Source: an uncultured Ardenticatenia bacterium
Lineage (GTDB): Bacteria; Chloroflexota; Anaerolineae; 4572-78; NAK82
Length of the DNA: 54,861 bases
Direction of reading: 5' to 3'
NCBI GenBank assembly: GCA_937127125.1
Contig: CAKZLO010000076.1
Span: 1 to 54,861 of the forward strand
Shown piece by piece: positions 1 to 54,861 of this stretch (position 1 is the first letter of the stretch; each line of letters begins with the position of its first letter). The notes beneath the pieces were generated by a model that was not told the origin of the DNA, made no database searches, and saw nothing but the letters and a program-made list of their open reading frames with translations. The translations under genes and the position numbers were made by a program.

Positions 1-397
1 ACACGCGATGGGGTATGGCCACGTACTCTGCAAATACACCGTGCATGCGGAATTCTGGCGTGGAGACTCCCACGATGCGTCGCTGGTCGCACAGGTTGAA
101 CATACCACGTCGGCAGAAATAACAGGCGCCACAATGAACGGTGATGTCAAATGTGACTCGATCACCAACCTGCCATCCAGTCACCGCGCTGCCGACACGA
201 GCTATGAGGCCAGCGGCTTCATGTCCCATGATAATTGGAGGGATGCGGCGACCAGTGCTGCCATCCAGACCGTGCACATCACTGCCACAAATGCCACAAG
301 CTTTTACACGCACCAGAACCTCATCCGGAGCAATCTGTGGCTCTGGGACCTCCTCGTATTCCAGGAGGTTATATGCTTTAAGCACCAACGCTTTCAT
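1..397 (-). CDS. zinc-dependent medium-chain alcohol/polyol dehydrogenase, N-terminal part (runs off left edge)
   Basis: Reading the minus strand from ATG at 397 gives 132 residues with no stop before the window edge. The start reads MKALVLKAYN, typical of the MDR superfamily (threonine, sorbitol or alcohol dehydrogenases). The GroES-like domain is clear: KACGICGSDVHG holds the first catalytic zinc ligand (C37), GHE at 58-60 gives the next ones, and C89, C92, C95 and C103 match the four-cysteine structural zinc site. Enzymes of this family oxidise an alcohol or polyol with NAD(P). The NAD-binding half lies outside the window, so substrate and cofactor cannot be told. A near-consensus promoter lies 110 bp upstream (507-534), giving a leader of about 100 nt. 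No strong ribosome binding site is visible before the ATG; the start rests on family alignment. Confidence 0.88.
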   Translation of the reverse strand, partial: MKALVLKAYNLLEYEEVPEPQIAPDEVLVRVKACGICGSDVHGLDGSTGRRIPPIIMGHEAAGLIARVGSAVTGWQVGDRVTFDITVHCGACYFCRRGMFNLCDQRRIVGVSTPEFRMHGVFAEYVAIPHRV

Positions 398-506
398 CTC
401 AACGCCTTTGAAGGAGAGTTAATTGTCACACGCAGACGGCCAATCGTTGTCCGGTCTTAAGGAGGCGAAAATGCTCGGGTGACCGATCATACATCATACA
501 TATGAC

Positions 507-534
507 ATTATACCATTGTTTCGAGGATTGTCAA
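507..534 (-). promoter_or_regulatory. sigma70-type promoter of the alcohol dehydrogenase gene
   Basis: On the minus strand TTGACA (534-529) and TATAAT (512-507) are both perfect and are separated by 16 bp. Transcription would start near 500 and run left into the dehydrogenase gene at 397. It is back to back with the stable-RNA promoter at 570-598. Confidence 0.8.
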
Positions 535-569
535 CACCGAAACGCAGCATAGAAGACGTAAAACAAAGT

Positions 570-598
570 TTGACAAGGAGTGGCTGAGGTAGTATAAT
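570..598 (+). promoter_or_regulatory. consensus sigma70-type promoter of the tRNA-Arg/rnpB/tRNA operon
   Basis: TTGACA (570-575), a 17-bp spacer and TATAAT (593-598) form a full consensus promoter on the plus strand. Transcription would begin near 605, leaving a leader of about 135 nt before tRNA-Arg at 740. No open reading frame or known leader structure is seen in that stretch. Confidence 0.82.
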
Positions 599-739
599 GG
601 CATTAGCAGAGATGAATATAGGTTTCTGATGGCGTAGTAGTACCAGGTGCCTGTGGGGTGATCAATTCCAAAGATGTGTGGAAGAGACGCTCCATTATAT
701 AGATTGTGTCTTGTGTTATAGCACTGCATATTGTATCAT

Positions 740-812
740 GTCCTCGTAGCTCAGGGGATAGAGCGCAGCGCTGCGGACGCTGAGGTCGCAGGTTCGAATC
801 CTGTCGAGGACG
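740..812 (+). tRNA. tRNA-Arg (anticodon GCG)
   Basis: A complete cloverleaf can be drawn: acceptor 740-746/805-811, D stem 749-752/761-764, anticodon stem 766-770/778-782 around loop CTGCGGA with anticodon GCG at 773-775, and T stem 788-792/800-804. Discriminator G at 812 is followed by CC, so CCA is not encoded. A GCG anticodon for arginine is uncommon in bacteria, which usually carry ACG edited to ICG. Confidence 0.93.
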
Positions 813-875
813 CCTGACACTTGCGGAGACAAGGACGGCGTCTCTGGAGTGTGATAGGTTTAACAAGTGAATATG

Positions 876-1314
<439 letters not shown>

Positions 1315-1350
1315 GATATAGATAGTGCCATTGCTAAGATAGCACGAGGT

Positions 1351-1423
1351 AGGGGCGTAGCTCAATTGGCAGAGCAACGGTCTCCAAAACCGTAGGCTGT
1401 CGGTTCGATTCCGGCCGCCCCTG
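1351..1423 (+). tRNA. tRNA-Trp (anticodon CCA)
   Basis: Acceptor AGGGGCG/CGCCCCT, D stem GCTC/GAGC, anticodon stem ACGGT/ACCGT around CTCCAAA (anticodon CCA) and T stem GTCGG/CCGGC (one G-T pair) form a complete cloverleaf. The 3' CCA is not encoded. It lies 36 bp after rnpB and 8 bp before tRNA-Gly. Confidence 0.95.
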
Positions 1424-1431
1424 TTGATTGT

Positions 1432-1503
<72 letters not shown>

Positions 1504-1522
1504 TTATTTATAGAAGCAGCTG

Positions 1523-1566
1523 GCACCTGAGAGATTGTCTGTGTTTATCTAGGTGCTTTTGCTTTT
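1523..1566 (+). terminator. rho-independent terminator of the stable-RNA operon
   Basis: GCACCT followed by gAGA pairs with TCT then AGGTGC (1523-1556; nine base pairs with one bulge) and is followed by TTTTGCTTTTT. Confidence 0.65.
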
Positions 1567-1655
1567 TATGGACGCAGATGTGCAGTTTCAGGAGCGTAAT
1601 GGTTTTTTATTTGCTGTAATAATAGGACAAAAGTAATGACGAAAGGAGTAGACCA

Positions 1656-2309
1656 ATGGAGACTGTTGTTGAGCAGCCTACCGTAGCCATGCCGCGACTG
1701 GGTTGGCCAGCGCCCAACTTTGAAGCAGAGACCACACATGGCACTTTGCGTCTGGATGATTTTCGCGGTAGCTGGGTGATCCTTTTCTCGCATCCCGCTG
1801 ATTTCACTCCTGTCTGTACTACCGAGTTCGTCGCCTTTGCTCAGATCGCACCGGAACTCAAGAAGCGCAATGTTGAGTTGCTGGGTTTGAGCATTGACAG
1901 CACCTACTCGCATATTGCTTGGGTACGTAACATCGAGGAAAAGTTTGGCGTCAAAATCACATTCCCTATCATTGCCGATCTGGATAAGAAGGTGGCAATG
2001 CTATATGGGATGATCATGCCGGGGGAAAGCAAGACCGAAACAAGCCGTTGTGTGTTTGTGATTGACGATAAGGGCATTCTGCGCGCGATGATTTACTATC
2101 CTCTTACCACTGGGCGCAACACAGACGAAATTCTGCGATTGATCGATGCCCTGCAGACCACTGACAAACACGGTGTGGCGACACCTGCCAACTGGCGTCC
2201 TGGTGACAAGGTTATCGTGCCGCCGCCTAAGACGACCGACGATGCTGAGGAGCGTCTTAAGGAAGGATATGAGTGCAAGGACTGGTATTTCTGCATGAAG
2301 AGCTTGTAA
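1656..2309 (+). CDS. peroxiredoxin, Prx6 family with three conserved cysteines
   Basis: The 217-residue protein reduces hydrogen peroxide and organic peroxides in the cytoplasm. The peroxidatic motif PVCTTE places the attacking cysteine at C54, after the family pattern SHPADFTP. The C-terminal arm ends with cysteines at 207 and 213, in the pattern YECKDWYFC. Archaeal Prx6-type enzymes carry the same C-terminal pair, which forms disulfides with the peroxidatic cysteine. The enzyme is therefore probably a thioredoxin-type 2-Cys peroxidase rather than a 1-Cys one. AAAGGAG lies 8-9 nt before the ATG. It is monocistronic or loosely linked to the small winged-helix gene that follows. Confidence 0.93.
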   Translation: METVVEQPTVAMPRLGWPAPNFEAETTHGTLRLDDFRGSWVILFSHPADFTPVCTTEFVAFAQIAPELKKRNVELLGLSIDSTYSHIAWVRNIEEKFGVKITFPIIADLDKKVAMLYGMIMPGESKTETSRCVFVIDDKGILRAMIYYPLTTGRNTDEILRLIDALQTTDKHGVATPANWRPGDKVIVPPPKTTDDAEERLKEGYECKDWYFCMKSL

Positions 2310-2415
2310 GCAGCCTTGTTGACTTCGCTGCCCGGCCGGTGTCGCCGGATGGCATCGGCCGTCCGGCACCTGGCTGCGGCTGGAAGCGACAGAAATCTCA
2401 CCGTGGAGGAGCAAA

Positions 2416-2643
2416 GTGCCCTGTATCCGTGCGGATGGTTCGCTGACGGTGGCCGCGAAAAAAGTGATGACGGCCATGGAGAAGCCAGCCACGCTGGATG
2501 AGGTGGCGGCAGCCAGTGGCTTGCCGCTGTACCAGATCCGCAGCAGTGTGCGCGAGCTTGTGGAAGCCGGGCTAGTGGAAATCAGAGATGGCGCGTATGT
2601 GATGACGGATGCCGGGCGGCGCAAGCTGGCCGAACAACGCTGA
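2416..2643 (+). CDS. small winged-helix DNA-binding domain protein
   Basis: The start is GTG at 2416, supported by GTGGAGGAG at 2403-2411. The 75-residue product begins MPCIRADGSLT. Residues about 12-70 read as a single winged helix: helix, KPATLDEVAAASGLPLYQI recognition region, then a basic/acidic helix and a beta wing with DGAYVMTDAGRRKL. This pattern is common in archaeal-type and Chloroflexota stand-alone winged-helix proteins. The target is unknown. It lies 106 bp after the peroxiredoxin gene and is followed by two hairpins, so it may end that transcription unit. Confidence 0.75.
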   Translation: MPCIRADGSLTVAAKKVMTAMEKPATLDEVAAASGLPLYQIRSSVRELVEAGLVEIRDGAYVMTDAGRRKLAEQR

Positions 2644-2662
2644 GCGTCGGCCCGGCGCGCCA

Positions 2663-2690
2663 AACTATGGTGCAGCCGGCTACCATAGTT
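2663..2690 (+). repeat. inverted repeat, 9-bp stem
   Basis: AACTATGGT (2663-2671) and ACCATAGTT (2682-2690) are perfect complements around a 10-nt loop. There is no T run on either side, so this may be an RNA-stabilising hairpin or an operator. It lies 20 bp after the winged-helix gene. Confidence 0.5.
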
Positions 2691-2708
2691 CCTGTATGAG
2701 GTATAGCG

Positions 2709-2757
2709 CAACGGTGATCGGCTCTGGCGAAGACCTGTCACCGTTGTGTTTGTCTTC
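2709..2757 (+). terminator. probable terminator after the peroxiredoxin/winged-helix unit
   Basis: CAACGGTGA (2709-2717) pairs perfectly with TCACCGTTG (2738-2746) around a 20-nt loop, followed by the T-rich run TGTTTGTCTT. The loop is long, so efficiency is uncertain. Confidence 0.5.
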
Positions 2758-2824
2758 CCACTAGCAGTACATCCTGCACAATGCTCCCGAATCTTTCAAT
2801 TGTCATGCCCTCGTCGCTGGACAT
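2738..2824 (-). CDS. candidate small protein (28 aa), unverified
   Basis: On the minus strand GGAGGAG ends 2 nt before an ATG at 2824 and opens a 28-codon frame starting MSSDEGMTIERFGSIVQDVL and closing with TGA at 2738. The frame ends inside the perfect hairpin 2709-2746, which could end transcription in this direction too. The ribosome binding site is the main evidence. There is no recognised homologue and it may be chance. It lies in the 408-bp gap between the winged-helix gene and nrdR, where I see nothing else except hairpins. Confidence 0.3.
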   Translation of the reverse strand: MSSDEGMTIERFGSIVQDVLLVGRQTQR

Positions 2825-3051
2825 AGCTCCTCCGGTAACATTTATTATTTGAGCGCACTATAGTTCTCCGATTATGTTCTAGGTGACAGAATGCATGAGT
2901 TTTGCAATGCAGGCACAGGCAGTGTATAGTGATAGTGTGCCATTATTATTTGTTGGACTTCGCGGTGTGTCGCACTGACCGACGACGTGGGTTGCCAAAG
3001 CCATCTAAAAAGTACATCTTTCTTGCTCTATTTTAGTGGGGGAAGCGGACA

Positions 3052-3552
3052 ATGAGATGCCCATTCTGCGGAGCAGCAGACACTCGTGTTATTGACACGC
3101 GGGACGTAGCCGACAGCATCCGGCGTCGCCGTGAATGTGGAAAATGCAAACAACGCTTCACCACTTATGAGCGGATCGCCAACGTCAACTTGTTAGTCGT
3201 CAAGAGAGACCAACGTCGTGAAAAGTTCGAGCGCGATAAGATTCTGGGCAGCATGCAAATCGCATGCGGCAAACGTCCTGTGCCCGCTAAGGTGTTAGAG
3301 GAGGCCGCGCGGGAAATCGAAGCGGATTTATATGCGCTTGGCGAAGCTGAAGTGGAGAGCCAAGTGATTGGCGAGATGGTGATGGAGCGGCTGCGTCAAA
3401 TCGATGACATAGCATATGTGCGGTTTGCCTCCGTGTACCGCCAGTTTGCCGACGTGGACAGCATCGTCGAGGAGATTGAAGCACTCAAGGAATCCAGACG
3501 GCGCGAACAGGAGTTGCGTAACCAGATGGAGCTCCCTCTTCAGACGACCTAA
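3052..3552 (+). CDS. nrdR: transcriptional repressor NrdR
   Basis: NrdR senses the ATP/dATP state and represses ribonucleotide reductase genes. The 166-residue product has the N-terminal zinc ribbon (C3, C6 and the later CGKC pair) with the RRRRECGKCKQRFTTYER signature, followed by the ATP-cone domain starting near LLVVKRDQRREKFERDKI. Length and order match the family. GGGGGAAG lies about 6 nt before the ATG. The next gene, 576 bp downstream, is the class II ribonucleotide reductase nrdJ, the expected regulatory target. I could not find a convincing paired NrdR box upstream of either gene. Confidence 0.96.
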   Translation: MRCPFCGAADTRVIDTRDVADSIRRRRECGKCKQRFTTYERIANVNLLVVKRDQRREKFERDKILGSMQIACGKRPVPAKVLEEAAREIEADLYALGEAEVESQVIGEMVMERLRQIDDIAYVRFASVYRQFADVDSIVEEIEALKESRRREQELRNQMELPLQTT

Positions 3553-4128
3553 GAAGATCGGCCCCTCAAAGTTTTAAGGTTATTTTTTAAGTTATTGCCC
3601 CTCAAAGCTATTGCAACGCGCTTCCAGTTGTTGTATACTAGCTCTTGCCTCTGTGCCATAGATAGTATAGCTACAAGGACCATGTGCCATATTTAGTGGC
3701 AGATGTTCACCCATGTAGCCCACAGAGGGGGTGAACTGACACCTGTTCGTGTGCTTGCCCCTAGAGCTATCACGATTGCCAATGTGACATCTCAATGTAG
3801 CGCAGAACAGCGATCGTTTGCGTATCGGATTTGGTTTCCGATGTTTTGATAATATCGCGACGTTGATTGTCGGGAGTCGCTGGGCTGATTAGTGATTGAG
3901 TACTTGAAGAAAACACGTCGTCATCCGGAAACAGGAATGTTAGTTGCAATAGCTTGACTCCTGGTGTGACAGGGCATATCACATGCGGGAGAAGAAGTAG
4001 AAAAGAATGAATTAAAGGGGATTGTTGGGTTGGAATCAAAGGTTGTGAAGTCTCTTGCCATGGTGGAAAGAAAGAGACTGGTGAGCTGATCTTGGCGATT
4101 TATTCTGCACTGTTTACTTGGAGAGGTT
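3553..4128. other. long intergenic region between nrdR and nrdJ
   Basis: This 576-bp AT-rich stretch has no supportable gene. GCCCCTCAAAG occurs twice in direct orientation (3561-3571 and 3597-3607, 36 bp apart). ATACTA/TAGTAT half sites occur near 3636-3670. No cobalamin riboswitch core was recognised although nrdJ needs B12. GGAGAGG just before 4129 serves nrdJ. Confidence 0.5.
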
Positions 4129-6669
4129 ATGATGTCCACTGAACCGCTACTCACGGTTGGAGATGATAGAGTACCTTCTGTTTCCAGAGGACAGGAGGAG
4201 GACATCGAACAGCTCGCCTTAGATACTCCAATGGAGTCGAATGAGCTGCATCCTTTGGGTCAGAAGATCTTTCTGGATCGCTATGCTCTCAAGGAGTCGA
4301 ACAAGGCGACCATCGTGCCTGGTGACCTGGTGCTGGTGATCGTCGACATGAAGTCGGGACAACGCGAAATGGGTGTTGTGCGAGAAGTGTACGGCGAAGA
4401 AGCTGTTGTGGAGCTCTCCGATGGAGAGAGAGTGCGCCGTGCACTTGAGTACATTGATAAGCCGATCGAGACAAGACCGGAACAAATGCTGGATCGTGTG
4501 GCACGTGGCATCGCCAGTGTCGAACCCCCTGAGAAGAGAGCATTGTGGGAAACTCGATTTCGATGGTTGTTGTATGGCTGGAAGTTCATCCCTGGCGGTC
4601 GTATTCTGGCTGCAGCTGGCACTAATCAGAGCCTCACCTACTACAATTGTTTCGTGCTACCCAGTCCTGCTGATTCGCGTGGTGGCATCATCAAAACCCT
4701 TGCCCAAATGACTGAGATTATGTCACGCGGGGGGGGAGTAGGGATCAATCTCTCCAGCTTGCGCCCGCACTATGCCTTTGTGCGTGGGGTTAATGGGCGT
4801 TCCAGTGGCTCTGTGTCGTGGGGTGCGCTATACAGCTTTGCTACTGGCCTGATCGAGCAAGGGGGTAGCCGGCGCGGTGCGCTGATGCTCATCTTGAACG
4901 TCTGGCATCCCGACATCCTCGAGTTCATCGAGTCGAAACGCGTGATGGGGCGCATCACCAATGCGAATATCAGCGTTGGCGTTACGGATGCATTCATGGA
5001 AGCGGTAAAATCCGACGGCGACTGGGATTTGGTGTTTCCACTCACCACCTACCCAGGCTATGATGAGACTTGGGATGGCGACTTGGAAAAATGGCGCGCT
5101 GAAGGAAAACCCGTTGTGGTCTATAAAACATTAAAAGCACGCCAGATCTGGGATGCGATCATTGAGAGTGCTTGGGCAAGTGCTGAGCCGGGTGTCTTCT
5201 TCGTCGATCGCTACAATAAGATGAGCAATTCCTGGTACTACGCACGCATTTTGTGCACAAACCCGTGCGGTGAACAGGGTTTGCCCGCTTGGGGTGTCTG
5301 CAATTTGGGGGCATTACACCTGGGCAAGTTCGTGCAGGCAGGGGAAGTGCGTTGGGAAGACCTGCGCCGGGCGGTGCGCTACGCTGTCCGTTTTCTGGAC
5401 AACGTGGTGGATGCTAGTCCATATTTCTTCGAGGAAAATCGCAAGCAGCAGACGCTGGAGCGACGTGTTGGCTTGGGCACGATGGGCTTGGCAGAGATGC
5501 TGATTCGCCTGGGCCTGCGTTATGGCAGTCCTGAATCACTGGCATTCATTGACCAACTGTACCATTTTATCGCCGTAGAGGCGTACATGGCGAGCTGTGA
5601 ATATGCTGCGGAGAAAGGCAGTTTCCCCGCGTTCGACGCCGAGAAGTTTTTGCAGAGTGGCTTCATGCAGGGGATGCCCGAAGAGGTGCGCCAGGCGGTG
5701 CGTGAGAAGGGCATTCGCAACGTGACTCTCCTGACTCAGGCGCCGACAGGCACGACGGGCACTATGGTGAATACCTCAACCGGTATTGAGCCGTTTTACT
5801 ACTGGACTTACACGCGTAAGAGTCGATTGGGTGTGCACCAAGAGAAGGTTAAGGTTTTGGAAGAGTGGTTGGCCGAGCACCCCAATGAACCACTTCCCGA
5901 TTACTTTGTAACGGCGATGGATTTGCAGGCTGAGGAGCATGTACGTGTGCAGGCAGCCATCCAGCGCTGGGTGGACAGCAGCATCAGCAAGACCTGCAAT
6001 GTGCCCAATCATTATACCATTCAACAAACGCGCCAGCTCTACGAGCTGATGTACGAGCTAGGCGTGAAAGGCGGAACGATTTATAGGGATGGCTCGCGCG
6101 ACGAACAGGTTCTGCAAAAGACAGGCCCAGAGAGAGAAAAAGCTGTGGAGATCAAATGGCGCGCCCGGCCGGCTGTACTGCAGGGGTACACGTATCGCAA
6201 GAATACTCCTATTGGTACGGCTTACATCACCATCAATGCCAACGGCGAGGGGAACAAGGAGCCTTTCGAGGTTTTCGTGAATGTCGGCAAAGCAGGCTCC
6301 GATGTGGCAGCGGATGCAGAGGGCCTGGGACGCCTCATCAGCCTGATCTTGCGTATGCCCAGCCCTCTTACACCTTTGCAACGTGTGCAAGATGTTGTGA
6401 GCCAACTGCGTGACATTGGCTCGGGACGCGCCCAAGGATTCGGCCGACAGCGCGTACAAAGTTTGCCCGACGCAATTGCTCAGGCGTTGGCCGAGCACAT
6501 CGGATTGCACGATCAAGAAAATTTGCCTGGCCTCCCAGAGGTAGAAGAAGGCGCTATCCAGCTTGTGTTGCCCATCAAGGGCGACTTCTGCCCTGAGTGT
6601 GGTCAGGCGACGATGTTGCACGTTGAGGGTTGCCGCAAGTGCTACAATTGTGGATATTCAGAGTGCTAA
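4129..6669 (+). CDS. nrdJ: adenosylcobalamin-dependent (class II) ribonucleotide reductase
   Basis: The 846-residue enzyme makes deoxyribonucleotides with a B12-generated thiyl radical. Recognisable are the paired redox cysteines in YYNCFVLPSP (C174) and GVCNLGAL (C391), the active loop NPCGEQ (N378, radical C380, E382) and the phosphate-binding APTGTTGTM. The last 30 residues carry a cysteine-rich tail (CPECG ... CRKCYNCGYSEC), which is probably a zinc ribbon and shuttle cysteines. Between RYALKE (about 51-56) and IETRPEQM (about 113-120) there is a beta-rich insertion of about 55 residues resembling an SH3-like module. Many homologues have only a short connector there. Either ATG at 4129 or at 4132 could start; the second has better spacing to GGAGAGG. 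Regulation by the upstream nrdR product is likely. Confidence 0.96.
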   Translation: MMSTEPLLTVGDDRVPSVSRGQEEDIEQLALDTPMESNELHPLGQKIFLDRYALKESNKATIVPGDLVLVIVDMKSGQREMGVVREVYGEEAVVELSDGERVRRALEYIDKPIETRPEQMLDRVARGIASVEPPEKRALWETRFRWLLYGWKFIPGGRILAAAGTNQSLTYYNCFVLPSPADSRGGIIKTLAQMTEIMSRGGGVGINLSSLRPHYAFVRGVNGRSSGSVSWGALYSFATGLIEQGGSRRGALMLILNVWHPDILEFIESKRVMGRITNANISVGVTDAFMEAVKSDGDWDLVFPLTTYPGYDETWDGDLEKWRAEGKPVVVYKTLKARQIWDAIIESAWASAEPGVFFVDRYNKMSNSWYYARILCTNPCGEQGLPAWGVCNLGALHLGKFVQAGEVRWEDLRRAVRYAVRFLDNVVDASPYFFEENRKQQTLERRVGLGTMGLAEMLIRLGLRYGSPESLAFIDQLYHFIAVEAYMASCEYAAEKGSFPAFDAEKFLQSGFMQGMPEEVRQAVREKGIRNVTLLTQAPTGTTGTMVNTSTGIEPFYYWTYTRKSRLGVHQEKVKVLEEWLAEHPNEPLPDYFVTAMDLQAEEHVRVQAAIQRWVDSSISKTCNVPNHYTIQQTRQLYELMYELGVKGGTIYRDGSRDEQVLQKTGPEREKAVEIKWRARPAVLQGYTYRKNTPIGTAYITINANGEGNKEPFEVFVNVGKAGSDVAADAEGLGRLISLILRMPSPLTPLQRVQDVVSQLRDIGSGRAQGFGRQRVQSLPDAIAQALAEHIGLHDQENLPGLPEVEEGAIQLVLPIKGDFCPECGQATMLHVEGCRKCYNCGYSEC

Positions 6670-6686
6670 GGAGGCCGGCACGAGGG

Positions 6687-7118
6687 TCAGCCTTTTGAGT
6701 GCTCTTCCTCGTCGCTTGTGCCGCGTGCGTCCAGATTCAAAGCGCCAGAGTTAATGCAGTAGCGTTTACCAGTAGGAGGCGGACCGTCGTCGAACACGTG
6801 ACCGAGGTGCCCTTGACACGTAGCGCATAGGACCTCAATGCGATACATTCCGTGGCTGTGGTCTTCTGCGTACTCGATGGCTTCTTCGTCAATAGGTGCC
6901 CAAAAGCTCGGCCACCCACTTCCGGAGTCATACTTGGCCTCCGAACTGAAAAGAGGACTGCCGCAACCGGCGCAACGGTAGACACCCTTCTGCTTGGTCG
7001 TGTAGTACTTGCCGCTGAAGGGAGGTTCTGTACCCTTTAAGCGCAATATCCTGTACTGTTCCGCGCTCAGCAGCTGTCGCCATTCTTCGTCCGTTTTTTC
7101 TATCTTCTGCTTCGGCAT
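6687..7118 (-). CDS. msrB: peptide methionine-(R)-S-oxide reductase MsrB
   Basis: MsrB repairs oxidised methionine (R form) using thioredoxin. The 143-residue protein has the zinc-binding pairs C49/C52 and C98/C101, the SGSGWPSFW motif and the catalytic cysteine in [12 protein letters not shown] (C121). It is cytoplasmic, with no signal peptide. GGAAGAGAG precedes the ATG. The gene is convergent with nrdJ and only 17 bp separate the two stops. Confidence 0.95.
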
Positions 7119-7260
7119 TCTCTCTTCCGTCTTCGAGTGGCTGTGTCTCTAATGCGCAACCGCTTACATCTCGCCTTGTTCAGCAGCTACCTTTAGCTAC
7201 CTTTTGATGCATTACTCTTGGCGCAGAAGGTTCGAGATCACGCGATTGCACACATTGGGA

Positions 7261-7791
7261 TCAGTGATTGTTCACCGATGGGGTTTGTTCTGACAGCTGC
7301 TCTTTCTCCATTCGGGCGATCATCTTCTGCAATTCGGTGTCCAACTGGCGCAATGCGGCAAGCAGGTAAGGTCGAGCCTCTTCGAAGGCCATCTGGCTGG
7401 CGGCACGGGCTGAATCGACGGCTTTCTGTGCCTGTTCGCGCACACGGAGTGACTCCGGTACGCTTGCGGTGTGCTTGAGCAATTCGTTGATCTCGGCGAT
7501 CATGGCCTCCAAGCCATCATACATTGCTTTGATATGCCGCCGATTCTCCTCGTTTTCCCAGGCGATGCGGAACGCAGCAGCAATATTCTGACCCAGCTCC
7601 TTGAACTGCTTACCGACCTCAGACCAAGACTCTGCGGGTGTTCGCGGCTCCTCCGTCACAGTGGTCTCAATCACTCCGGTGAGCTCGCCGCTACCCTCAG
7701 TGGCACTAAGATCGCTTGTCATCTGATGTTCGGCACTGGTGTCCATTGAGCGCGCGCGGGCGCTGTGTGCCATTTGTACCCAGTCAATCAT
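7261..7791 (-). CDS. uncharacterised alpha-helical protein
   Basis: I do not recognise this 176-residue protein. The first 55 residues are polar and probably disordered. Residues about 56-170 are strongly helical and charged, with a stretch WSEVGKQFKELGQNIAAAF and long Ala/Glu/Arg-rich helices that could form a coiled coil or bundle. There is no signal peptide, membrane segment or cysteine motif. The start at 7791 is weakly supported by GGAGG about 15 nt upstream; starts at 7746 or 7719 would shorten the disordered end. It is transcribed in the same direction as msrB, 142 bp away, and may or may not share its transcript. Confidence 0.6.
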   Translation of the reverse strand: MIDWVQMAHSARARSMDTSAEHQMTSDLSATEGSGELTGVIETTVTEEPRTPAESWSEVGKQFKELGQNIAAAFRIAWENEENRRHIKAMYDGLEAMIAEINELLKHTASVPESLRVREQAQKAVDSARAASQMAFEEARPYLLAALRQLDTELQKMIARMEKEQLSEQTPSVNNH

Positions 7792-8060
7792 ATATGATTA
7801 TTTTAACCTCCACCATTGCGCACCACACAATCGAAGCACAGGCCAGCTACACAGGATGCCACCACGGACATCTCCCATTTCTAATTCTCATGATATAATA
7901 CTCCTAATTTGCCAACAAGTTACGCCAGAAATGCGGCAATTCGTCAGGCGGCCGACAGCGTGAGCGTGTTTGTTCACTCGTGCCAAACTCCCTGAAGCTC
8001 AGGTACCTGCGTCTTGGCTCTTAAAATGGCTTTAAACTACTGATATCAGGAGAAGAATCT

Positions 8061-9065
8061 ATGACGAACCTGCGATTTGCTGTTCTGGGCACCGGTTTTT
8101 GGGCGAAGTTCCAGATCCCAGCCTGGCTTGAGCTTTCAGGTGTAGAGCTGGTAGCTCTGTACAATCGTACTCGCTCGAAAGCGGAGGAGCTGGCGCATCA
8201 GTACCGCATCCCGCGCGTTTATGGCGATCCCGAGAAGCTGTTCGAGAACGAGCGGCTGGACTTTGTGGACATCGTGACGCACGAGATAATGCATGCCCCG
8301 CTGACATATATGGCAGCGGAACGTCGCGTGCCAGTTATTTGTCAGAAGCCTATGGCTTCGGACTATCCGACATGCGTGCAGATGGTAGAAACGTGCCGCC
8401 GTGCTGGTATCCCTTTCATGATCCACGAGAATTTCCGTTGGCAGAGGCCGCTGCGTGCGGCTAAACGTGCCCTGACGGAAGGACGAGTTGGTCAGCCGTA
8501 TCGGGCGCGCATCCAGCTCGGTCATGGGACTCTGGAGCAAGTTCAGAATCAGCCCTATCTGAAAGAACTGGAGCACTGGGCACTCACCGATATGGGCAGT
8601 CACGTGCTAGATCTGGCACGCTTCTTGTTTGGCGAGCCGCAAAGCCTCTACTGCCAGATCTATAAAACCGGGAAGTGGGAGGGGGCAATTGGGGAGGATA
8701 TCGCCACAGTGGTGTTGCGTATTGGCCACGTCATCTGTGTGTGTGAGCTGGGCTGGGTGGACAACCCCATCCTTTTCATCGAGGGCACTCAAGGCACTCT
8801 CACGCTCACCTCTGATGATGTCTTAACACTGGACACAGAGCAGGGGACGTTCCGCGAGCGCATTTTCTACCCCTGGTATACTTGGGCTGATCCTCGCTAT
8901 GGTGCGTGTCATCCGAGCATCGTGGATTGCAATGCGCACCTGTTGCATGCGCTCCAGAGTGGCCAGCCGGCTGAAACCAGCGGTGAGGACAACCTGAAAA
9001 CAATGCGTTTGGTGTATACCTCCTACGAATCAGCGGAACGTAATGAGGTTATTCGTTTGGATTAG
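8061..9065 (+). CDS. Gfo/Idh/MocA-family NAD(P)-dependent oxidoreductase
   Basis: The 334-residue protein has the Rossmann fingerprint GTGFWA (10-15) and the catalytic-lysine motif in a variant form, CQKPMA (K96), where most members read EKP. The C-terminal half (about 120-330) is the alpha/beta dimerisation and substrate domain, containing TDMGSHVLDLARFLFG. Family members oxidise or reduce sugars, inositols and related polyols; the substrate cannot be told here. GGAGAAG lies about 7 nt before the ATG. It is 187 bp upstream of threonine aldolase and probably a separate unit. Confidence 0.88.
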   Translation: MTNLRFAVLGTGFWAKFQIPAWLELSGVELVALYNRTRSKAEELAHQYRIPRVYGDPEKLFENERLDFVDIVTHEIMHAPLTYMAAERRVPVICQKPMASDYPTCVQMVETCRRAGIPFMIHENFRWQRPLRAAKRALTEGRVGQPYRARIQLGHGTLEQVQNQPYLKELEHWALTDMGSHVLDLARFLFGEPQSLYCQIYKTGKWEGAIGEDIATVVLRIGHVICVCELGWVDNPILFIEGTQGTLTLTSDDVLTLDTEQGTFRERIFYPWYTWADPRYGACHPSIVDCNAHLLHALQSGQPAETSGEDNLKTMRLVYTSYESAERNEVIRLD

Positions 9066-9252
9066 GTAACGGCTGCGCTCAATCCCTTTAGTTGGGAACA
9101 TCACCCTTTTGTTTGGTGATGTTCCTGTCTTTGTGGACCAAAAAGTGGCCTAAGCGCCCCGTCTGGCATGTTGGCTTGCTTCAGGAGCCTGATGGAGTAT
9201 ACTTCCGTTCACGTGCCTAGGGCCCCACAGGCAGCTAGAAGTATAAGGAGAC

Positions 9253-10299
9253 ATGAGTATGCAGGTGGTCGATTTGCGCAGCGATACGGTCACGCTTCCC
9301 ACCCAGGCGATGCGACAGGCTATTGCCACGGCCGAGCTGGGAGATGATGTTTTCGGAGAGGATCCAACAGTCAATCGGCTGGAGGCAATGGCTGCGGAAC
9401 GTCTCGGCAAGGAGGCAGCCATGTTGGTAATGAGCGGCACCATGGCTAATCTGGTGTCCGTGTTGAGCCACTGCGGCCGTGGCGACGAGATCATTGTAGG
9501 TGACAAAGCACATATCTTTTTAGATGAGGCAGGTGGATGTTCCGCCTTGGGGGGTGTACATTCACACCAAGTGCCCAACCAGCCGGATGGCACATTATCG
9601 CTCTCGGACATCGAGACTGCGATACGCTCGGATGATATTCACTTTCCGCGCAGTAAGCTAATCTGTCTGGAGAATACCCAAAATATGTGCGGGGGTGTTT
9701 GCCTGACGCCTGCTTACATGCGTCAGGTTCGCCAGTTGGCAGACAAGTATGGGTTGGCGATCCATTTGGACGGTGCGCGAATCTTCAACGCAGCGGTGGC
9801 TTTGGGTGTAGATGTAAAAGAGCTGACACGTGATGCCGACAGTGTGAGTTTTTGCTTGTCCAAGGGGCTTGCAGCTCCAGTGGGCTCGTTGGTATGTGGC
9901 AGCCAGGATTTCATTAAAGCTGCCCGTCGTGTGCGTAAGATCGTTGGTGGAGGCACCCGCCAGGCAGGGATCATCGCTGCTGCTGGCATTGTTGCATTGG
10001 AGCAAATGGTGGATCGGCTTGCCGAAGACCATGCCAACGCGCGCATCCTGGCAGATGGGCTGGCGAATATGCCGGGGATTGCACTCGACCTCGCGCGTGT
10101 GCAGACAAACCTGGTGTACTTTGATGTCAGTGGGACGGCGTGGGAAGCAGCTGGGTTCTGCGAGCGCCTGGCTGCATTGGGGGTGCTTATGCTTCCCATT
10201 GACCGTCACACTGTACGTGCGGTAACCCATTATGGCATCGAGCGTCCTGATGTCGAGCGCGCGCTGAGCGCTGTTTCCCAGCTGTTGGCACATCACTAA
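9253..10299 (+). CDS. ltaE: low-specificity L-threonine aldolase
   Basis: This PLP enzyme cleaves threonine or allo-threonine to glycine and acetaldehyde. The 348-residue sequence opens with VDLRSDTVTLPTQAMRQAI, carries GDDVFGEDPTV (30-40) typical of the family, HLDGARIFNA for the cofactor ring, and SFCLSKGLAAPVGS with the Schiff-base lysine K204. TAAGGAG lies 4-5 nt before the ATG. The icd gene starts 43 bp after its stop, so the two may be cotranscribed. Confidence 0.93.
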   Translation: MSMQVVDLRSDTVTLPTQAMRQAIATAELGDDVFGEDPTVNRLEAMAAERLGKEAAMLVMSGTMANLVSVLSHCGRGDEIIVGDKAHIFLDEAGGCSALGGVHSHQVPNQPDGTLSLSDIETAIRSDDIHFPRSKLICLENTQNMCGGVCLTPAYMRQVRQLADKYGLAIHLDGARIFNAAVALGVDVKELTRDADSVSFCLSKGLAAPVGSLVCGSQDFIKAARRVRKIVGGGTRQAGIIAAAGIVALEQMVDRLAEDHANARILADGLANMPGIALDLARVQTNLVYFDVSGTAWEAAGFCERLAALGVLMLPIDRHTVRAVTHYGIERPDVERALSAVSQLLAHH

Positions 10300-10341
10300 A
10301 GACTCTATGGTCCATATGATTGAGAAAGGGTTGCTTTTCCT

Positions 10342-11586
10342 ATGGCGTTTGACAAGCTCGTGATCCCATCAGAAGGTCAACCGATTACTATCCGCGAGGG
10401 TGCGCTCCAGGTGCCTGATCATCCTATCATCCTTTTTATCGAGGGGGATGGAATTGGCCCGGACATCACTCGTGCCAGTATGCGGGTGTGGGATGCGGCG
10501 GTGCAGACGGCGTATGGTGGCCAGCGCAAAATCGCTTGGATGGAGGTCTTTGCAGGTGAGAAGGCCGCTGCACTCTATCACGGCGAATACCTTCCGGCCG
10601 AGACTTTGGATGCCCTGCGCGAATTCAAAGTGGGTATCAAGGGGCCACTGACCACGCCGGTGGGAGGTGGTCTCCGCAGTCTTAATGTTGCTCTTCGGCA
10701 GAAGCTCGATCTGTATGCGTGCGTGCGACCGGTGCGCTGGTATCGAGGGGTTCCCAGCCCGCTCAAGCATCCTGAGAAAGTGGACATGGTCATATTCCGC
10801 GAGAACACGGAAGATGTCTATGCTGGCATCGAATATATGGCGGGCACTCCTGAGGCGATCAAGCTGGAAAGGTTTCTTAAGGAAGAATTAGGAGCTCGTT
10901 TCTTCGAGAATTCCAGTATTGGGATCAAAGTGATGAGCGCCTTTGCCGCCAAGCGTCTGGTGCGCAAGGCAATCCACTATGCTCTGGAAGAGGGTCGTCG
11001 CAGCGTCACGCTGGTGCACAAGGGGAATATTCAGAAATTCACCGAAGGGGCTTTCCGCAATTGGGGGTATGAAGTTGCCCGTGACGAGTTTGGCGATGTA
11101 ACGCTGACTGAGGAGGAGCTGTGGGAGCAATATGGTGGCCAGCAGCCGGAGGGCAAAATTGTCATCAAGGATCGTATGGCCGATATTATGTTCCAGCAGG
11201 TGCTGTTGCGCCCAGATGAATACGATGTCATTGCTACCCCCAATCTGAACGGGGACTACTTAAGTGATGCCGTAGCCGCCGAGGTTGGGGGAGTGGGTAT
11301 CGCTCCTGGCGCCAACATTGGGGATGAGATAGCCCTTTTTGAAGCCACCCATGGTACCGCGCCCAAATATGCGAACCAAGACAAGGTGAACCCGGGTAGC
11401 CTTCTGTTCTCCGGGGTGATGTTGTTGCGCCATATTGGTTGGCGGGAGGCAGCGGACCGGATTGTGAAGGCTTATGAACGAACGGTCTCGCAGGGTATTG
11501 TGACGTACGATTTCGCGCGCCTTATGTCGGGTGCCCGAGAAGTCAGCACTTCCGAGTTCGCTTCTGCGCTTATCAGCAATCTGTAG
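10342..11586 (+). CDS. icd: isocitrate dehydrogenase (NADP-dependent)
   Basis: The 414-residue enzyme converts isocitrate to 2-oxoglutarate in the TCA cycle. It aligns with the E. coli-type homodimeric enzyme: [10 protein letters not shown] near the N terminus, RSLNVALRQ with substrate-binding and phosphorylatable S113, [28 protein letters not shown], and [16 protein letters not shown]. The Lys-Tyr pair in that last motif is the NADP-specific signature. Length is normal. The downstream consensus promoter at 11640 starts a separate tRNA unit. Confidence 0.96.
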
Positions 11587-11639
11587 AGGGAGTTGTGGAA
11601 TCTGCTGTGCTCTCTTGCAGAATGTGCGGTGCGATATTT

Positions 11640-11668
11640 TTGACAACTCGAAATTGATGGTGTATAAT
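11640..11668 (+). promoter_or_regulatory. consensus promoter of the tRNA-Leu/tRNA-fMet unit
   Basis: TTGACA (11640-11645), a 17-bp spacer and TATAAT (11663-11668) match the sigma70 consensus exactly. Transcription would start about 18 nt before tRNA-Leu. Confidence 0.88.
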
Positions 11669-11692
11669 AGCTGGACGAAACTAAGAGGACGA

Positions 11693-11776
11693 GCCGAGGT
11701 GGCGGAACAGGCAGACGCGCTGCGTTCAGGGCGCAGTGGGCATTGGCTCGTGTGGGTTCAAATCCCACCCTCGGCA
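11693..11776 (+). tRNA. tRNA-Leu (anticodon CAG)
   Basis: Acceptor GCCGAGG/CCTCGGC, anticodon stem CTGCG/CGCAG around TTCAGGG (anticodon CAG), a long variable arm (class II tRNA) and T stem GTGGG/CCCAC are present. Discriminator A at 11776 is typical of leucine tRNAs. CCA is not encoded. Confidence 0.94.
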
Positions 11777-11784
11777 TCCAGCAA

Positions 11785-11856
11785 TGCGGGGTGGAGCAGT
11801 GGTAGCTCGCCAGGCTCATAACCTGGAGGTCGCAGGTTCGAATCCTGCCCCCGCTA
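11785..11856 (+). tRNA. initiator tRNA-fMet (anticodon CAT)
   Basis: The cloverleaf has a mismatch at the acceptor end (T1 with T72), the A11-T24 pair in the D stem and anticodon CAT in loop CTCATAA. These mark it as an initiator rather than an elongator. The anticodon stem CCAGG/CCTGG gives A-U, G-C, G-C at the three positions that are usually three G-C pairs. CCA is not encoded. It lies 8 bp after tRNA-Leu. Confidence 0.9.
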
Positions 11857-11878
11857 CTTGGCTATTCAGGGCATAGAT

Positions 11879-11920
11879 GAGCCATCACGCTTTCAGAGAC
11901 GTGGTGGCTTCTTGCTTTTA
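11879..11920 (+). terminator. rho-independent terminator after tRNA-fMet
   Basis: GCCATCACG (11881-11889) pairs with CGTGGTGGC (11900-11908) around a 10-nt loop and is followed by TTCTTGCTTTTAT. Confidence 0.75.
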
Positions 11921-12016
11921 TCCACGATTCTAAACGCAGCTGAATAAAGAGCAAGGTTGACTTGTCATAACTAAGCCGGCCTACATGTACTTCTACATCG
12001 CAGCTGGCTTGCCGGC

Positions 12017-13180
12017 CTATGGGGTTGGTGTGGCGATGGGGCTGGTCATACCCCTTGTCTGGCGTTCTTGCTCGGGTGTGCGTGCGGGCAACGCGCCAGC
12101 TTCAACCCAGCGCACGATGACCTCTAGCTTCTTAGGATCCAGTGGTCGCGTGGGTGGCATTGGCCCGCCGGCCTCTATCTCCTCCCGATAAAGCATACGT
12201 ACGAGGTTGCAGCTCAAATCGCCACCTATCACGTTGGGTGCGTGGTCGCCTGTGGTCATCACGCTCTCGTAGTCAGTCATCACATAGTTATTCTTGGCCT
12301 TGCCCGGCCGGTGACATGCTATGCAAAAGCGGTTGAAAATTGGCCGCACATGTGTTTCATAGTCAGGGATTTCCCCTTCGGCAAGTGCAGGTATTGTGTC
12401 AGGTGGTTTTTCTACCACAATGCGATCATCCCAGCTGCGTATGAAGGTCACGATCGCATCTATTTGCTGTCGGGTTAGCTCACCGCCATTGGCCATCCCA
12501 AACGGGGGCATACCCAAATCGGGCTGTCCATACTCTATTATGTTGTAGATAGTCTCGTCGGTGCGAGTGTAGAGAAAATCACGGCTATTGATGGGATCCA
12601 ACACCCGTCCTTCGAGGCCTTCTACACCCTTCACTTCGCCACCTTCACCTTCTGGTTGATGGCACTCGGCACATACGGTGGCATAGAGCTCTTCGCCGGC
12701 GGTCAAGCGTTCTTCATAGGTGGTACCGAACGTTTCTGGTTGGGGAGGCGTGGTGACAGCAGCGCGAATGGTCAATCCGAGCATAGCCAGTACTACTGCG
12801 GACATGATCCCACTGGCCAGCGGACGGCGCAATGGATGACGCGTTGGCCTGCGATCAAAGAATGGCAGTAAGAAGAGTGCAATAACAGCCGCTGCAGGGA
12901 TGACGAAGGTGCCGATGAACTCGATCTCCCCCGGAAAGAACTTGAGCATCTCAAAAAGGAAAAGGAAGTACCATTCCGGACGTGGCACATAACTGGTGTC
13001 AAAGGGATCAGCAGGGGGTTCCGAGGGCACTCCCACCATAGCGGCCAGTCCGATCAGGAGACAGAAAATGCCAAATGCCACTACAACATCTTTGAAGATA
13101 ATGTCGGGGAAGAACAGCACACCCCGTTCCTTCTCTTCCCGATAGCGCCTCAGGATGTGTTGCTTGTCAATATCCTCCAC
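12017..13180 (-). CDS. cytochrome b C-terminal (subunit IV-like) fused to two c-type heme domains
   Basis: The 387-residue protein is the third gene of a Rieske/cytochrome b operon. Residues 1-145 carry three or four membrane helices and the quinol-site motif PEWY (68-71), matching the C-terminal half of cytochrome b (petD-like). The rest is outside the membrane and holds two heme c sites, CAECH (C170, C173, H174) and CIACH (C286, C289, H290). GMPPFG and GGPMPPT supply candidate methionine ligands. A Pro/Thr-rich end closes it. The arrangement suggests that quinol electrons pass from the Rieske protein to the tethered cytochrome c domains. The start is GTG with AGAGGA upstream. A start inside the reading frame is unlikely because the first residues align with the subunit IV N terminus. 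Confidence 0.9.
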   Translation of the reverse strand: MEDIDKQHILRRYREEKERGVLFFPDIIFKDVVVAFGIFCLLIGLAAMVGVPSEPPADPFDTSYVPRPEWYFLFLFEMLKFFPGEIEFIGTFVIPAAAVIALFLLPFFDRRPTRHPLRRPLASGIMSAVVLAMLGLTIRAAVTTPPQPETFGTTYEERLTAGEELYATVCAECHQPEGEGGEVKGVEGLEGRVLDPINSRDFLYTRTDETIYNIIEYGQPDLGMPPFGMANGGELTRQQIDAIVTFIRSWDDRIVVEKPPDTIPALAEGEIPDYETHVRPIFNRFCIACHRPGKAKNNYVMTDYESVMTTGDHAPNVIGGDLSCNLVRMLYREEIEAGGPMPPTRPLDPKKLEVIVRWVEAGALPARTPEQERQTRGMTSPIATPTP

Positions 13181-13230
13181 AGCGGTTTCCTCTTCGCTGG
13201 CTCAGCTCGGTGGACCTTTAGGGGTGCATG

Positions 13231-13890
13231 TTACTCGTCTCGCCGCGGGATGTAACTGATGCCATTGCGGATCACCAGGTACAGGTGGATGCCTATCGTG
13301 CCAAACAGGATAGCAGGCAACACCCAGATGTGGGCACTGAAAAAACGAGTCAGGGTGAGGAACGTGAGATCAGTTCCCCCTCGTAGCACACGGAGCAAGA
13401 AATCTCCCACCAGTGGCACAGTGCTGACAAGGCTGGTACCTACCGCTGTTGCCCAATAGGCGCGTTGATTCCAAGGGAGCAGATAACCGGTGAAACCGAG
13501 GCCAAGTGTGACTAGCAGCAATACGACCCCGGTTACCCACGTCACCTCGCGCGGGTACTTGTAGGCGCCATAGTAAAACACGCGCAGCATATGTAGGAAT
13601 ACGGTGAGCACCATTAGCGTTGCGCCCCAATGGTGGATGCCTCGGATCAACCACCCGAATGCCACTTCGTTCATAATGTATTGAATGCTGTTGTAAGCAT
13701 CTTCGGGAGTAGGCACATAATACATAGTGAGAAAGATACCCGTCACAGTTTGCATAAGGGCAAGGAAAAGCGAAGCACTGCCCAGTGTATACCACCAGTT
13801 AACGCGAGGCACTTTGCGTTCAAAGACCACACGCCAGGCGGTCAGCAGACCGGTTCGCTCGTCGAGCCAGTTGATAAGTTCTCTCTGCAC
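13231..13890 (-). CDS. petB: cytochrome b N-terminal subunit (b6-like)
   Basis: The 219-residue membrane protein carries the four-helix core of cytochrome b with the two b-heme histidine pairs: IHHWGATLMV plus FLHMLRVFYYGAYKYPRE, and FFSAHIWVLP plus GIHLYLVIRNG. It oxidises quinol within a bc-type complex. The start is GTG at 13890, immediately after the Rieske stop codon and served by GGAGAAGTAAG that overlaps the Rieske gene end. Translational coupling is therefore likely. The partner subunit IV follows 50 bp downstream. Confidence 0.93.
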   Translation of the reverse strand: MQRELINWLDERTGLLTAWRVVFERKVPRVNWWYTLGSASLFLALMQTVTGIFLTMYYVPTPEDAYNSIQYIMNEVAFGWLIRGIHHWGATLMVLTVFLHMLRVFYYGAYKYPREVTWVTGVVLLLVTLGLGFTGYLLPWNQRAYWATAVGTSLVSTVPLVGDFLLRVLRGGTDLTFLTLTRFFSAHIWVLPAILFGTIGIHLYLVIRNGISYIPRRDE

Positions 13891-13891
13891 C

Positions 13892-14386
13892 TTACTTCTC
13901 CACGTAGATGAACAGCTGATCGTTCTCTACCTTAGTGGTGAAGCGATCAAGAGGACGCGGCGGAGGACCACTGAGCACAGTGCCATCACGGGCGAACACA
14001 CCATCGTGACAGGGGCAGACAAAAGTCCCTTGCTCAGGCAGCCAGCGCACTTTGCAACTGAGATGGGTACAAACATCCGAGAAAACTGTGATGTCACTGC
14101 CACTATTCAGAATCACGTAAACGGTCCGGGTTGTTCGCGTGCGCTTCCAACCTGTCTGTTGGAGGATCGAGAAAGTACAAGGTGTCGGGACCCCCGGCTG
14201 CAATGCCGATAACGGTGCAAGGGGCACCCAGCCAACAACACTCCTCGCGCGCAGGGCTGGCGCTATCAGATAGCCGATAATGGGTATTCCAACCAGAATG
14301 GCGATAAGTGCTCCCAGCGCACCTGCTACGCCTGCTACGAACTCACGTCGCCCGATGTAATAGTCCGATCGCCTGTCCATTATCAC
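13892..14386 (-). CDS. Rieske 2Fe-2S protein
   Basis: The first gene of the bc-complex operon encodes the Rieske subunit, which takes electrons from quinol. After a short N-terminal stretch with RRSDYYIGRREF there is one membrane helix, a Tat-type anchor. The soluble domain carries the two cluster loops CTHLSC and CPCHDGVF. I place the start at GTG 14386, preceded by GGAAG at 8 nt. ATG at 14380 and GTG at 14401 are alternatives. Transcription is set by the extended -10 promoter at 14431-14459. Confidence 0.92.
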   Translation of the reverse strand: MIMDRRSDYYIGRREFVAGVAGALGALIAILVGIPIIGYLIAPALRARSVVGWVPLAPLSALQPGVPTPCTFSILQQTGWKRTRTTRTVYVILNSGSDITVFSDVCTHLSCKVRWLPEQGTFVCPCHDGVFARDGTVLSGPPPRPLDRFTTKVENDQLFIYVEK

Positions 14387-14430
14387 GTGCCGAGCTTCCA
14401 CGCGACGAGAGAGACGCCAATGTGCCCAAG

Positions 14431-14459
14431 ATTATAGCATAGGCGTCGTAAGCATCAAA
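14431..14459 (-). promoter_or_regulatory. promoter of the Rieske/cytochrome b operon
   Basis: On the minus strand TTTGAT (14459-14454), a 17-bp spacer and TATAAT (14436-14431) preceded by TGC form an extended -10 promoter. It drives the three bc-complex genes to the left. Confidence 0.65.
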
Positions 14460-14629
14460 GTATTTGTTGGGGGAAGGCGCTTTGAGTGTAGACGGTAGCT
14501 TGCGCCAGGCCGAACAGGTTCGTATTATGAGAAGAGTTGTAACCATTGTGTCTATATCAATGGGTTAGCTAATGTGCAAATCTTGAGGGCAACCGATAAT
14601 TAATTAGCCATAAACGTTGGGGAGGCTGT

Positions 14630-15058
14630 ATGTCAGAGAGGATCATTTTGCGTCAGAAAAGTAACTTCGATACCGAGCTGTGGGCCACAGATCCTGAGGA
14701 TGTGCACTCTCAGGAACTCAGACCTGTGGAGCACGTTTTCGCGTTGAGTCCATATGGGATGCTGTTGGCTAGTCTGGCCGGTTGTACTGCTGTTCTCCTT
14801 ACTACGTATGCGCGCAATCATCAGATTGGGCTGGAGGAGGTGGAACTGCGTCTCCGGTTTGATCGCAGTTTTGCCGAGGACTGTGAGCATTGCGAAGAAA
14901 TCGGTGAGCTGAAAGAGATCATCGCTGAGGAGATCGTCTTCAAGGGCGATCTGACCCCAGAACAACGCAAGAAGCTGCTGGCCATCTCGCGTCATTGCCC
15001 TATTCATCGCATGGTGAGCGAAGGCATTGAAGTGCATTCGCGCGTCGTGGATATGTGA
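14630..15058 (+). CDS. OsmC/Ohr-family protein
   Basis: The 142-residue protein has the OsmC fold pattern with its two redox cysteines in LAGCTAVLL and SRHCPIHR. Family members reduce organic hydroperoxides. The sequence is closer to the general OsmC/YhfA group than to Ohr itself, so the peroxide substrate is uncertain. It is cytoplasmic and is transcribed away from the Rieske operon. With the peroxiredoxin and MsrB it makes a third oxidative-damage gene in the first 15 kb. Confidence 0.88.
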   Translation: MSERIILRQKSNFDTELWATDPEDVHSQELRPVEHVFALSPYGMLLASLAGCTAVLLTTYARNHQIGLEEVELRLRFDRSFAEDCEHCEEIGELKEIIAEEIVFKGDLTPEQRKKLLAISRHCPIHRMVSEGIEVHSRVVDM

Positions 15059-15070
15059 GTGGGCTGGTCA

Positions 15071-15184
15071 ACGAGCAATCCTATGCGGATCGTGGCTCGG
15101 GTAAAGATCACAAATCCGGGAGGACATAACCTCTCAAGTACAGTCAGTCCGCAGGGAGCTTAACGCCCCACCGAGATTGCTCGT
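15071..15184. other. structured inverted-repeat region between convergent genes
   Basis: ACGAGCAATC (15071-15080) and GATTGCTCGT (15175-15184) are perfect 10-bp complements. Nested within are TGCGGA (15084-15089) with TCCGCA (15148-15153) and a short GGAGG..CCTC hairpin near 15119-15132. No T run follows on either strand. It may be a small RNA, a 3'-UTR structure or a bidirectional processing site. Confidence 0.4.
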
Positions 15185-15201
15185 AGAGATGGCACCGCCG
15201 T

Positions 15202-15579
15202 TCAGTCGCTCGCGTGCCCTGGGACAATGCAAAGAAATCCCAGCGCTTCCTCGCCTAGCGGCGTGAACTGGTGCCATTCGTTGCCCGGTATATAGACCAC
15301 ATCTCCGGGTTTCACTTCGGCTATTTCATCTCCTAAGCGCACCTGTGCACGCCCATGCAGAATGTACACGCCGTGCTCATGTGCATGCTCCTCGAGTCTC
15401 GAGTGACCACCCGCTGGAATGCGAAAATAGCGCAAACGAAAGTTGTTGCATCCTTCATTGGGCCCCAAGAGCACGTGCTTGCTCCCACCCTTCATATCGC
15501 CAGTCTCGTAGCGTTTTGCTGGAACGCCTTCCCACTCATATTCACCACCCTTGTCAACGAACCGGTGTATCATCCCCAT
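15202..15579 (-). CDS. cupin-domain protein
   Basis: The 125-residue protein is a single cupin barrel. Motif 1 is EEHAHEHGVYILHGRAQVRL with metal-binding histidines and glutamate, and motif 2 is PGDVVYIPGNEWHQF. Small cupins of this kind bind a metal ion and act as isomerases, dioxygenases or sensors; the role is unknown. The start at ATG 15579 is chosen because GAGGAGA lies about 9 nt upstream. The longer frame would begin at the GTG that forms part of that binding site. Confidence 0.83.
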   Translation of the reverse strand: MGMIHRFVDKGGEYEWEGVPAKRYETGDMKGGSKHVLLGPNEGCNNFRLRYFRIPAGGHSRLEEHAHEHGVYILHGRAQVRLGDEIAEVKPGDVVYIPGNEWHQFTPLGEEALGFLCIVPGHASD

Positions 15580-15696
15580 TTGCGTTTTTCTCCTCACTAT
15601 GAAGTGAATCTTCTCTCTAATGAGCAGCTACTTCAGATCTCTTGATTGGCCATGACGCTTTGATCTACAGAGAACACCCGGCTTCTCTTCGGCGCG

Positions 15697-16911
15697 CTAC
15701 GATTGTTTGTCATCCACACTGGTGGGCAGGAGAGATCGCCTCAGTTCGGTGTATGCGTTTACCATTGCGGCAACCACATCTTCCTCTGTCTCTGAAAGCT
15801 GACATATCTCACGCAATGTGGCGTCGATGCCGTGTTGAGCGAGGCGCTCTTGTATCGCAACGGCGCCAGCGTCACAAGGATTGCGATACAAGAAAGCGGC
15901 GGCTGTGGCTCGGATCAGGTGTGGAGTCCGGATTGAGTGTTTTCGAGCTAACAAAATCGGTCCGACCAACCGGTCGTCCCGACGCAGTTTGCGTAACGGA
16001 TCAGCCCCTTGGCGACTCACACGGTCGCGCAATGTTGCATTGTCGGTCTGGCGCACTACCCCATCGTTCCAGCGTGCCATCTCGTCAGGGGGGAAGTGAT
16101 ATTCTGCCTGCAACGCCCGACTTGCCTCGTCAAGAGCTCCCAGAGCTTCGACTCGCACTCTTGGGTCGGCTAGGCAGTCCACGATCAGCTCGTGACCACG
16201 CAGCGTACCCCAATAGGCTAGCGCGGCGTGGAATGTATTATAGGTGTAGAGCTTGCGCGTCTCCTCCGCGCGCATGTTATCGACGAGCCTTAAACCGGGG
16301 ATGGGGGGTATTTCGCCCTTGAAACCATGGCGGTCAACGGGAAACTCAGCATAACCATTGGTCCACACCAATAGCGGATCGCGTGCGAGCTCCTCGACAG
16401 GCGGTTCGGCGACCATGCGGATCACCAGACTCTCGACGATCCCAACTTGTTGCTCAAGGTAATCTCGAAGGTCAGGCGGTGCAGCTGTACATAGAGAAGC
16501 TCTGAATTCCAGTGCGGCGTGTGCCAGATTAGTGCACAGAATAATGTCAAGAGGAGATTGAGGACGCAAAGTTCGACGCTGCTGTAGGCCAGCGACCATT
16601 TGCGTAGCCACGGTGGCAAAATCGCGTGGAAACACAGCCAGAGCTACCAGATCTGTTTCCACTAACGCCCGGGCAACTTTCTCCACCTGTGTGGTCGCGA
16701 GAGCCTCATAACCTTGCACGGTCAGGTCGTCACGCTTCGCAGTCCCTTCCGCCCTTACCACTGTGTAACGACCTGCCTGTCTTAATTGAGCTATCAGCTC
16801 CTGTGAAACATCAACAAAGACGATGTGATAACCGGCTTCTTGAAAGAGATCAGCTAGAAAGCCTCGCCCGATACGGCCGGCTCCCCAAATGACAACGCGT
16901 TTGGCATTCAT
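15697..16911 (-). CDS. mtlD: mannitol dehydrogenase family protein, mannitol-1-phosphate 5-dehydrogenase-like
   Basis: The 404-residue protein starts MNAKRVVIWGAGRIGRGFLA, with the GAGRIGRGF nucleotide fingerprint typical of mannitol-1-phosphate dehydrogenases. It continues with the conserved KLYTYNTFHA region (catalytic lysine) and a helical C-terminal domain. It would interconvert mannitol-1-phosphate and fructose-6-phosphate with NAD. The start at ATG 16911 is supported by GAGG 9 nt upstream; a frame opening 7 codons earlier overlaps that site. No mannitol transporter gene is near. A terminator-like hairpin reading toward this gene lies 52 bp upstream (16963-16989). Confidence 0.85.
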   Translation of the reverse strand: MNAKRVVIWGAGRIGRGFLADLFQEAGYHIVFVDVSQELIAQLRQAGRYTVVRAEGTAKRDDLTVQGYEALATTQVEKVARALVETDLVALAVFPRDFATVATQMVAGLQQRRTLRPQSPLDIILCTNLAHAALEFRASLCTAAPPDLRDYLEQQVGIVESLVIRMVAEPPVEELARDPLLVWTNGYAEFPVDRHGFKGEIPPIPGLRLVDNMRAEETRKLYTYNTFHAALAYWGTLRGHELIVDCLADPRVRVEALGALDEASRALQAEYHFPPDEMARWNDGVVRQTDNATLRDRVSRQGADPLRKLRRDDRLVGPILLARKHSIRTPHLIRATAAAFLYRNPCDAGAVAIQERLAQHGIDATLREICQLSETEEDVVAAMVNAYTELRRSLLPTSVDDKQS

Positions 16912-16962
16912 CCTGCAAGCCTCGTGAGGCAATGGTAGTCGGAATAGGCGGAGATGTCAATC

Positions 16963-16989
16963 AAAAGGGGGGGTCAAAGAAGCCCCCCC
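16963..16989 (-). terminator. G7/C7 hairpin with T run upstream of mtlD
   Basis: On the minus strand GGGGGGG (16989-16983), a 9-nt loop, CCCCCCC (16973-16967) and TTTT form an intrinsic-terminator shape. It points toward mtlD and lies in its 5' region, so it could attenuate mtlD or block transcription entering from the right. Confidence 0.55.
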
Positions 16990-17048
16990 ACTGCGTTGAG
17001 AGGACAGGGCGGATGGGACTTGTTTTCAGGACGGTTGACCAAAGCCTG

Positions 17049-17077
17049 TTGCATAATATGTCAAGCTATGTTATAAT
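17049..17077 (+). promoter_or_regulatory. promoter of the response regulator/kinase pair
   Basis: TTGCAT (17049-17054), a 17-bp spacer and TATAAT (17072-17077) lie 50 bp before the response regulator start codon. Confidence 0.65.
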
Positions 17078-17126
17078 ATACATTGCACGGTGGCATAAGA
17101 AGGTGCTGCCGAAGGAGCGAAGTGGG

Positions 17127-17813
17127 ATGAGCGCGCTCAGAGTCATGCTTGTCGATGACCACCCCATATTCCGAGATGGCCTCCGCCCACGGTTGCAGGC
17201 GGAAGAGGATATCGAGGTGGTAGGAGAGCTGGGCAACGGTGAGGAGGCCTTTGCGCGGGCTCAGGAGTTGTCTCCTGATGTGGTCATCACTGACGTGAGT
17301 CTACCTGGCATGAACGGGATACAACTAGTGCGTGAGTTGCGGGCGGTTGGATGCAAGTCGGCGTGCATTGTGGTTACCGCCTATGATGATGACGAGCAAA
17401 TGTATCATGCGCTGCGTGCTGGAGCGTCTGCCTATTTTTCCAAAGACGTCGTCGCAGATCATATTGTGGCAGCGATTCGCCAGGTGACACAGGGTTGCTA
17501 TGTGGTACGCGGCCGTGTGTTCAGCCGTTTTGATCTCATGAATTGGTTGGCGCGACGTTTCCGCAGCTTTTCCCTCGATGACATCCCTGAGGAACCTGTT
17601 CAGCCACTGTCTCCGCGCGAGATGGAGATTCTGCGCTATATCGCGCAAGGTCGCAGCAACAAGGAGATCGCCTACCAGCTCGGTATCAGCCGCCAAACGG
17701 TCAAGAATCATATGAGCAGCATCCTGCGCAAGCTGGCAGTAGAAGATCGCACCCAGGCGGTGATGTATGCGGTGCGACGCGGTTGGATCCGCGTCCAAGA
17801 TGCCATTGAATGA
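17127..17813 (+). CDS. NarL/LuxR-family response regulator
   Basis: The 228-residue protein has a receiver domain (D10, D11, phosphoacceptor D56, T84, K106) and a C-terminal LuxR helix-turn-helix (about 160-222) with LSPREMEILRYIAQGRSNKE and ISRQTVKNHMSSILRKL. It is a DNA-binding regulator. The start at ATG 17127 is set by GAAGGAG 9 nt upstream; the reading frame is open 65 codons farther but without a ribosome site and across the promoter. The histidine kinase gene follows 34 bp later, so the two form a cognate pair. The pair lies directly upstream of the Tad-type locus. Confidence 0.95.
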   Translation: MSALRVMLVDDHPIFRDGLRPRLQAEEDIEVVGELGNGEEAFARAQELSPDVVITDVSLPGMNGIQLVRELRAVGCKSACIVVTAYDDDEQMYHALRAGASAYFSKDVVADHIVAAIRQVTQGCYVVRGRVFSRFDLMNWLARRFRSFSLDDIPEEPVQPLSPREMEILRYIAQGRSNKEIAYQLGISRQTVKNHMSSILRKLAVEDRTQAVMYAVRRGWIRVQDAIE

Positions 17814-17847
17814 GATTGTTCCTGGATAGGTAAAGGTTATCTGAAAT

Positions 17848-18912
17848 ATGGATGAACCTTCGCAGGCAGAGCAAGGGAAACTTTCGCCAAAGCAACTGCA
17901 AGAGCGGTTGCGTCAAGAACACGAACGCGCCCGGCGTGAGATACGTGAACTGGAGATGCTTATCCGGCAAAGCACAGCTGAGGTCGAACGTTTGTCGCAA
18001 CATAATGCCCAGATGACCAATCGTGTGCGTCAGATGGAGGCAACGCTGGACACTTTGCCGCGTGAGCACATCCGCGAGACCTATACTCAGGCATTGGAAG
18101 CGCAACTGCGATTCTTGATGATGCGCAGTCAGCTGGAGCAGTTGCAAGCCAAGCATCAAATACTGGAACGTTATGTCGAAATCTTACAGCTGGTGCAGGA
18201 AGCCTTCGTACCCACAACATCTGAGCCACATGCCGGCGTCACAACGCCGACCGAGAACACCCCAGGGAGCAGCTTGATCCGTGTTATCAACGCGCAGGAA
18301 GCAGAGCGATTGTTATTGGCACGTCGCATGCACGACGGGCCGGCTCAGGCGCTGACCAACTTGATTTTGCAGGCTGAAATATGTGAACGCCTCTTTGACC
18401 AGGACCCGGTGCACGCGCGGGCAGAATTGAGCAACCTCAAAGAATCGGTACAACAAACCTTTGAAAAGGTGCGCAGCTTTATTTTCGATTTGCGCCCTAT
18501 GATGCTGGACGATCTGGGGTTGAACCCAACCATCAAGCGTTACATCCAAGACTTTGAAGCGAAGTCGGGCATCACCTGCAATCTGAGATTGATGGGCAAG
18601 GAACAGCGTCTTCCGGTGCACATCGAAGTTACTGTTTTTCGCGCTTTGCAAGCCTTGCTCAGTAATGTCCAGCGCCACGCGCATGCCGCGCGTGTGGACG
18701 TGGCATTGAACCTGGACGCCCAAGGGCTGACGGTCACCGTTGAGGATGATGGTGTCGGGTTCAATATGGACGAAGTTATGTCTGCGGCGCGTCAGCGCAA
18801 GACACTTGGCATCAGCACTGTGATCGAGCAGGTAGAATTGCTGGGTGGCGAGATCACCTTCGATAGCGCGCCGGGACGTGGTACCCATGTGCGCTTTCGT
18901 TTGCCAGTGTAG
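17848..18912 (+). CDS. soluble DegS/NarX-type sensor histidine kinase
   Basis: The 354-residue kinase has a long N-terminal coiled coil (about 10-125) with no membrane helix. A HisKA_3 dimerisation domain follows, with the phosphoacceptor H162 in RRMHDGPAQALTN, and then an ATPase domain with the N-box-like LSNVQRHAHAARV and the G box VEDDGVGFNM. It resembles the cytosolic DegS kinase of Bacillus. It is expected to phosphorylate the neighbouring NarL-type regulator. With no sensor domain visible, the signal may reach it through the coiled coil or a partner protein. Confidence 0.94.
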   Translation: MDEPSQAEQGKLSPKQLQERLRQEHERARREIRELEMLIRQSTAEVERLSQHNAQMTNRVRQMEATLDTLPREHIRETYTQALEAQLRFLMMRSQLEQLQAKHQILERYVEILQLVQEAFVPTTSEPHAGVTTPTENTPGSSLIRVINAQEAERLLLARRMHDGPAQALTNLILQAEICERLFDQDPVHARAELSNLKESVQQTFEKVRSFIFDLRPMMLDDLGLNPTIKRYIQDFEAKSGITCNLRLMGKEQRLPVHIEVTVFRALQALLSNVQRHAHAARVDVALNLDAQGLTVTVEDDGVGFNMDEVMSAARQRKTLGISTVIEQVELLGGEITFDSAPGRGTHVRFRLPV

Positions 18913-19227
18913 CGCCCTGTAAAGTGACAAAGGGTCTTTCCATCATAGGAGTGACAGAGTTGCGGTGTCTGTAGTCGCCATGCAACCGGTGGCTCGGAAT
19001 GAGGCAGGAAACTCCCCGGTAGTTTATACAAGAATTTTATCCCCTTCCCACAGCAGTTGTATCCTGAGCTGACTGCTGTCGGCTAGTCGCAGCTCTAAAT
19101 GGCTCTGCCAGCGCCTCTGGAATAGTCCTCTTATCCCATTGACTAGCCTTTTTGCATCCCTGATAATGGAAGTGTAGGAGACTGGTGTCATTCACTCTTT
19201 TGTGTCTTCTGAGGATAAGAGAGAAAG
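18913..19227 (+). promoter_or_regulatory. upstream region and promoter of the Tad-type locus
   Basis: This 315-bp gap holds no gene. TTGACT (19139-19144), a 17-bp spacer and GATAAT (19162-19167) form a likely promoter. Transcription would begin about 55 bp before the start codon at 19228, which is preceded by GAGG and AGAGAG purine tracts. The stretch before the promoter could hold binding sites for the adjacent response regulator, but no repeated motif stands out. Confidence 0.55.
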
Positions 19228-22200
19228 ATGTTGCAGCGCTGGGGACGAGCTGACCTTGCGGAGGATCATTTGGGGCAGGATCCAGCTGCGGAACCGAGAA
19301 CCGAGGGTCAAGGGCTGGTAGAGTTCGCGCTCATCCTTCCGTTGCTCCTCCTGTTGCTGTTGGGCATCGTGGAGGGAGCACGCATCACATGGGCTTTCGT
19401 AACGGTGCAGGAGGCAGCACGCGAGGCAGCGCGCTATGCCGTGTCCGGGCAACCATACAACCAGAATGGTGATCCATGGGCTTTCGGCGCCTCTCTCGCG
19501 GATGGCTACAACCTAGGGCTGTGTCTGCGAGGCATCGATGATTTTGGCAGTTGCGACACTGTAGACCCAACTGCAGCCGACGCGATCGATCGTGTTGAGG
19601 CGATCAGCAACGTAGCCATCCGCCATGCGGCCCAGCTGAATGTGGAACGTTATGCCATCACGTCCAGGGTGTACACGGCGACCGGCTACTACGATATGCC
19701 GCGCACGCTGGGTGTGCTGGTCATCGGCCAGCGCGATGAGACCGATGTCACAGGCACGCCGGACGACGCCGGGCGCGAAGGGCTCAACGTGTGGGTGCAG
19801 GTCTATTACAACGTAGAGATGGTTGATCCCATCTATGCTGGTCTGGTGAGCTGGATCACAGGCGGACAGAATTTCATCCGCGTGTTCGGATCGGCGCAAA
19901 TGCAAAACGAGGGTGTGGACGCTGCGCTGGGCAGCGTGCCACCGGTCGGCATTGCTACACCGGTGCCACCCCAAGGACCTGGAGGCGGCGCCCCCAGTGG
20001 CTGGCGGCCGATCATTATCAGCCCGGACGGGGTCACCTTCGAGGCAGGTCGGCCGATGCGGGTACGCATAGAGCAACACACCGCCGGCAACCATTACGAC
20101 ATTCACTTAGGTCCCGTGATTATTTGCAGCGATGTTGTCGCTAACAACTTTGGCATCGCTGAGCCAACCTGCCTTATCCCGCCCGACTTTCCGCCGGGGG
20201 AGAATTACGAGCTCTACTCTACCTTGCGCGGCGATACTACCAAGGTAGCTGGAGAAGTGTATGTCACAGTGACGCGCATCAGCCAGCCTACTTTGCTCAT
20301 CGCTGATGGCAATACCTGGCCAGCAGGCAGTCAGATTACTATTCAGGTGCGCAGCCACGATCCGAATCAGCGCTATGACATTTATTTCAGCGGTACACAC
20401 ATTGGTACCACTGAGGCGACAAACCCATATGGCGATGTGGGCTTCATCTGGCAGATCCCGAGCAACACACCGCCTCGCGAGCTGCCCAGCTTCTACGACG
20501 TCGAATCATTATTACAAGGTACCACCTCGCCGCGAGTTGCCCATACTTTCCTTTCGGTTACCACGCCACAGATCTTGGTACAGGGTGGCAACACTTGGCC
20601 AGCGGGGGTGATCTTGCGTGCCAACTTGCGTCGCCACGCACCCAATCGCAGCTACGAGGTTCGCTGCAACGGCGAGTCAGTTGGATCCTTTCTCACTGAC
20701 AGCGAAGGGCGCAGCATCGCCACTATCTTCTGCACCGTGCCAGCTACCTTTCCCGATACGGTGCCACCTAACGGCTATTACACCATTGTGTCATACGATA
20801 ACGGTATTCCTATCGGCCACGCCAATGTCACCATCTCCACGCCTACTGAACCTTACTTGAATGTTGTAGGTGGCTACGACTGGCCGGCCGGTAGTCCAAT
20901 CGAGATTCAGATGTTCAAGCATCTGCCCAATCGCAACTACCGTTTGTTCTTTGAAGACTGGATCGTGACGCCCTCAATCACCACCGATGATGCCGGTTAT
21001 GCTCAGACATCTTACCTCATTCCTATCACAGCCACGCAGGCCACTACCTATACCCTGCGCTCGTATGACATTGCCAGTGCACAAGCAGTAGCAACGCGAA
21101 CCCTTACCGTGCGCGCTGTGCCGCAGCTGACAGTGCTTGAAGGGAACATCGTGCAGCCTGGCACGCTCATCCACATCAACCTGAGAGGGCATGCTGCCTA
21201 CACAGTGTACAGCTTGTTCCTGGATGGCATTTTGATCGGCTCCATCCAAACCGATGGCAATGGCGAAGCCACTTTTGCCTATGACCTCGACCGGTTCAAT
21301 CGCATGGGTGGACCGTTCGACCTGGAATCCAGGCTGGGGGGTACACGCGCCGGGCACACGCAACTCTCCATTGTTGCTCCCGACCTGCAGGTGATGGGCA
21401 TCGAACTACCACCTAACCCAGTGTTCAATGTGCCGATCCCTATCACGGTCACTGTGCGCAACAGCTCGACTGTGACCGTGGCCGGAACCTATTTTGATAC
21501 TGACATCTATGTGGACCCGGCGCATGTACCCGATGTGATGGTGCCCTATCCGCCCGGTGACTTCAAGCTCTGGATCGACCAGCTGGAGCCTTTTGGCATT
21601 GCTGCATTGGTGCAGGAAGTGGTACTCTACGGTGGCGGTCAGCATCATATTTATGCGCGTACCAACACGTCGCAGTACATCTTGGAGCGCGACCGCGACA
21701 GTTTCGCTAACAATATGGTGCACGTGACCGTGCAGCCAACCACATGCGCCTCACGCATCGAGGAGGCACTGACCGACGATACACAACTGGACAGCGCATG
21801 GTCGCCTGGCTGGAATGCTGTCGCCTATGGCAATGCTAACGATACACCACCTACCGCCAGCCATACGCTTGCCAATGATGTGATTAGCTTGACCAGCGAA
21901 GGTAGCAGCCCCAATCCCAATCCTTCCACTGATGATGATCGAGGCGGCTACTACCTGGTGTATCAGCAGATAGCAGGCGATTTCGATGTGTCGGTGCGTT
22001 TGACCCAACAAGGCAATCTGCCCAACGGCACGTTAAATGGCTGGGCACGCTTCGGCCTAGAGGTGCGTGAGTCTACCAGCTCGACGGCGCGCAAGCTGTA
22101 CCTTATGCGTTCAAAGTCAAACGGCATCCAAGTTGGTCGCCGTACCAGCAATGGCGGCAGTATCAGCGCCAACACCATCCCTAACACCAGCGGGTTGAGC

Positions 22201-23862
22201 TTGCCTGTCTGGTTGCGCATTGTGCGCTATGGTAACGACTTCGCCCTCTACTATGCCACCACAACCAATGTACCTCCTTCCGGGGATGACTGGACGTATT
22301 TCAGTACTTTTAGCATCAGTATGAGCGATCCTGTGCTGGTGGGATTGGCCAATGCTTCGGCCAGTGACACCGCGGCCAATACAGTGCGCTTTGACAATTT
22401 TCGCCTGTGTCTGGATCCGACCAACCTGTCTGGCTGCGGTGAGGTATTGGAGCGTGACGGTCTGGTGGTGATTGACGCTACCAACCATGTGCAGAACGTG
22501 CCGCGCAGTTCGAAACAGTGGCAGGAGGTGACCAAGGGTGGTTATCGTGTGATGCAGGCGCTGCCGGATAGCGGCAGCACGATTGACTCCAACATCACGA
22601 CTACCAGCCCAGAGCTCCAGTATCAGGTCAATTTCGCCACGCCGGGAGACTACTATATCTGGGTTTACGGTGCCGGGCCGAACACCTCAGGCGACTCATT
22701 GCACATTGGGTTAAACGGCACAGTACAGAGTACCTCAAGCCAGATCGATCTGGACGACACCGACACGGTGAGATGGTCCAACACTCGCACCAATGGCACG
22801 CAAGCTATCCTCAGTGGCGTCTCGGCTGGGGTTAACTTGATCAATGTTTACATGCGCGAGGACGGGGTCTGGTTCTCCAAGATTCTGCTCACCACGGATC
22901 CCAACTTCGTGCCTACCAAGCCGATGGCCCAATCTGCCTGCAGCGTCACCGCACCGCCAGATCCTTATCCGCCTGGCCTGATGATCTGTACACCACCCAA
23001 CGCGCCACTCTTGAAGAATGGCAACTTCGAGCAGAACCCTGGTTACCAGACTGCTTGGGTCTATCCACCTTCCGGGGTGAACATCTCGGCCAACAATCCG
23101 CACAGCGGCAGCCTGGGGTTGCGCATGGCCAGCTATCAGACGGGCAGTGGTTTCACGCGCCCATGGTGTTACCAGGAATTCACCATGCCAGATTGGATCA
23201 CCACCACGACAACGATGAAGCTGCGCTTGTGGAAGAGTGTCAATTACATGAACACACGTGAGATTACTGACACTCTGCAGGTTGTGCTGCGCACGACCGG
23301 TATCACCCCTACTCTTGTTTCGACGCCGACTGTCATCGCACGCGGCGACGAGGGATGCAGCAGTGTTTGTGACGAGCATTATCAAGGTGAATGGGATTTG
23401 GCCCGGGCTATGCGAGAGTCTGGGCAAAACCCTGTCAACTATGCCGGTCAGCCGCTGCAACTCTACTTCTACGATGACTCGAACTCGCTTGATTGTACCA
23501 ACTTCGGACCGACATGCTTCAACACCGAATTCTACTTGGACGACATATCGCTGGAAGTATGCACCACACAACCGCTGCCACCGCTAGATGAGACCAAGGC
23601 AGTGATTCGCGGCAACCTGCGTATCATCCAGAACGGACAGCGCATCCAGAAGCAGGGAGTGCGTGTGTGGGCCTACCGACAGAACGGTGCAATGTTGACC
23701 ACCTATAGCATTCACGACTCGACCTATGGCTTCTATAACATTGAGCCGGGCGAATACGTGATCTATGCCGAATGGTGGGACGGCGCCGACCTGTACAACG
23801 CACTGACGACCAAACGCGTCAGTGCCGGCATACAATACTGGGTAAATCTGGACTTATATTGA
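19228..23862 (+). CDS. giant TadE-headed multidomain surface protein
   Basis: This 1544-residue protein begins like a TadE-type pseudopilin: EGQGLVEFALILPLLLLLLLG then VEGARITWAFVTVQEAAREA, a membrane helix followed by an amphipathic helix. Ordinary TadE proteins have about 150-200 residues. Here about 1300 more follow. Residues 255-715 hold five Ig-like repeats of 90-95 residues with a W-P-A-G anchor; 716-840 look like a CARDB domain (VRNSSTVTVAGTYFDTDIYV). Residues 843-1065 resemble a DUF1349/LamG-type jelly roll, 1072-1230 a CBM-like domain (ERDGLVVIDATNHV), and 1255-1445 another jelly roll. Residues 1455-1544 form a prealbumin-like fold ending YWVNLDLY. The exported part is probably an adhesin. 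It is the first gene of the locus; domain names are from pattern recognition only. Confidence 0.85.
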   Translation: MLQRWGRADLAEDHLGQDPAAEPRTEGQGLVEFALILPLLLLLLLGIVEGARITWAFVTVQEAAREAARYAVSGQPYNQNGDPWAFGASLADGYNLGLCLRGIDDFGSCDTVDPTAADAIDRVEAISNVAIRHAAQLNVERYAITSRVYTATGYYDMPRTLGVLVIGQRDETDVTGTPDDAGREGLNVWVQVYYNVEMVDPIYAGLVSWITGGQNFIRVFGSAQMQNEGVDAALGSVPPVGIATPVPPQGPGGGAPSGWRPIIISPDGVTFEAGRPMRVRIEQHTAGNHYDIHLGPVIICSDVVANNFGIAEPTCLIPPDFPPGENYELYSTLRGDTTKVAGEVYVTVTRISQPTLLIADGNTWPAGSQITIQVRSHDPNQRYDIYFSGTHIGTTEATNPYGDVGFIWQIPSNTPPRELPSFYDVESLLQGTTSPRVAHTFLSVTTPQILVQGGNTWPAGVILRANLRRHAPNRSYEVRCNGESVGSFLTDSEGRSIATIFCTVPATFPDTVPPNGYYTIVSYDNGIPIGHANVTISTPTEPYLNVVGGYDWPAGSPIEIQMFKHLPNRNYRLFFEDWIVTPSITTDDAGYAQTSYLIPITATQATTYTLRSYDIASAQAVATRTLTVRAVPQLTVLEGNIVQPGTLIHINLRGHAAYTVYSLFLDGILIGSIQTDGNGEATFAYDLDRFNRMGGPFDLESRLGGTRAGHTQLSIVAPDLQVMGIELPPNPVFNVPIPITVTVRNSSTVTVAGTYFDTDIYVDPAHVPDVMVPYPPGDFKLWIDQLEPFGIAALVQEVVLYGGGQHHIYARTNTSQYILERDRDSFANNMVHVTVQPTTCASRIEEALTDDTQLDSAWSPGWNAVAYGNANDTPPTASHTLANDVISLTSEGSSPNPNPSTDDDRGGYYLVYQQIAGDFDVSVRLTQQGNLPNGTLNGWARFGLEVRESTSSTARKLYLMRSKSNGIQVGRRTSNGGSISANTIPNTSGLSLPVWLRIVRYGNDFALYYATTTNVPPSGDDWTYFSTFSISMSDPVLVGLANASASDTAANTVRFDNFRLCLDPTNLSGCGEVLERDGLVVIDATNHVQNVPRSSKQWQEVTKGGYRVMQALPDSGSTIDSNITTTSPELQYQVNFATPGDYYIWVYGAGPNTSGDSLHIGLNGTVQSTSSQIDLDDTDTVRWSNTRTNGTQAILSGVSAGVNLINVYMREDGVWFSKILLTTDPNFVPTKPMAQSACSVTAPPDPYPPGLMICTPPNAPLLKNGNFEQNPGYQTAWVYPPSGVNISANNPHSGSLGLRMASYQTGSGFTRPWCYQEFTMPDWITTTTTMKLRLWKSVNYMNTREITDTLQVVLRTTGITPTLVSTPTVIARGDEGCSSVCDEHYQGEWDLARAMRESGQNPVNYAGQPLQLYFYDDSNSLDCTNFGPTCFNTEFYLDDISLEVCTTQPLPPLDETKAVIRGNLRIIQNGQRIQKQGVRVWAYRQNGAMLTTYSIHDSTYGFYNIEPGEYVIYAEWWDGADLYNALTTKRVSAGIQYWVNLDLY
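20010..21370 (+). repeat. five tandem Ig-like domain repeats inside the giant TadE-headed gene
   Basis: The anchor codon for the Trp of the GGNTWPAGS-type motif falls at 20038 (Phe in repeat 1), 20317, 20596, 20881 and 21151 (Val in repeat 5). This gives periods of 279, 279, 285 and 270 nt. Each unit continues with a HxPNRxYxxxxxG pattern. The repeats are diverged at DNA level, so they are old duplications. Confidence 0.85.
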
Positions 23863-25463
23863 TGGACACGGTGAGATACTTTTGCCCTGAGGTGCAAGAT
23901 GAGCGCATGAGCTCCCACACACGGTGGCGCAGATTGGGCTGGCCGCTGGCATTGGGCCTGGCATTGACATTACTGCTCGCCCTGCCTTTGCTAGCTACGC
24001 GGCCAGATGACTTAGGCAACAGACCAATCAACCTCTCTAAGCGTGCTGAGCTGGGCCTCAAGTCGGCGGATGCTGACCTGAAGGCGAGCTCGGACGGCCA
24101 ATGGGTGGCAGCAGTGTGGAGCTTGGGCTACGACAACAAGCCAGATACTGCTCAGGTGGGACACATTATACTTAAGTCGGCCAACGTCATTACGGGTTGG
24201 GAGCGTCAGGTACACGTCTTCACGGCGACAGAGACCATGTGGGCACAGCAGCCGCGGCTGGCCTTTAATCCGCAGAAATCGTCACAGGTGGCAGTAGTGT
24301 GGGTGCTGTGCCGGTCCAAAGATGAACAATGTAACACGATCCAGATGGCAACCTGCGAACTAGCTGTTTTTCCGGACCACTGCCAAGCACCACAGACTGT
24401 GCACTATGACTATAAATTGGGCGCCACGCTCAGCAACCCAGACGTGGCCTATGATGGTAACGGGACGTTGCACTTTATCTGGCGCAAAGGAAGCGGCACC
24501 GACAACCAAGGGCTGTTCTATGAGCGCGCTTCTGAGGGACCGAATTTCCTTGAGCGGTCCTCCCAAAATTCATTTAACCCGTCTCTGGCGTGGAGCAGTA
24601 GTGGCAGTAGTGGTTGGTTGCATTTGGTCTGGTACGAGTACGCGGACATGGCATCTAAACGACGCATTATATACAGTCGTGATGACAACCTGAACAATAA
24701 CGCTTGGTCAGGTGTGCAATGCAACTGGAAGGCACCGGCCGGCTATCAATTTACTGGAGGTACAGGACAACCTTACATCAAGCCAGCCATCGCGGCAAGC
24801 GGCAACAATGTGTACCTGGCCTGGGATATGTGGCAGATCGGAGAGGATCCGGCAAACGCAGTCTTCCAGATGGCCTACGAATACAGTGCAGATAGTGGAA
24901 CAACCTGGTTGACCGGATGCAATGGTGGGGAGGGCAAGGCTTTACCTGGTGCCTACTTCGGCGATGCGCTGTATCCCTCGCCGCTGACAAGCATCTCGGA
25001 AGAGCAAACGCTTCGTCCCAGCATTGCGGTCAGCGGTAATCTGCCCGCTGCTGCCTGGCATACGCAGCAGAAAGTCGGTGAGAGCGACATATATGTCGTC
25101 GGTTATGTGAGCGGTATCAGCGTCAGCGGTGTCATCCAATGGCAGACGCCAGTGCTCATTACCAACGACCTGAACTATGATCCGGACGATGGTGTGCTGG
25201 AGGACGACTCCGCCAATCCCCATCTGGCCTTCTGGCCGGGCGGGCGGCTGCACCTTTTGCACATGGGGCTGTGGGGCGGTAACCCCTTCGATGAGAAGAG
25301 TGATTGGGATATCTACTATCGCGGCTATGTGATCACGGACACCTCCTCCTTCCCGACACCCCAACCGGGCACGCCCCCAGCCCCAACCCCAACATCCCGG
25401 CCGACCATCGACCCATATGACGATGTGCGCAAAGTGCGCCTGCCAGTGATTATGAAGAGATGA
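23862..25463 (+). CDS. secreted beta-propeller-like surface protein
   Basis: The 533-residue protein has an N-terminal signal or anchor segment WPLALGLALTLLLALPLLA. The body has repeated strands of the type SDGQWVAAVWSLG, PRLAFNPQKSSQVAVVWVL, PDVAYDGNGTLHFIWRKG and PAIAASGNNVYLAWD. These resemble sialidase/BNR-type propeller blades with the Asp-box-like rhythm, but catalytic residues of sialidases are not evident. A Pro/Thr linker and the tail VRLPVIMKR close it, a tail type common in secreted Chloroflexota proteins. Its ATG overlaps the stop of the giant TadE gene (TGATG), so translation is likely coupled. ATG at 23907 is an alternative start. The function is unknown; surface binding is an inference. 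Confidence 0.78.
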   Translation: MDTVRYFCPEVQDERMSSHTRWRRLGWPLALGLALTLLLALPLLATRPDDLGNRPINLSKRAELGLKSADADLKASSDGQWVAAVWSLGYDNKPDTAQVGHIILKSANVITGWERQVHVFTATETMWAQQPRLAFNPQKSSQVAVVWVLCRSKDEQCNTIQMATCELAVFPDHCQAPQTVHYDYKLGATLSNPDVAYDGNGTLHFIWRKGSGTDNQGLFYERASEGPNFLERSSQNSFNPSLAWSSSGSSGWLHLVWYEYADMASKRRIIYSRDDNLNNNAWSGVQCNWKAPAGYQFTGGTGQPYIKPAIAASGNNVYLAWDMWQIGEDPANAVFQMAYEYSADSGTTWLTGCNGGEGKALPGAYFGDALYPSPLTSISEEQTLRPSIAVSGNLPAAAWHTQQKVGESDIYVVGYVSGISVSGVIQWQTPVLITNDLNYDPDDGVLEDDSANPHLAFWPGGRLHLLHMGLWGGNPFDEKSDWDIYYRGYVITDTSSFPTPQPGTPPAPTPTSRPTIDPYDDVRKVRLPVIMKR

Positions 25464-25476
25464 TGGATCTTAGGTC

Positions 25477-26139
25477 ATGGGACTTAGTCGTCACGAGGTG
25501 ATGGTTTTGCTTGTGGTATGGGGAGCAGCAGGGCTGCTGCTAGTGGTCGCTTTTATCACCCTGCGTGCTTCCTCGCGGCTGGCACCGCCAGCTGCGGCTG
25601 TGGGGGTGGCCGCACCGACCCCGCTGCCGACCTATACGCCAGTAGCGGCGGAGCAGACGGCGCGGAGAATGTATGCTATAGCGGAGGCGGCGGCGCGCGG
25701 CTGGCGCATAGATGCACAACTGGTGTCGTGCCGCGGCAGTTGGGAGCAGACCGCGCTCAACCTGATCGGACGGCCAATCAACTGGATCTATCGCTTTTAC
25801 TCGCCGCAGTCGCGCCGGCTGTACTTCGTCACAGTTGAGCCAGGTGGTGAAGTGCATACCATTCAGCACATACCACCAGTAGCACAACCGCCGCTGCCGT
25901 TGTCATCGGAGGACTGGCGGGTGGACAGCACCACCGCGCTGGCGAACTGGCTCAATGCTGGCGGTGGGCGTTTCCTGGGCGCGCATCCTGGCAGTACAGT
26001 GACTGCCCAGCTGAGCATGCGCACGCACGATGCCCAACCATTGTGGACCATTGCCAGCTATGAAGAAAACGGCGAAGCGCTATTTGCCGCCGTGGTAGAC
26101 GCCCGCACGGGAGAGACCACAACCCTGGCGCAGCAGTAA
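25477..26139 (+). CDS. membrane-anchored protein of unknown function
   Basis: The 220-residue protein has one N-terminal membrane segment (VMVLLVVWGAAGLLLVVAFI), a short Pro/Thr-rich linker and an extracytoplasmic domain of about 160 residues. That domain, with WRIDAQLVSCRGSW, YRFYSPQSRRLYFVTVEPGG and ALFAAVVDARTGE, has a beta-sheet rhythm similar to PepSY-like domains, but I cannot assign it. It lies 13 bp after the propeller-like gene and 38 bp before the next TadE-headed gene, so it is part of the same operon and probably accessory to pilus or adhesin assembly. Confidence 0.7.
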   Translation: MGLSRHEVMVLLVVWGAAGLLLVVAFITLRASSRLAPPAAAVGVAAPTPLPTYTPVAAEQTARRMYAIAEAAARGWRIDAQLVSCRGSWEQTALNLIGRPINWIYRFYSPQSRRLYFVTVEPGGEVHTIQHIPPVAQPPLPLSSEDWRVDSTTALANWLNAGGGRFLGAHPGSTVTAQLSMRTHDAQPLWTIASYEENGEALFAAVVDARTGETTTLAQQ

Positions 26140-26177
26140 CGATGCGCCACCGATGCGGACCAAGGGAGGAGATGAAG

Positions 26178-28505
26178 ATGATGAGAACGGTGTGTTCGTG
26201 CAATGGGGGAAGGAGAACTCAGGGCCAGAGCTTGGTCGAGATGGCTTTTATCACGCCGCTGCTGTTATTGATGTTTATTGGAGTACTCGAAGTCGGCTGG
26301 GCGTTGCGCAATCAGGTGGTACTGCAAAACGCCACGCGAGAGGCAGCACGATTCGCCGCGCGTGGGCGTTATCTCGACTTCAGCAAGACCAAAATTGACC
26401 AGATCGGCTATCCCTATGTCGTGCAGCATGAGCTGGACAGCATCGCGGGAGAGATCCCGCTCAGCGTTGCCGCCGGTAGTGCCAACAGTACCATCATTAT
26501 CTCCCATGTGTTGGTGGACACTGGAGAGTGTGGCAGTGGACCGCTGGATGACTTGGTACTTTCGCCTATTACGCCCGGCTATGGCCACTTTATGGCCACT
26601 TTTGGCCTGCCCCAGGCATCCCGTGTGGATTTCAACGCACTCGTGCGAGAGATGAAAGCCGAGAACGAGCGGTTCAACTGCGATCTACAGGCACGCAATC
26701 CGAGCGCTATCCCATCGGTCAACAGTGTCGTCGTCGTGGAGAGCTTTTTTCCCCACCAGCTGCTCGTCAACATACCGCTGGTCTCGCGCTTCATTGCTGA
26801 CCAAAATGGCATCATCTGGTTATACGCACGCACCATTATGCGCATAACTGCCGACGCGCGCGGCCATGTGCCCTCAGCCGGCGAGGGCTGCGAGGTCTAT
26901 CCCATCGCTCTGCACGCCTCGACGCTGGATGGTCGCCAGCCCGGCGATGCGCTGGGAGATATCTTCAATGGCGCTGGCAATGGCAACTTCGGCTGGCTAC
27001 GTTGGAGTCCTGCCCCGGGTAACAACAGTCAGACTTACCTGGTCGAAGAGCTGCGCAACCCACGGCTGTCTGTGAACTCCTTTGAAGATGCTAGCGATCC
27101 CAACGATCATACTCTCAATGCTGGCGACTGGATCTGGGGACTGACTGGCGTGGTCAACAGCAACGATGTGCGCGATGAACTGCAGCGACTGGTCGACAAT
27201 CGCGTGGAGCTGCGCATCCCGGTGTGGGACATCGCTGCTGGCACCGGTTCCAATCTCTCCTATCGCGTGGATCGTTTCGTGAAAATCAGACTTACCGGTT
27301 TCGATCTGGACCACAAGACTATTTCGGCCGCCTTCTTAGGCGAGGACCCAGATGCATGCCCGGACATCCCAGTGGGCGGTACGCCTACTCCCACGCCAAC
27401 TATCACACCCACTCCGACAATTACTCCGTCGCCCACTCCTACCAACACCCCTGCACCGCCGGCAGGATGTAATGATGCACTGCCTGCTGACCCAGGGACA
27501 ACCTGGACCAGCCTCGATATTGGTGGCGCGGCGGCTGGCTATACGGGTTCGGTGGGAGGTACTGTGTACGTGTGTGGATCGGGCAGCGGCGTTGGCGGCG
27601 CAAGCGACGCCTTCCGCTACGCGTATCGAGTCATCAACAGCCCGAACGTGGAGCTGGTGGCGCGCGTGAGCAGCTGGAATACCAATGGCAACGGAACAGC
27701 ACGAAGCGGCCTGATGATTCGTAACGCCACAGCGCCCAATTCGGCCCACGGAGCGAACGTACTCACCGGCAGCGGCGACTTGCGCAAGCTGTGGCGCGCT
27801 TCGGACGGAGCTGTCACCAGCGAGGTCAGCGGTGGAGGTGCGAGCACGCCAGTCTGGTTAAGGCTACTTAAGATCGGCAGAACCATAGTGGCTTATCGCT
27901 CCGCCGATGGCAGCAACTGGACGCGTATGGGTGCATTCGACTCAGTGTCACTGGGCGGCACCTACCTGGTCGGCATGGGGGTCAGTTCGCACAACAATGG
28001 TCAGTATGCCTACACTATCTTCGACTCAATAAGTGTCAACACGTCACCAACACCAGCCACACTTGCCTCGGACGGTTTCGAGAGTGGCAACACCAGTGGT
28101 GGCACAGGCTGGAGTGGCAACTGGAACTTGAGCAACAGCAACGTCGCGGTTGTCACTCAGGATACTCCGCGTAGCGGCAACTATCACCTGCGCTTCCGCG
28201 GCAATGTGGCCACGGCCACACGTGCAGTCGATCTATCCGACGTAGTAGGTGCGCGACTCCAGTTCTGGTGGCGCGCTCGAGACTTCGAAGCTGGGGACAG
28301 TGCTACCATCTCCGTCTACGATGGTGCCTGGCAGACCGTGTTGACGGTGACCAGTGCTCAATCTGATGATACTTACCGTTTGGCAAACGTCGATCTCTCG
28401 GGTTTTGCAATGACCAGCGGCTTCCAGCTGCGCGTCGAGGCCAATATCGACTCGAACAATGACTACTTCTATGTGGACGATGTGGCAATCACAGGATATC
28501 GCTGA
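26178..28505 (+). CDS. second TadE-headed protein with Thr/Pro stalk and binding modules
   Basis: The 775-residue protein begins with a TadE-type segment (GQSLVEMAFITPLLLLMFIG then EVGWALRNQVVLQNATREAARFA). A pilin-like region of about 340 residues follows, then a Thr/Pro stalk (about 398-430, TPTPTPTITP pattern). Next come a DUF1349-like jelly roll (about 432-626, with SGLMIRNA and TPVWLRLLKIGRTIVAYRS) and a second jelly roll (about 628-775, ASDGFESGNTSGGTGWSGNW). Three ATGs lie close together; I chose 26178 because GGAGGAG then lies 7 nt upstream. It is a smaller relative in design of the giant protein at 19228. Confidence 0.83.
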   Translation: MMRTVCSCNGGRRTQGQSLVEMAFITPLLLLMFIGVLEVGWALRNQVVLQNATREAARFAARGRYLDFSKTKIDQIGYPYVVQHELDSIAGEIPLSVAAGSANSTIIISHVLVDTGECGSGPLDDLVLSPITPGYGHFMATFGLPQASRVDFNALVREMKAENERFNCDLQARNPSAIPSVNSVVVVESFFPHQLLVNIPLVSRFIADQNGIIWLYARTIMRITADARGHVPSAGEGCEVYPIALHASTLDGRQPGDALGDIFNGAGNGNFGWLRWSPAPGNNSQTYLVEELRNPRLSVNSFEDASDPNDHTLNAGDWIWGLTGVVNSNDVRDELQRLVDNRVELRIPVWDIAAGTGSNLSYRVDRFVKIRLTGFDLDHKTISAAFLGEDPDACPDIPVGGTPTPTPTITPTPTITPSPTPTNTPAPPAGCNDALPADPGTTWTSLDIGGAAAGYTGSVGGTVYVCGSGSGVGGASDAFRYAYRVINSPNVELVARVSSWNTNGNGTARSGLMIRNATAPNSAHGANVLTGSGDLRKLWRASDGAVTSEVSGGGASTPVWLRLLKIGRTIVAYRSADGSNWTRMGAFDSVSLGGTYLVGMGVSSHNNGQYAYTIFDSISVNTSPTPATLASDGFESGNTSGGTGWSGNWNLSNSNVAVVTQDTPRSGNYHLRFRGNVATATRAVDLSDVVGARLQFWWRARDFEAGDSATISVYDGAWQTVLTVTSAQSDDTYRLANVDLSGFAMTSGFQLRVEANIDSNNDYFYVDDVAITGYR

Positions 28506-28557
28506 TCATGAAAGCGAAGTTGCCTGCAGGAGTTCGGAACAGGTAGCGAGGTATGGG

Positions 28558-30837
28558 ATGTCTCATCCAGTGTGCACACAGGTAGTACCTACCCCTGCTC
28601 CGGGTACATCGACACAGTCTGGCCAGAGCTTGGTCCTGCTGGCAGTTATCTTCATGGGGTTGCTTGCATTACTGGGGCTCGCGCTCGATCTGGGGCTGCT
28701 GTACATCGAGCGCATCCACATGAAGCGGGCTGTTGACGCGGCGACGCTGGCTGGCGTTGTAGAGCTGCCGGATGAAGAACAGGCGATGCGGCGCGCTATT
28801 GAATACCTGCGCATGAATGGTTACAATGTTGGCTATGACGTGAACGTGATGGTGCTGGGCTGCACGCGTGGTAATCCAACAGCGCAGATTACCACACTCA
28901 GCAACCGTGCTACCCCATATGAGTACATCAGCGCCACGGTCAACCCACCGCGCGCTACGTTTCTGCTCGATACGTACTCATTCCAGTCACAACCACGCCA
29001 GAGCAGCGATTGTGGGCGCTTTGGCGGCAACACAGCGACTGGTACTTCTAACAAGATCGCCATCACCGGCACGGTGACCGTGCCAATGAATTTTATGCAG
29101 TTCTTCGGCTTTCGCTCAGTGCCGGCACAGGATAGCGCGATAGCCCAGAACATCACCAACTTGGACATCGCCGTTGTCTTTGATCACTCCGGATCGATGC
29201 AAGGCGATACAATCTGTTATAATTGCTGGAACGAGACAACCAACGACACTGTTAACTATCCATTCCCCACCAATGGTACGTACAATCCTATCTCCTACAC
29301 GCTGGTGCTCAGTCGTAACCTGTGTAGCGCTACACCAGAGGACTATGTGGATAGCAACGGGCGCCGCTATGTGATCATCGAGGCAGAGCTGTACTCGCGC
29401 AACAATTCCAGCTACTACCGCGAGACGCGTCAGACAGGGATTGGCTACTGGGCACTACAGCGTGGTACCACTGGCTCCAATCGTAGTTCGAGCGTAGAGG
29501 GTAACCGTTCTGCCCACGTAGCACATCATCCATACTGGACGTATGGTCAGCCGTCGCCCCCGGCACCATTGCTTGGACGTTTCTATACGCTGCAGGACGC
29601 ACAGCGAGATGTGTCGCCGCGCCTCGAGTACGACTTTCGCGTCGGCTGGTCTGGCACGGCCTATATCTGGTTGCGGGTGCAGGGCGGCGGTGCGCAATCC
29701 TTCTGGGTGAACCTGGTGAATGGCCAATACTATCGTGATCCCAGCAAGATCTACTGGGCGGTGGACAGCAACCCACCGGTGGAGAACGGCGCTGCTAGCG
29801 CCTGCAATACCACGTATGACTACGGCGGCTCCGCCAGCTGCGCAGGCAGATGGAACTGGATCCGCATTGGCTCCTTCAGCGTCATCACTGGTTCGTTGCA
29901 CACATTGAAGATATGGGCGGGCAGTCCGGGCTACGAGATCGATAAAATTGTGATCACCAACGATAGCCGCACCGATTACAGCCAGATCGGACCGCTCACT
30001 TACGACTCAAATCGTGGTCGGCCGGCGACTGTCGGCTCGGCGCGTGCTGGTGCTTGCGATCCATGCAACCCGATCTATGGCCTGACGGTTGATCCGAGTG
30101 ACTGCACTACGCCCTATTACCTGGTCACCACACGCACTAACCGCCTGGCCGACGATTTGTTCAGCGACTTTGAACCGCTGCGCACCTCACAGGAAGCGAT
30201 CAAGCGTTTCGTGCAAAAGCTTGATCCACGATCCGATCAAGTCGGGTTTGTTGGCTTTAATGAGGAACCAAGGCCACGTACCGAGCTGGCCTGCGTCCGG
30301 CGTTATGGTCGGGCGTGCTACGACCCTCTGGTGCAGAATCCACCTATTAGTTACACGCAAATTCTGCAAACCATTGAGAGCCAGACAGCAAACGGTGCCA
30401 CCGACATAGCCGACGCAATGCGCAATGGACTTGAGGTGTTGGGCATCAATGTCGACAACCGGCCCGGGGTGGATAACCTGTGCGATGGATCAACCTTTTC
30501 GGCCTGCGGACGCGGCGGCGCGGCCAAGCGCGTGATGATCTTATTGACCGATGGTTCGCCCAACGATAACCCGGGCGGTGCGTGCGACGATGACCCCAGC
30601 CTGTGGCCCTACAATAATGACCCCGACTTTGACTGTGTGATGTACTATGCCAAGAAAGCACGTCAAACGGGCACCGTGATTTACACCATTGGTCTGGGCA
30701 ATGGTGTGATTCCCGAATTGCTCCAGGCGGTCGCTGAGGAGACGCAGGGCACCTATTATTTTGCGCCCTCGCCCAAAGACTTGGATAACATATTTGACCA
30801 GATTCTGTCCAATATCTATGTGCGGTTGATCAAATGA
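28558..30837 (+). CDS. TadG-like protein with a von Willebrand A domain split by a large insertion
   Basis: The 759-residue protein has a TadE/TadG-type N terminus (GQSLVLLAVIFMGLLALLGL, then YIERIHMKRAVDAATLAG). Its vWA domain begins with the metal-site motif DHSGSM (D209). Instead of the first helix, about 315 residues follow, including a CBM6-like stretch starting YVIIEAELYSR and ending KIWAGSPGYEIDKIVI. The vWA then resumes near residue 539 (EPLRTSQEAIKRF), with GATDI and the third metal-site motif MILLTDGS. Ordinary TadG proteins carry a continuous vWA. The start at 28558 has GAGG 6 nt upstream; the frame is open earlier within the preceding gene. Confidence 0.85.
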   Translation: MSHPVCTQVVPTPAPGTSTQSGQSLVLLAVIFMGLLALLGLALDLGLLYIERIHMKRAVDAATLAGVVELPDEEQAMRRAIEYLRMNGYNVGYDVNVMVLGCTRGNPTAQITTLSNRATPYEYISATVNPPRATFLLDTYSFQSQPRQSSDCGRFGGNTATGTSNKIAITGTVTVPMNFMQFFGFRSVPAQDSAIAQNITNLDIAVVFDHSGSMQGDTICYNCWNETTNDTVNYPFPTNGTYNPISYTLVLSRNLCSATPEDYVDSNGRRYVIIEAELYSRNNSSYYRETRQTGIGYWALQRGTTGSNRSSSVEGNRSAHVAHHPYWTYGQPSPPAPLLGRFYTLQDAQRDVSPRLEYDFRVGWSGTAYIWLRVQGGGAQSFWVNLVNGQYYRDPSKIYWAVDSNPPVENGAASACNTTYDYGGSASCAGRWNWIRIGSFSVITGSLHTLKIWAGSPGYEIDKIVITNDSRTDYSQIGPLTYDSNRGRPATVGSARAGACDPCNPIYGLTVDPSDCTTPYYLVTTRTNRLADDLFSDFEPLRTSQEAIKRFVQKLDPRSDQVGFVGFNEEPRPRTELACVRRYGRACYDPLVQNPPISYTQILQTIESQTANGATDIADAMRNGLEVLGINVDNRPGVDNLCDGSTFSACGRGGAAKRVMILLTDGSPNDNPGGACDDDPSLWPYNNDPDFDCVMYYAKKARQTGTVIYTIGLGNGVIPELLQAVAEETQGTYYFAPSPKDLDNIFDQILSNIYVRLIK

Positions 30838-30929
30838 GTATGACCATAGCGTCGCATGGCGTTTACGGCGAAAAGAATAGGGAGAGGATCAGCGTGGACT
30901 CGACATACCTGTTTTGGGGAAGAAAGACC

Positions 30930-30958
30930 TTGATTTTTTCCCCAGAGCATGATATCAT
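30930..30958 (+). promoter_or_regulatory. internal promoter before cpaB
   Basis: TTGATT (30930-30935), a 17-bp spacer and TATCAT (30953-30958) lie in the 171-bp gap before cpaB. It could drive the machinery half of the Tad locus separately from the surface-protein half. Confidence 0.5.
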
Positions 30959-31008
30959 TATGGTAAGTTACCAGCCACTATTCTTTGCACCGGGAGGGAG
31001 GTAATCCC

Positions 31009-32076
31009 ATGCGACGCGGCGGTCTCTTAATCTTGCTCGGCCTGATCTTGGCCATTGGTGCAGCGGTCATTGTGTTGATGTTCATGATGCAGCAGCAACC
31101 CCCACCACCGACACAGCCCGTACCCCCTGGTGTGCCAGAGGCACAGCCGACGGGCGTCCCAACACAAAAGGTATGGGTTGCGCTGCAACCGATCAAGCGC
31201 GGCGGTGAGTTTATAGAAGGTACGTTGGGTCTGCGTGATTGGCCGACCACCAACGTGCCGCCGGATGTCATTGGTGATGCTGCCGAGACCATCGGGCGTG
31301 TGGCAGCAATAGATATTGTGCAGGGAATGCCCATCCTGCGCAGCATGCTAGCCGAGAAGGGGGCTGCCGGCCAGGCTGCTATGCAAATACCACCCGGCCG
31401 CGTGGCAGTCGCCTTTCCCATTGATGAACAGTCTAGTGTCGCCTATGCCATTCAGCCGGGTGACTACGTAGACGTGCTTATTATGGCCTCCTTCATTGAC
31501 TTGGATCCGGAGTTCCAGACCAAGCGACCCAATTACGTTCAGTTCTTCACGACCCGAACGGATAAGGAAACCGGGGAGACTTCTTTCAACCTTCTTGAAA
31601 GGACGGAAGAAGGCCGTTTTGAGCGCCCGCCCGGGTTGCCGCCTGAGATTTCAGGTGCCATTGTCTATCCTCGGGAGGAACAGCGACCGCGCCGTGTGGC
31701 GCAGCTGACAGTCCCGGCAGCTAAGGTGCTTCGCGTTGGCCCGTGGATCGAGATGCCGACACCGACGCCACCAAGCGGTGCAGAGGAAGCAGCGCAACCA
31801 CAGCCACCTCCTCTGCCCAGAATTGTCACGCTGGCGGTCGATCCACAGGACGCGCTGGTCTTGCTCTGGGCGCGCAAGTCCGAGATGTACATGGAGCTGG
31901 CGCTGCGGGCATCAGGAGATGAAAACGCGCGTTATCAGCCAGAGGCGGTCACGCTTCAGTACATGCTGGCACGCTTCCAAATCTCGGTGCCACCTAAGCT
32001 GGAATACGGTTTCGAACGCGAGGCATATATGCAACCAGTTCAACCAATTGCTACACCACAACCTATGGGACAGTAG
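31009..32076 (+). CDS. cpaB: Flp pilus assembly protein CpaB (RcpC)
   Basis: The 355-residue protein has an N-terminal membrane anchor (LLILLGLILAIGAAVIVLMF), a Pro-rich linker and a SAF domain (about 50-125) with VALQPIKRGGEFI. The RcpC/CpaB domain follows, with RVAVAFPIDEQSSVAYAIQP and GDYVDVLIMA. In Gram-negative bacteria CpaB works with the secretin at the outer membrane; here no secretin gene is present. The start at ATG 31009 is preceded by GGGAGGGAGG. It opens the machinery half of the locus. Confidence 0.9.
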   Translation: MRRGGLLILLGLILAIGAAVIVLMFMMQQQPPPPTQPVPPGVPEAQPTGVPTQKVWVALQPIKRGGEFIEGTLGLRDWPTTNVPPDVIGDAAETIGRVAAIDIVQGMPILRSMLAEKGAAGQAAMQIPPGRVAVAFPIDEQSSVAYAIQPGDYVDVLIMASFIDLDPEFQTKRPNYVQFFTTRTDKETGETSFNLLERTEEGRFERPPGLPPEISGAIVYPREEQRPRRVAQLTVPAAKVLRVGPWIEMPTPTPPSGAEEAAQPQPPPLPRIVTLAVDPQDALVLLWARKSEMYMELALRASGDENARYQPEAVTLQYMLARFQISVPPKLEYGFEREAYMQPVQPIATPQPMGQ

Positions 32077-32151
32077 GGAGTAAGGCTACAGGCCTTACTC
32101 AGGGAAGTTTGATGAGAAGGGGTTAGATGTCGATAGGTAGGTAAAGCGCCA

Positions 32152-33423
32152 ATGCCAGATGCAGCTAGCGAGACCCAGAAGATACGTGTGCTCATTGTGG
32201 ACGACATTCCGGAGACGCGTGAGAACCTCCGCAAGCTGCTTTTCTTCGAGCCAGACATCGAGGTAGTGGGTGCAGCTACTAGCGGCGAGGAGAGTATCGC
32301 GCTGGCTGGGCAGCTTAAACCTGACATCGTGTTGATGGACATCAACATGCCAGGTATCGATGGCATCACTGCCACTGAGATGATCACGCAACAGCTGCCC
32401 TCTGTCCAGGTCATCATGATGTCGGTGCAAGGTGAAACCGACTACTTACGCCGCTCTATGCAGGCGGGTGCACGTGAGTTTCTCGTCAAACCATTCAGCA
32501 GCGAGGACTTGGTAGTAGCTATCCGACGCACCTACCAACTTGGACGTAAGCGCCCTACAAAGACGCTATCCGAGCCGGGGCCACCAGTGCCACCTTCTTC
32601 ACCCGGCAGAGATGGCTCAGGGGCATCTGTGGGCCATATTCTCACTGTGTTCAGTCCTAAGGGTGGCACCGGCTGTAGCACGCTGGCGATCAATCTGGCT
32701 GTCGCGCTGGCACAACAGAAACAGGGCAATAAGGTGGCACTGGTAGATGCCTCTCTTCAGTTTGGCGATATAGCCGTGCTGCTTAACTTGCAGGTCAGCC
32801 GCAGTATAGTGGATCTGGTGCCACATATTGACGAACTGGATGATGAGTTGCTGGAAACGGTATTGGTAAAGCATGGTTCGGGGGTGAAGGCACTGCTGGC
32901 GCCACCTCGCCCCGAATTGGCCGATCAGGTAAGCCCAACTCTGGTAGAGAAGGTTCTGACCGGCTTGCGCAACCTGATGTCATATGTCGTGGTGGATACT
33001 AGCAGTGTTGTCAGCGACATCACCTTAACAGCACTAGACGCAGCGGACCGCATCGTGTTGGTGACGACACCAGACATACCTTCCATCAAGGACGCCAAGC
33101 TTTTCTTCGAAGTCGCTGATGCTCTCGAGTATCCATCAAGCAAGACGCTGCTGGTCCTGAACAAGAGTGATCCGCACAGCGGCATCCGGGCTGAGGACAT
33201 TCAGGCGAGCATCAAGCACCCTGTCGCGGCGCAGCTACCCTTGGATGAGCGCACGGCCACGCTGGCAGCCAATCACGGTGTGCCCTACGTGGTCGGTAAT
33301 ATGCGTACCACCAAGTTGGCACAGGCTACCGTGTCACTAGCGCAGTACGTCGTCAATGTGCTTGCGGGGAAGGAGGAAGCTGCTGCGCCGGTCAGGATAG
33401 GCACTGGTCGCCTGTCCTTGTAG
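32152..33423 (+). CDS. cpaE: CpaE/TadZ-type pilus localisation ATPase with complete receiver domain
   Basis: The 423-residue protein joins an N-terminal receiver domain to a MinD/ParA-like ATPase. The receiver keeps all key residues: D17, D18, phosphoacceptor D63, S91 and K113 in LVKPF. The ATPase has the deviant Walker A KGGTGCST (170-177), followed by VALVDASLQFGDIAVLL and an intact switch region VVVDTSSVVSD. CpaE/TadZ positions the Tad machine in the cell. In many members the receiver domain is degenerate; a complete one suggests phosphorylation control, possibly by a kinase elsewhere. It lies 75 bp after cpaB. Confidence 0.92.
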   Translation: MPDAASETQKIRVLIVDDIPETRENLRKLLFFEPDIEVVGAATSGEESIALAGQLKPDIVLMDINMPGIDGITATEMITQQLPSVQVIMMSVQGETDYLRRSMQAGAREFLVKPFSSEDLVVAIRRTYQLGRKRPTKTLSEPGPPVPPSSPGRDGSGASVGHILTVFSPKGGTGCSTLAINLAVALAQQKQGNKVALVDASLQFGDIAVLLNLQVSRSIVDLVPHIDELDDELLETVLVKHGSGVKALLAPPRPELADQVSPTLVEKVLTGLRNLMSYVVVDTSSVVSDITLTALDAADRIVLVTTPDIPSIKDAKLFFEVADALEYPSSKTLLVLNKSDPHSGIRAEDIQASIKHPVAAQLPLDERTATLAANHGVPYVVGNMRTTKLAQATVSLAQYVVNVLAGKEEAAAPVRIGTGRLSL

Positions 33424-33476
33424 TTAGGACGATAGTGTAGTGGATTGCTTAGGTTAACTCTAGGAGGTGGTGAAGT

Positions 33477-34853
33477 ATGTCGCTCCTGAATCGTATCGAA
33501 AGAGGACGGCCGATCGGCGAGGCCCCAGCTCGTCTTCAAGAACTGCGTGTGCGCAGGGCAACAGCATTTCCAACGCAGCGTGACACTTTCTCAGAGCTGA
33601 AAGAGCGCATTCAGGACAGATTGATCTCCGAGCTCGATCCCTCAATGGACCTTTCGCGTACGGAGGAAGTGCGCCGCACGATCGAGACGATGTATGACCA
33701 GTACCTCATGCAAGAGGGCCTGATCTTGAGCCGGGTAGAACGCCAGCGGCTCTTTGAGCAGATCGTCGCCGAGATATTGGGTTATGGTCCGCTGGAGCCG
33801 TTCCTGCGAGATGATACGATCACTGAAATCATGGTGAACGGGCCGAACAAGATCTTCGTTGAGCGCAACGGTAAGATCGAACCCGTCAGCGTCACCTTCG
33901 AAAGTGAAGAACATCTCATGCGCATCATTGACCGCATTGTTTCGCCACTCGGTCGGCGCATTGACGAAAGCTCCCCAATGGTAGACGCACGCCTGCCCGA
34001 CGGCTCGCGCGTCAATGCGATCATACCGCCTCTGGCGCTCAACGGTCCGACGCTCACCATCCGTAAATTTGCCCGTAAGCCGCTCGCTGTGGAGGATTTG
34101 ATCCGTTTTGGCAGCATCACACCGGAAGCAATTGAGTTTCTGAAGGCGTGTGTCATTGCTCGCTTGAACATAATCGTGTCAGGAGGCACTGGCTCCGGTA
34201 AGACCACTTTCTTGAACATTCTGTCCGGTTTCATCCCCGGGGATGAGCGCATCGTCACGATCGAAAACGCGGCAGAATTGCAGCTGCGTCAGGAGCATGT
34301 GGTCACTCTCGAGTCGCGTCCGCCTAACATCGAAGGTAAGGGTGAGGTGACCATCCGTGACCTGGTGATCAACTCCTTGCGCATGCGCCCTGATCGCATC
34401 GTCGTGGGTGAGTGTCGCGGGGGCGAGGCACTTGATATGTTGCAAGCAATGAACACTGGCCACGATGGTAGCTTGACCACGTTGCACGCCAACAGCCCGC
34501 GTGACGCGCTCGCCCGTTTGGAGACTATGTGCTTGATGGCAGGTATGGACTTGCCGGCGCGTGCCATCCGCGAACAGATCGCGTCAGCTGTGGACCTAAT
34601 TATTCACCAAGAGCGTATGCGCGATGGCTCGCGCAAGGTCGTGCAGATCACCGAAGTACAGGGCATGGAAGGCGATGTGATTGTTTTGTCCGACATCTTT
34701 CAGTTCGAGCAGCAAGGTATTGAAAACGGGCGTGTTATTGGACGCTTGAAACCGACTGGCATCCGGCCGAAGTTCATCGAGAAAATCGAAGCAGCCAACA
34801 TTCATCTGCCACCGCAGATCTTCGGCGTGGCTGCTGGCATAAGAATGCGCTGA
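33477..34853 (+). CDS. tadA: pilus assembly ATPase TadA (CpaF)
   Basis: The 458-residue hexameric ATPase powers Tad pilus assembly. It has the N-terminal domain ending in LGYGPLEPFLRDDTITEIMV, Walker A GGTGSGKT (236-243), the Asp box ENAAELQL and the Walker B-like RPDRIVVGECRGGEALDML. The His box TGHDGSLTTLHANS and the CpaF-specific C terminus follow. GGAGGTGG lies just before the ATG. It is followed by tadB at 33 bp. Confidence 0.96.
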   Translation: MSLLNRIERGRPIGEAPARLQELRVRRATAFPTQRDTFSELKERIQDRLISELDPSMDLSRTEEVRRTIETMYDQYLMQEGLILSRVERQRLFEQIVAEILGYGPLEPFLRDDTITEIMVNGPNKIFVERNGKIEPVSVTFESEEHLMRIIDRIVSPLGRRIDESSPMVDARLPDGSRVNAIIPPLALNGPTLTIRKFARKPLAVEDLIRFGSITPEAIEFLKACVIARLNIIVSGGTGSGKTTFLNILSGFIPGDERIVTIENAAELQLRQEHVVTLESRPPNIEGKGEVTIRDLVINSLRMRPDRIVVGECRGGEALDMLQAMNTGHDGSLTTLHANSPRDALARLETMCLMAGMDLPARAIREQIASAVDLIIHQERMRDGSRKVVQITEVQGMEGDVIVLSDIFQFEQQGIENGRVIGRLKPTGIRPKFIEKIEAANIHLPPQIFGVAAGIRMR

Positions 34854-34886
34854 CGGCATGTGTAGCTGGCACAGGGGGACAGGCCT

Positions 34887-35852
34887 ATGAATATGATGAT
34901 GGCGATTGCGATTGCCTCGTTAGCCTTTGTGGTGGTGATAGGACTCTTCTTCGTGTTGGCACGCGCAGTTGGCCGAGGCGAGGGGGATCTCGAAAGCAGG
35001 CTGGATCAGTTCGTCGTGCGTCAGGTTTCTGAAGAGAGTCAACCTAGTGAACGTCAACCTTCGCGTTTGACTCAGAGCATCAACACTGCTGTGGCAGAGA
35101 GGCGCTTCGCGCGCAACATTGCCACTAACCTGGCACGTGCCAATCTTAAGCTGACAGTGGGTGAATACATGATCCTGCAGGTTGTCAGCGTGCTAGGCAC
35201 AGGGCTGCTCTTCTACCTGATTATGCACCAAAACCCGTTTCTGACGTTGGTCGGGTTGGTGATTGGTTACTTCTTGCCCGGCCTGTATGTCAAAATGCGG
35301 CAGCGCAAGCGCCTAAGAGATTTTAACAGCCAGCTGGGTGATGCCATTAATCTGTTGGCTAACGGTTTGCGCTCCGGTTACAGCTTGCTGCAAGCGATGG
35401 ACGCCGTGGCTAACGAGATGCCTCCACCAATCTCGGAGGAATTCCAGCGTGTGGTACGCGAGATCGGGCTGGGACTTTCCACCGAACGCGCTATGAATAA
35501 TATGTTGCGGCGCATCCCTTCTGATGACCTGGATCTGATGATCACAGCGATCAATGTGCAACACGAGGTGGGTGGCAACCTGGCAGAGATTCTGGAGACA
35601 ATCAGCTACACGATCCGTGAACGCGTGCGCATCAAGGGTGAGATTCGAGTGTTGACCTCACAGCAAATGATCTCTGGATACGTGATCTCGTTCTTGCCGA
35701 TTGGGTTAGGGCTGATCTTATTTGCGATGAACCCGACCTATATGGGGCGCATGTTTCAGGATGTATGTGGCATCGCGATGATGGCTGTAGGTGGGATCAT
35801 GATGGCTGCTGGTTTCTTCGCCATCCAAAAGATTGTGCACATTGAGGTGTAG
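34887..35852 (+). CDS. tadB: pilus assembly membrane protein TadB
   Basis: The 321-residue inner-membrane platform protein has an N-terminal membrane helix, two central helices (YMILQVVSVLGTGLLFYLIM region) and a T2SSF domain with LRSGYSLLQAMDAVANEMP. Two C-terminal helices end it (GYVISFLPIGLGLILFAMNP). TadB and TadC together form the base on which TadA acts. It is followed by tadC at 53 bp. Confidence 0.94.
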   Translation: MNMMMAIAIASLAFVVVIGLFFVLARAVGRGEGDLESRLDQFVVRQVSEESQPSERQPSRLTQSINTAVAERRFARNIATNLARANLKLTVGEYMILQVVSVLGTGLLFYLIMHQNPFLTLVGLVIGYFLPGLYVKMRQRKRLRDFNSQLGDAINLLANGLRSGYSLLQAMDAVANEMPPPISEEFQRVVREIGLGLSTERAMNNMLRRIPSDDLDLMITAINVQHEVGGNLAEILETISYTIRERVRIKGEIRVLTSQQMISGYVISFLPIGLGLILFAMNPTYMGRMFQDVCGIAMMAVGGIMMAAGFFAIQKIVHIEV

Positions 35853-35905
35853 ACAAGACACGAGGGTTCTGTCTGAGCTGGGGTATGTAGGAAGGAGGTT
35901 GAACG

Positions 35906-36847
35906 ATGCCATTGCCAATTATTCTATTGGCTGCTGTGATGTTGAGTATGACGGCCGTGCTGATCTATATGGGACTTGCATCGACGTCGCCCCGTGGAGA
36001 TCAGGTGGCAGTGCGGTTGGAGGAATTCGCCAGCCGGTCGACCCCTCTAACGTTGGAAGAAATTGAGCTGTCGCAGCCCTTCAGTGAGCGCATTGTGCGG
36101 CCGATCCTGCGTGGGTTAGCTCAATTTGTCACGCGATTCACCCCTTCCAATACCCTCGAGTCCACAGCTCGTAACCTGGAGCTGGCAGGGCGACCGCACA
36201 ACTGGGGAGTGACTGAGTTTATGGGTCTGCGCGCTGGGGCCGCCCTGTTACTGGCCGTGTTCTTCTTCCTGTTGCTCAGCGTGGCCGGCCAGCCTATGCT
36301 TTTTCGGATTGGCAGCGTTATTTTGGGCGGCTTGTTGGGCTATCTGCTTCCGGGTATGTGGCTTAGTGGCAAGATTCGTCGCCGCCAACAGGAGATCATC
36401 AAAGCTATGCCGGACGCGCTTGACTTGTTGACCATCTGCGTGGAAGCCGGCTTAGGCTTTGATGCAGCAATGGCCAAAGTAGCCGAGAAGTGGGATAATG
36501 AGCTGAGTCGTGCGTTCGGCCGTGTCATCCAGGAGATCCGCTTGGGCAAACCGCGACGGGAGGCGCTGCGTGAGATGGACCGAACCACAGGCGTACCCGA
36601 CATCACCAGCTTTGTGGCGGCGATCATCCAGGCGGATCAGTTGGGTGTCAGCATTGCCAAGGTGATGCGTATCCAGTCAGAGCAGATGCGCATCAAGCGT
36701 CGCCAGCGCGCCGAGGAAAAAGCTCATCAGGCCCCGGTCAAGATGTTGTTCCCGTTGGTTTTCTTGATCTTCCCAGCCATCTACATCGTGTTGTTGGGCC
36801 CGGCAACACTGGTGGTCAAAGAGTCAGGGCTGCTGGGCGCTATGTGA
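35906..36847 (+). CDS. tadC: pilus assembly membrane protein TadC
   Basis: The 313-residue protein has the same architecture as TadB: an N-terminal helix, a central helix pair (ALLLAVFFFLLLSVAGQPML), a T2SSF domain with LDLLTICVEAGLGFDAAMAK, and a C-terminal helix (LVFLIFPAIYIVLLGPATLV). AAGGAGG precedes the ATG. It is the last Tad gene seen; the hairpin at 36864-36916 follows. Confidence 0.94.
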   Translation: MPLPIILLAAVMLSMTAVLIYMGLASTSPRGDQVAVRLEEFASRSTPLTLEEIELSQPFSERIVRPILRGLAQFVTRFTPSNTLESTARNLELAGRPHNWGVTEFMGLRAGAALLLAVFFFLLLSVAGQPMLFRIGSVILGGLLGYLLPGMWLSGKIRRRQQEIIKAMPDALDLLTICVEAGLGFDAAMAKVAEKWDNELSRAFGRVIQEIRLGKPRREALREMDRTTGVPDITSFVAAIIQADQLGVSIAKVMRIQSEQMRIKRRQRAEEKAHQAPVKMLFPLVFLIFPAIYIVLLGPATLVVKESGLLGAM

Positions 36848-36863
36848 CCAACTGGAGGACCAC

Positions 36864-36916
36864 GGAAAGGGGCGCAGGACGGCGCGTGATTGAGCGTGTC
36901 TGTCGTCCCTTTCCCC
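36864..36916 (+). terminator. probable terminator of the Tad operon
   Basis: GGAAAGGG (36864-36871) pairs with CCCTTTCC (36907-36914), enclosing a GC-rich arm. No long T run follows, so it may act as a mRNA 3' stabiliser or a weak terminator. Confidence 0.45.
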
Positions 36917-36992
36917 TCGCATTGTAGAATGTAGCTGCTGCATGGGTGCATGACAGCCTCTCTGGTCCCTGTAAGCTAGGGGGATGTGAACT

Positions 36993-37727
36993 ATGGAATG
37001 GTATGCGTGGCTCCATCAGGCTGGCCAGGGACTGCTAAATCTGTTGTTCCCCCCGTATTGTGTTCTTTGCCGTGCGCCCGGAGCGTGGTTGTGTGATACT
37101 TGTCTTGACCAGTTCCCCCGCCCGAGCGGGAAGGTGTGTCCGCGCTGTGGCTCCCCCATCAAGGATGCTGCCTCACTATGTCGTTCGTGTGCACAGAATG
37201 CGCTTACGATTGACGGGGTGCGTTCAGCCGTGTTGCTGGAGGGAGGCGCAAGGCAGGCAGTACACCAACTCAAGTACGCCGGCTACAGCGCGTTAGCCAC
37301 GCCGCTGGCGCGCTTGATGGCGCAATGCTGGCATGCTGCGCCGCTGCCTGTAGATGTATGGGCTGCGGTGCCGTTGCATGTTGCTCGCGAGCGCGAAAGG
37401 GGTTATAATCAGTCTTACCTGCTGGGCTGCGAGTTTGCCCGCCTAGTGGGCTTGCCTGCAATGAGTGGGATGCTGCGACGCGTGCGCACGACACGGGCAC
37501 AGGTCGGGCTGAACGTCAGCGAACGACGTGCCAACGTGGATGGAGCATTTGTCTACTGTCCACCGCGTGGTGGGCAAGGGGTGTATGGACAGCGTGTGCT
37601 CCTGATCGATGATGTGTGCACTACAGGAGCCACTCTGGAGGCGTGCAGTGTTGCGTTGAAGAGAGCCGGTGCCGTCAGCGTCTGGGGCCTTACCCTGGCG
37701 CGCGCGGCGCCGGCATCTGATATTTGA
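36993..37727 (+). CDS. comF: ComF-family phosphoribosyltransferase-like protein
   Basis: The 244-residue protein has the ComF layout: an N-terminal zinc-finger region with C-x2-C pairs (YCVLCRAPGAWLCDTC, VCPRCGSPI, LCRSCA), then VHQLKYAGYSALATPLARL, RERGYNQSYLL, and the PRTase loop VLLIDDVCTTGATLEACSVA. ComF proteins take part in DNA uptake in competent bacteria and are also found widely without competence genes. It is followed by hpf 59 bp downstream. Confidence 0.93.
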   Translation: MEWYAWLHQAGQGLLNLLFPPYCVLCRAPGAWLCDTCLDQFPRPSGKVCPRCGSPIKDAASLCRSCAQNALTIDGVRSAVLLEGGARQAVHQLKYAGYSALATPLARLMAQCWHAAPLPVDVWAAVPLHVARERERGYNQSYLLGCEFARLVGLPAMSGMLRRVRTTRAQVGLNVSERRANVDGAFVYCPPRGGQGVYGQRVLLIDDVCTTGATLEACSVALKRAGAVSVWGLTLARAAPASDI

Positions 37728-37786
37728 CTGGATGTCGATTAGTGCAATCCATGAACCTAGTGCATTTGACAAGGAGGGATGGGAAT

Positions 37787-38362
37787 ATGGCGGTACAGGT
37801 TGTGCTCAAGGGCAAGAACGTGGACATCCCGCAGGCCTTGCGCACTTACATCGAAAAACGCGCTGGCAAGTTGGATCGTTATCTGCCCGATATTACAGAG
37901 GTGCGCATTGATCTATCGGTGCAAAAGACACGTAGCAGTCAGGATCGCCAGGTGGCGCAAATGACCGTGCGCAGCAATGGTGTCATCCTGCGCGCCGAGG
38001 AACGTGCCGATGAGATGTCCGTCGCGGTAGATGCTGTCCTCGAGAAGATGTATCGTCGCATTGCGCGCTACAAAGGCAAACGCCTTGACCGTTGGCAGGG
38101 GCAGGGTGCTGCGCGCGTCGAGTCGGAAATGCCTCCACTCGCCGAGGAGGCTTTGGAAGAGCTGGCCGAGGAACAAGAGCGTCGCATCGTGCGCGTGAAG
38201 CGTTTCTTCGTCTCACCCATGACCGAGGAAGAGGCCATCGAACAGATGGAACTGCTCGGTCACGATTTCTTCATTTTCTATCACCCCAACCATGGCATGC
38301 TGAAGGTGCTCTACCGTCGCCGTGATGGCAATTACGGCCTGTTGGAACCGCAGTTGGGTTGA
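37787..38362 (+). CDS. hpf: long-form ribosome hibernation promoting factor
   Basis: The 191-residue protein has an N-terminal S30AE domain (VVLKGKNVDIPQALRTYIEK, with the IDLSVQKT strand) joined by a linker to the C-terminal dimerisation domain (VRVKRFFVSPMTEEEAIEQM, then YRRRDGNYGLLEP). The long form pairs two 70S ribosomes into inactive 100S dimers in slow growth. AAGGAGGG lies 8 nt before the ATG at 37787; the longer frame upstream overlaps comF and has no such site. Confidence 0.95.
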   Translation: MAVQVVLKGKNVDIPQALRTYIEKRAGKLDRYLPDITEVRIDLSVQKTRSSQDRQVAQMTVRSNGVILRAEERADEMSVAVDAVLEKMYRRIARYKGKRLDRWQGQGAARVESEMPPLAEEALEELAEEQERRIVRVKRFFVSPMTEEEAIEQMELLGHDFFIFYHPNHGMLKVLYRRRDGNYGLLEPQLG

Positions 38363-38390
38363 AATCGCCAATACAAGACTCGGACTGAAA

Positions 38391-38430
38391 CAAAGGGGGT
38401 GGGTCTCAGATCCGCCCCCTTTGAATTATC
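38391..38430 (+). terminator. rho-independent terminator after hpf
   Basis: AAAGGGGG (38392-38399) pairs with CCCCCTTT (38415-38422), with additional inner G-C pairs. The flanking A and T runs are short. The remaining gap to 38640 holds only an inverted repeat CTCAGCGG/CCGCTGAG near 38597-38632. Confidence 0.65.
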
Positions 38431-38640
38431 AACACATGTTGGGAACGGTCTGGAACTAAGAGAGCTATTCCATGACTCTCGGGCTGAATTCTGAGATTCT
38501 GTTGCGGGTGGACACCTGTTGTGTTTAATGAGTAACATAAATGCTGCTTCGTTCGCTTTGGCTGCCGATCCATGTGCATCGGCCACAGTGCGAGCTCAGC
38601 GGTGCGTTAGTCTCAACATTTGCTCCGCTGAGATCTATGT

Positions 38641-39240
38641 TCAGCCCTTCTGTACTCGGGCATAGTCATCCGGTGTGTCGATGTCGGTCAGGATGCCCGG
38701 GTCGTCCACTGCCACCCGTTGCGCCTCGGCTGCGTGCACCTGCAGCACGGCGCGGCCGCCGACGTCGCCGTGCTGCGCCATCAATTCGGGGAAGAGGCGA
38801 CGATCGAAGAGCACTGGGTTGCCGCGTCGGCCGCGAAACTCGGGCCATACAAGCGGTGCCCGTGTGGCGCAATAACGCGCGATGAGCGCCTCCAGCGTGC
38901 TCAGCTGCACGCTGGGCTGGTCGGCGAGCAGGAACAACGCCGCGTCGGTCTCGGGTGGCAACGCTGCCAGAGCGACTTGCACTGAGGTGCTCTGCCCTTG
39001 TGCCCACATTGGATTTACCACCACCTGTACTGGCCGCTCGCCCATGGCAGCGCGGCATACTTCGGCTTGCGCCCCCAGCACTACCACGACCGGTCGAGCT
39101 GAGGAAGCCAACGCTGTGTCCACCACGTGAGTCAACAGCGTGCCGCTCCCCCATGGTAACAGCTGCTTCAACGCACCGTAACGGATGGCACCGCCCGCGG
39201 CGAGCACCACGGCAGCAACCCGTGGCAGCGCATCATTCAT
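38641..39240 (-). CDS. MobA/MocA-like nucleotidyltransferase
   Basis: The 199-residue protein has the nucleotidyltransferase fold of molybdenum-cofactor cytidylyl- and guanylyltransferases. It opens VAAVVLAAGGAIRYGALKQL, where the usual signature LAAGxSxRMGxxK has a changed centre (AIRYG). It also has FLLADQPSVQL, with the metal-binding Asp, and GRRGNPVLFDRRLF. It may transfer a nucleotide to molybdopterin, but no molybdoenzyme gene is nearby. The ATG overlaps the end of the permease gene by 8 nt, so translation is coupled to it. Confidence 0.82.
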   Translation of the reverse strand: MNDALPRVAAVVLAAGGAIRYGALKQLLPWGSGTLLTHVVDTALASSARPVVVVLGAQAEVCRAAMGERPVQVVVNPMWAQGQSTSVQVALAALPPETDAALFLLADQPSVQLSTLEALIARYCATRAPLVWPEFRGRRGNPVLFDRRLFPELMAQHGDVGGRAVLQVHAAEAQRVAVDDPGILTDIDTPDDYARVQKG

Positions 39241-41845
39241 GCTGAATCGCCTCCACGATGCGCACTCGTGCCGCCTTCCAGGCAGGATAGAGCCCAGCCA
39301 GCTGCGAGACAGCCAGCGCGATCGCCCAGCTGGCCAGCAACGCTTGCAGCGGCAGATGGTATTTGACCGTGTAGCCGCCAATCTCCTGTACGCCTAGCAG
39401 GAAGATGCGTGCCAGGAACAGGCCGAAGAACATGCCGAAGGCCCCTCCGATGATGCCCATGGCGCCGCTCTCTGCTAAGATCATACGCGCTACCTGACCG
39501 CGAGTCATCCCAAGGCTGCGCAGCCCACCGATCTCGTGCTGACGTTCGAAAACATTCATCAATAATGTGTTGACCACGCCTAGTGCAGCGATAACAACGC
39601 CGGTCAGCCCGAGCACATCGAACAGAGCAAACGCCTGTGCCGCCAGGCGGGTCACCTTGGCACGGAAGTCAGCCGCCGTCTCCACAGCGATGTGCCGACT
39701 TTTGCCATAGCGCTCTTCAAGCCGTTCCGCCTCGATGCGCGGGTCATAGCCCGGCTTGAGGTTCACGATGAACTGATCCACGGTGTGCTCGCCGTAATGG
39801 CGCGCCAGGTCGGCGCGGCTGCCGTTGACCACCATGCCCTGGCTGGAAAAGTCCACCACCACGCCAATCACCTGAAAATGCACGATGCCGCGCCGCGTCT
39901 CCAACGCCAGCGTGTCTCCCACCTGGAGCTTATAGCGATCCGCCACGGTTGCTGAGATGAGCAGACGTTCGCCTTGTGCCAGCTCGGCTAGCGCAGTCGT
40001 CGTGTCGTAGCGCGAGTCTTCGAAGACGAAGGAGGCAACGCGGCCATACGTCTGAGGGTCGACGCCTACAAACAGGAGGGTGTCCGCCTGAGTGCCTGGA
40101 TTTTCCCGGCGCGCCGGCTGCACCTGACGGTAGGTAATTGGGCTGACCTCTGCGACGGCGGCGTCGGAGAGCAGGCGTGTGCCGAGCTCCTCACGCATAG
40201 GCACGGGCGATCGAACGTAGAGGTCGCCGCCGATCGCTGTCTGCACCCAGTGGGTGATATCTAGCTCGAAACTGACCGTCATGGTCTGGATGCCAATCAC
40301 CATAGCAATGCCGACCATCAGTGTGCCGACGGTAAGCGCGGTACGTGCCCACGCGCGCCTAATGTTGGCAGCGCCCAAGCGGCCGGCGCTGCCATAGAGC
40401 GCTGCCATACCTGGGCGGAGTATCCGTTCTGCCAGCCCAATGGTGACCGGCACTACCAGTGTGGCGCCCAGCAGTAAGACAAACACACTGACCATCCCGA
40501 TGGGCACCTGCACCTCTGGACGGAAGGGAATGCGGTAGAGTGCCAGGTAAGCGAACAGTATCAGCAGACAGCCCCACAACCAGCTGTGGCGACCGAGCGG
40601 TGCCCCGATGGGACGGGCACTGCTGCGCAGTGCTTCCAGTGGTGAGATGTTGCGCGCCCGCCAGGCAGGCAACAGCGCTGAGACGATCGTCACCCCCAAG
40701 CCAACCAACAACGACCATATCAGTCCCTCAGGCGGGATGTGCAGCGCGCTGATCTCGGTGACAGCGACCGCGGCTATGGAGCGGCTCAGTCCACGCGCCA
40801 GCAAGATACCAAACCCTACGCCCACTATGGAGCCGACGATGCCCAGAATAGCGGCCTCGATTAGCACCAGCCATGTGACCTGCCCACGTGTTGTACCCAG
40901 CAGGCGCAGCATACCAATAGCCCTTGTGCGCTCGACGATGGTCATCGTGAACGTGTTGTAAATGAGAAAGGCGCCCACGAACAGTGCCACAGCGCTGAAG
41001 AAGCTCAGCCCGGTCTGGTAGGAGGCAAGCATGCGCGCGACGATCTGTCCACGTGCTGCTGGATAGAGCACTTGATAGCCATTACCCAGCACAGCTGCAA
41101 CCGTCTCCTTGAGTGCCTCCAGCTTGCGCGGTGCCATAGCGATGTCCGGCGTCGCCAGTACATCGATCTGTGTCAGCTCACCACTCTTGTCGAGCAACAT
41201 CTGCGCCGTCTTGAGGGGCAGAATGGCTACCGCGCCGTTGTTCTGCAGGCCGGGGCCAGATTTGGCGATCAATCCCACGATGCGCAGCTTTTCCTGGCCG
41301 GTGGCGGTCAAAATGGTGATGTCCTTGCCAAGCGTCAGCTTCTTGTCATCGGCGTAATCCTTGACTAGCAGGACATCGTAGGCATCCAGCACGGCGGGCA
41401 AAAAGCTGCCTGCCATCAGATCGTAATCACGCACCTGTCGATCTTGGGCCGGGTCGATACCGAAGAGGAGCAGATCATTGGCAGTGCGTGTGCCGCCTAC
41501 GCTGACGTCCAATCCCCATTTATCCACTTCAGAAGCTAGCAGGGTACGACCACTTACCACTGGAAACGCTAACTGTACCCCGGGTACGCGGCGTACCCGT
41601 GCGAGAGCACCATCGCTGAATGAATCACCAATCACTCCGCTGCTGGCGATTGTCAGGTCGGCACGCCCGGCCGCTTGGTCGAAGATGCTCCGAATGGATG
41701 CAAGGGTGCTCTCATTAGTGATAGACACTGCTAGCACCACTGCTACACCGAGCACGATGCCCAGCGCGGTGAGCATGGTGCGAATGGGGCGTTCGCGCAT
41801 GTTGCGCAGTGCGAGTGCGGAGAAGGAGGCTAAGGAAGTAGGCAT
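39233..41845 (-). CDS. MacB/FtsX-type ABC transporter permease, double-module
   Basis: The 870-residue protein contains two periplasmic-core (MacB_PCD) domains and two FtsX permease domains, about eight membrane helices in all. It starts MPTSLASFSALALRNMRERP, with the first helix ALGIVLGVAVVLAVSI. FtsX motifs are seen around AFLIYNTFTMTIVERTRAIG and LGVVNTLLMNVFERQHEIGG. Such LolC/SalY-like exporters move lipoproteins or peptides or act as mechanotransmitters. The start at 41845 fits family alignment; the frame is open 42 codons further into the ATPase gene. The ATPase gene lies just upstream (22 bp). Confidence 0.9.
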   Translation of the reverse strand: MPTSLASFSALALRNMRERPIRTMLTALGIVLGVAVVLAVSITNESTLASIRSIFDQAAGRADLTIASSGVIGDSFSDGALARVRRVPGVQLAFPVVSGRTLLASEVDKWGLDVSVGGTRTANDLLLFGIDPAQDRQVRDYDLMAGSFLPAVLDAYDVLLVKDYADDKKLTLGKDITILTATGQEKLRIVGLIAKSGPGLQNNGAVAILPLKTAQMLLDKSGELTQIDVLATPDIAMAPRKLEALKETVAAVLGNGYQVLYPAARGQIVARMLASYQTGLSFFSAVALFVGAFLIYNTFTMTIVERTRAIGMLRLLGTTRGQVTWLVLIEAAILGIVGSIVGVGFGILLARGLSRSIAAVAVTEISALHIPPEGLIWSLLVGLGVTIVSALLPAWRARNISPLEALRSSARPIGAPLGRHSWLWGCLLILFAYLALYRIPFRPEVQVPIGMVSVFVLLLGATLVVPVTIGLAERILRPGMAALYGSAGRLGAANIRRAWARTALTVGTLMVGIAMVIGIQTMTVSFELDITHWVQTAIGGDLYVRSPVPMREELGTRLLSDAAVAEVSPITYRQVQPARRENPGTQADTLLFVGVDPQTYGRVASFVFEDSRYDTTTALAELAQGERLLISATVADRYKLQVGDTLALETRRGIVHFQVIGVVVDFSSQGMVVNGSRADLARHYGEHTVDQFIVNLKPGYDPRIEAERLEERYGKSRHIAVETAADFRAKVTRLAAQAFALFDVLGLTGVVIAALGVVNTLLMNVFERQHEIGGLRSLGMTRGQVARMILAESGAMGIIGGAFGMFFGLFLARIFLLGVQEIGGYTVKYHLPLQALLASWAIALAVSQLAGLYPAWKAARVRIVEAIQHE

Positions 41846-41867
41846 AGATCCAGCCCAATCAGGGCAA

Positions 41868-42632
41868 CTATGGCTTGCCCGTTTCTGCTGCCTGCTCCGA
41901 CTCACGCAGGCGCCGTTGGATCGCGCGGATGTCCTCGCTCTGGTTGCCTGTGGTGTGCAACTCGCCCACAATGCGGCCGTCCATCAGAAAGACGACACGG
42001 TCAGCAAAGCTGGCTGCGCGGGCGTCGTGGGTGACCATCACGATGGTCTGTTGCAGCTCGTCGCACGAACGTCGCAACAGGCGCAGGATTTCCTCACCCG
42101 TTTTGCTGTCCAAGTTGCCAGTTGGCTCGTCGGCCAGTACAATGGCTGGATTGGTGACGAGGGCGCGCGCGATAGCTACACGTTGCTGTTCGCCGCCAGA
42201 GAGCTGGTCAGGTTTGTGGTGGCGCCTGTCTGCTAAGCCGACAAGCTGCAACAGGTGATTCACACGGTCACGATACGTGCGCAGATTCTGGCCATCGATC
42301 AGTAGTGGGAGAACGATATTCTCCTCAGCAGTGAGCATAGGCAGTAGGTTGAAGAACTGGAAGATGAAACCGACGTTACGCCTTCGCACCAAGGTCACCT
42401 GATGATCGTCCATCTGAGTCAGACGGTGGCCGGCAAGAGTGATTTCACCCTCGCTGACGTTGTCCAGACCGCCCAGCAGGTGTAGTAACGTGCTCTTGCC
42501 ACTGCCGGAGGGCCCCATAATAGCGACGAACTCTCCCTTGGCCACAACGAAGTCTACCCGATCGAGGGCGTGCACAGTGACCTCGCCCATACGATACCGT
42601 TTGCTCACCTGACGTGCTTCGAGGATAGTCAT
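41868..42632 (-). CDS. MacB/LolD-type ABC transporter ATP-binding protein
   Basis: The 254-residue ATPase has Walker A GPSGSGKST, Q loop FIFQFFNLLP, signature LSGGEQQRVAIARAL, Walker B IVLADEPT and H-loop VMVTHD. It pairs with the double FtsX permease 22 bp downstream. The start at ATG 42632 (MTILEARQVSKRYRMG) agrees with family starts; the nearest good ribosome site (AGGAG) is about 20 nt upstream, so initiation may be weak. Confidence 0.94.
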   Translation of the reverse strand: MTILEARQVSKRYRMGEVTVHALDRVDFVVAKGEFVAIMGPSGSGKSTLLHLLGGLDNVSEGEITLAGHRLTQMDDHQVTLVRRRNVGFIFQFFNLLPMLTAEENIVLPLLIDGQNLRTYRDRVNHLLQLVGLADRRHHKPDQLSGGEQQRVAIARALVTNPAIVLADEPTGNLDSKTGEEILRLLRRSCDELQQTIVMVTHDARAASFADRVVFLMDGRIVGELHTTGNQSEDIRAIQRRLRESEQAAETGKP

Positions 42633-42775
42633 CAGACTGCCAGCGCATTCTCCTGGTATGCTGTTGAACCCAGAATTCTTGACGATTATACCACCCGCAA
42701 GCGGTTGTCTCAACCGTTAGCGAAGAGCCCACACATCGGAGGCTGCCCCTTTCCTCCAGTTTCTGTTACATCGTG

Positions 42776-42781
42776 TATAAT
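42776..42781 (+). promoter_or_regulatory. -10 element of the dinG promoter
   Basis: TATAAT at 42776-42781 lies 52 bp before the GTG start chosen for dinG. No good -35 box is seen, so confidence is limited. Confidence 0.4.
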
Positions 42782-42833
42782 GGGCAACTACGCAGTACGT
42801 TCGCGCACTGAGCCGCTGGAAAGGGATTCACTT

Positions 42834-45734
42834 GTGACACATGTCTATGTAGCGCTCGATCTGGAAACAACTGGCCTCAACACGGAGCGCGACGCTATCA
42901 TCGAGATTGGCGCGGTCAAGTTTCGTGGCGAGCAGGTGTTGGGGGAGTTCTCCACTCTGGTCAATCCCGGTTGTCGCATCCCCTATGTCATTCGGGAATT
43001 AACCGGCATCACGGATGAGATGGTGCATGATCAACCCTCGCTTGACGAGGTCCTGCCGCGTCTGAAACACTTTATCAACGACTGCCCCATCATCGGCCAC
43101 AACATCAGCTTTGACATGGCATTTCTTAACCGCTACGGGGTGTTGCGCAATAACCCTTCCATCGATACGTTTGAGTTAGCCAGCATCCTTTTGCCCCACG
43201 CCGGTCGCTACAGCTTGGAGAAGCTTGCGCAAGCTTTGGGCATCACGATGGAGTCGCATCATCGCGCCCTGGATGATGCGCGCACAGCGCAACGTCTCTT
43301 CTTGGCGTTGCTCGATCAGGCACGTCGTCTGGACCCGTCGATTATTCGCGGTGTGAATCGCATGGCCGGGCGCTCTAACTGGTCGTTGCGTTCCGTGTTT
43401 GCCGACCTGGAGCAGATGCGCACGCGCACTGTCTTCAGCACCAGCCTAGGACAACAACTGGCAGCGAAGGGAGCGCTCTCGGGAAGCGGAGGGAGGGCCT
43501 TGCTTTCTCAAACACGTCGCACCGTTGAGCGGGAGGAACCGTTGCAGCCGAGTGAGACACTCCAACAGCTCGATGTGGACGCGCTGGCTGCCTTGCTCGA
43601 CAGGGATGGTTTGTTCGCTCGACAGCTGCCTTATTATGAATATCGCCCTGAGCAAATTGCCATGTTGCGCCGGGTGGCCACCGCCTTTAACCGCGGCGAA
43701 GCTGTAATGATTGAGGCAGGCACCGGCCTTGGCAAATCACTGGCTTATCTGCTGCCTGCTGCGCATTGGGCAGTGCAAAATGGCCGGCGCGTTATCATTG
43801 CTACCCACACGATCAATCTGCAGGATCAGCTGCTGACCAAGGATATCCCTGACTTACAACGCATCCTGCCATTCGAGTTTAGAGCGGTTGTCCTAAAAGG
43901 ACGCAACAATTATGTTTGTCCACGTCGTGTGCGTCAGATGCGTGCCGAGCTGGAGACAGGTCAGGCCAGTTTGCCTGGACGGGTATTCCCTTTCGCGCAA
44001 GAGGTGATGTTACGCGTGTTAGCACGTGTGTTGGTGTGGATGGAAACCACACTCACCGGTGATAAGCAGGAGCTGTTTCTGCCTACCCCGGAGGAAAACG
44101 CCATCTGGGGCTATTTGTGCAGCGACGCAGAGCTGTGCAAGCCTGAGCAATGTCGTCGCGAGAACTGCTTTTTCCATCGCGCGCGGCGAGCAGCAGAAAG
44201 CGCCCACATTGTGGTAGTCAATCATGCACTGTTGCTGGCGGACGTGGCGACCCAAAATCGTGTGTTGCCAGAGTATCGTTATCTGATTATCGACGAAGCA
44301 CACCATCTTGAGGATAGTGTCACCGGTCAGCTGAGCTTTCAAGTGAGTCGGGCTGCACTGGAGCGTTTGTTTAGTGAGCTCGACGAGCCGACAGGTTCGC
44401 GCCGCCATAGTGGCTTTTTGAGAACACTGGTGCCGCGCCTGCTCGCAGAGCTGTCACCGGAGAGACTCAGCGCGCTGCAAGAGCAGGTAGCCGTGTGTTA
44501 TGAGGCCGTGGCACAAGCACGCAGCGCGACGCGGCCACTGTTCGAGACACTGAAGGTTTTTCTGGAGCTTCACGGGTCAGGGGAGAATAACACCCTTTAC
44601 GAACAACGGTTGCGTCTGACGCTTGCGATGCGCCGTCAGCCTGCATGGGACAAAGTGGAAGTGATATGGAATGACTTGGCGGGTTGCTTTATACAGCTCA
44701 GCCGTCATTTGGCCGATTTAGCCCAGTGGCTTATTGGCTTGGATGAGCAAGTGGGAATACGTGATGCAGTTGAGCTCTTTGGCGAATTGACCAGCTACCG
44801 CGTCCGAGTCGACACCTTCTATGCTCAGTTGAAGACTATCCTGGAGGACGATGCATCGCGGGCGAGCCGGCATGCATATGTCACTTGGTTGGAGCTCCCT
44901 GCCCAGGAACAAATGCCCACCTTGCACGCCGCGCCGTTGCATGTGGGGCATCTGGTGCGCCGCCACCTTTTTGAAGCTAACGAGGCGGTTGTGTTAACCT
45001 CTGCCACGCTGCGGACTGCAGGTAGTTTCACCTATTTGCGCGAACGACTGGGCGCCGAAGATCTCGAGGAGATGACGCTGGATTCTCCCTTCGATTATCG
45101 TTCCTCTACCCTATTCTATGTGCCAACCGATATGCCCGAGCCGGGCCAGCCGGGCTATCAACGCAAGTTGGAGACGGTATTGCTCAGTCTGCTGCGTGCG
45201 ACGCGCGGTCGTGCGTTGGTGTTGTTTACATCTCACAACCAGTTGCGTCACACGGCCAACGCTCTCCGCGAAAGATTGGGACAGGAGGGGATTGTGCTGT
45301 TGGAGCAGGGCACTAGCTCGCGTGTGCATCTGCTGGAGCGTTTCAAGACCACGGAACGTTGTGCCTTGTTTGGCACTCGCAGCTTCTGGGAGGGTATTGA
45401 TGTCGCGGGCGAGCAGCTGAGCTGTGTGGTGATCACGCGCCTGCCGTTCGATGTCCCTGATGATCCGATCTTTGCAGCGCGCAGCGAGATGTATGCAGAT
45501 CCTTTCAGTGAATTTTCGCTGCCCAACGCTATTCTGCGCTTTCGCCAAGGTTTTGGGCGATTGATTCGCTCGCATCGAGATCGGGGCGTGGTAGTGTGCC
45601 TGGATCGGCGTGTTCGCACAAAGGCATATGGCCAAGAGTTTCTGCGTTCGTTGCCTGATTGCACATACCAGGAGGCCCCCCTTGCTCAGTTGCCCGCGCT
45701 GGCTGCACGTTGGATTGACGGTGAGTTCTCCTAA
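42834..45734 (+). CDS. dinG: exonuclease-DinG helicase
   Basis: The 966-residue protein joins an N-terminal DnaQ-like 3'-5' exonuclease (D9 and E11 in ALDLETTGL, HNISFDMAFL, HRALDDARTA) to a DinG/XPD superfamily 2 helicase. The helicase has Walker A EAGTGLGKS, IIATHTINLQDQL, the DEAH box YLIIDEAHHLED and the motif VI region RQGFGRLIRSHRDRG. Four cysteines in NYVCPRR and ELCKPEQCRRENC match an iron-sulfur cluster position. GTG at 42834 is chosen as start because AAGGGA lies 8 nt upstream and because TATAAT at 42776 overlaps an alternative ATG. It probably acts in repair of R-loops or recombination intermediates. Confidence 0.93.
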   Translation: MTHVYVALDLETTGLNTERDAIIEIGAVKFRGEQVLGEFSTLVNPGCRIPYVIRELTGITDEMVHDQPSLDEVLPRLKHFINDCPIIGHNISFDMAFLNRYGVLRNNPSIDTFELASILLPHAGRYSLEKLAQALGITMESHHRALDDARTAQRLFLALLDQARRLDPSIIRGVNRMAGRSNWSLRSVFADLEQMRTRTVFSTSLGQQLAAKGALSGSGGRALLSQTRRTVEREEPLQPSETLQQLDVDALAALLDRDGLFARQLPYYEYRPEQIAMLRRVATAFNRGEAVMIEAGTGLGKSLAYLLPAAHWAVQNGRRVIIATHTINLQDQLLTKDIPDLQRILPFEFRAVVLKGRNNYVCPRRVRQMRAELETGQASLPGRVFPFAQEVMLRVLARVLVWMETTLTGDKQELFLPTPEENAIWGYLCSDAELCKPEQCRRENCFFHRARRAAESAHIVVVNHALLLADVATQNRVLPEYRYLIIDEAHHLEDSVTGQLSFQVSRAALERLFSELDEPTGSRRHSGFLRTLVPRLLAELSPERLSALQEQVAVCYEAVAQARSATRPLFETLKVFLELHGSGENNTLYEQRLRLTLAMRRQPAWDKVEVIWNDLAGCFIQLSRHLADLAQWLIGLDEQVGIRDAVELFGELTSYRVRVDTFYAQLKTILEDDASRASRHAYVTWLELPAQEQMPTLHAAPLHVGHLVRRHLFEANEAVVLTSATLRTAGSFTYLRERLGAEDLEEMTLDSPFDYRSSTLFYVPTDMPEPGQPGYQRKLETVLLSLLRATRGRALVLFTSHNQLRHTANALRERLGQEGIVLLEQGTSSRVHLLERFKTTERCALFGTRSFWEGIDVAGEQLSCVVITRLPFDVPDDPIFAARSEMYADPFSEFSLPNAILRFRQGFGRLIRSHRDRGVVVCLDRRVRTKAYGQEFLRSLPDCTYQEAPLAQLPALAARWIDGEFS

Positions 45735-45759
45735 GACGGGATCTTTATAAGCCTGTCTT
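45733..45759 (+). terminator. weak hairpin at the end of dinG
   Basis: AAGACGGG (45733-45740) pairs with CCTGTCTT (45752-45759) with one G-T pair and an 11-nt loop. No T run follows. Confidence 0.35.
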
Positions 45760-45780
45760 CGCGGTTAGAAGGAGTCGAGA

Positions 45781-45891
45781 GTGCTTCTGACTTCTGAGCA
45801 GTATGAGCTTCTCGACATGTTGCCGTCTTGGGACGCCGACTTGCCCTGCCCGATCAAACGACGAGGTCTTCGTGAGCCACTTGCTATTTAG
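45781..45891 (+). CDS. candidate small protein (36 aa), unverified
   Basis: AGAAGGAG lies 6 nt before a GTG at 45781, opening a 36-codon frame that starts MLLTSEQYELLDMLPSWDAD, contains CPIKRRG and ends with TAG at 45891. The composition looks like a small soluble protein rather than random sequence, but no homologue is recognised. It lies in the 377-bp gap between dinG and the ABC importer, and its last codons overlap the -35 box of the importer promoter. Confidence 0.4.
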   Translation: MLLTSEQYELLDMLPSWDADLPCPIKRRGLREPLAI

Positions 45892-45909
45892 CCTAAGTAC
45901 TGCTAAAAT
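45881..45909 (+). promoter_or_regulatory. promoter of the ABC importer operon
   Basis: TTGCTA (45881-45886), a 17-bp spacer and TAAAAT (45904-45909) preceded by TGC form an extended -10 promoter. The 5' leader is about 195 nt and could hold a control element; none is recognised. Confidence 0.6.
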
Positions 45910-46047
45910 GTGTTTAGAGTGTCCCGCCAATAGGAAAATGCAAGCGGAAACCTGAGAGCTTTCTTAGTCACCAGGAGTCGCCAGAGAGCAAGGGTCAGGA
46001 AATCTTCTCCAGTATTCCCGTTTGTGAGCCAGCTAAGGAGGTACTGC

Positions 46048-46092
46048 GTGTCGTTGGGACATGCATATGTTGACAAGTTGTTCATCTCGTAA
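46048..46092 (+). CDS. possible 14-aa leader peptide upstream of the solute-binding protein
   Basis: AAGGAGG (46035-46041) lies 6 nt before GTG at 46048, opening a 14-codon frame MSLGHAYVDKLFIS that ends with TAA at 46092, 19 nt before the importer ATG. It sits in the long leader of the ABC importer mRNA. It may tune translation of the next gene or be a chance site. Confidence 0.25.
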   Translation: MSLGHAYVDKLFIS

Positions 46093-46111
46093 TTCCAAAG
46101 GAGGAGTACCT

Positions 46112-47224
46112 ATGAGATCGCGTACGTTGTTAGCCCTGGGTGTCACTTTTGTTTTGGTCGCTGGCCTGATCCTGAGTGCCTGTGCCACACCAACCGCTCC
46201 CCCTGCCACGGAGGCGCCCAAGACAGAGGCTCCAGCAACGGAAGCTCCCGCGACTGTGGCGCCGGCGACAGAGCCAGCCAAAACAGAAGCACCTGCTACC
46301 GAAGCTGCCAAGCCAGAAGGCAAGAAGTACGAAATCGCCGTTGTTGTCAAGCTGACCGGCATCCCTTGGTTTAACACAATGGAGAAGGGGGTCAAGCGCG
46401 CTGCAGAGGAACTGGGCGTTAATGCTTACCAGACTGGCCACACCACTGATGACCCCGCCCAGCAAGCCAAAGTCATCGAGGACTTGATCGCCAAGGGAGT
46501 GGATGTGCTGTGTGTTGTGCCGAATGATGCTAAGTCCCTCGAACCCGTCTTCAAGAAGGCCAAGGATAAGGGTATCATTATCATCACGCACGAATCCCCC
46601 GATCAGGTGGGCAATGACTACGACCTGGAGTTGATCGACAACAAGAAGTTCGGCGAGCATAACCTGGATATGCTGGTCAAGTTTATGGGCGACTCCGGAG
46701 AGTTCGCCGTCTATGTGGGCTCGCTGACTGTGCCAGCCCACAATATGTGGGCCGATGCAGCGCTCGCCTACGCAAAGGAGAAATATCCCAACCTGAAGCA
46801 AGTAGGCGATCGTTACCCGGTCTCCGAGAAGGTGGACGACGCGCGCAAGCAGACCTTGGATCTGATCAAGGCATATCCTGACCTCAAGGGGGTCCTTGCC
46901 TTCGGCAGCCAGGGGCCAATTGGAGCTGCTCAGGCACTGCAAGAGAAGGGGCTGGCCGACAAAATCGCTGTGGTAGGAACTGTTTTGCCCAGCCAGGCGT
47001 TGCCCTATCTTAAGGATGGATCGCTGAAGCATGGCACGCTCTGGAATCCGGCAGATGCTGGTTACGGCATGGTGTGGCTGGCTAAGTACCTGCTCGACGG
47101 CGGCAAGGTCACAGATGGTATGGACGTGGCTGGCCTGGGCAAGGCCACGCTCAAAGACAGGGTACTTGTCATTGACGCAGCGCTTGACATCACCAAGGAC
47201 AACGCCGAGAGCCTTGGCTTCTAA
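46112..47224 (+). CDS. sugar-type ABC transporter solute-binding lipoprotein
   Basis: The 370-residue lipoprotein has a signal peptide ending in the lipobox LSAC (C24) and then an Ala/Pro/Thr/Glu repeat linker (about 25-70). The body is a periplasmic-binding protein type 1 domain starting YEIAVVVKLTGIPWFNTMEK. It resembles LsrB (autoinducer-2) and RhaS (rhamnose) binding proteins; which ligand it binds cannot be told. GGAGGAG lies 5 nt before the ATG. Genes for a double ATPase and two permeases follow, the classic carbohydrate uptake (CUT2) layout. Confidence 0.93.
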   Translation: MRSRTLLALGVTFVLVAGLILSACATPTAPPATEAPKTEAPATEAPATVAPATEPAKTEAPATEAAKPEGKKYEIAVVVKLTGIPWFNTMEKGVKRAAEELGVNAYQTGHTTDDPAQQAKVIEDLIAKGVDVLCVVPNDAKSLEPVFKKAKDKGIIIITHESPDQVGNDYDLELIDNKKFGEHNLDMLVKFMGDSGEFAVYVGSLTVPAHNMWADAALAYAKEKYPNLKQVGDRYPVSEKVDDARKQTLDLIKAYPDLKGVLAFGSQGPIGAAQALQEKGLADKIAVVGTVLPSQALPYLKDGSLKHGTLWNPADAGYGMVWLAKYLLDGGKVTDGMDVAGLGKATLKDRVLVIDAALDITKDNAESLGF

Positions 47225-47263
47225 TTCAGCATGCCGGCTTGGAACTTGACATAAATACAAATC

Positions 47264-47297
47264 CACGGAGTCCGAAGCAACTGCTTCGGACTCCGTG
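47264..47297 (+). other. perfect 15-bp hairpin between binding protein and ATPase genes
   Basis: Positions 47264-47278 pair perfectly with 47283-47297 around the loop AACT. No T run follows. Such intercistronic hairpins protect the upstream mRNA and lower read-through, which fits a binding protein needed in excess over the transporter. Confidence 0.75.
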
Positions 47298-47329
47298 ATT
47301 ATCCCTCTCAGCGGCTCGGGTTGCTCAAG

Positions 47330-48826
47330 ATGGCTCAACCGTTTCTCTCTATGAAGAACATCAGCAAGCGCTATATAGGTGTGCAGGCGCTGGATCGGGT
47401 GGATTTCGAGGTCGCGCACGGCGAGATCCACTGTCTGGTGGGCGAGAATGGTTCAGGAAAGTCCACGCTGATCAAAATCATTTCCGGAGCGGTGCAACCC
47501 GATCCGGGGGGCACCATCGAGATAGATGGCGAACGTTTCCACGACTATCATTCCATCGATGCCATTCGCAAAGGCATCGAAGTCATCTATCAGGATTTGT
47601 CGCTCTTTCCCAACCTCAGTGTTGCCGAAAACATCGCTCTCGGAGAGATCTTGGCTTCAGGAGACCGCTTCGTCAACTGGGCCGCCGTCTACGAGATCGC
47701 ACGACGCTCGATGGCGCGCATCGGAGTGCGTTTGCCGCTCGATGAGCTGGTGGGCGAGATCTCGATTGCTGATCAGCAGCTGGTGGCCATTTGTCGCGCC
47801 TTGACGCGTGATGTGCGTCTTGTGATCATGGATGAGCCGACCGCCTCGTTGACCCGCAAAGAGGTGGAGGCGCTATTCAACGTGGTGCGCGATCTCCAGT
47901 CGAAGGGGATTGCCATTCTCTTTGTCAGCCATAAGCTGAACGAGGTGCTCCAGATTGCCGAACGCGTCACCGTCCTGCGCGATGGGCGCAACATCGGTTG
48001 CTTTCCGGCGCAGACGCTGGACGATCGCAAATTAGCTGAGCTAATGACAGGTAAACAGCTGGAATATAGCCGTCCTGTGCCCGTCAAGCTGCCGGAACAG
48101 CCATTGTTAGAGGTGCGACATCTCTCCTTGCGCGGCAACTTTCGCGACATCACCTTCCAGCTGCGCGCCGGCGAAATTTTGGGCATCACAGGCCTGCTGG
48201 GTTCTGGGCGGACTGAGCTCGCTCTGGCACTCTTCGGGGTAAATCCAGCACAGTCCGGCGAAATTCGTGTGGATGGTCGCCCTGTGCACATCAAGTCAGT
48301 GCAAGATGCCGTACGACTGGGTATCGGCTATGTGCCTGAGAACCGCCTGACCCAAGGGCTGGTGAGCCAGCAACCGGTGAGCCGCAACATTGTGCTCACC
48401 ATTCTGGAGCGTCTGGTCAACCGACTGCGTCTGATTGATCACCGCACTGTGCGCAGCACAGTGAAGCATTGGATCGAACAGTTGAGCATTAAAGTGCCTT
48501 CTCCGGAAGCCCCTGTCCAGACTCTTTCGGGTGGCAATCAACAACGCGTTGTGTTGGCAAAGTGGATCGCGACCCAACCTCGCATCCTTATCCTGGACGG
48601 TCCAACGATCGGCATCGACGTTGCTGCCAAGAGCGCCATCCATGAGATCATTCGCGACTTGGCGCGACGTGGTCTGGGCATCATCATGATTTCCGATGAG
48701 ATACCGGAGGTATACCATAACTGCAACCGTGTCTTGGTGATGCATAAAGGTTGTGTCATCGCTGAGTTTGACACAGCGCGCGCCAGTGAAGACGACATTC
48801 AACAGTGCATCAATCAGCTCGGCTAG
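47330..48826 (+). CDS. CUT2-type sugar ABC transporter ATP-binding protein (two cassettes)
   Basis: The 498-residue protein holds two ATP-binding cassettes. The first has Walker A GENGSGKST, the second a degenerate GLLGSGRTE and an intact signature LSGGNQQRVVLAKW. This asymmetry is typical of RbsA/XylG/LsrA-type proteins. The start at ATG 47330 is chosen because it fits the family; a TTG at 47321 is an alternative. It lies 105 bp after the binding-protein gene, across the hairpin. Confidence 0.94.
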   Translation: MAQPFLSMKNISKRYIGVQALDRVDFEVAHGEIHCLVGENGSGKSTLIKIISGAVQPDPGGTIEIDGERFHDYHSIDAIRKGIEVIYQDLSLFPNLSVAENIALGEILASGDRFVNWAAVYEIARRSMARIGVRLPLDELVGEISIADQQLVAICRALTRDVRLVIMDEPTASLTRKEVEALFNVVRDLQSKGIAILFVSHKLNEVLQIAERVTVLRDGRNIGCFPAQTLDDRKLAELMTGKQLEYSRPVPVKLPEQPLLEVRHLSLRGNFRDITFQLRAGEILGITGLLGSGRTELALALFGVNPAQSGEIRVDGRPVHIKSVQDAVRLGIGYVPENRLTQGLVSQQPVSRNIVLTILERLVNRLRLIDHRTVRSTVKHWIEQLSIKVPSPEAPVQTLSGGNQQRVVLAKWIATQPRILILDGPTIGIDVAAKSAIHEIIRDLARRGLGIIMISDEIPEVYHNCNRVLVMHKGCVIAEFDTARASEDDIQQCINQLG

Positions 48827-48856
48827 CTCGTTTCGTTGTAGCCCAAGGACGACGCT

Positions 48857-49852
48857 ATGAGAAGACTGTGGAGATATCAAGAGACCTACGTTGCGCTCGT
48901 CATTGTGATCCTTTCGTTGGCGATCACATTACTAAACCCGAATTTCCTGACACTTGAGAATCTATTTGATCTGCTCAAGAGTTACACGTTCTTGGGTATT
49001 CTCTCAATTGGTGTGTTATTCGTTCTGATTTCGGGCGGCATCGACATTTCCTTCACCGCGGTCGCCACCGTGGCGGTTTATACCACAATGTATGTCACGT
49101 TGCAGCATGGCGGCAATATAGCCACCGTGCTCTTGATGTCCGCCGCTATCGGAGCCAGCCTGGGTTTGATCAACGCAGCGATAATCTATTTCTTCAACAT
49201 TCCTAGCATTATCACAACAATTGCAATGTTGAACGTGTACTATGGCTTGCTCACCGTATTCTCAGGTGGCACCTGGCTCTATAATATGCCGGAGTGGTTT
49301 CGCCGCTTCGCGGAGACCAATGTGATTAGCCTGGTGAACCCGGATGGGGTGCCTTACGGGCTGTCGGTGATCCCTCTCATCTGGTTTGCTGTGATTGTGG
49401 CGGCCGGAATTGTTTTGCGCTATACGATGCTGGGACGGGGCATCTATGCGTTGGGAGGCAATCCTGCCTCGGCGCAGCGCGCCGGATTCAACATCCTGAC
49501 ATTGAACCTGTTCGTGTATGGGTTTATGGGGCTCCTGGCTGGCATCGCCGGCGTGGTTGAGGTGATGCTGGCACAGCGCGTAGCCACCAATTCCATGGTG
49601 GGCAAGGAGTTGGACGTGATCGCCGCTGTGGTGCTGGGCGGCGCCAGCCTGACCGGTGGAGTGGGAACATTGTGGGGCACGCTGCTGGGCGTGGCGCTGG
49701 TGGGCATCATCGGCAATGGCCTCACCCTGATGCGCATCTCGTCCTACTGGTACAACGTCTTTATCGGTCTGACCATCATTGTCAGCGTCGGGGTGAGCGC
49801 CTACCGACGCAAGTTGCAACGCAAACGCACGATGACCGTCGAAGTGGAGTAG
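48857..49852 (+). CDS. sugar ABC transporter permease 1
   Basis: The 331-residue membrane protein belongs to the BPD_transp_2 family. It has many helices, the conserved LISGGIDISF loop and GGASLTGGVGTLWGTLLG near the C terminus, where the coupling region lies. It forms the channel with the second permease. It is 30 bp after the ATPase gene, and its stop lies 6 bp before the next gene. Confidence 0.94.
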   Translation: MRRLWRYQETYVALVIVILSLAITLLNPNFLTLENLFDLLKSYTFLGILSIGVLFVLISGGIDISFTAVATVAVYTTMYVTLQHGGNIATVLLMSAAIGASLGLINAAIIYFFNIPSIITTIAMLNVYYGLLTVFSGGTWLYNMPEWFRRFAETNVISLVNPDGVPYGLSVIPLIWFAVIVAAGIVLRYTMLGRGIYALGGNPASAQRAGFNILTLNLFVYGFMGLLAGIAGVVEVMLAQRVATNSMVGKELDVIAAVVLGGASLTGGVGTLWGTLLGVALVGIIGNGLTLMRISSYWYNVFIGLTIIVSVGVSAYRRKLQRKRTMTVEVE

Positions 49853-49858
49853 ACGACG

Positions 49859-50836
49859 ATGCGTAAGAACTCTGAGACGCTCATTCTGGGTGCCATTCTA
49901 TTGGCCGTGCTGGGTCTTATGTGGGCTCTGAACGGCAGCCAGTTCGTCCAGTTCGAAAACGTTCAGTCGATGGCGTTCCAGCTCCCTGAGCTGGGCATCC
50001 TTTCCCTCGCTATGATGATCACGATGCTGACCAGTGGGATCAACCTTTCCATTATCGCGTCGGCGAACCTGTCGGCGATCACTGCGGCGCTGATCCTGAC
50101 CAACTTTGTCACGCCGGATGCTGGTGGTATCGGCCCGGCAGCCATCGCGGCAGGAGCTGTAGCGGCCGGCCTGTTGGTTTCCGCAATCATCGGCCTGCTG
50201 AACGGTTTCCTAATCGCTGTGGTGGAGGTTTCGCCGATTCTGGCGACGCTGGGCACAATGATTCTGATGAAAGGGGTGTCCATTGTGCTGACGCGCGGGT
50301 ACACCCTTTCGGGATTGCCTGAGCCCATCCTCTTTATCGGCAACGGTCTCGTGGCCGGCATCCCGATGCCGATGATTATCTTCATCCTGTGCGCCGTGTT
50401 TATGGCAGTGGTCTTGAACCACACCCCCTTGGGCAACCATATCTATATGATCGGCTCAAATCCGGTCGCCTGTTTCTTCTCCGGGGTGAACAACGCAGCT
50501 GTGCTCTTTCGCACCTACCTGATCTCGGGGGTCTACGCGGGAATTGCCGCGATGATTATGATGTCGCGTTTCAACTCGGCCAAGGCGGACTACGGTGAGT
50601 CGTACCTGCTCATGACGGTGCTCGCGTCTGTGTTGGGGGGAGTCAGCGCGGCGGGTGGTTTTGGGCGCGTCTCCGGGCTGGTGTTGGCGCTCGTCATCCT
50701 TCAGCTGGTGTCCAGTGGGCTGAATCTGCTAAACATCAACCCCTTCCTAACCATCGCTATCTGGGGCATGATCTTGATCCTGGTGATGGTGGTCAACTAC
50801 CTGACCGCGCGCTACCAGGAAGCACGCCTGCGCTGA
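49859..50836 (+). CDS. sugar ABC transporter permease 2
   Basis: The 325-residue protein is a paralogue of the preceding permease in the BPD_transp_2 family (MLTSGINLSIIASANLSAIT, YSLLMTVLASVLGGVSAAGG-type C-terminal loop). Two different permeases in one operon match the LsrC/LsrD and RhaP/RhaQ layout. The importer operon ends here. The 158-bp gap to the next gene holds no clear terminator. Confidence 0.94.
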   Translation: MRKNSETLILGAILLAVLGLMWALNGSQFVQFENVQSMAFQLPELGILSLAMMITMLTSGINLSIIASANLSAITAALILTNFVTPDAGGIGPAAIAAGAVAAGLLVSAIIGLLNGFLIAVVEVSPILATLGTMILMKGVSIVLTRGYTLSGLPEPILFIGNGLVAGIPMPMIIFILCAVFMAVVLNHTPLGNHIYMIGSNPVACFFSGVNNAAVLFRTYLISGVYAGIAAMIMMSRFNSAKADYGESYLLMTVLASVLGGVSAAGGFGRVSGLVLALVILQLVSSGLNLLNINPFLTIAIWGMILILVMVVNYLTARYQEARLR

Positions 50837-50994
50837 GAGATTATCCGCCTTAAGGCAATATGCTGGGCTAGCTGCCGCAGGGCATACAACCAGGAGATAA
50901 GCGCGCTTGCGAGCAGCACGTGTGCCTGAACGCACATATCGTGTGGGACACATTCGGCAGCATTGTATCTCGTTGCACGGGATAGGTTTGAAGC

Positions 50995-52743
50995 CTAATC
51001 AGCAAGGCCTGACGCTGGACTGCCGCTCACCGGCAGAGAGATGACAAAGGCACTACCTCCCTCAGGAACGGACTCAACGTGAATGCGGCCTCTATGGGCC
51101 TCGACAATTCTACGCGCGATGTAGAGTCCCAGGCCGCTGCCACGGCGCGGTCTGGCTGCATCAGTAGCCTGGTCCGAGACCTGATAGAACTTGTCGAATA
51201 GGCGCTTCAGGTGGGCTGCCGGAATGCCAATGCCGGTGTCACGCACAGTCACGCTTACTTCTTGCGGGGTGGCTTGCACTGCTACATTGACTTCTCCCTC
51301 CGGCGGAGTGAACTTGATGGCATTGTCGAGTAAGTTGACAATGACTTGCTCCAGCCAATCAGCATCGCCAGCTACCGTGGGTAATTCGTCTGGCAGGTCG
51401 ATTCGCAGGGTAATGTGCTTCTCCTTGGCGAAGCTGCGCAGACGCTGAGCTGCCCGAGACACCAGCTCGCTCAGTACCACCGGTTGGAAAACCGGTCGCA
51501 GTTCGGCATGCTCCAGGTGCGCCACATTGAGCATATTGTTGACCATCAGGATGAGCCGTTCGCTCTGCCGTTGTATGATCTCCAGAAACTCGCGCAAGGT
51601 TGTCTCGTCGGGCAGTTCGTCCTCCAGCAACACACCCACTGAGCCCTGAATACACGACAGCGGCGTCCGCAGCTCGTGCGACGTGATCGCGAGGAACTCG
51701 TCCTGGCGCCGTTTTTCGGATAGCAGCTCCGAATAGAGACGCGCATTGTCAATAGCCACCGCCACCTGCGACGCCGCCACGGTGAGCAGGCGTTCATGTT
51801 CCGGCCCAAACGCATCCGGCTGGTTATGATCGATGTTGAGCACTCCGACCAGGTGGCCACGCGCCTGTAAGGGCACTGCCAGCAGGCAGCGCACTTCGGG
51901 ATCAAACACCACATAACCCGGATATGCATGCACGTCCGGCACGTACAGCGGCTGCAGAGAAGCAGCCACTTGCCCAGCGACGCCCTCGCCCAGCGCCAAC
52001 CGCGCCGTCTGTTGCCATTCTGGCTTGAGTCCGGCGGCTGCTTTGATCTCCAACATCTGATCGGAGGGATTGAACAAGAAGACGCAGCAACCGCGACAAT
52101 TCAGCGCGTGACGGATCGCCTGCACCACCATCTCCAACACCTCATCCAGGTGCAGGCTGCTGGTCACCTCTTGAGCGACCTGGTAGAGTGTGGAGGTCTC
52201 AGCCAATCTGCGGTGCATCTCTTCCACCAATGTGCTGCACTGTGTACGAAAGTGGATATTCTTGAGCGCAGCAGCAATACGGTCGGCCGCCAATTGGAGA
52301 ATGAGCAGGTCGATTTCTGAGAAGACGTTAGGTCGGCCCGCGCGCACATCCAGCACACCCAGCAGACTTTCACCCGCCCGCAGAGGCACTGCCATTTCGG
52401 CGGCCACAACCTGTCCCGCAGCGTCACGGCAGCGCGCATCCTGATGCCCGTCTGCCACCAGGAGGGGGGCGCCTTGCTCGGCCACCCATGCCACAACGCC
52501 ACCCGCCTCGGCCGGAGGCCATCCTTGTGAGGTATCGGATGTCACATCTTCCCGCAGGTAGACCGTCACCTGATCACAGTTCAGTATGGTACGCAGCGTG
52601 TCAGCAATCTGTTCCGGTAATACCTTCGGGTCAGCGACATCCAGCTGATGTCCCAGCTCCACCAGCCCGCGCAACCGGGCAGTGATGTCGCCGGCCGTGC
52701 CACCACGCTCCGTTGTCAGTGTACTTGAGGCTCTGCTGGTCAT
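50995..52743 (-). CDS. GAF-domain sensor histidine kinase
   Basis: The 582-residue protein has two GAF domains (about 30-170 and 190-340), a HisKA domain with SHELRTPLSCIQGSVG (phosphoacceptor His), and an ATPase domain with N box NLLDNAIKFTPP, G1 DTGIGIPAAHLK and GSGLGLYIARRIVEAH. There is no membrane segment. The GAF domains suggest sensing of a small ligand, light or redox state. The start at ATG 52743 is supported by GGAGGAG upstream. No response regulator gene adjoins it. It is divergent from the adhesin gene at 53120. Confidence 0.93.
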   Translation of the reverse strand: MTSRASSTLTTERGGTAGDITARLRGLVELGHQLDVADPKVLPEQIADTLRTILNCDQVTVYLREDVTSDTSQGWPPAEAGGVVAWVAEQGAPLLVADGHQDARCRDAAGQVVAAEMAVPLRAGESLLGVLDVRAGRPNVFSEIDLLILQLAADRIAAALKNIHFRTQCSTLVEEMHRRLAETSTLYQVAQEVTSSLHLDEVLEMVVQAIRHALNCRGCCVFLFNPSDQMLEIKAAAGLKPEWQQTARLALGEGVAGQVAASLQPLYVPDVHAYPGYVVFDPEVRCLLAVPLQARGHLVGVLNIDHNQPDAFGPEHERLLTVAASQVAVAIDNARLYSELLSEKRRQDEFLAITSHELRTPLSCIQGSVGVLLEDELPDETTLREFLEIIQRQSERLILMVNNMLNVAHLEHAELRPVFQPVVLSELVSRAAQRLRSFAKEKHITLRIDLPDELPTVAGDADWLEQVIVNLLDNAIKFTPPEGEVNVAVQATPQEVSVTVRDTGIGIPAAHLKRLFDKFYQVSDQATDAARPRRGSGLGLYIARRIVEAHRGRIHVESVPEGGSAFVISLPVSGSPASGLAD

Positions 52744-53119
52744 CTCCGACTCTCCTCCCGTGTGCTCCCATGGCGCAGGATAAGGCAAAATGGCCTTTTT
52801 GACAACTCGATCGAGGGAAAATGGGGGGATTTCCCGAAAATTCGCGCCTTCGTAATGTGATTCGTAATGTTGGTGTGTTATAATAAATATAGTAAACCCT
52901 GGCTTATCCGCAGCTGCCTGCCGATACTATCAATGTGTTTGCGTTCGTTCAAGCGTGCGTGGCCTCAATGACAACACAGGAAGGGCACTGCCAGTGGGTG
53001 ACAGCGCTGGGGAGGAATCTGGTGTACGCAGCGGGGCAAGTGCGTGCCGCTGGCGGTATGCGGACCTGACCATTGCTTCTGAGATAAGAAGCGTGTGGGG
53101 ACTTGATGAGGAGGAAATC
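52744..53119. promoter_or_regulatory. divergent control region with a tandem repeat before the adhesin
   Basis: TTCGTAATGT occurs twice in direct orientation (52849-52858 and 52861-52870; 12 bp apart). Directly after it, TATAAT at 52879-52884 is a likely -10 box for the adhesin. The repeat therefore overlaps the -35 region, which is a usual place for an activator site. No gene is seen in the stretch. GAGGAGG lies just before the ATG at 53120. Confidence 0.5.
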
Positions 53120-54861
53120 ATGAAAGAATTGATCCTTGATGTTGCGAGCAGCCGGAATAGCCGAAGTGCGTTTCGAACGCTTGGGCTGGTGGCCATGCTG
53201 CTGCTCGGCGCTGTGGTTGTGCTGATAGGGCTGGGCGGGACGAGCAGTACGGCATATGCGGCGCCGCCGCAGCAAGAGCCAGCGCCAATGGTGGTGACCG
53301 ACAAACCGGACTACAGCCCAGAGGAGACAGTCATTATTACCGGTAGCGGCTTTGTGCCCGGGGAATGGTATGACATCCCGGTGATTCGGCCCAATGGCGA
53401 CATCGTGGTCAAGGAAGGCGACCTGTTTGTGCCCGGGTGGGATCGCGTGCAAGCCGATGAAAACGGCAGTTTCGTGTACCATTACATCCTGGATGGCATC
53501 CTGGGCCTCTACGAGGTGCGCGTCTACCCATACGGCTGGAACGGCGACCGCAACCAGGTGCCGCTGGCCAGTACAACGTTCACCGACTCGCAAGAAGACT
53601 ATAAACACTGGGCAGACAAACCCCCGGCGGGCTGGCGGAACGGTGCGCTGCAGTCGACCAATTCACAGTATTTCGAAGGCGAGGTGGTGCCATACTACTG
53701 GAAGAGTGAAAAACTTGCCGTTGGCGGCCGATATGCGTTCAACATCTACTATGATTACTACTGGGCAAGTAAGGATGGCTGCGGTTTTGACTATATGGCA
53801 CAGTACAACACCAGCCGCTCGCCTACCCCCGTTGGTAGTAACCCAACCTCGAACGCCTCGCTGCCCGAAGGCCACGGTAATTTCTACACTGTTGGAGCGA
53901 ACATAGCAGAGGTGTTGGGACCATGGGATGCAGGCGATGGGATTCACCGGTACGTACAGGTGGTTTTCACGGCCACGGCGCGTACGGCTGAATTCTATTG
54001 GGGGCTACATCTCGCTTATCCTGAAACCAATGGCACGTGCACTGGCGCTCAGGCGTGGCCCGGTGCATCGTTGCAGACATATGTGAAAGGCACTCCGACG
54101 GTATCTGGCGCGACCATGCTTGGCGGCGGTGGTACGCTTCAGATCAACCCGGATGCAATCTTGCGCGGTTCTATCAGCGGCTTTAAGTGGAACGACCTGA
54201 ACGCAAATGGGAGCGTGGATACTGGGGAGCCACGGTTGAGTGGCTGGACGATCCAGCTGGCCTCTACCGCCGCCTTCACTGAGATCTTGCGTACCGATAC
54301 GACCTTCACCTCGACGGGTGTGTACACCCTATACGCCTTCCCCGGCACCTACTATGTGCGTGAGGTACCACAAGCAGGTTGGGTACAGACCTATCCGCCT
54401 GCGCCTGGCTATTATGGGCCGCTCGTCATCACGTACACGACCCCCACGCACAGCAACAAGAACTTCGGCAACGTGCAGCCGGGCCGTATTGTCGTAGACA
54501 AGGTGACTGATCCGGCAGGGTCGTCGGTGAGTTTCTCGTTTGTGCTGACGAAGCCGGGCAACATCACGCAGACCTTTAGTTTGACCGACACGCAGGCGCC
54601 ATTTGACAGTGGCCCGCTGTTGCCTGGGGTTTACACGGTGACGGAGACGGTGCCGGCGGGGTGGGATCTGAGTGGTGCCACGTGCAGCGATGGCAGCCCG
54701 GTGAATGCCATCAGTCTGCAGGCAAGTGAGACCGTGACGTGCACGTTTACCAACACGCGTGTCCCATCTTCCATCGTTGTCACTAAGACGGCTGATCCGA
54801 CGAGCGTGGCGGAGCCGGGTGGAGAGGTGACGTTCACGGTGCGCATCACGAACACCAGTCT
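53120..54861 (+). CDS. large secreted adhesin-like protein, N-terminal part (runs off right edge)
   Basis: The frame from ATG 53120 has 580 codons and no stop before the window edge. A signal peptide is visible (GLVAMLLLGAVVVLIGLGG, cleavage near AYA-APP). A beta-rich domain follows, beginning MVVTDKPDYSPEETVIITGS. Then come an SdrD_B-like domain (GSISGFKWNDLNANGSVDTG), a prealbumin-like repeat (IVVDKVTDPAGSSVSFSFVL), and the start of a DUF11-like domain (IVVTKTADPTSVAEPGGEVT). These modules make up stalks of bacterial surface adhesins. The C-terminal anchor or sorting signal lies outside the window. Confidence 0.9.
   Translation, partial: MKELILDVASSRNSRSAFRTLGLVAMLLLGAVVVLIGLGGTSSTAYAAPPQQEPAPMVVTDKPDYSPEETVIITGSGFVPGEWYDIPVIRPNGDIVVKEGDLFVPGWDRVQADENGSFVYHYILDGILGLYEVRVYPYGWNGDRNQVPLASTTFTDSQEDYKHWADKPPAGWRNGALQSTNSQYFEGEVVPYYWKSEKLAVGGRYAFNIYYDYYWASKDGCGFDYMAQYNTSRSPTPVGSNPTSNASLPEGHGNFYTVGANIAEVLGPWDAGDGIHRYVQVVFTATARTAEFYWGLHLAYPETNGTCTGAQAWPGASLQTYVKGTPTVSGATMLGGGGTLQINPDAILRGSISGFKWNDLNANGSVDTGEPRLSGWTIQLASTAAFTEILRTDTTFTSTGVYTLYAFPGTYYVREVPQAGWVQTYPPAPGYYGPLVITYTTPTHSNKNFGNVQPGRIVVDKVTDPAGSSVSFSFVLTKPGNITQTFSLTDTQAPFDSGPLLPGVYTVTETVPAGWDLSGATCSDGSPVNAISLQASETVTCTFTNTRVPSSIVVTKTADPTSVAEPGGEVTFTVRITNTS

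Follow-up and report, generated by a model that had tools for sequence, protein, structure and literature searches.

The window, a 54,861-nt stretch of DNA from an uncultured Ardenticatenia bacterium of the Chloroflexota (contig CAKZLO010000076.1, GCA_937127125.1), encodes a TadG-like minor pilin as part of a tad (Flp pilus) locus. In this protein, as sequence profiles and homologues support, strand 1 and helix 1 of one vWA domain are parted by a CBM6/35-like module. We favour, at a probability of roughly 0.6, a role for this protein as a TadG-type tip adhesin of the Tad pilus with two faces—a MIDAS vWA and a probable polysaccharide-binding module. Its reading frame runs for 759 codons without an internal stop, and one relative (L032) has an identical start and length. 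The protein and its parts are as follows:

28558-30837 (+): TadG-like minor pilin with split vWA, 759 aa (ORF translation, Pfam)
28621-28758 (+): N-terminal hydrophobic pilin-like helix, Tad PF13400, aa 22-67 (Pfam E 2.3e-6)
28924-29145 (+): Tad_C-like region, PF09977, aa 123-196 (Pfam E 0.003, below cut-off)
29161-29199 (+): vWA strand 1 and first MIDAS motif, LDIAVVFDHSGSM, aa 202-214 (splice tests, invariant residues)
29200-29361 (+): N-terminal linker, aa 215-268, with C220, C223 and C256 (conservation)
29362-29961 (+): CBM6/CBM35/GH115_C-like beta-sandwich module, aa 269-468 (Pfam, fold search with a model, conservation)
29962-30171 (+): C-terminal linker, aa 469-538, with C500, C503 and C516 (conservation)
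30172-30834 (+): remainder of the vWA from helix 1, aa 539-759 (Pfam, splice test)
30400-30402 (+): MIDAS second motif, T615 (invariant)
30550-30552 (+): MIDAS third motif, D665 (at least 90% conserved)

In the whole protein, the Pfam VWA profile covers residues 542-748 only, at profile positions 18-174 of 174; because the match begins at position 18, at helix 1, the C-terminal part has neither strand 1 nor the first metal motif. That partial match would suit a reading in which a truncated vWA makes up the C-terminal part, DHSGSM being coincidental or part of another domain, as would the absence of core closure from an AlphaFold model of residues 196-759 built from four sequences, a model whose confidence (pLDDT 37.6, pTM 0.30) is too low to judge closure. 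Splice tests in five proteins argue against it. When residues 196-214 were joined to 539-759, the VWA profile matched at full length (positions 1-174, 66.8 bits), whereas control splices with two different 19-residue stretches of this protein scored 51.5 and 51.2 bits and matched from position 16-17. Four distant relatives from other families of the class gained 14-17 bits in the same way: in three of them the spliced form scored 60.7, 57.6 and 53.9 bits against 45.3, 40.5 and 37.2 for the whole protein and now matched from position 1, and in the fourth the score rose from 28.3 to 42.6 bits (a gain of 14), with neither form matching from position 1.

Conservation and shorter homologues point the same way. 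Across the window protein and 28 homologues at 33-85% identity, D209, G212, S213, M214 and T615 are invariant and D665 is at least 90% conserved, and homologues that lack the module (L035-L038) have the same motif 24-44 residues ahead of helix 1; one genome (G348) encodes both forms, L019 with the module and L037 without it. Given the splice tests and the short homologues, we take the split to be real and the insert to lie between strand 1 and helix 1; the truncated-domain reading is strongly disfavoured and has almost no probability left. Closure of the vWA core is thus supported from sequence profiles only. The sequence-only reading had proposed that the domain breaks directly after DHSGSM (209-214) and resumes at about residue 539 with its later metal motifs, and in both respects it held; it was also right that an insert is present, but the length that it gave, about 315 residues, was slightly too short, the insert comprising residues 215-538, or 324 residues. 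In the same 29 sequences, the N-terminal Tad helix was matched by Pfam in 27 and Tad_C in 14.

Between the module and the vWA halves lie Cys-rich linkers of 54 residues on the N-terminal side and 70 on the C-terminal side. C256 and C500 are both missing in L018 and L015, L053 and L007 lack C500 but not C256, and C503 and C516 are both missing in L014 and L025; this co-loss, seen in few cases, suggests the pairs C256-C500 and C503-C516 as predicted disulfides, which would fasten the module at its base. At the position of the insert, relatives without the module have a Cys-rich loop of 24-90 residues, which in the short homologues includes a CxxC similar to that of the linker. Since such a loop is there, the module probably entered one that had already expanded.

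The sequence-only reading had also described a CBM6-like stretch in the insert, and profile and fold searches agree with it. GH115_C (PF17829) matched the isolated module (residues 266-475) at 25.9 bits, above the curated cut-off of 24.1, and residues 350-479 of the whole protein at 23.4 bits, slightly under it; it was matched in 8 of the 29 sequences of the homologue set, and Pfam listed no CBM6 or CBM35 match for either the whole protein or the isolated module. With a weak model of the module built from four sequences (pLDDT 52.7, pTM 0.61), Foldseek returned a GH115 enzyme (6nps) as its top match (E 1.8e-4), and VIA-align gave CBM35 3zm8 (Z 9.8), CBM6 2cdp (Z 9.3) and GH115 4zmh (Z 8.7). 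A profile of 20 modules gave a weak alignment (E 0.15) with 6nps that takes in the IEAE start of this enzyme. Pfam and the fold search of this low-confidence model point to a predicted beta-sandwich resembling CBM6, CBM35 and GH115_C. Within the module, E275, A276, E277, Y279, W298, P325, P354, Y358, R373, W432 and D462 are invariant; the EAE and the late Asp presumably resemble the structural calcium site of CBM6/CBM35, and at this model quality no ligand-site residues of those families could be identified. The module is under purifying selection, with a dN/dS of 0.045 against 0.043 for the vWA part, both rough values at high dS. Four relatives (L023, L025, L027 and L051) carry a further Cys-rich insertion within the module, of 99-115 residues as against 38 in the window protein, and therefore nesting goes one level deeper in family f3.

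Homologues both with and without the insert had been suggested as worth seeking, and both were found. In a 396-genome sample of the class, insert-bearing homologues occur in eight families (f1, f2, f3, f7, f12, f15, f50 and f54); within the order, the insert form is present in 19 of 25 genomes, including 5/5 of the most complete. Outside the class, one genus only was matched in the phylum sample. Proteins from one genus of another class (L057-L061) carry the module; the three examined are kelch-type, and in them the module lies close to the C-terminus. The nearest named relatives come from metagenome assemblies labelled Ardenticatenia, Anaerolineae and Chloroflexi. Among viral contigs, one vWA was found at 27% identity, and a PHROGs search gave no useful match. 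Plasmid vWA proteins (Sinorhizobium, Sagittula) were considered as TadG comparisons and rejected because the two examined belong to clusters of MoxR/DUF58/BatD type rather than to tad loci.

In a tree of vWA cores, a branch with support 91/93 sets the 27 rows of insert-bearing proteins apart from the rest, with a single change needed, and the form with a short Cys loop adjoins their clade; L131 and L141-L143 were not placed, and L050, which was trimmed wrongly and forms a long branch, is to be disregarded. This topology fits a single gain of the module, with an alternative root or a loss as other possibilities. Three Tad-vWA proteins of 917-1020 aa (L048-L050) have another long stretch after DxSxSM, in which no Pfam domain was found, and their VWA matches again start at about helix 1. 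In two of them, from other families (L048-L049), a different stretch of 150-195 residues occupies the same site, and for that reason the strand 1-helix 1 site seems to be one where insertions readily arise.

The window protein has a Tad helix, a vWA with complete MIDAS and a place in a tad locus beside TadE, which are the features of a TadG-type (CpaL-like) protein. The other recognisable genes of the locus are:

19228-23862 (+): TadE-like minor pilin, 1544 aa, with GH115_C at aa 1075-1223 and weak DUF1349 (TadE 9e-14, GH115_C 2.5e-13)
26142-28505 (+): TadE-like minor pilin, 787 aa, weak DUF1349 (Pfam; adjacent in relatives)
30985-32076 (+): RcpC/CpaB (Pfam, relatives)
32152-33423 (+): TadZ/CpaE-like, receiver and ParA-like ATPase (Pfam, relatives)
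33477-34853 (+): TadA secretion ATPase, T2SSE (Pfam E 7.5e-67)
34887-35852 (+): TadB-like, T2SSF (Pfam)
35906-36847 (+): TadC-like, T2SSF (Pfam)

Relatives keep TadE beside TadG, and many also keep RcpC. By eye, several segments similar to the GH115_C module lie ahead of aa 1075-1223 in the 1544-aa protein; in the 787-aa pilin, a linker rich in Pro and Thr accompanies a long C-terminal region with the weak DUF1349 match. A 563-aa protein upstream of the minor pilins (23772-25463, +), without a Pfam match, is kept in L032-L034. None of the window's proteins was recognisable as a major pilin, and Flp-like matches elsewhere in the genome fell under the family's cut-off. The same genome has a second tad-like locus on contig C5 (G000; L046, L092 and L093), with its own TadA and an Flp-like match, which encodes a 372-aa Tad protein without a vWA.

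The tad locus, which the sequence-only reading had passed over, suggests a role for the split-vWA protein, and the split layout shared by many relatives suggests a two-part adhesin. As a TadG-type minor pilin, it would most likely sit at the tip of the Tad (Flp) pilus, anchored in the fibre by its N-terminal hydrophobic helix, and would expose a vWA with complete MIDAS whose strand 1-helix 1 loop carries the module on two Cys-rich stalks. The module would probably bind polysaccharide and the vWA metal site a second ligand, probably protein, such that the tip may adhere through both faces. The split, the fold matches, the tad context, the second GH115_C in the locus, the presence in 19/25 genomes, the clade at 91/93 and the dN/dS values favour this tip adhesin; against it, ligand-site residues could not be identified, a GH115_C fold need not bind sugar, the models are poor (pLDDT 37.6 and 52.7), and the window shows no recognisable major pilin.

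Rather unlikely, though carrying some weight, is an account in which the module has a structural role without binding sugar: as a stiff arm or spacer it would shield the metal site or affect its shape, or it would dock partner minor pilins. RrgA, GBS104, Mfa5 and PilB do have arms flanking the MIDAS (PMC7835359, PMC8179133), the conserved Cys in the linkers suggest rigidity, and no binding-site signature was identified in the module; however, the folds matched are mostly carbohydrate-binding modules, and the second GH115_C lies on another minor pilin of the locus, outside any vWA. Alternatively, sugar binding by the module may be combined with a sensory vWA: a ligand or a force acting on the module would alter the vWA and so report contact with a surface, as has been suggested for PilY1 and CpaL. 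The insert does sit in the loop that holds DxSxS, the linkers are Cys-rich, and the PilY1 vWA is reported to be mechanosensitive and disulfide-dependent (as summarised in PMC12607857), but coupling of the sugar module to the metal site is speculation and the long linkers may decouple the two; we regard this sensor as improbable. The sequence-only reading had placed the possible ligand-binding module beside the metal site and raised the coupling of sugar and protein binding; with linkers of 54 and 70 residues in between, and with the CpaL insert predicted to point away from the MIDAS (PMC12607857), such closeness in space would be conjectural. More improbable still is that a sugar module in the MIDAS loop, once occupied or pulled, switches the vWA metal site and lets the tip sense polysaccharide surfaces.

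The two-faced tip adhesin has partial precedents, as split vWA domains in pilus adhesins (CpaL, RrgA, Mfa5) and lectin modules on minor pilins are already known. TadG-type pilins have been proposed as the backbone of the Tad tip complex, presenting a distal module (PMC12075869), and tip models for TadG/CpaL exist (PMC12607857, PMC12075869). The closest likeness is to CpaL of Caulobacter crescentus, a TadG orthologue whose vWA is predicted to be split by a beta-rich insert that points away from the MIDAS (PMC12607857). Both proteins have a pilin-like N-terminus, a Tad pilus, a two-segment MIDAS vWA and, following its first MIDAS motif, a beta-rich insert (PMC12607857), and the inserts look topologically equivalent, judging from published residue numbers rather than the CpaL sequence; the CpaL insert, however, consists of two beta-barrels of six strands each, for which Dali gave no strong match, whereas ours is CBM6/35/GH115_C-like with Cys-rich linkers. 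RrgA, GBS104 and Mfa5, which belong to other pilus types, likewise have a MIDAS vWA with inserted subdomains, in their case at the pilus tip (PMC7835359), but their large ARM2, for which no CBM fold is described, is inserted between strand 4 and helix 4, a position different from the strand 1-helix 1 site located by the splice test.

In a literature search of incomplete coverage, no report of a Tad pilin whose MIDAS loop harbours a CBM-like module came to light. Tad pilus tips are thought to be modular, and few of their ligands are known; the CBM-like module conserved across families of one class, set at the metal loop of a TadG-type vWA, offers a concrete ligand hypothesis, polysaccharide. 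The short loop, the Cys-rich loop and the module also form a natural series for how a vWA tolerates or uses an insert at its ligand face.

Similar parts are combined differently elsewhere. In the type IV pili of S. sanguinis, a vWA and a lectin module reach the tip on the modular minor pilins PilB and PilC (PMC8179133), but there the two are appended to separate proteins, whereas in the window protein the modules are nested. The RTX adhesin AhLap of Aeromonas hydrophila has as ligand-binding domains a CBM and a vWFA, of which the latter is in turn split by an insert, and is a precedent for ligand-binding modules emerging from split domains (PMC12077191); its CBM, however, emerges from an Ig-like split domain rather than the vWFA, and no pilus is involved. 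Finally, the window module shares a sequence match (PF17829) and a fold match with the GH115 C-terminal domain, CBM35 and CBM6, but differs from them in being nested in a pilin vWA, with an extra variable loop and no attached enzyme.
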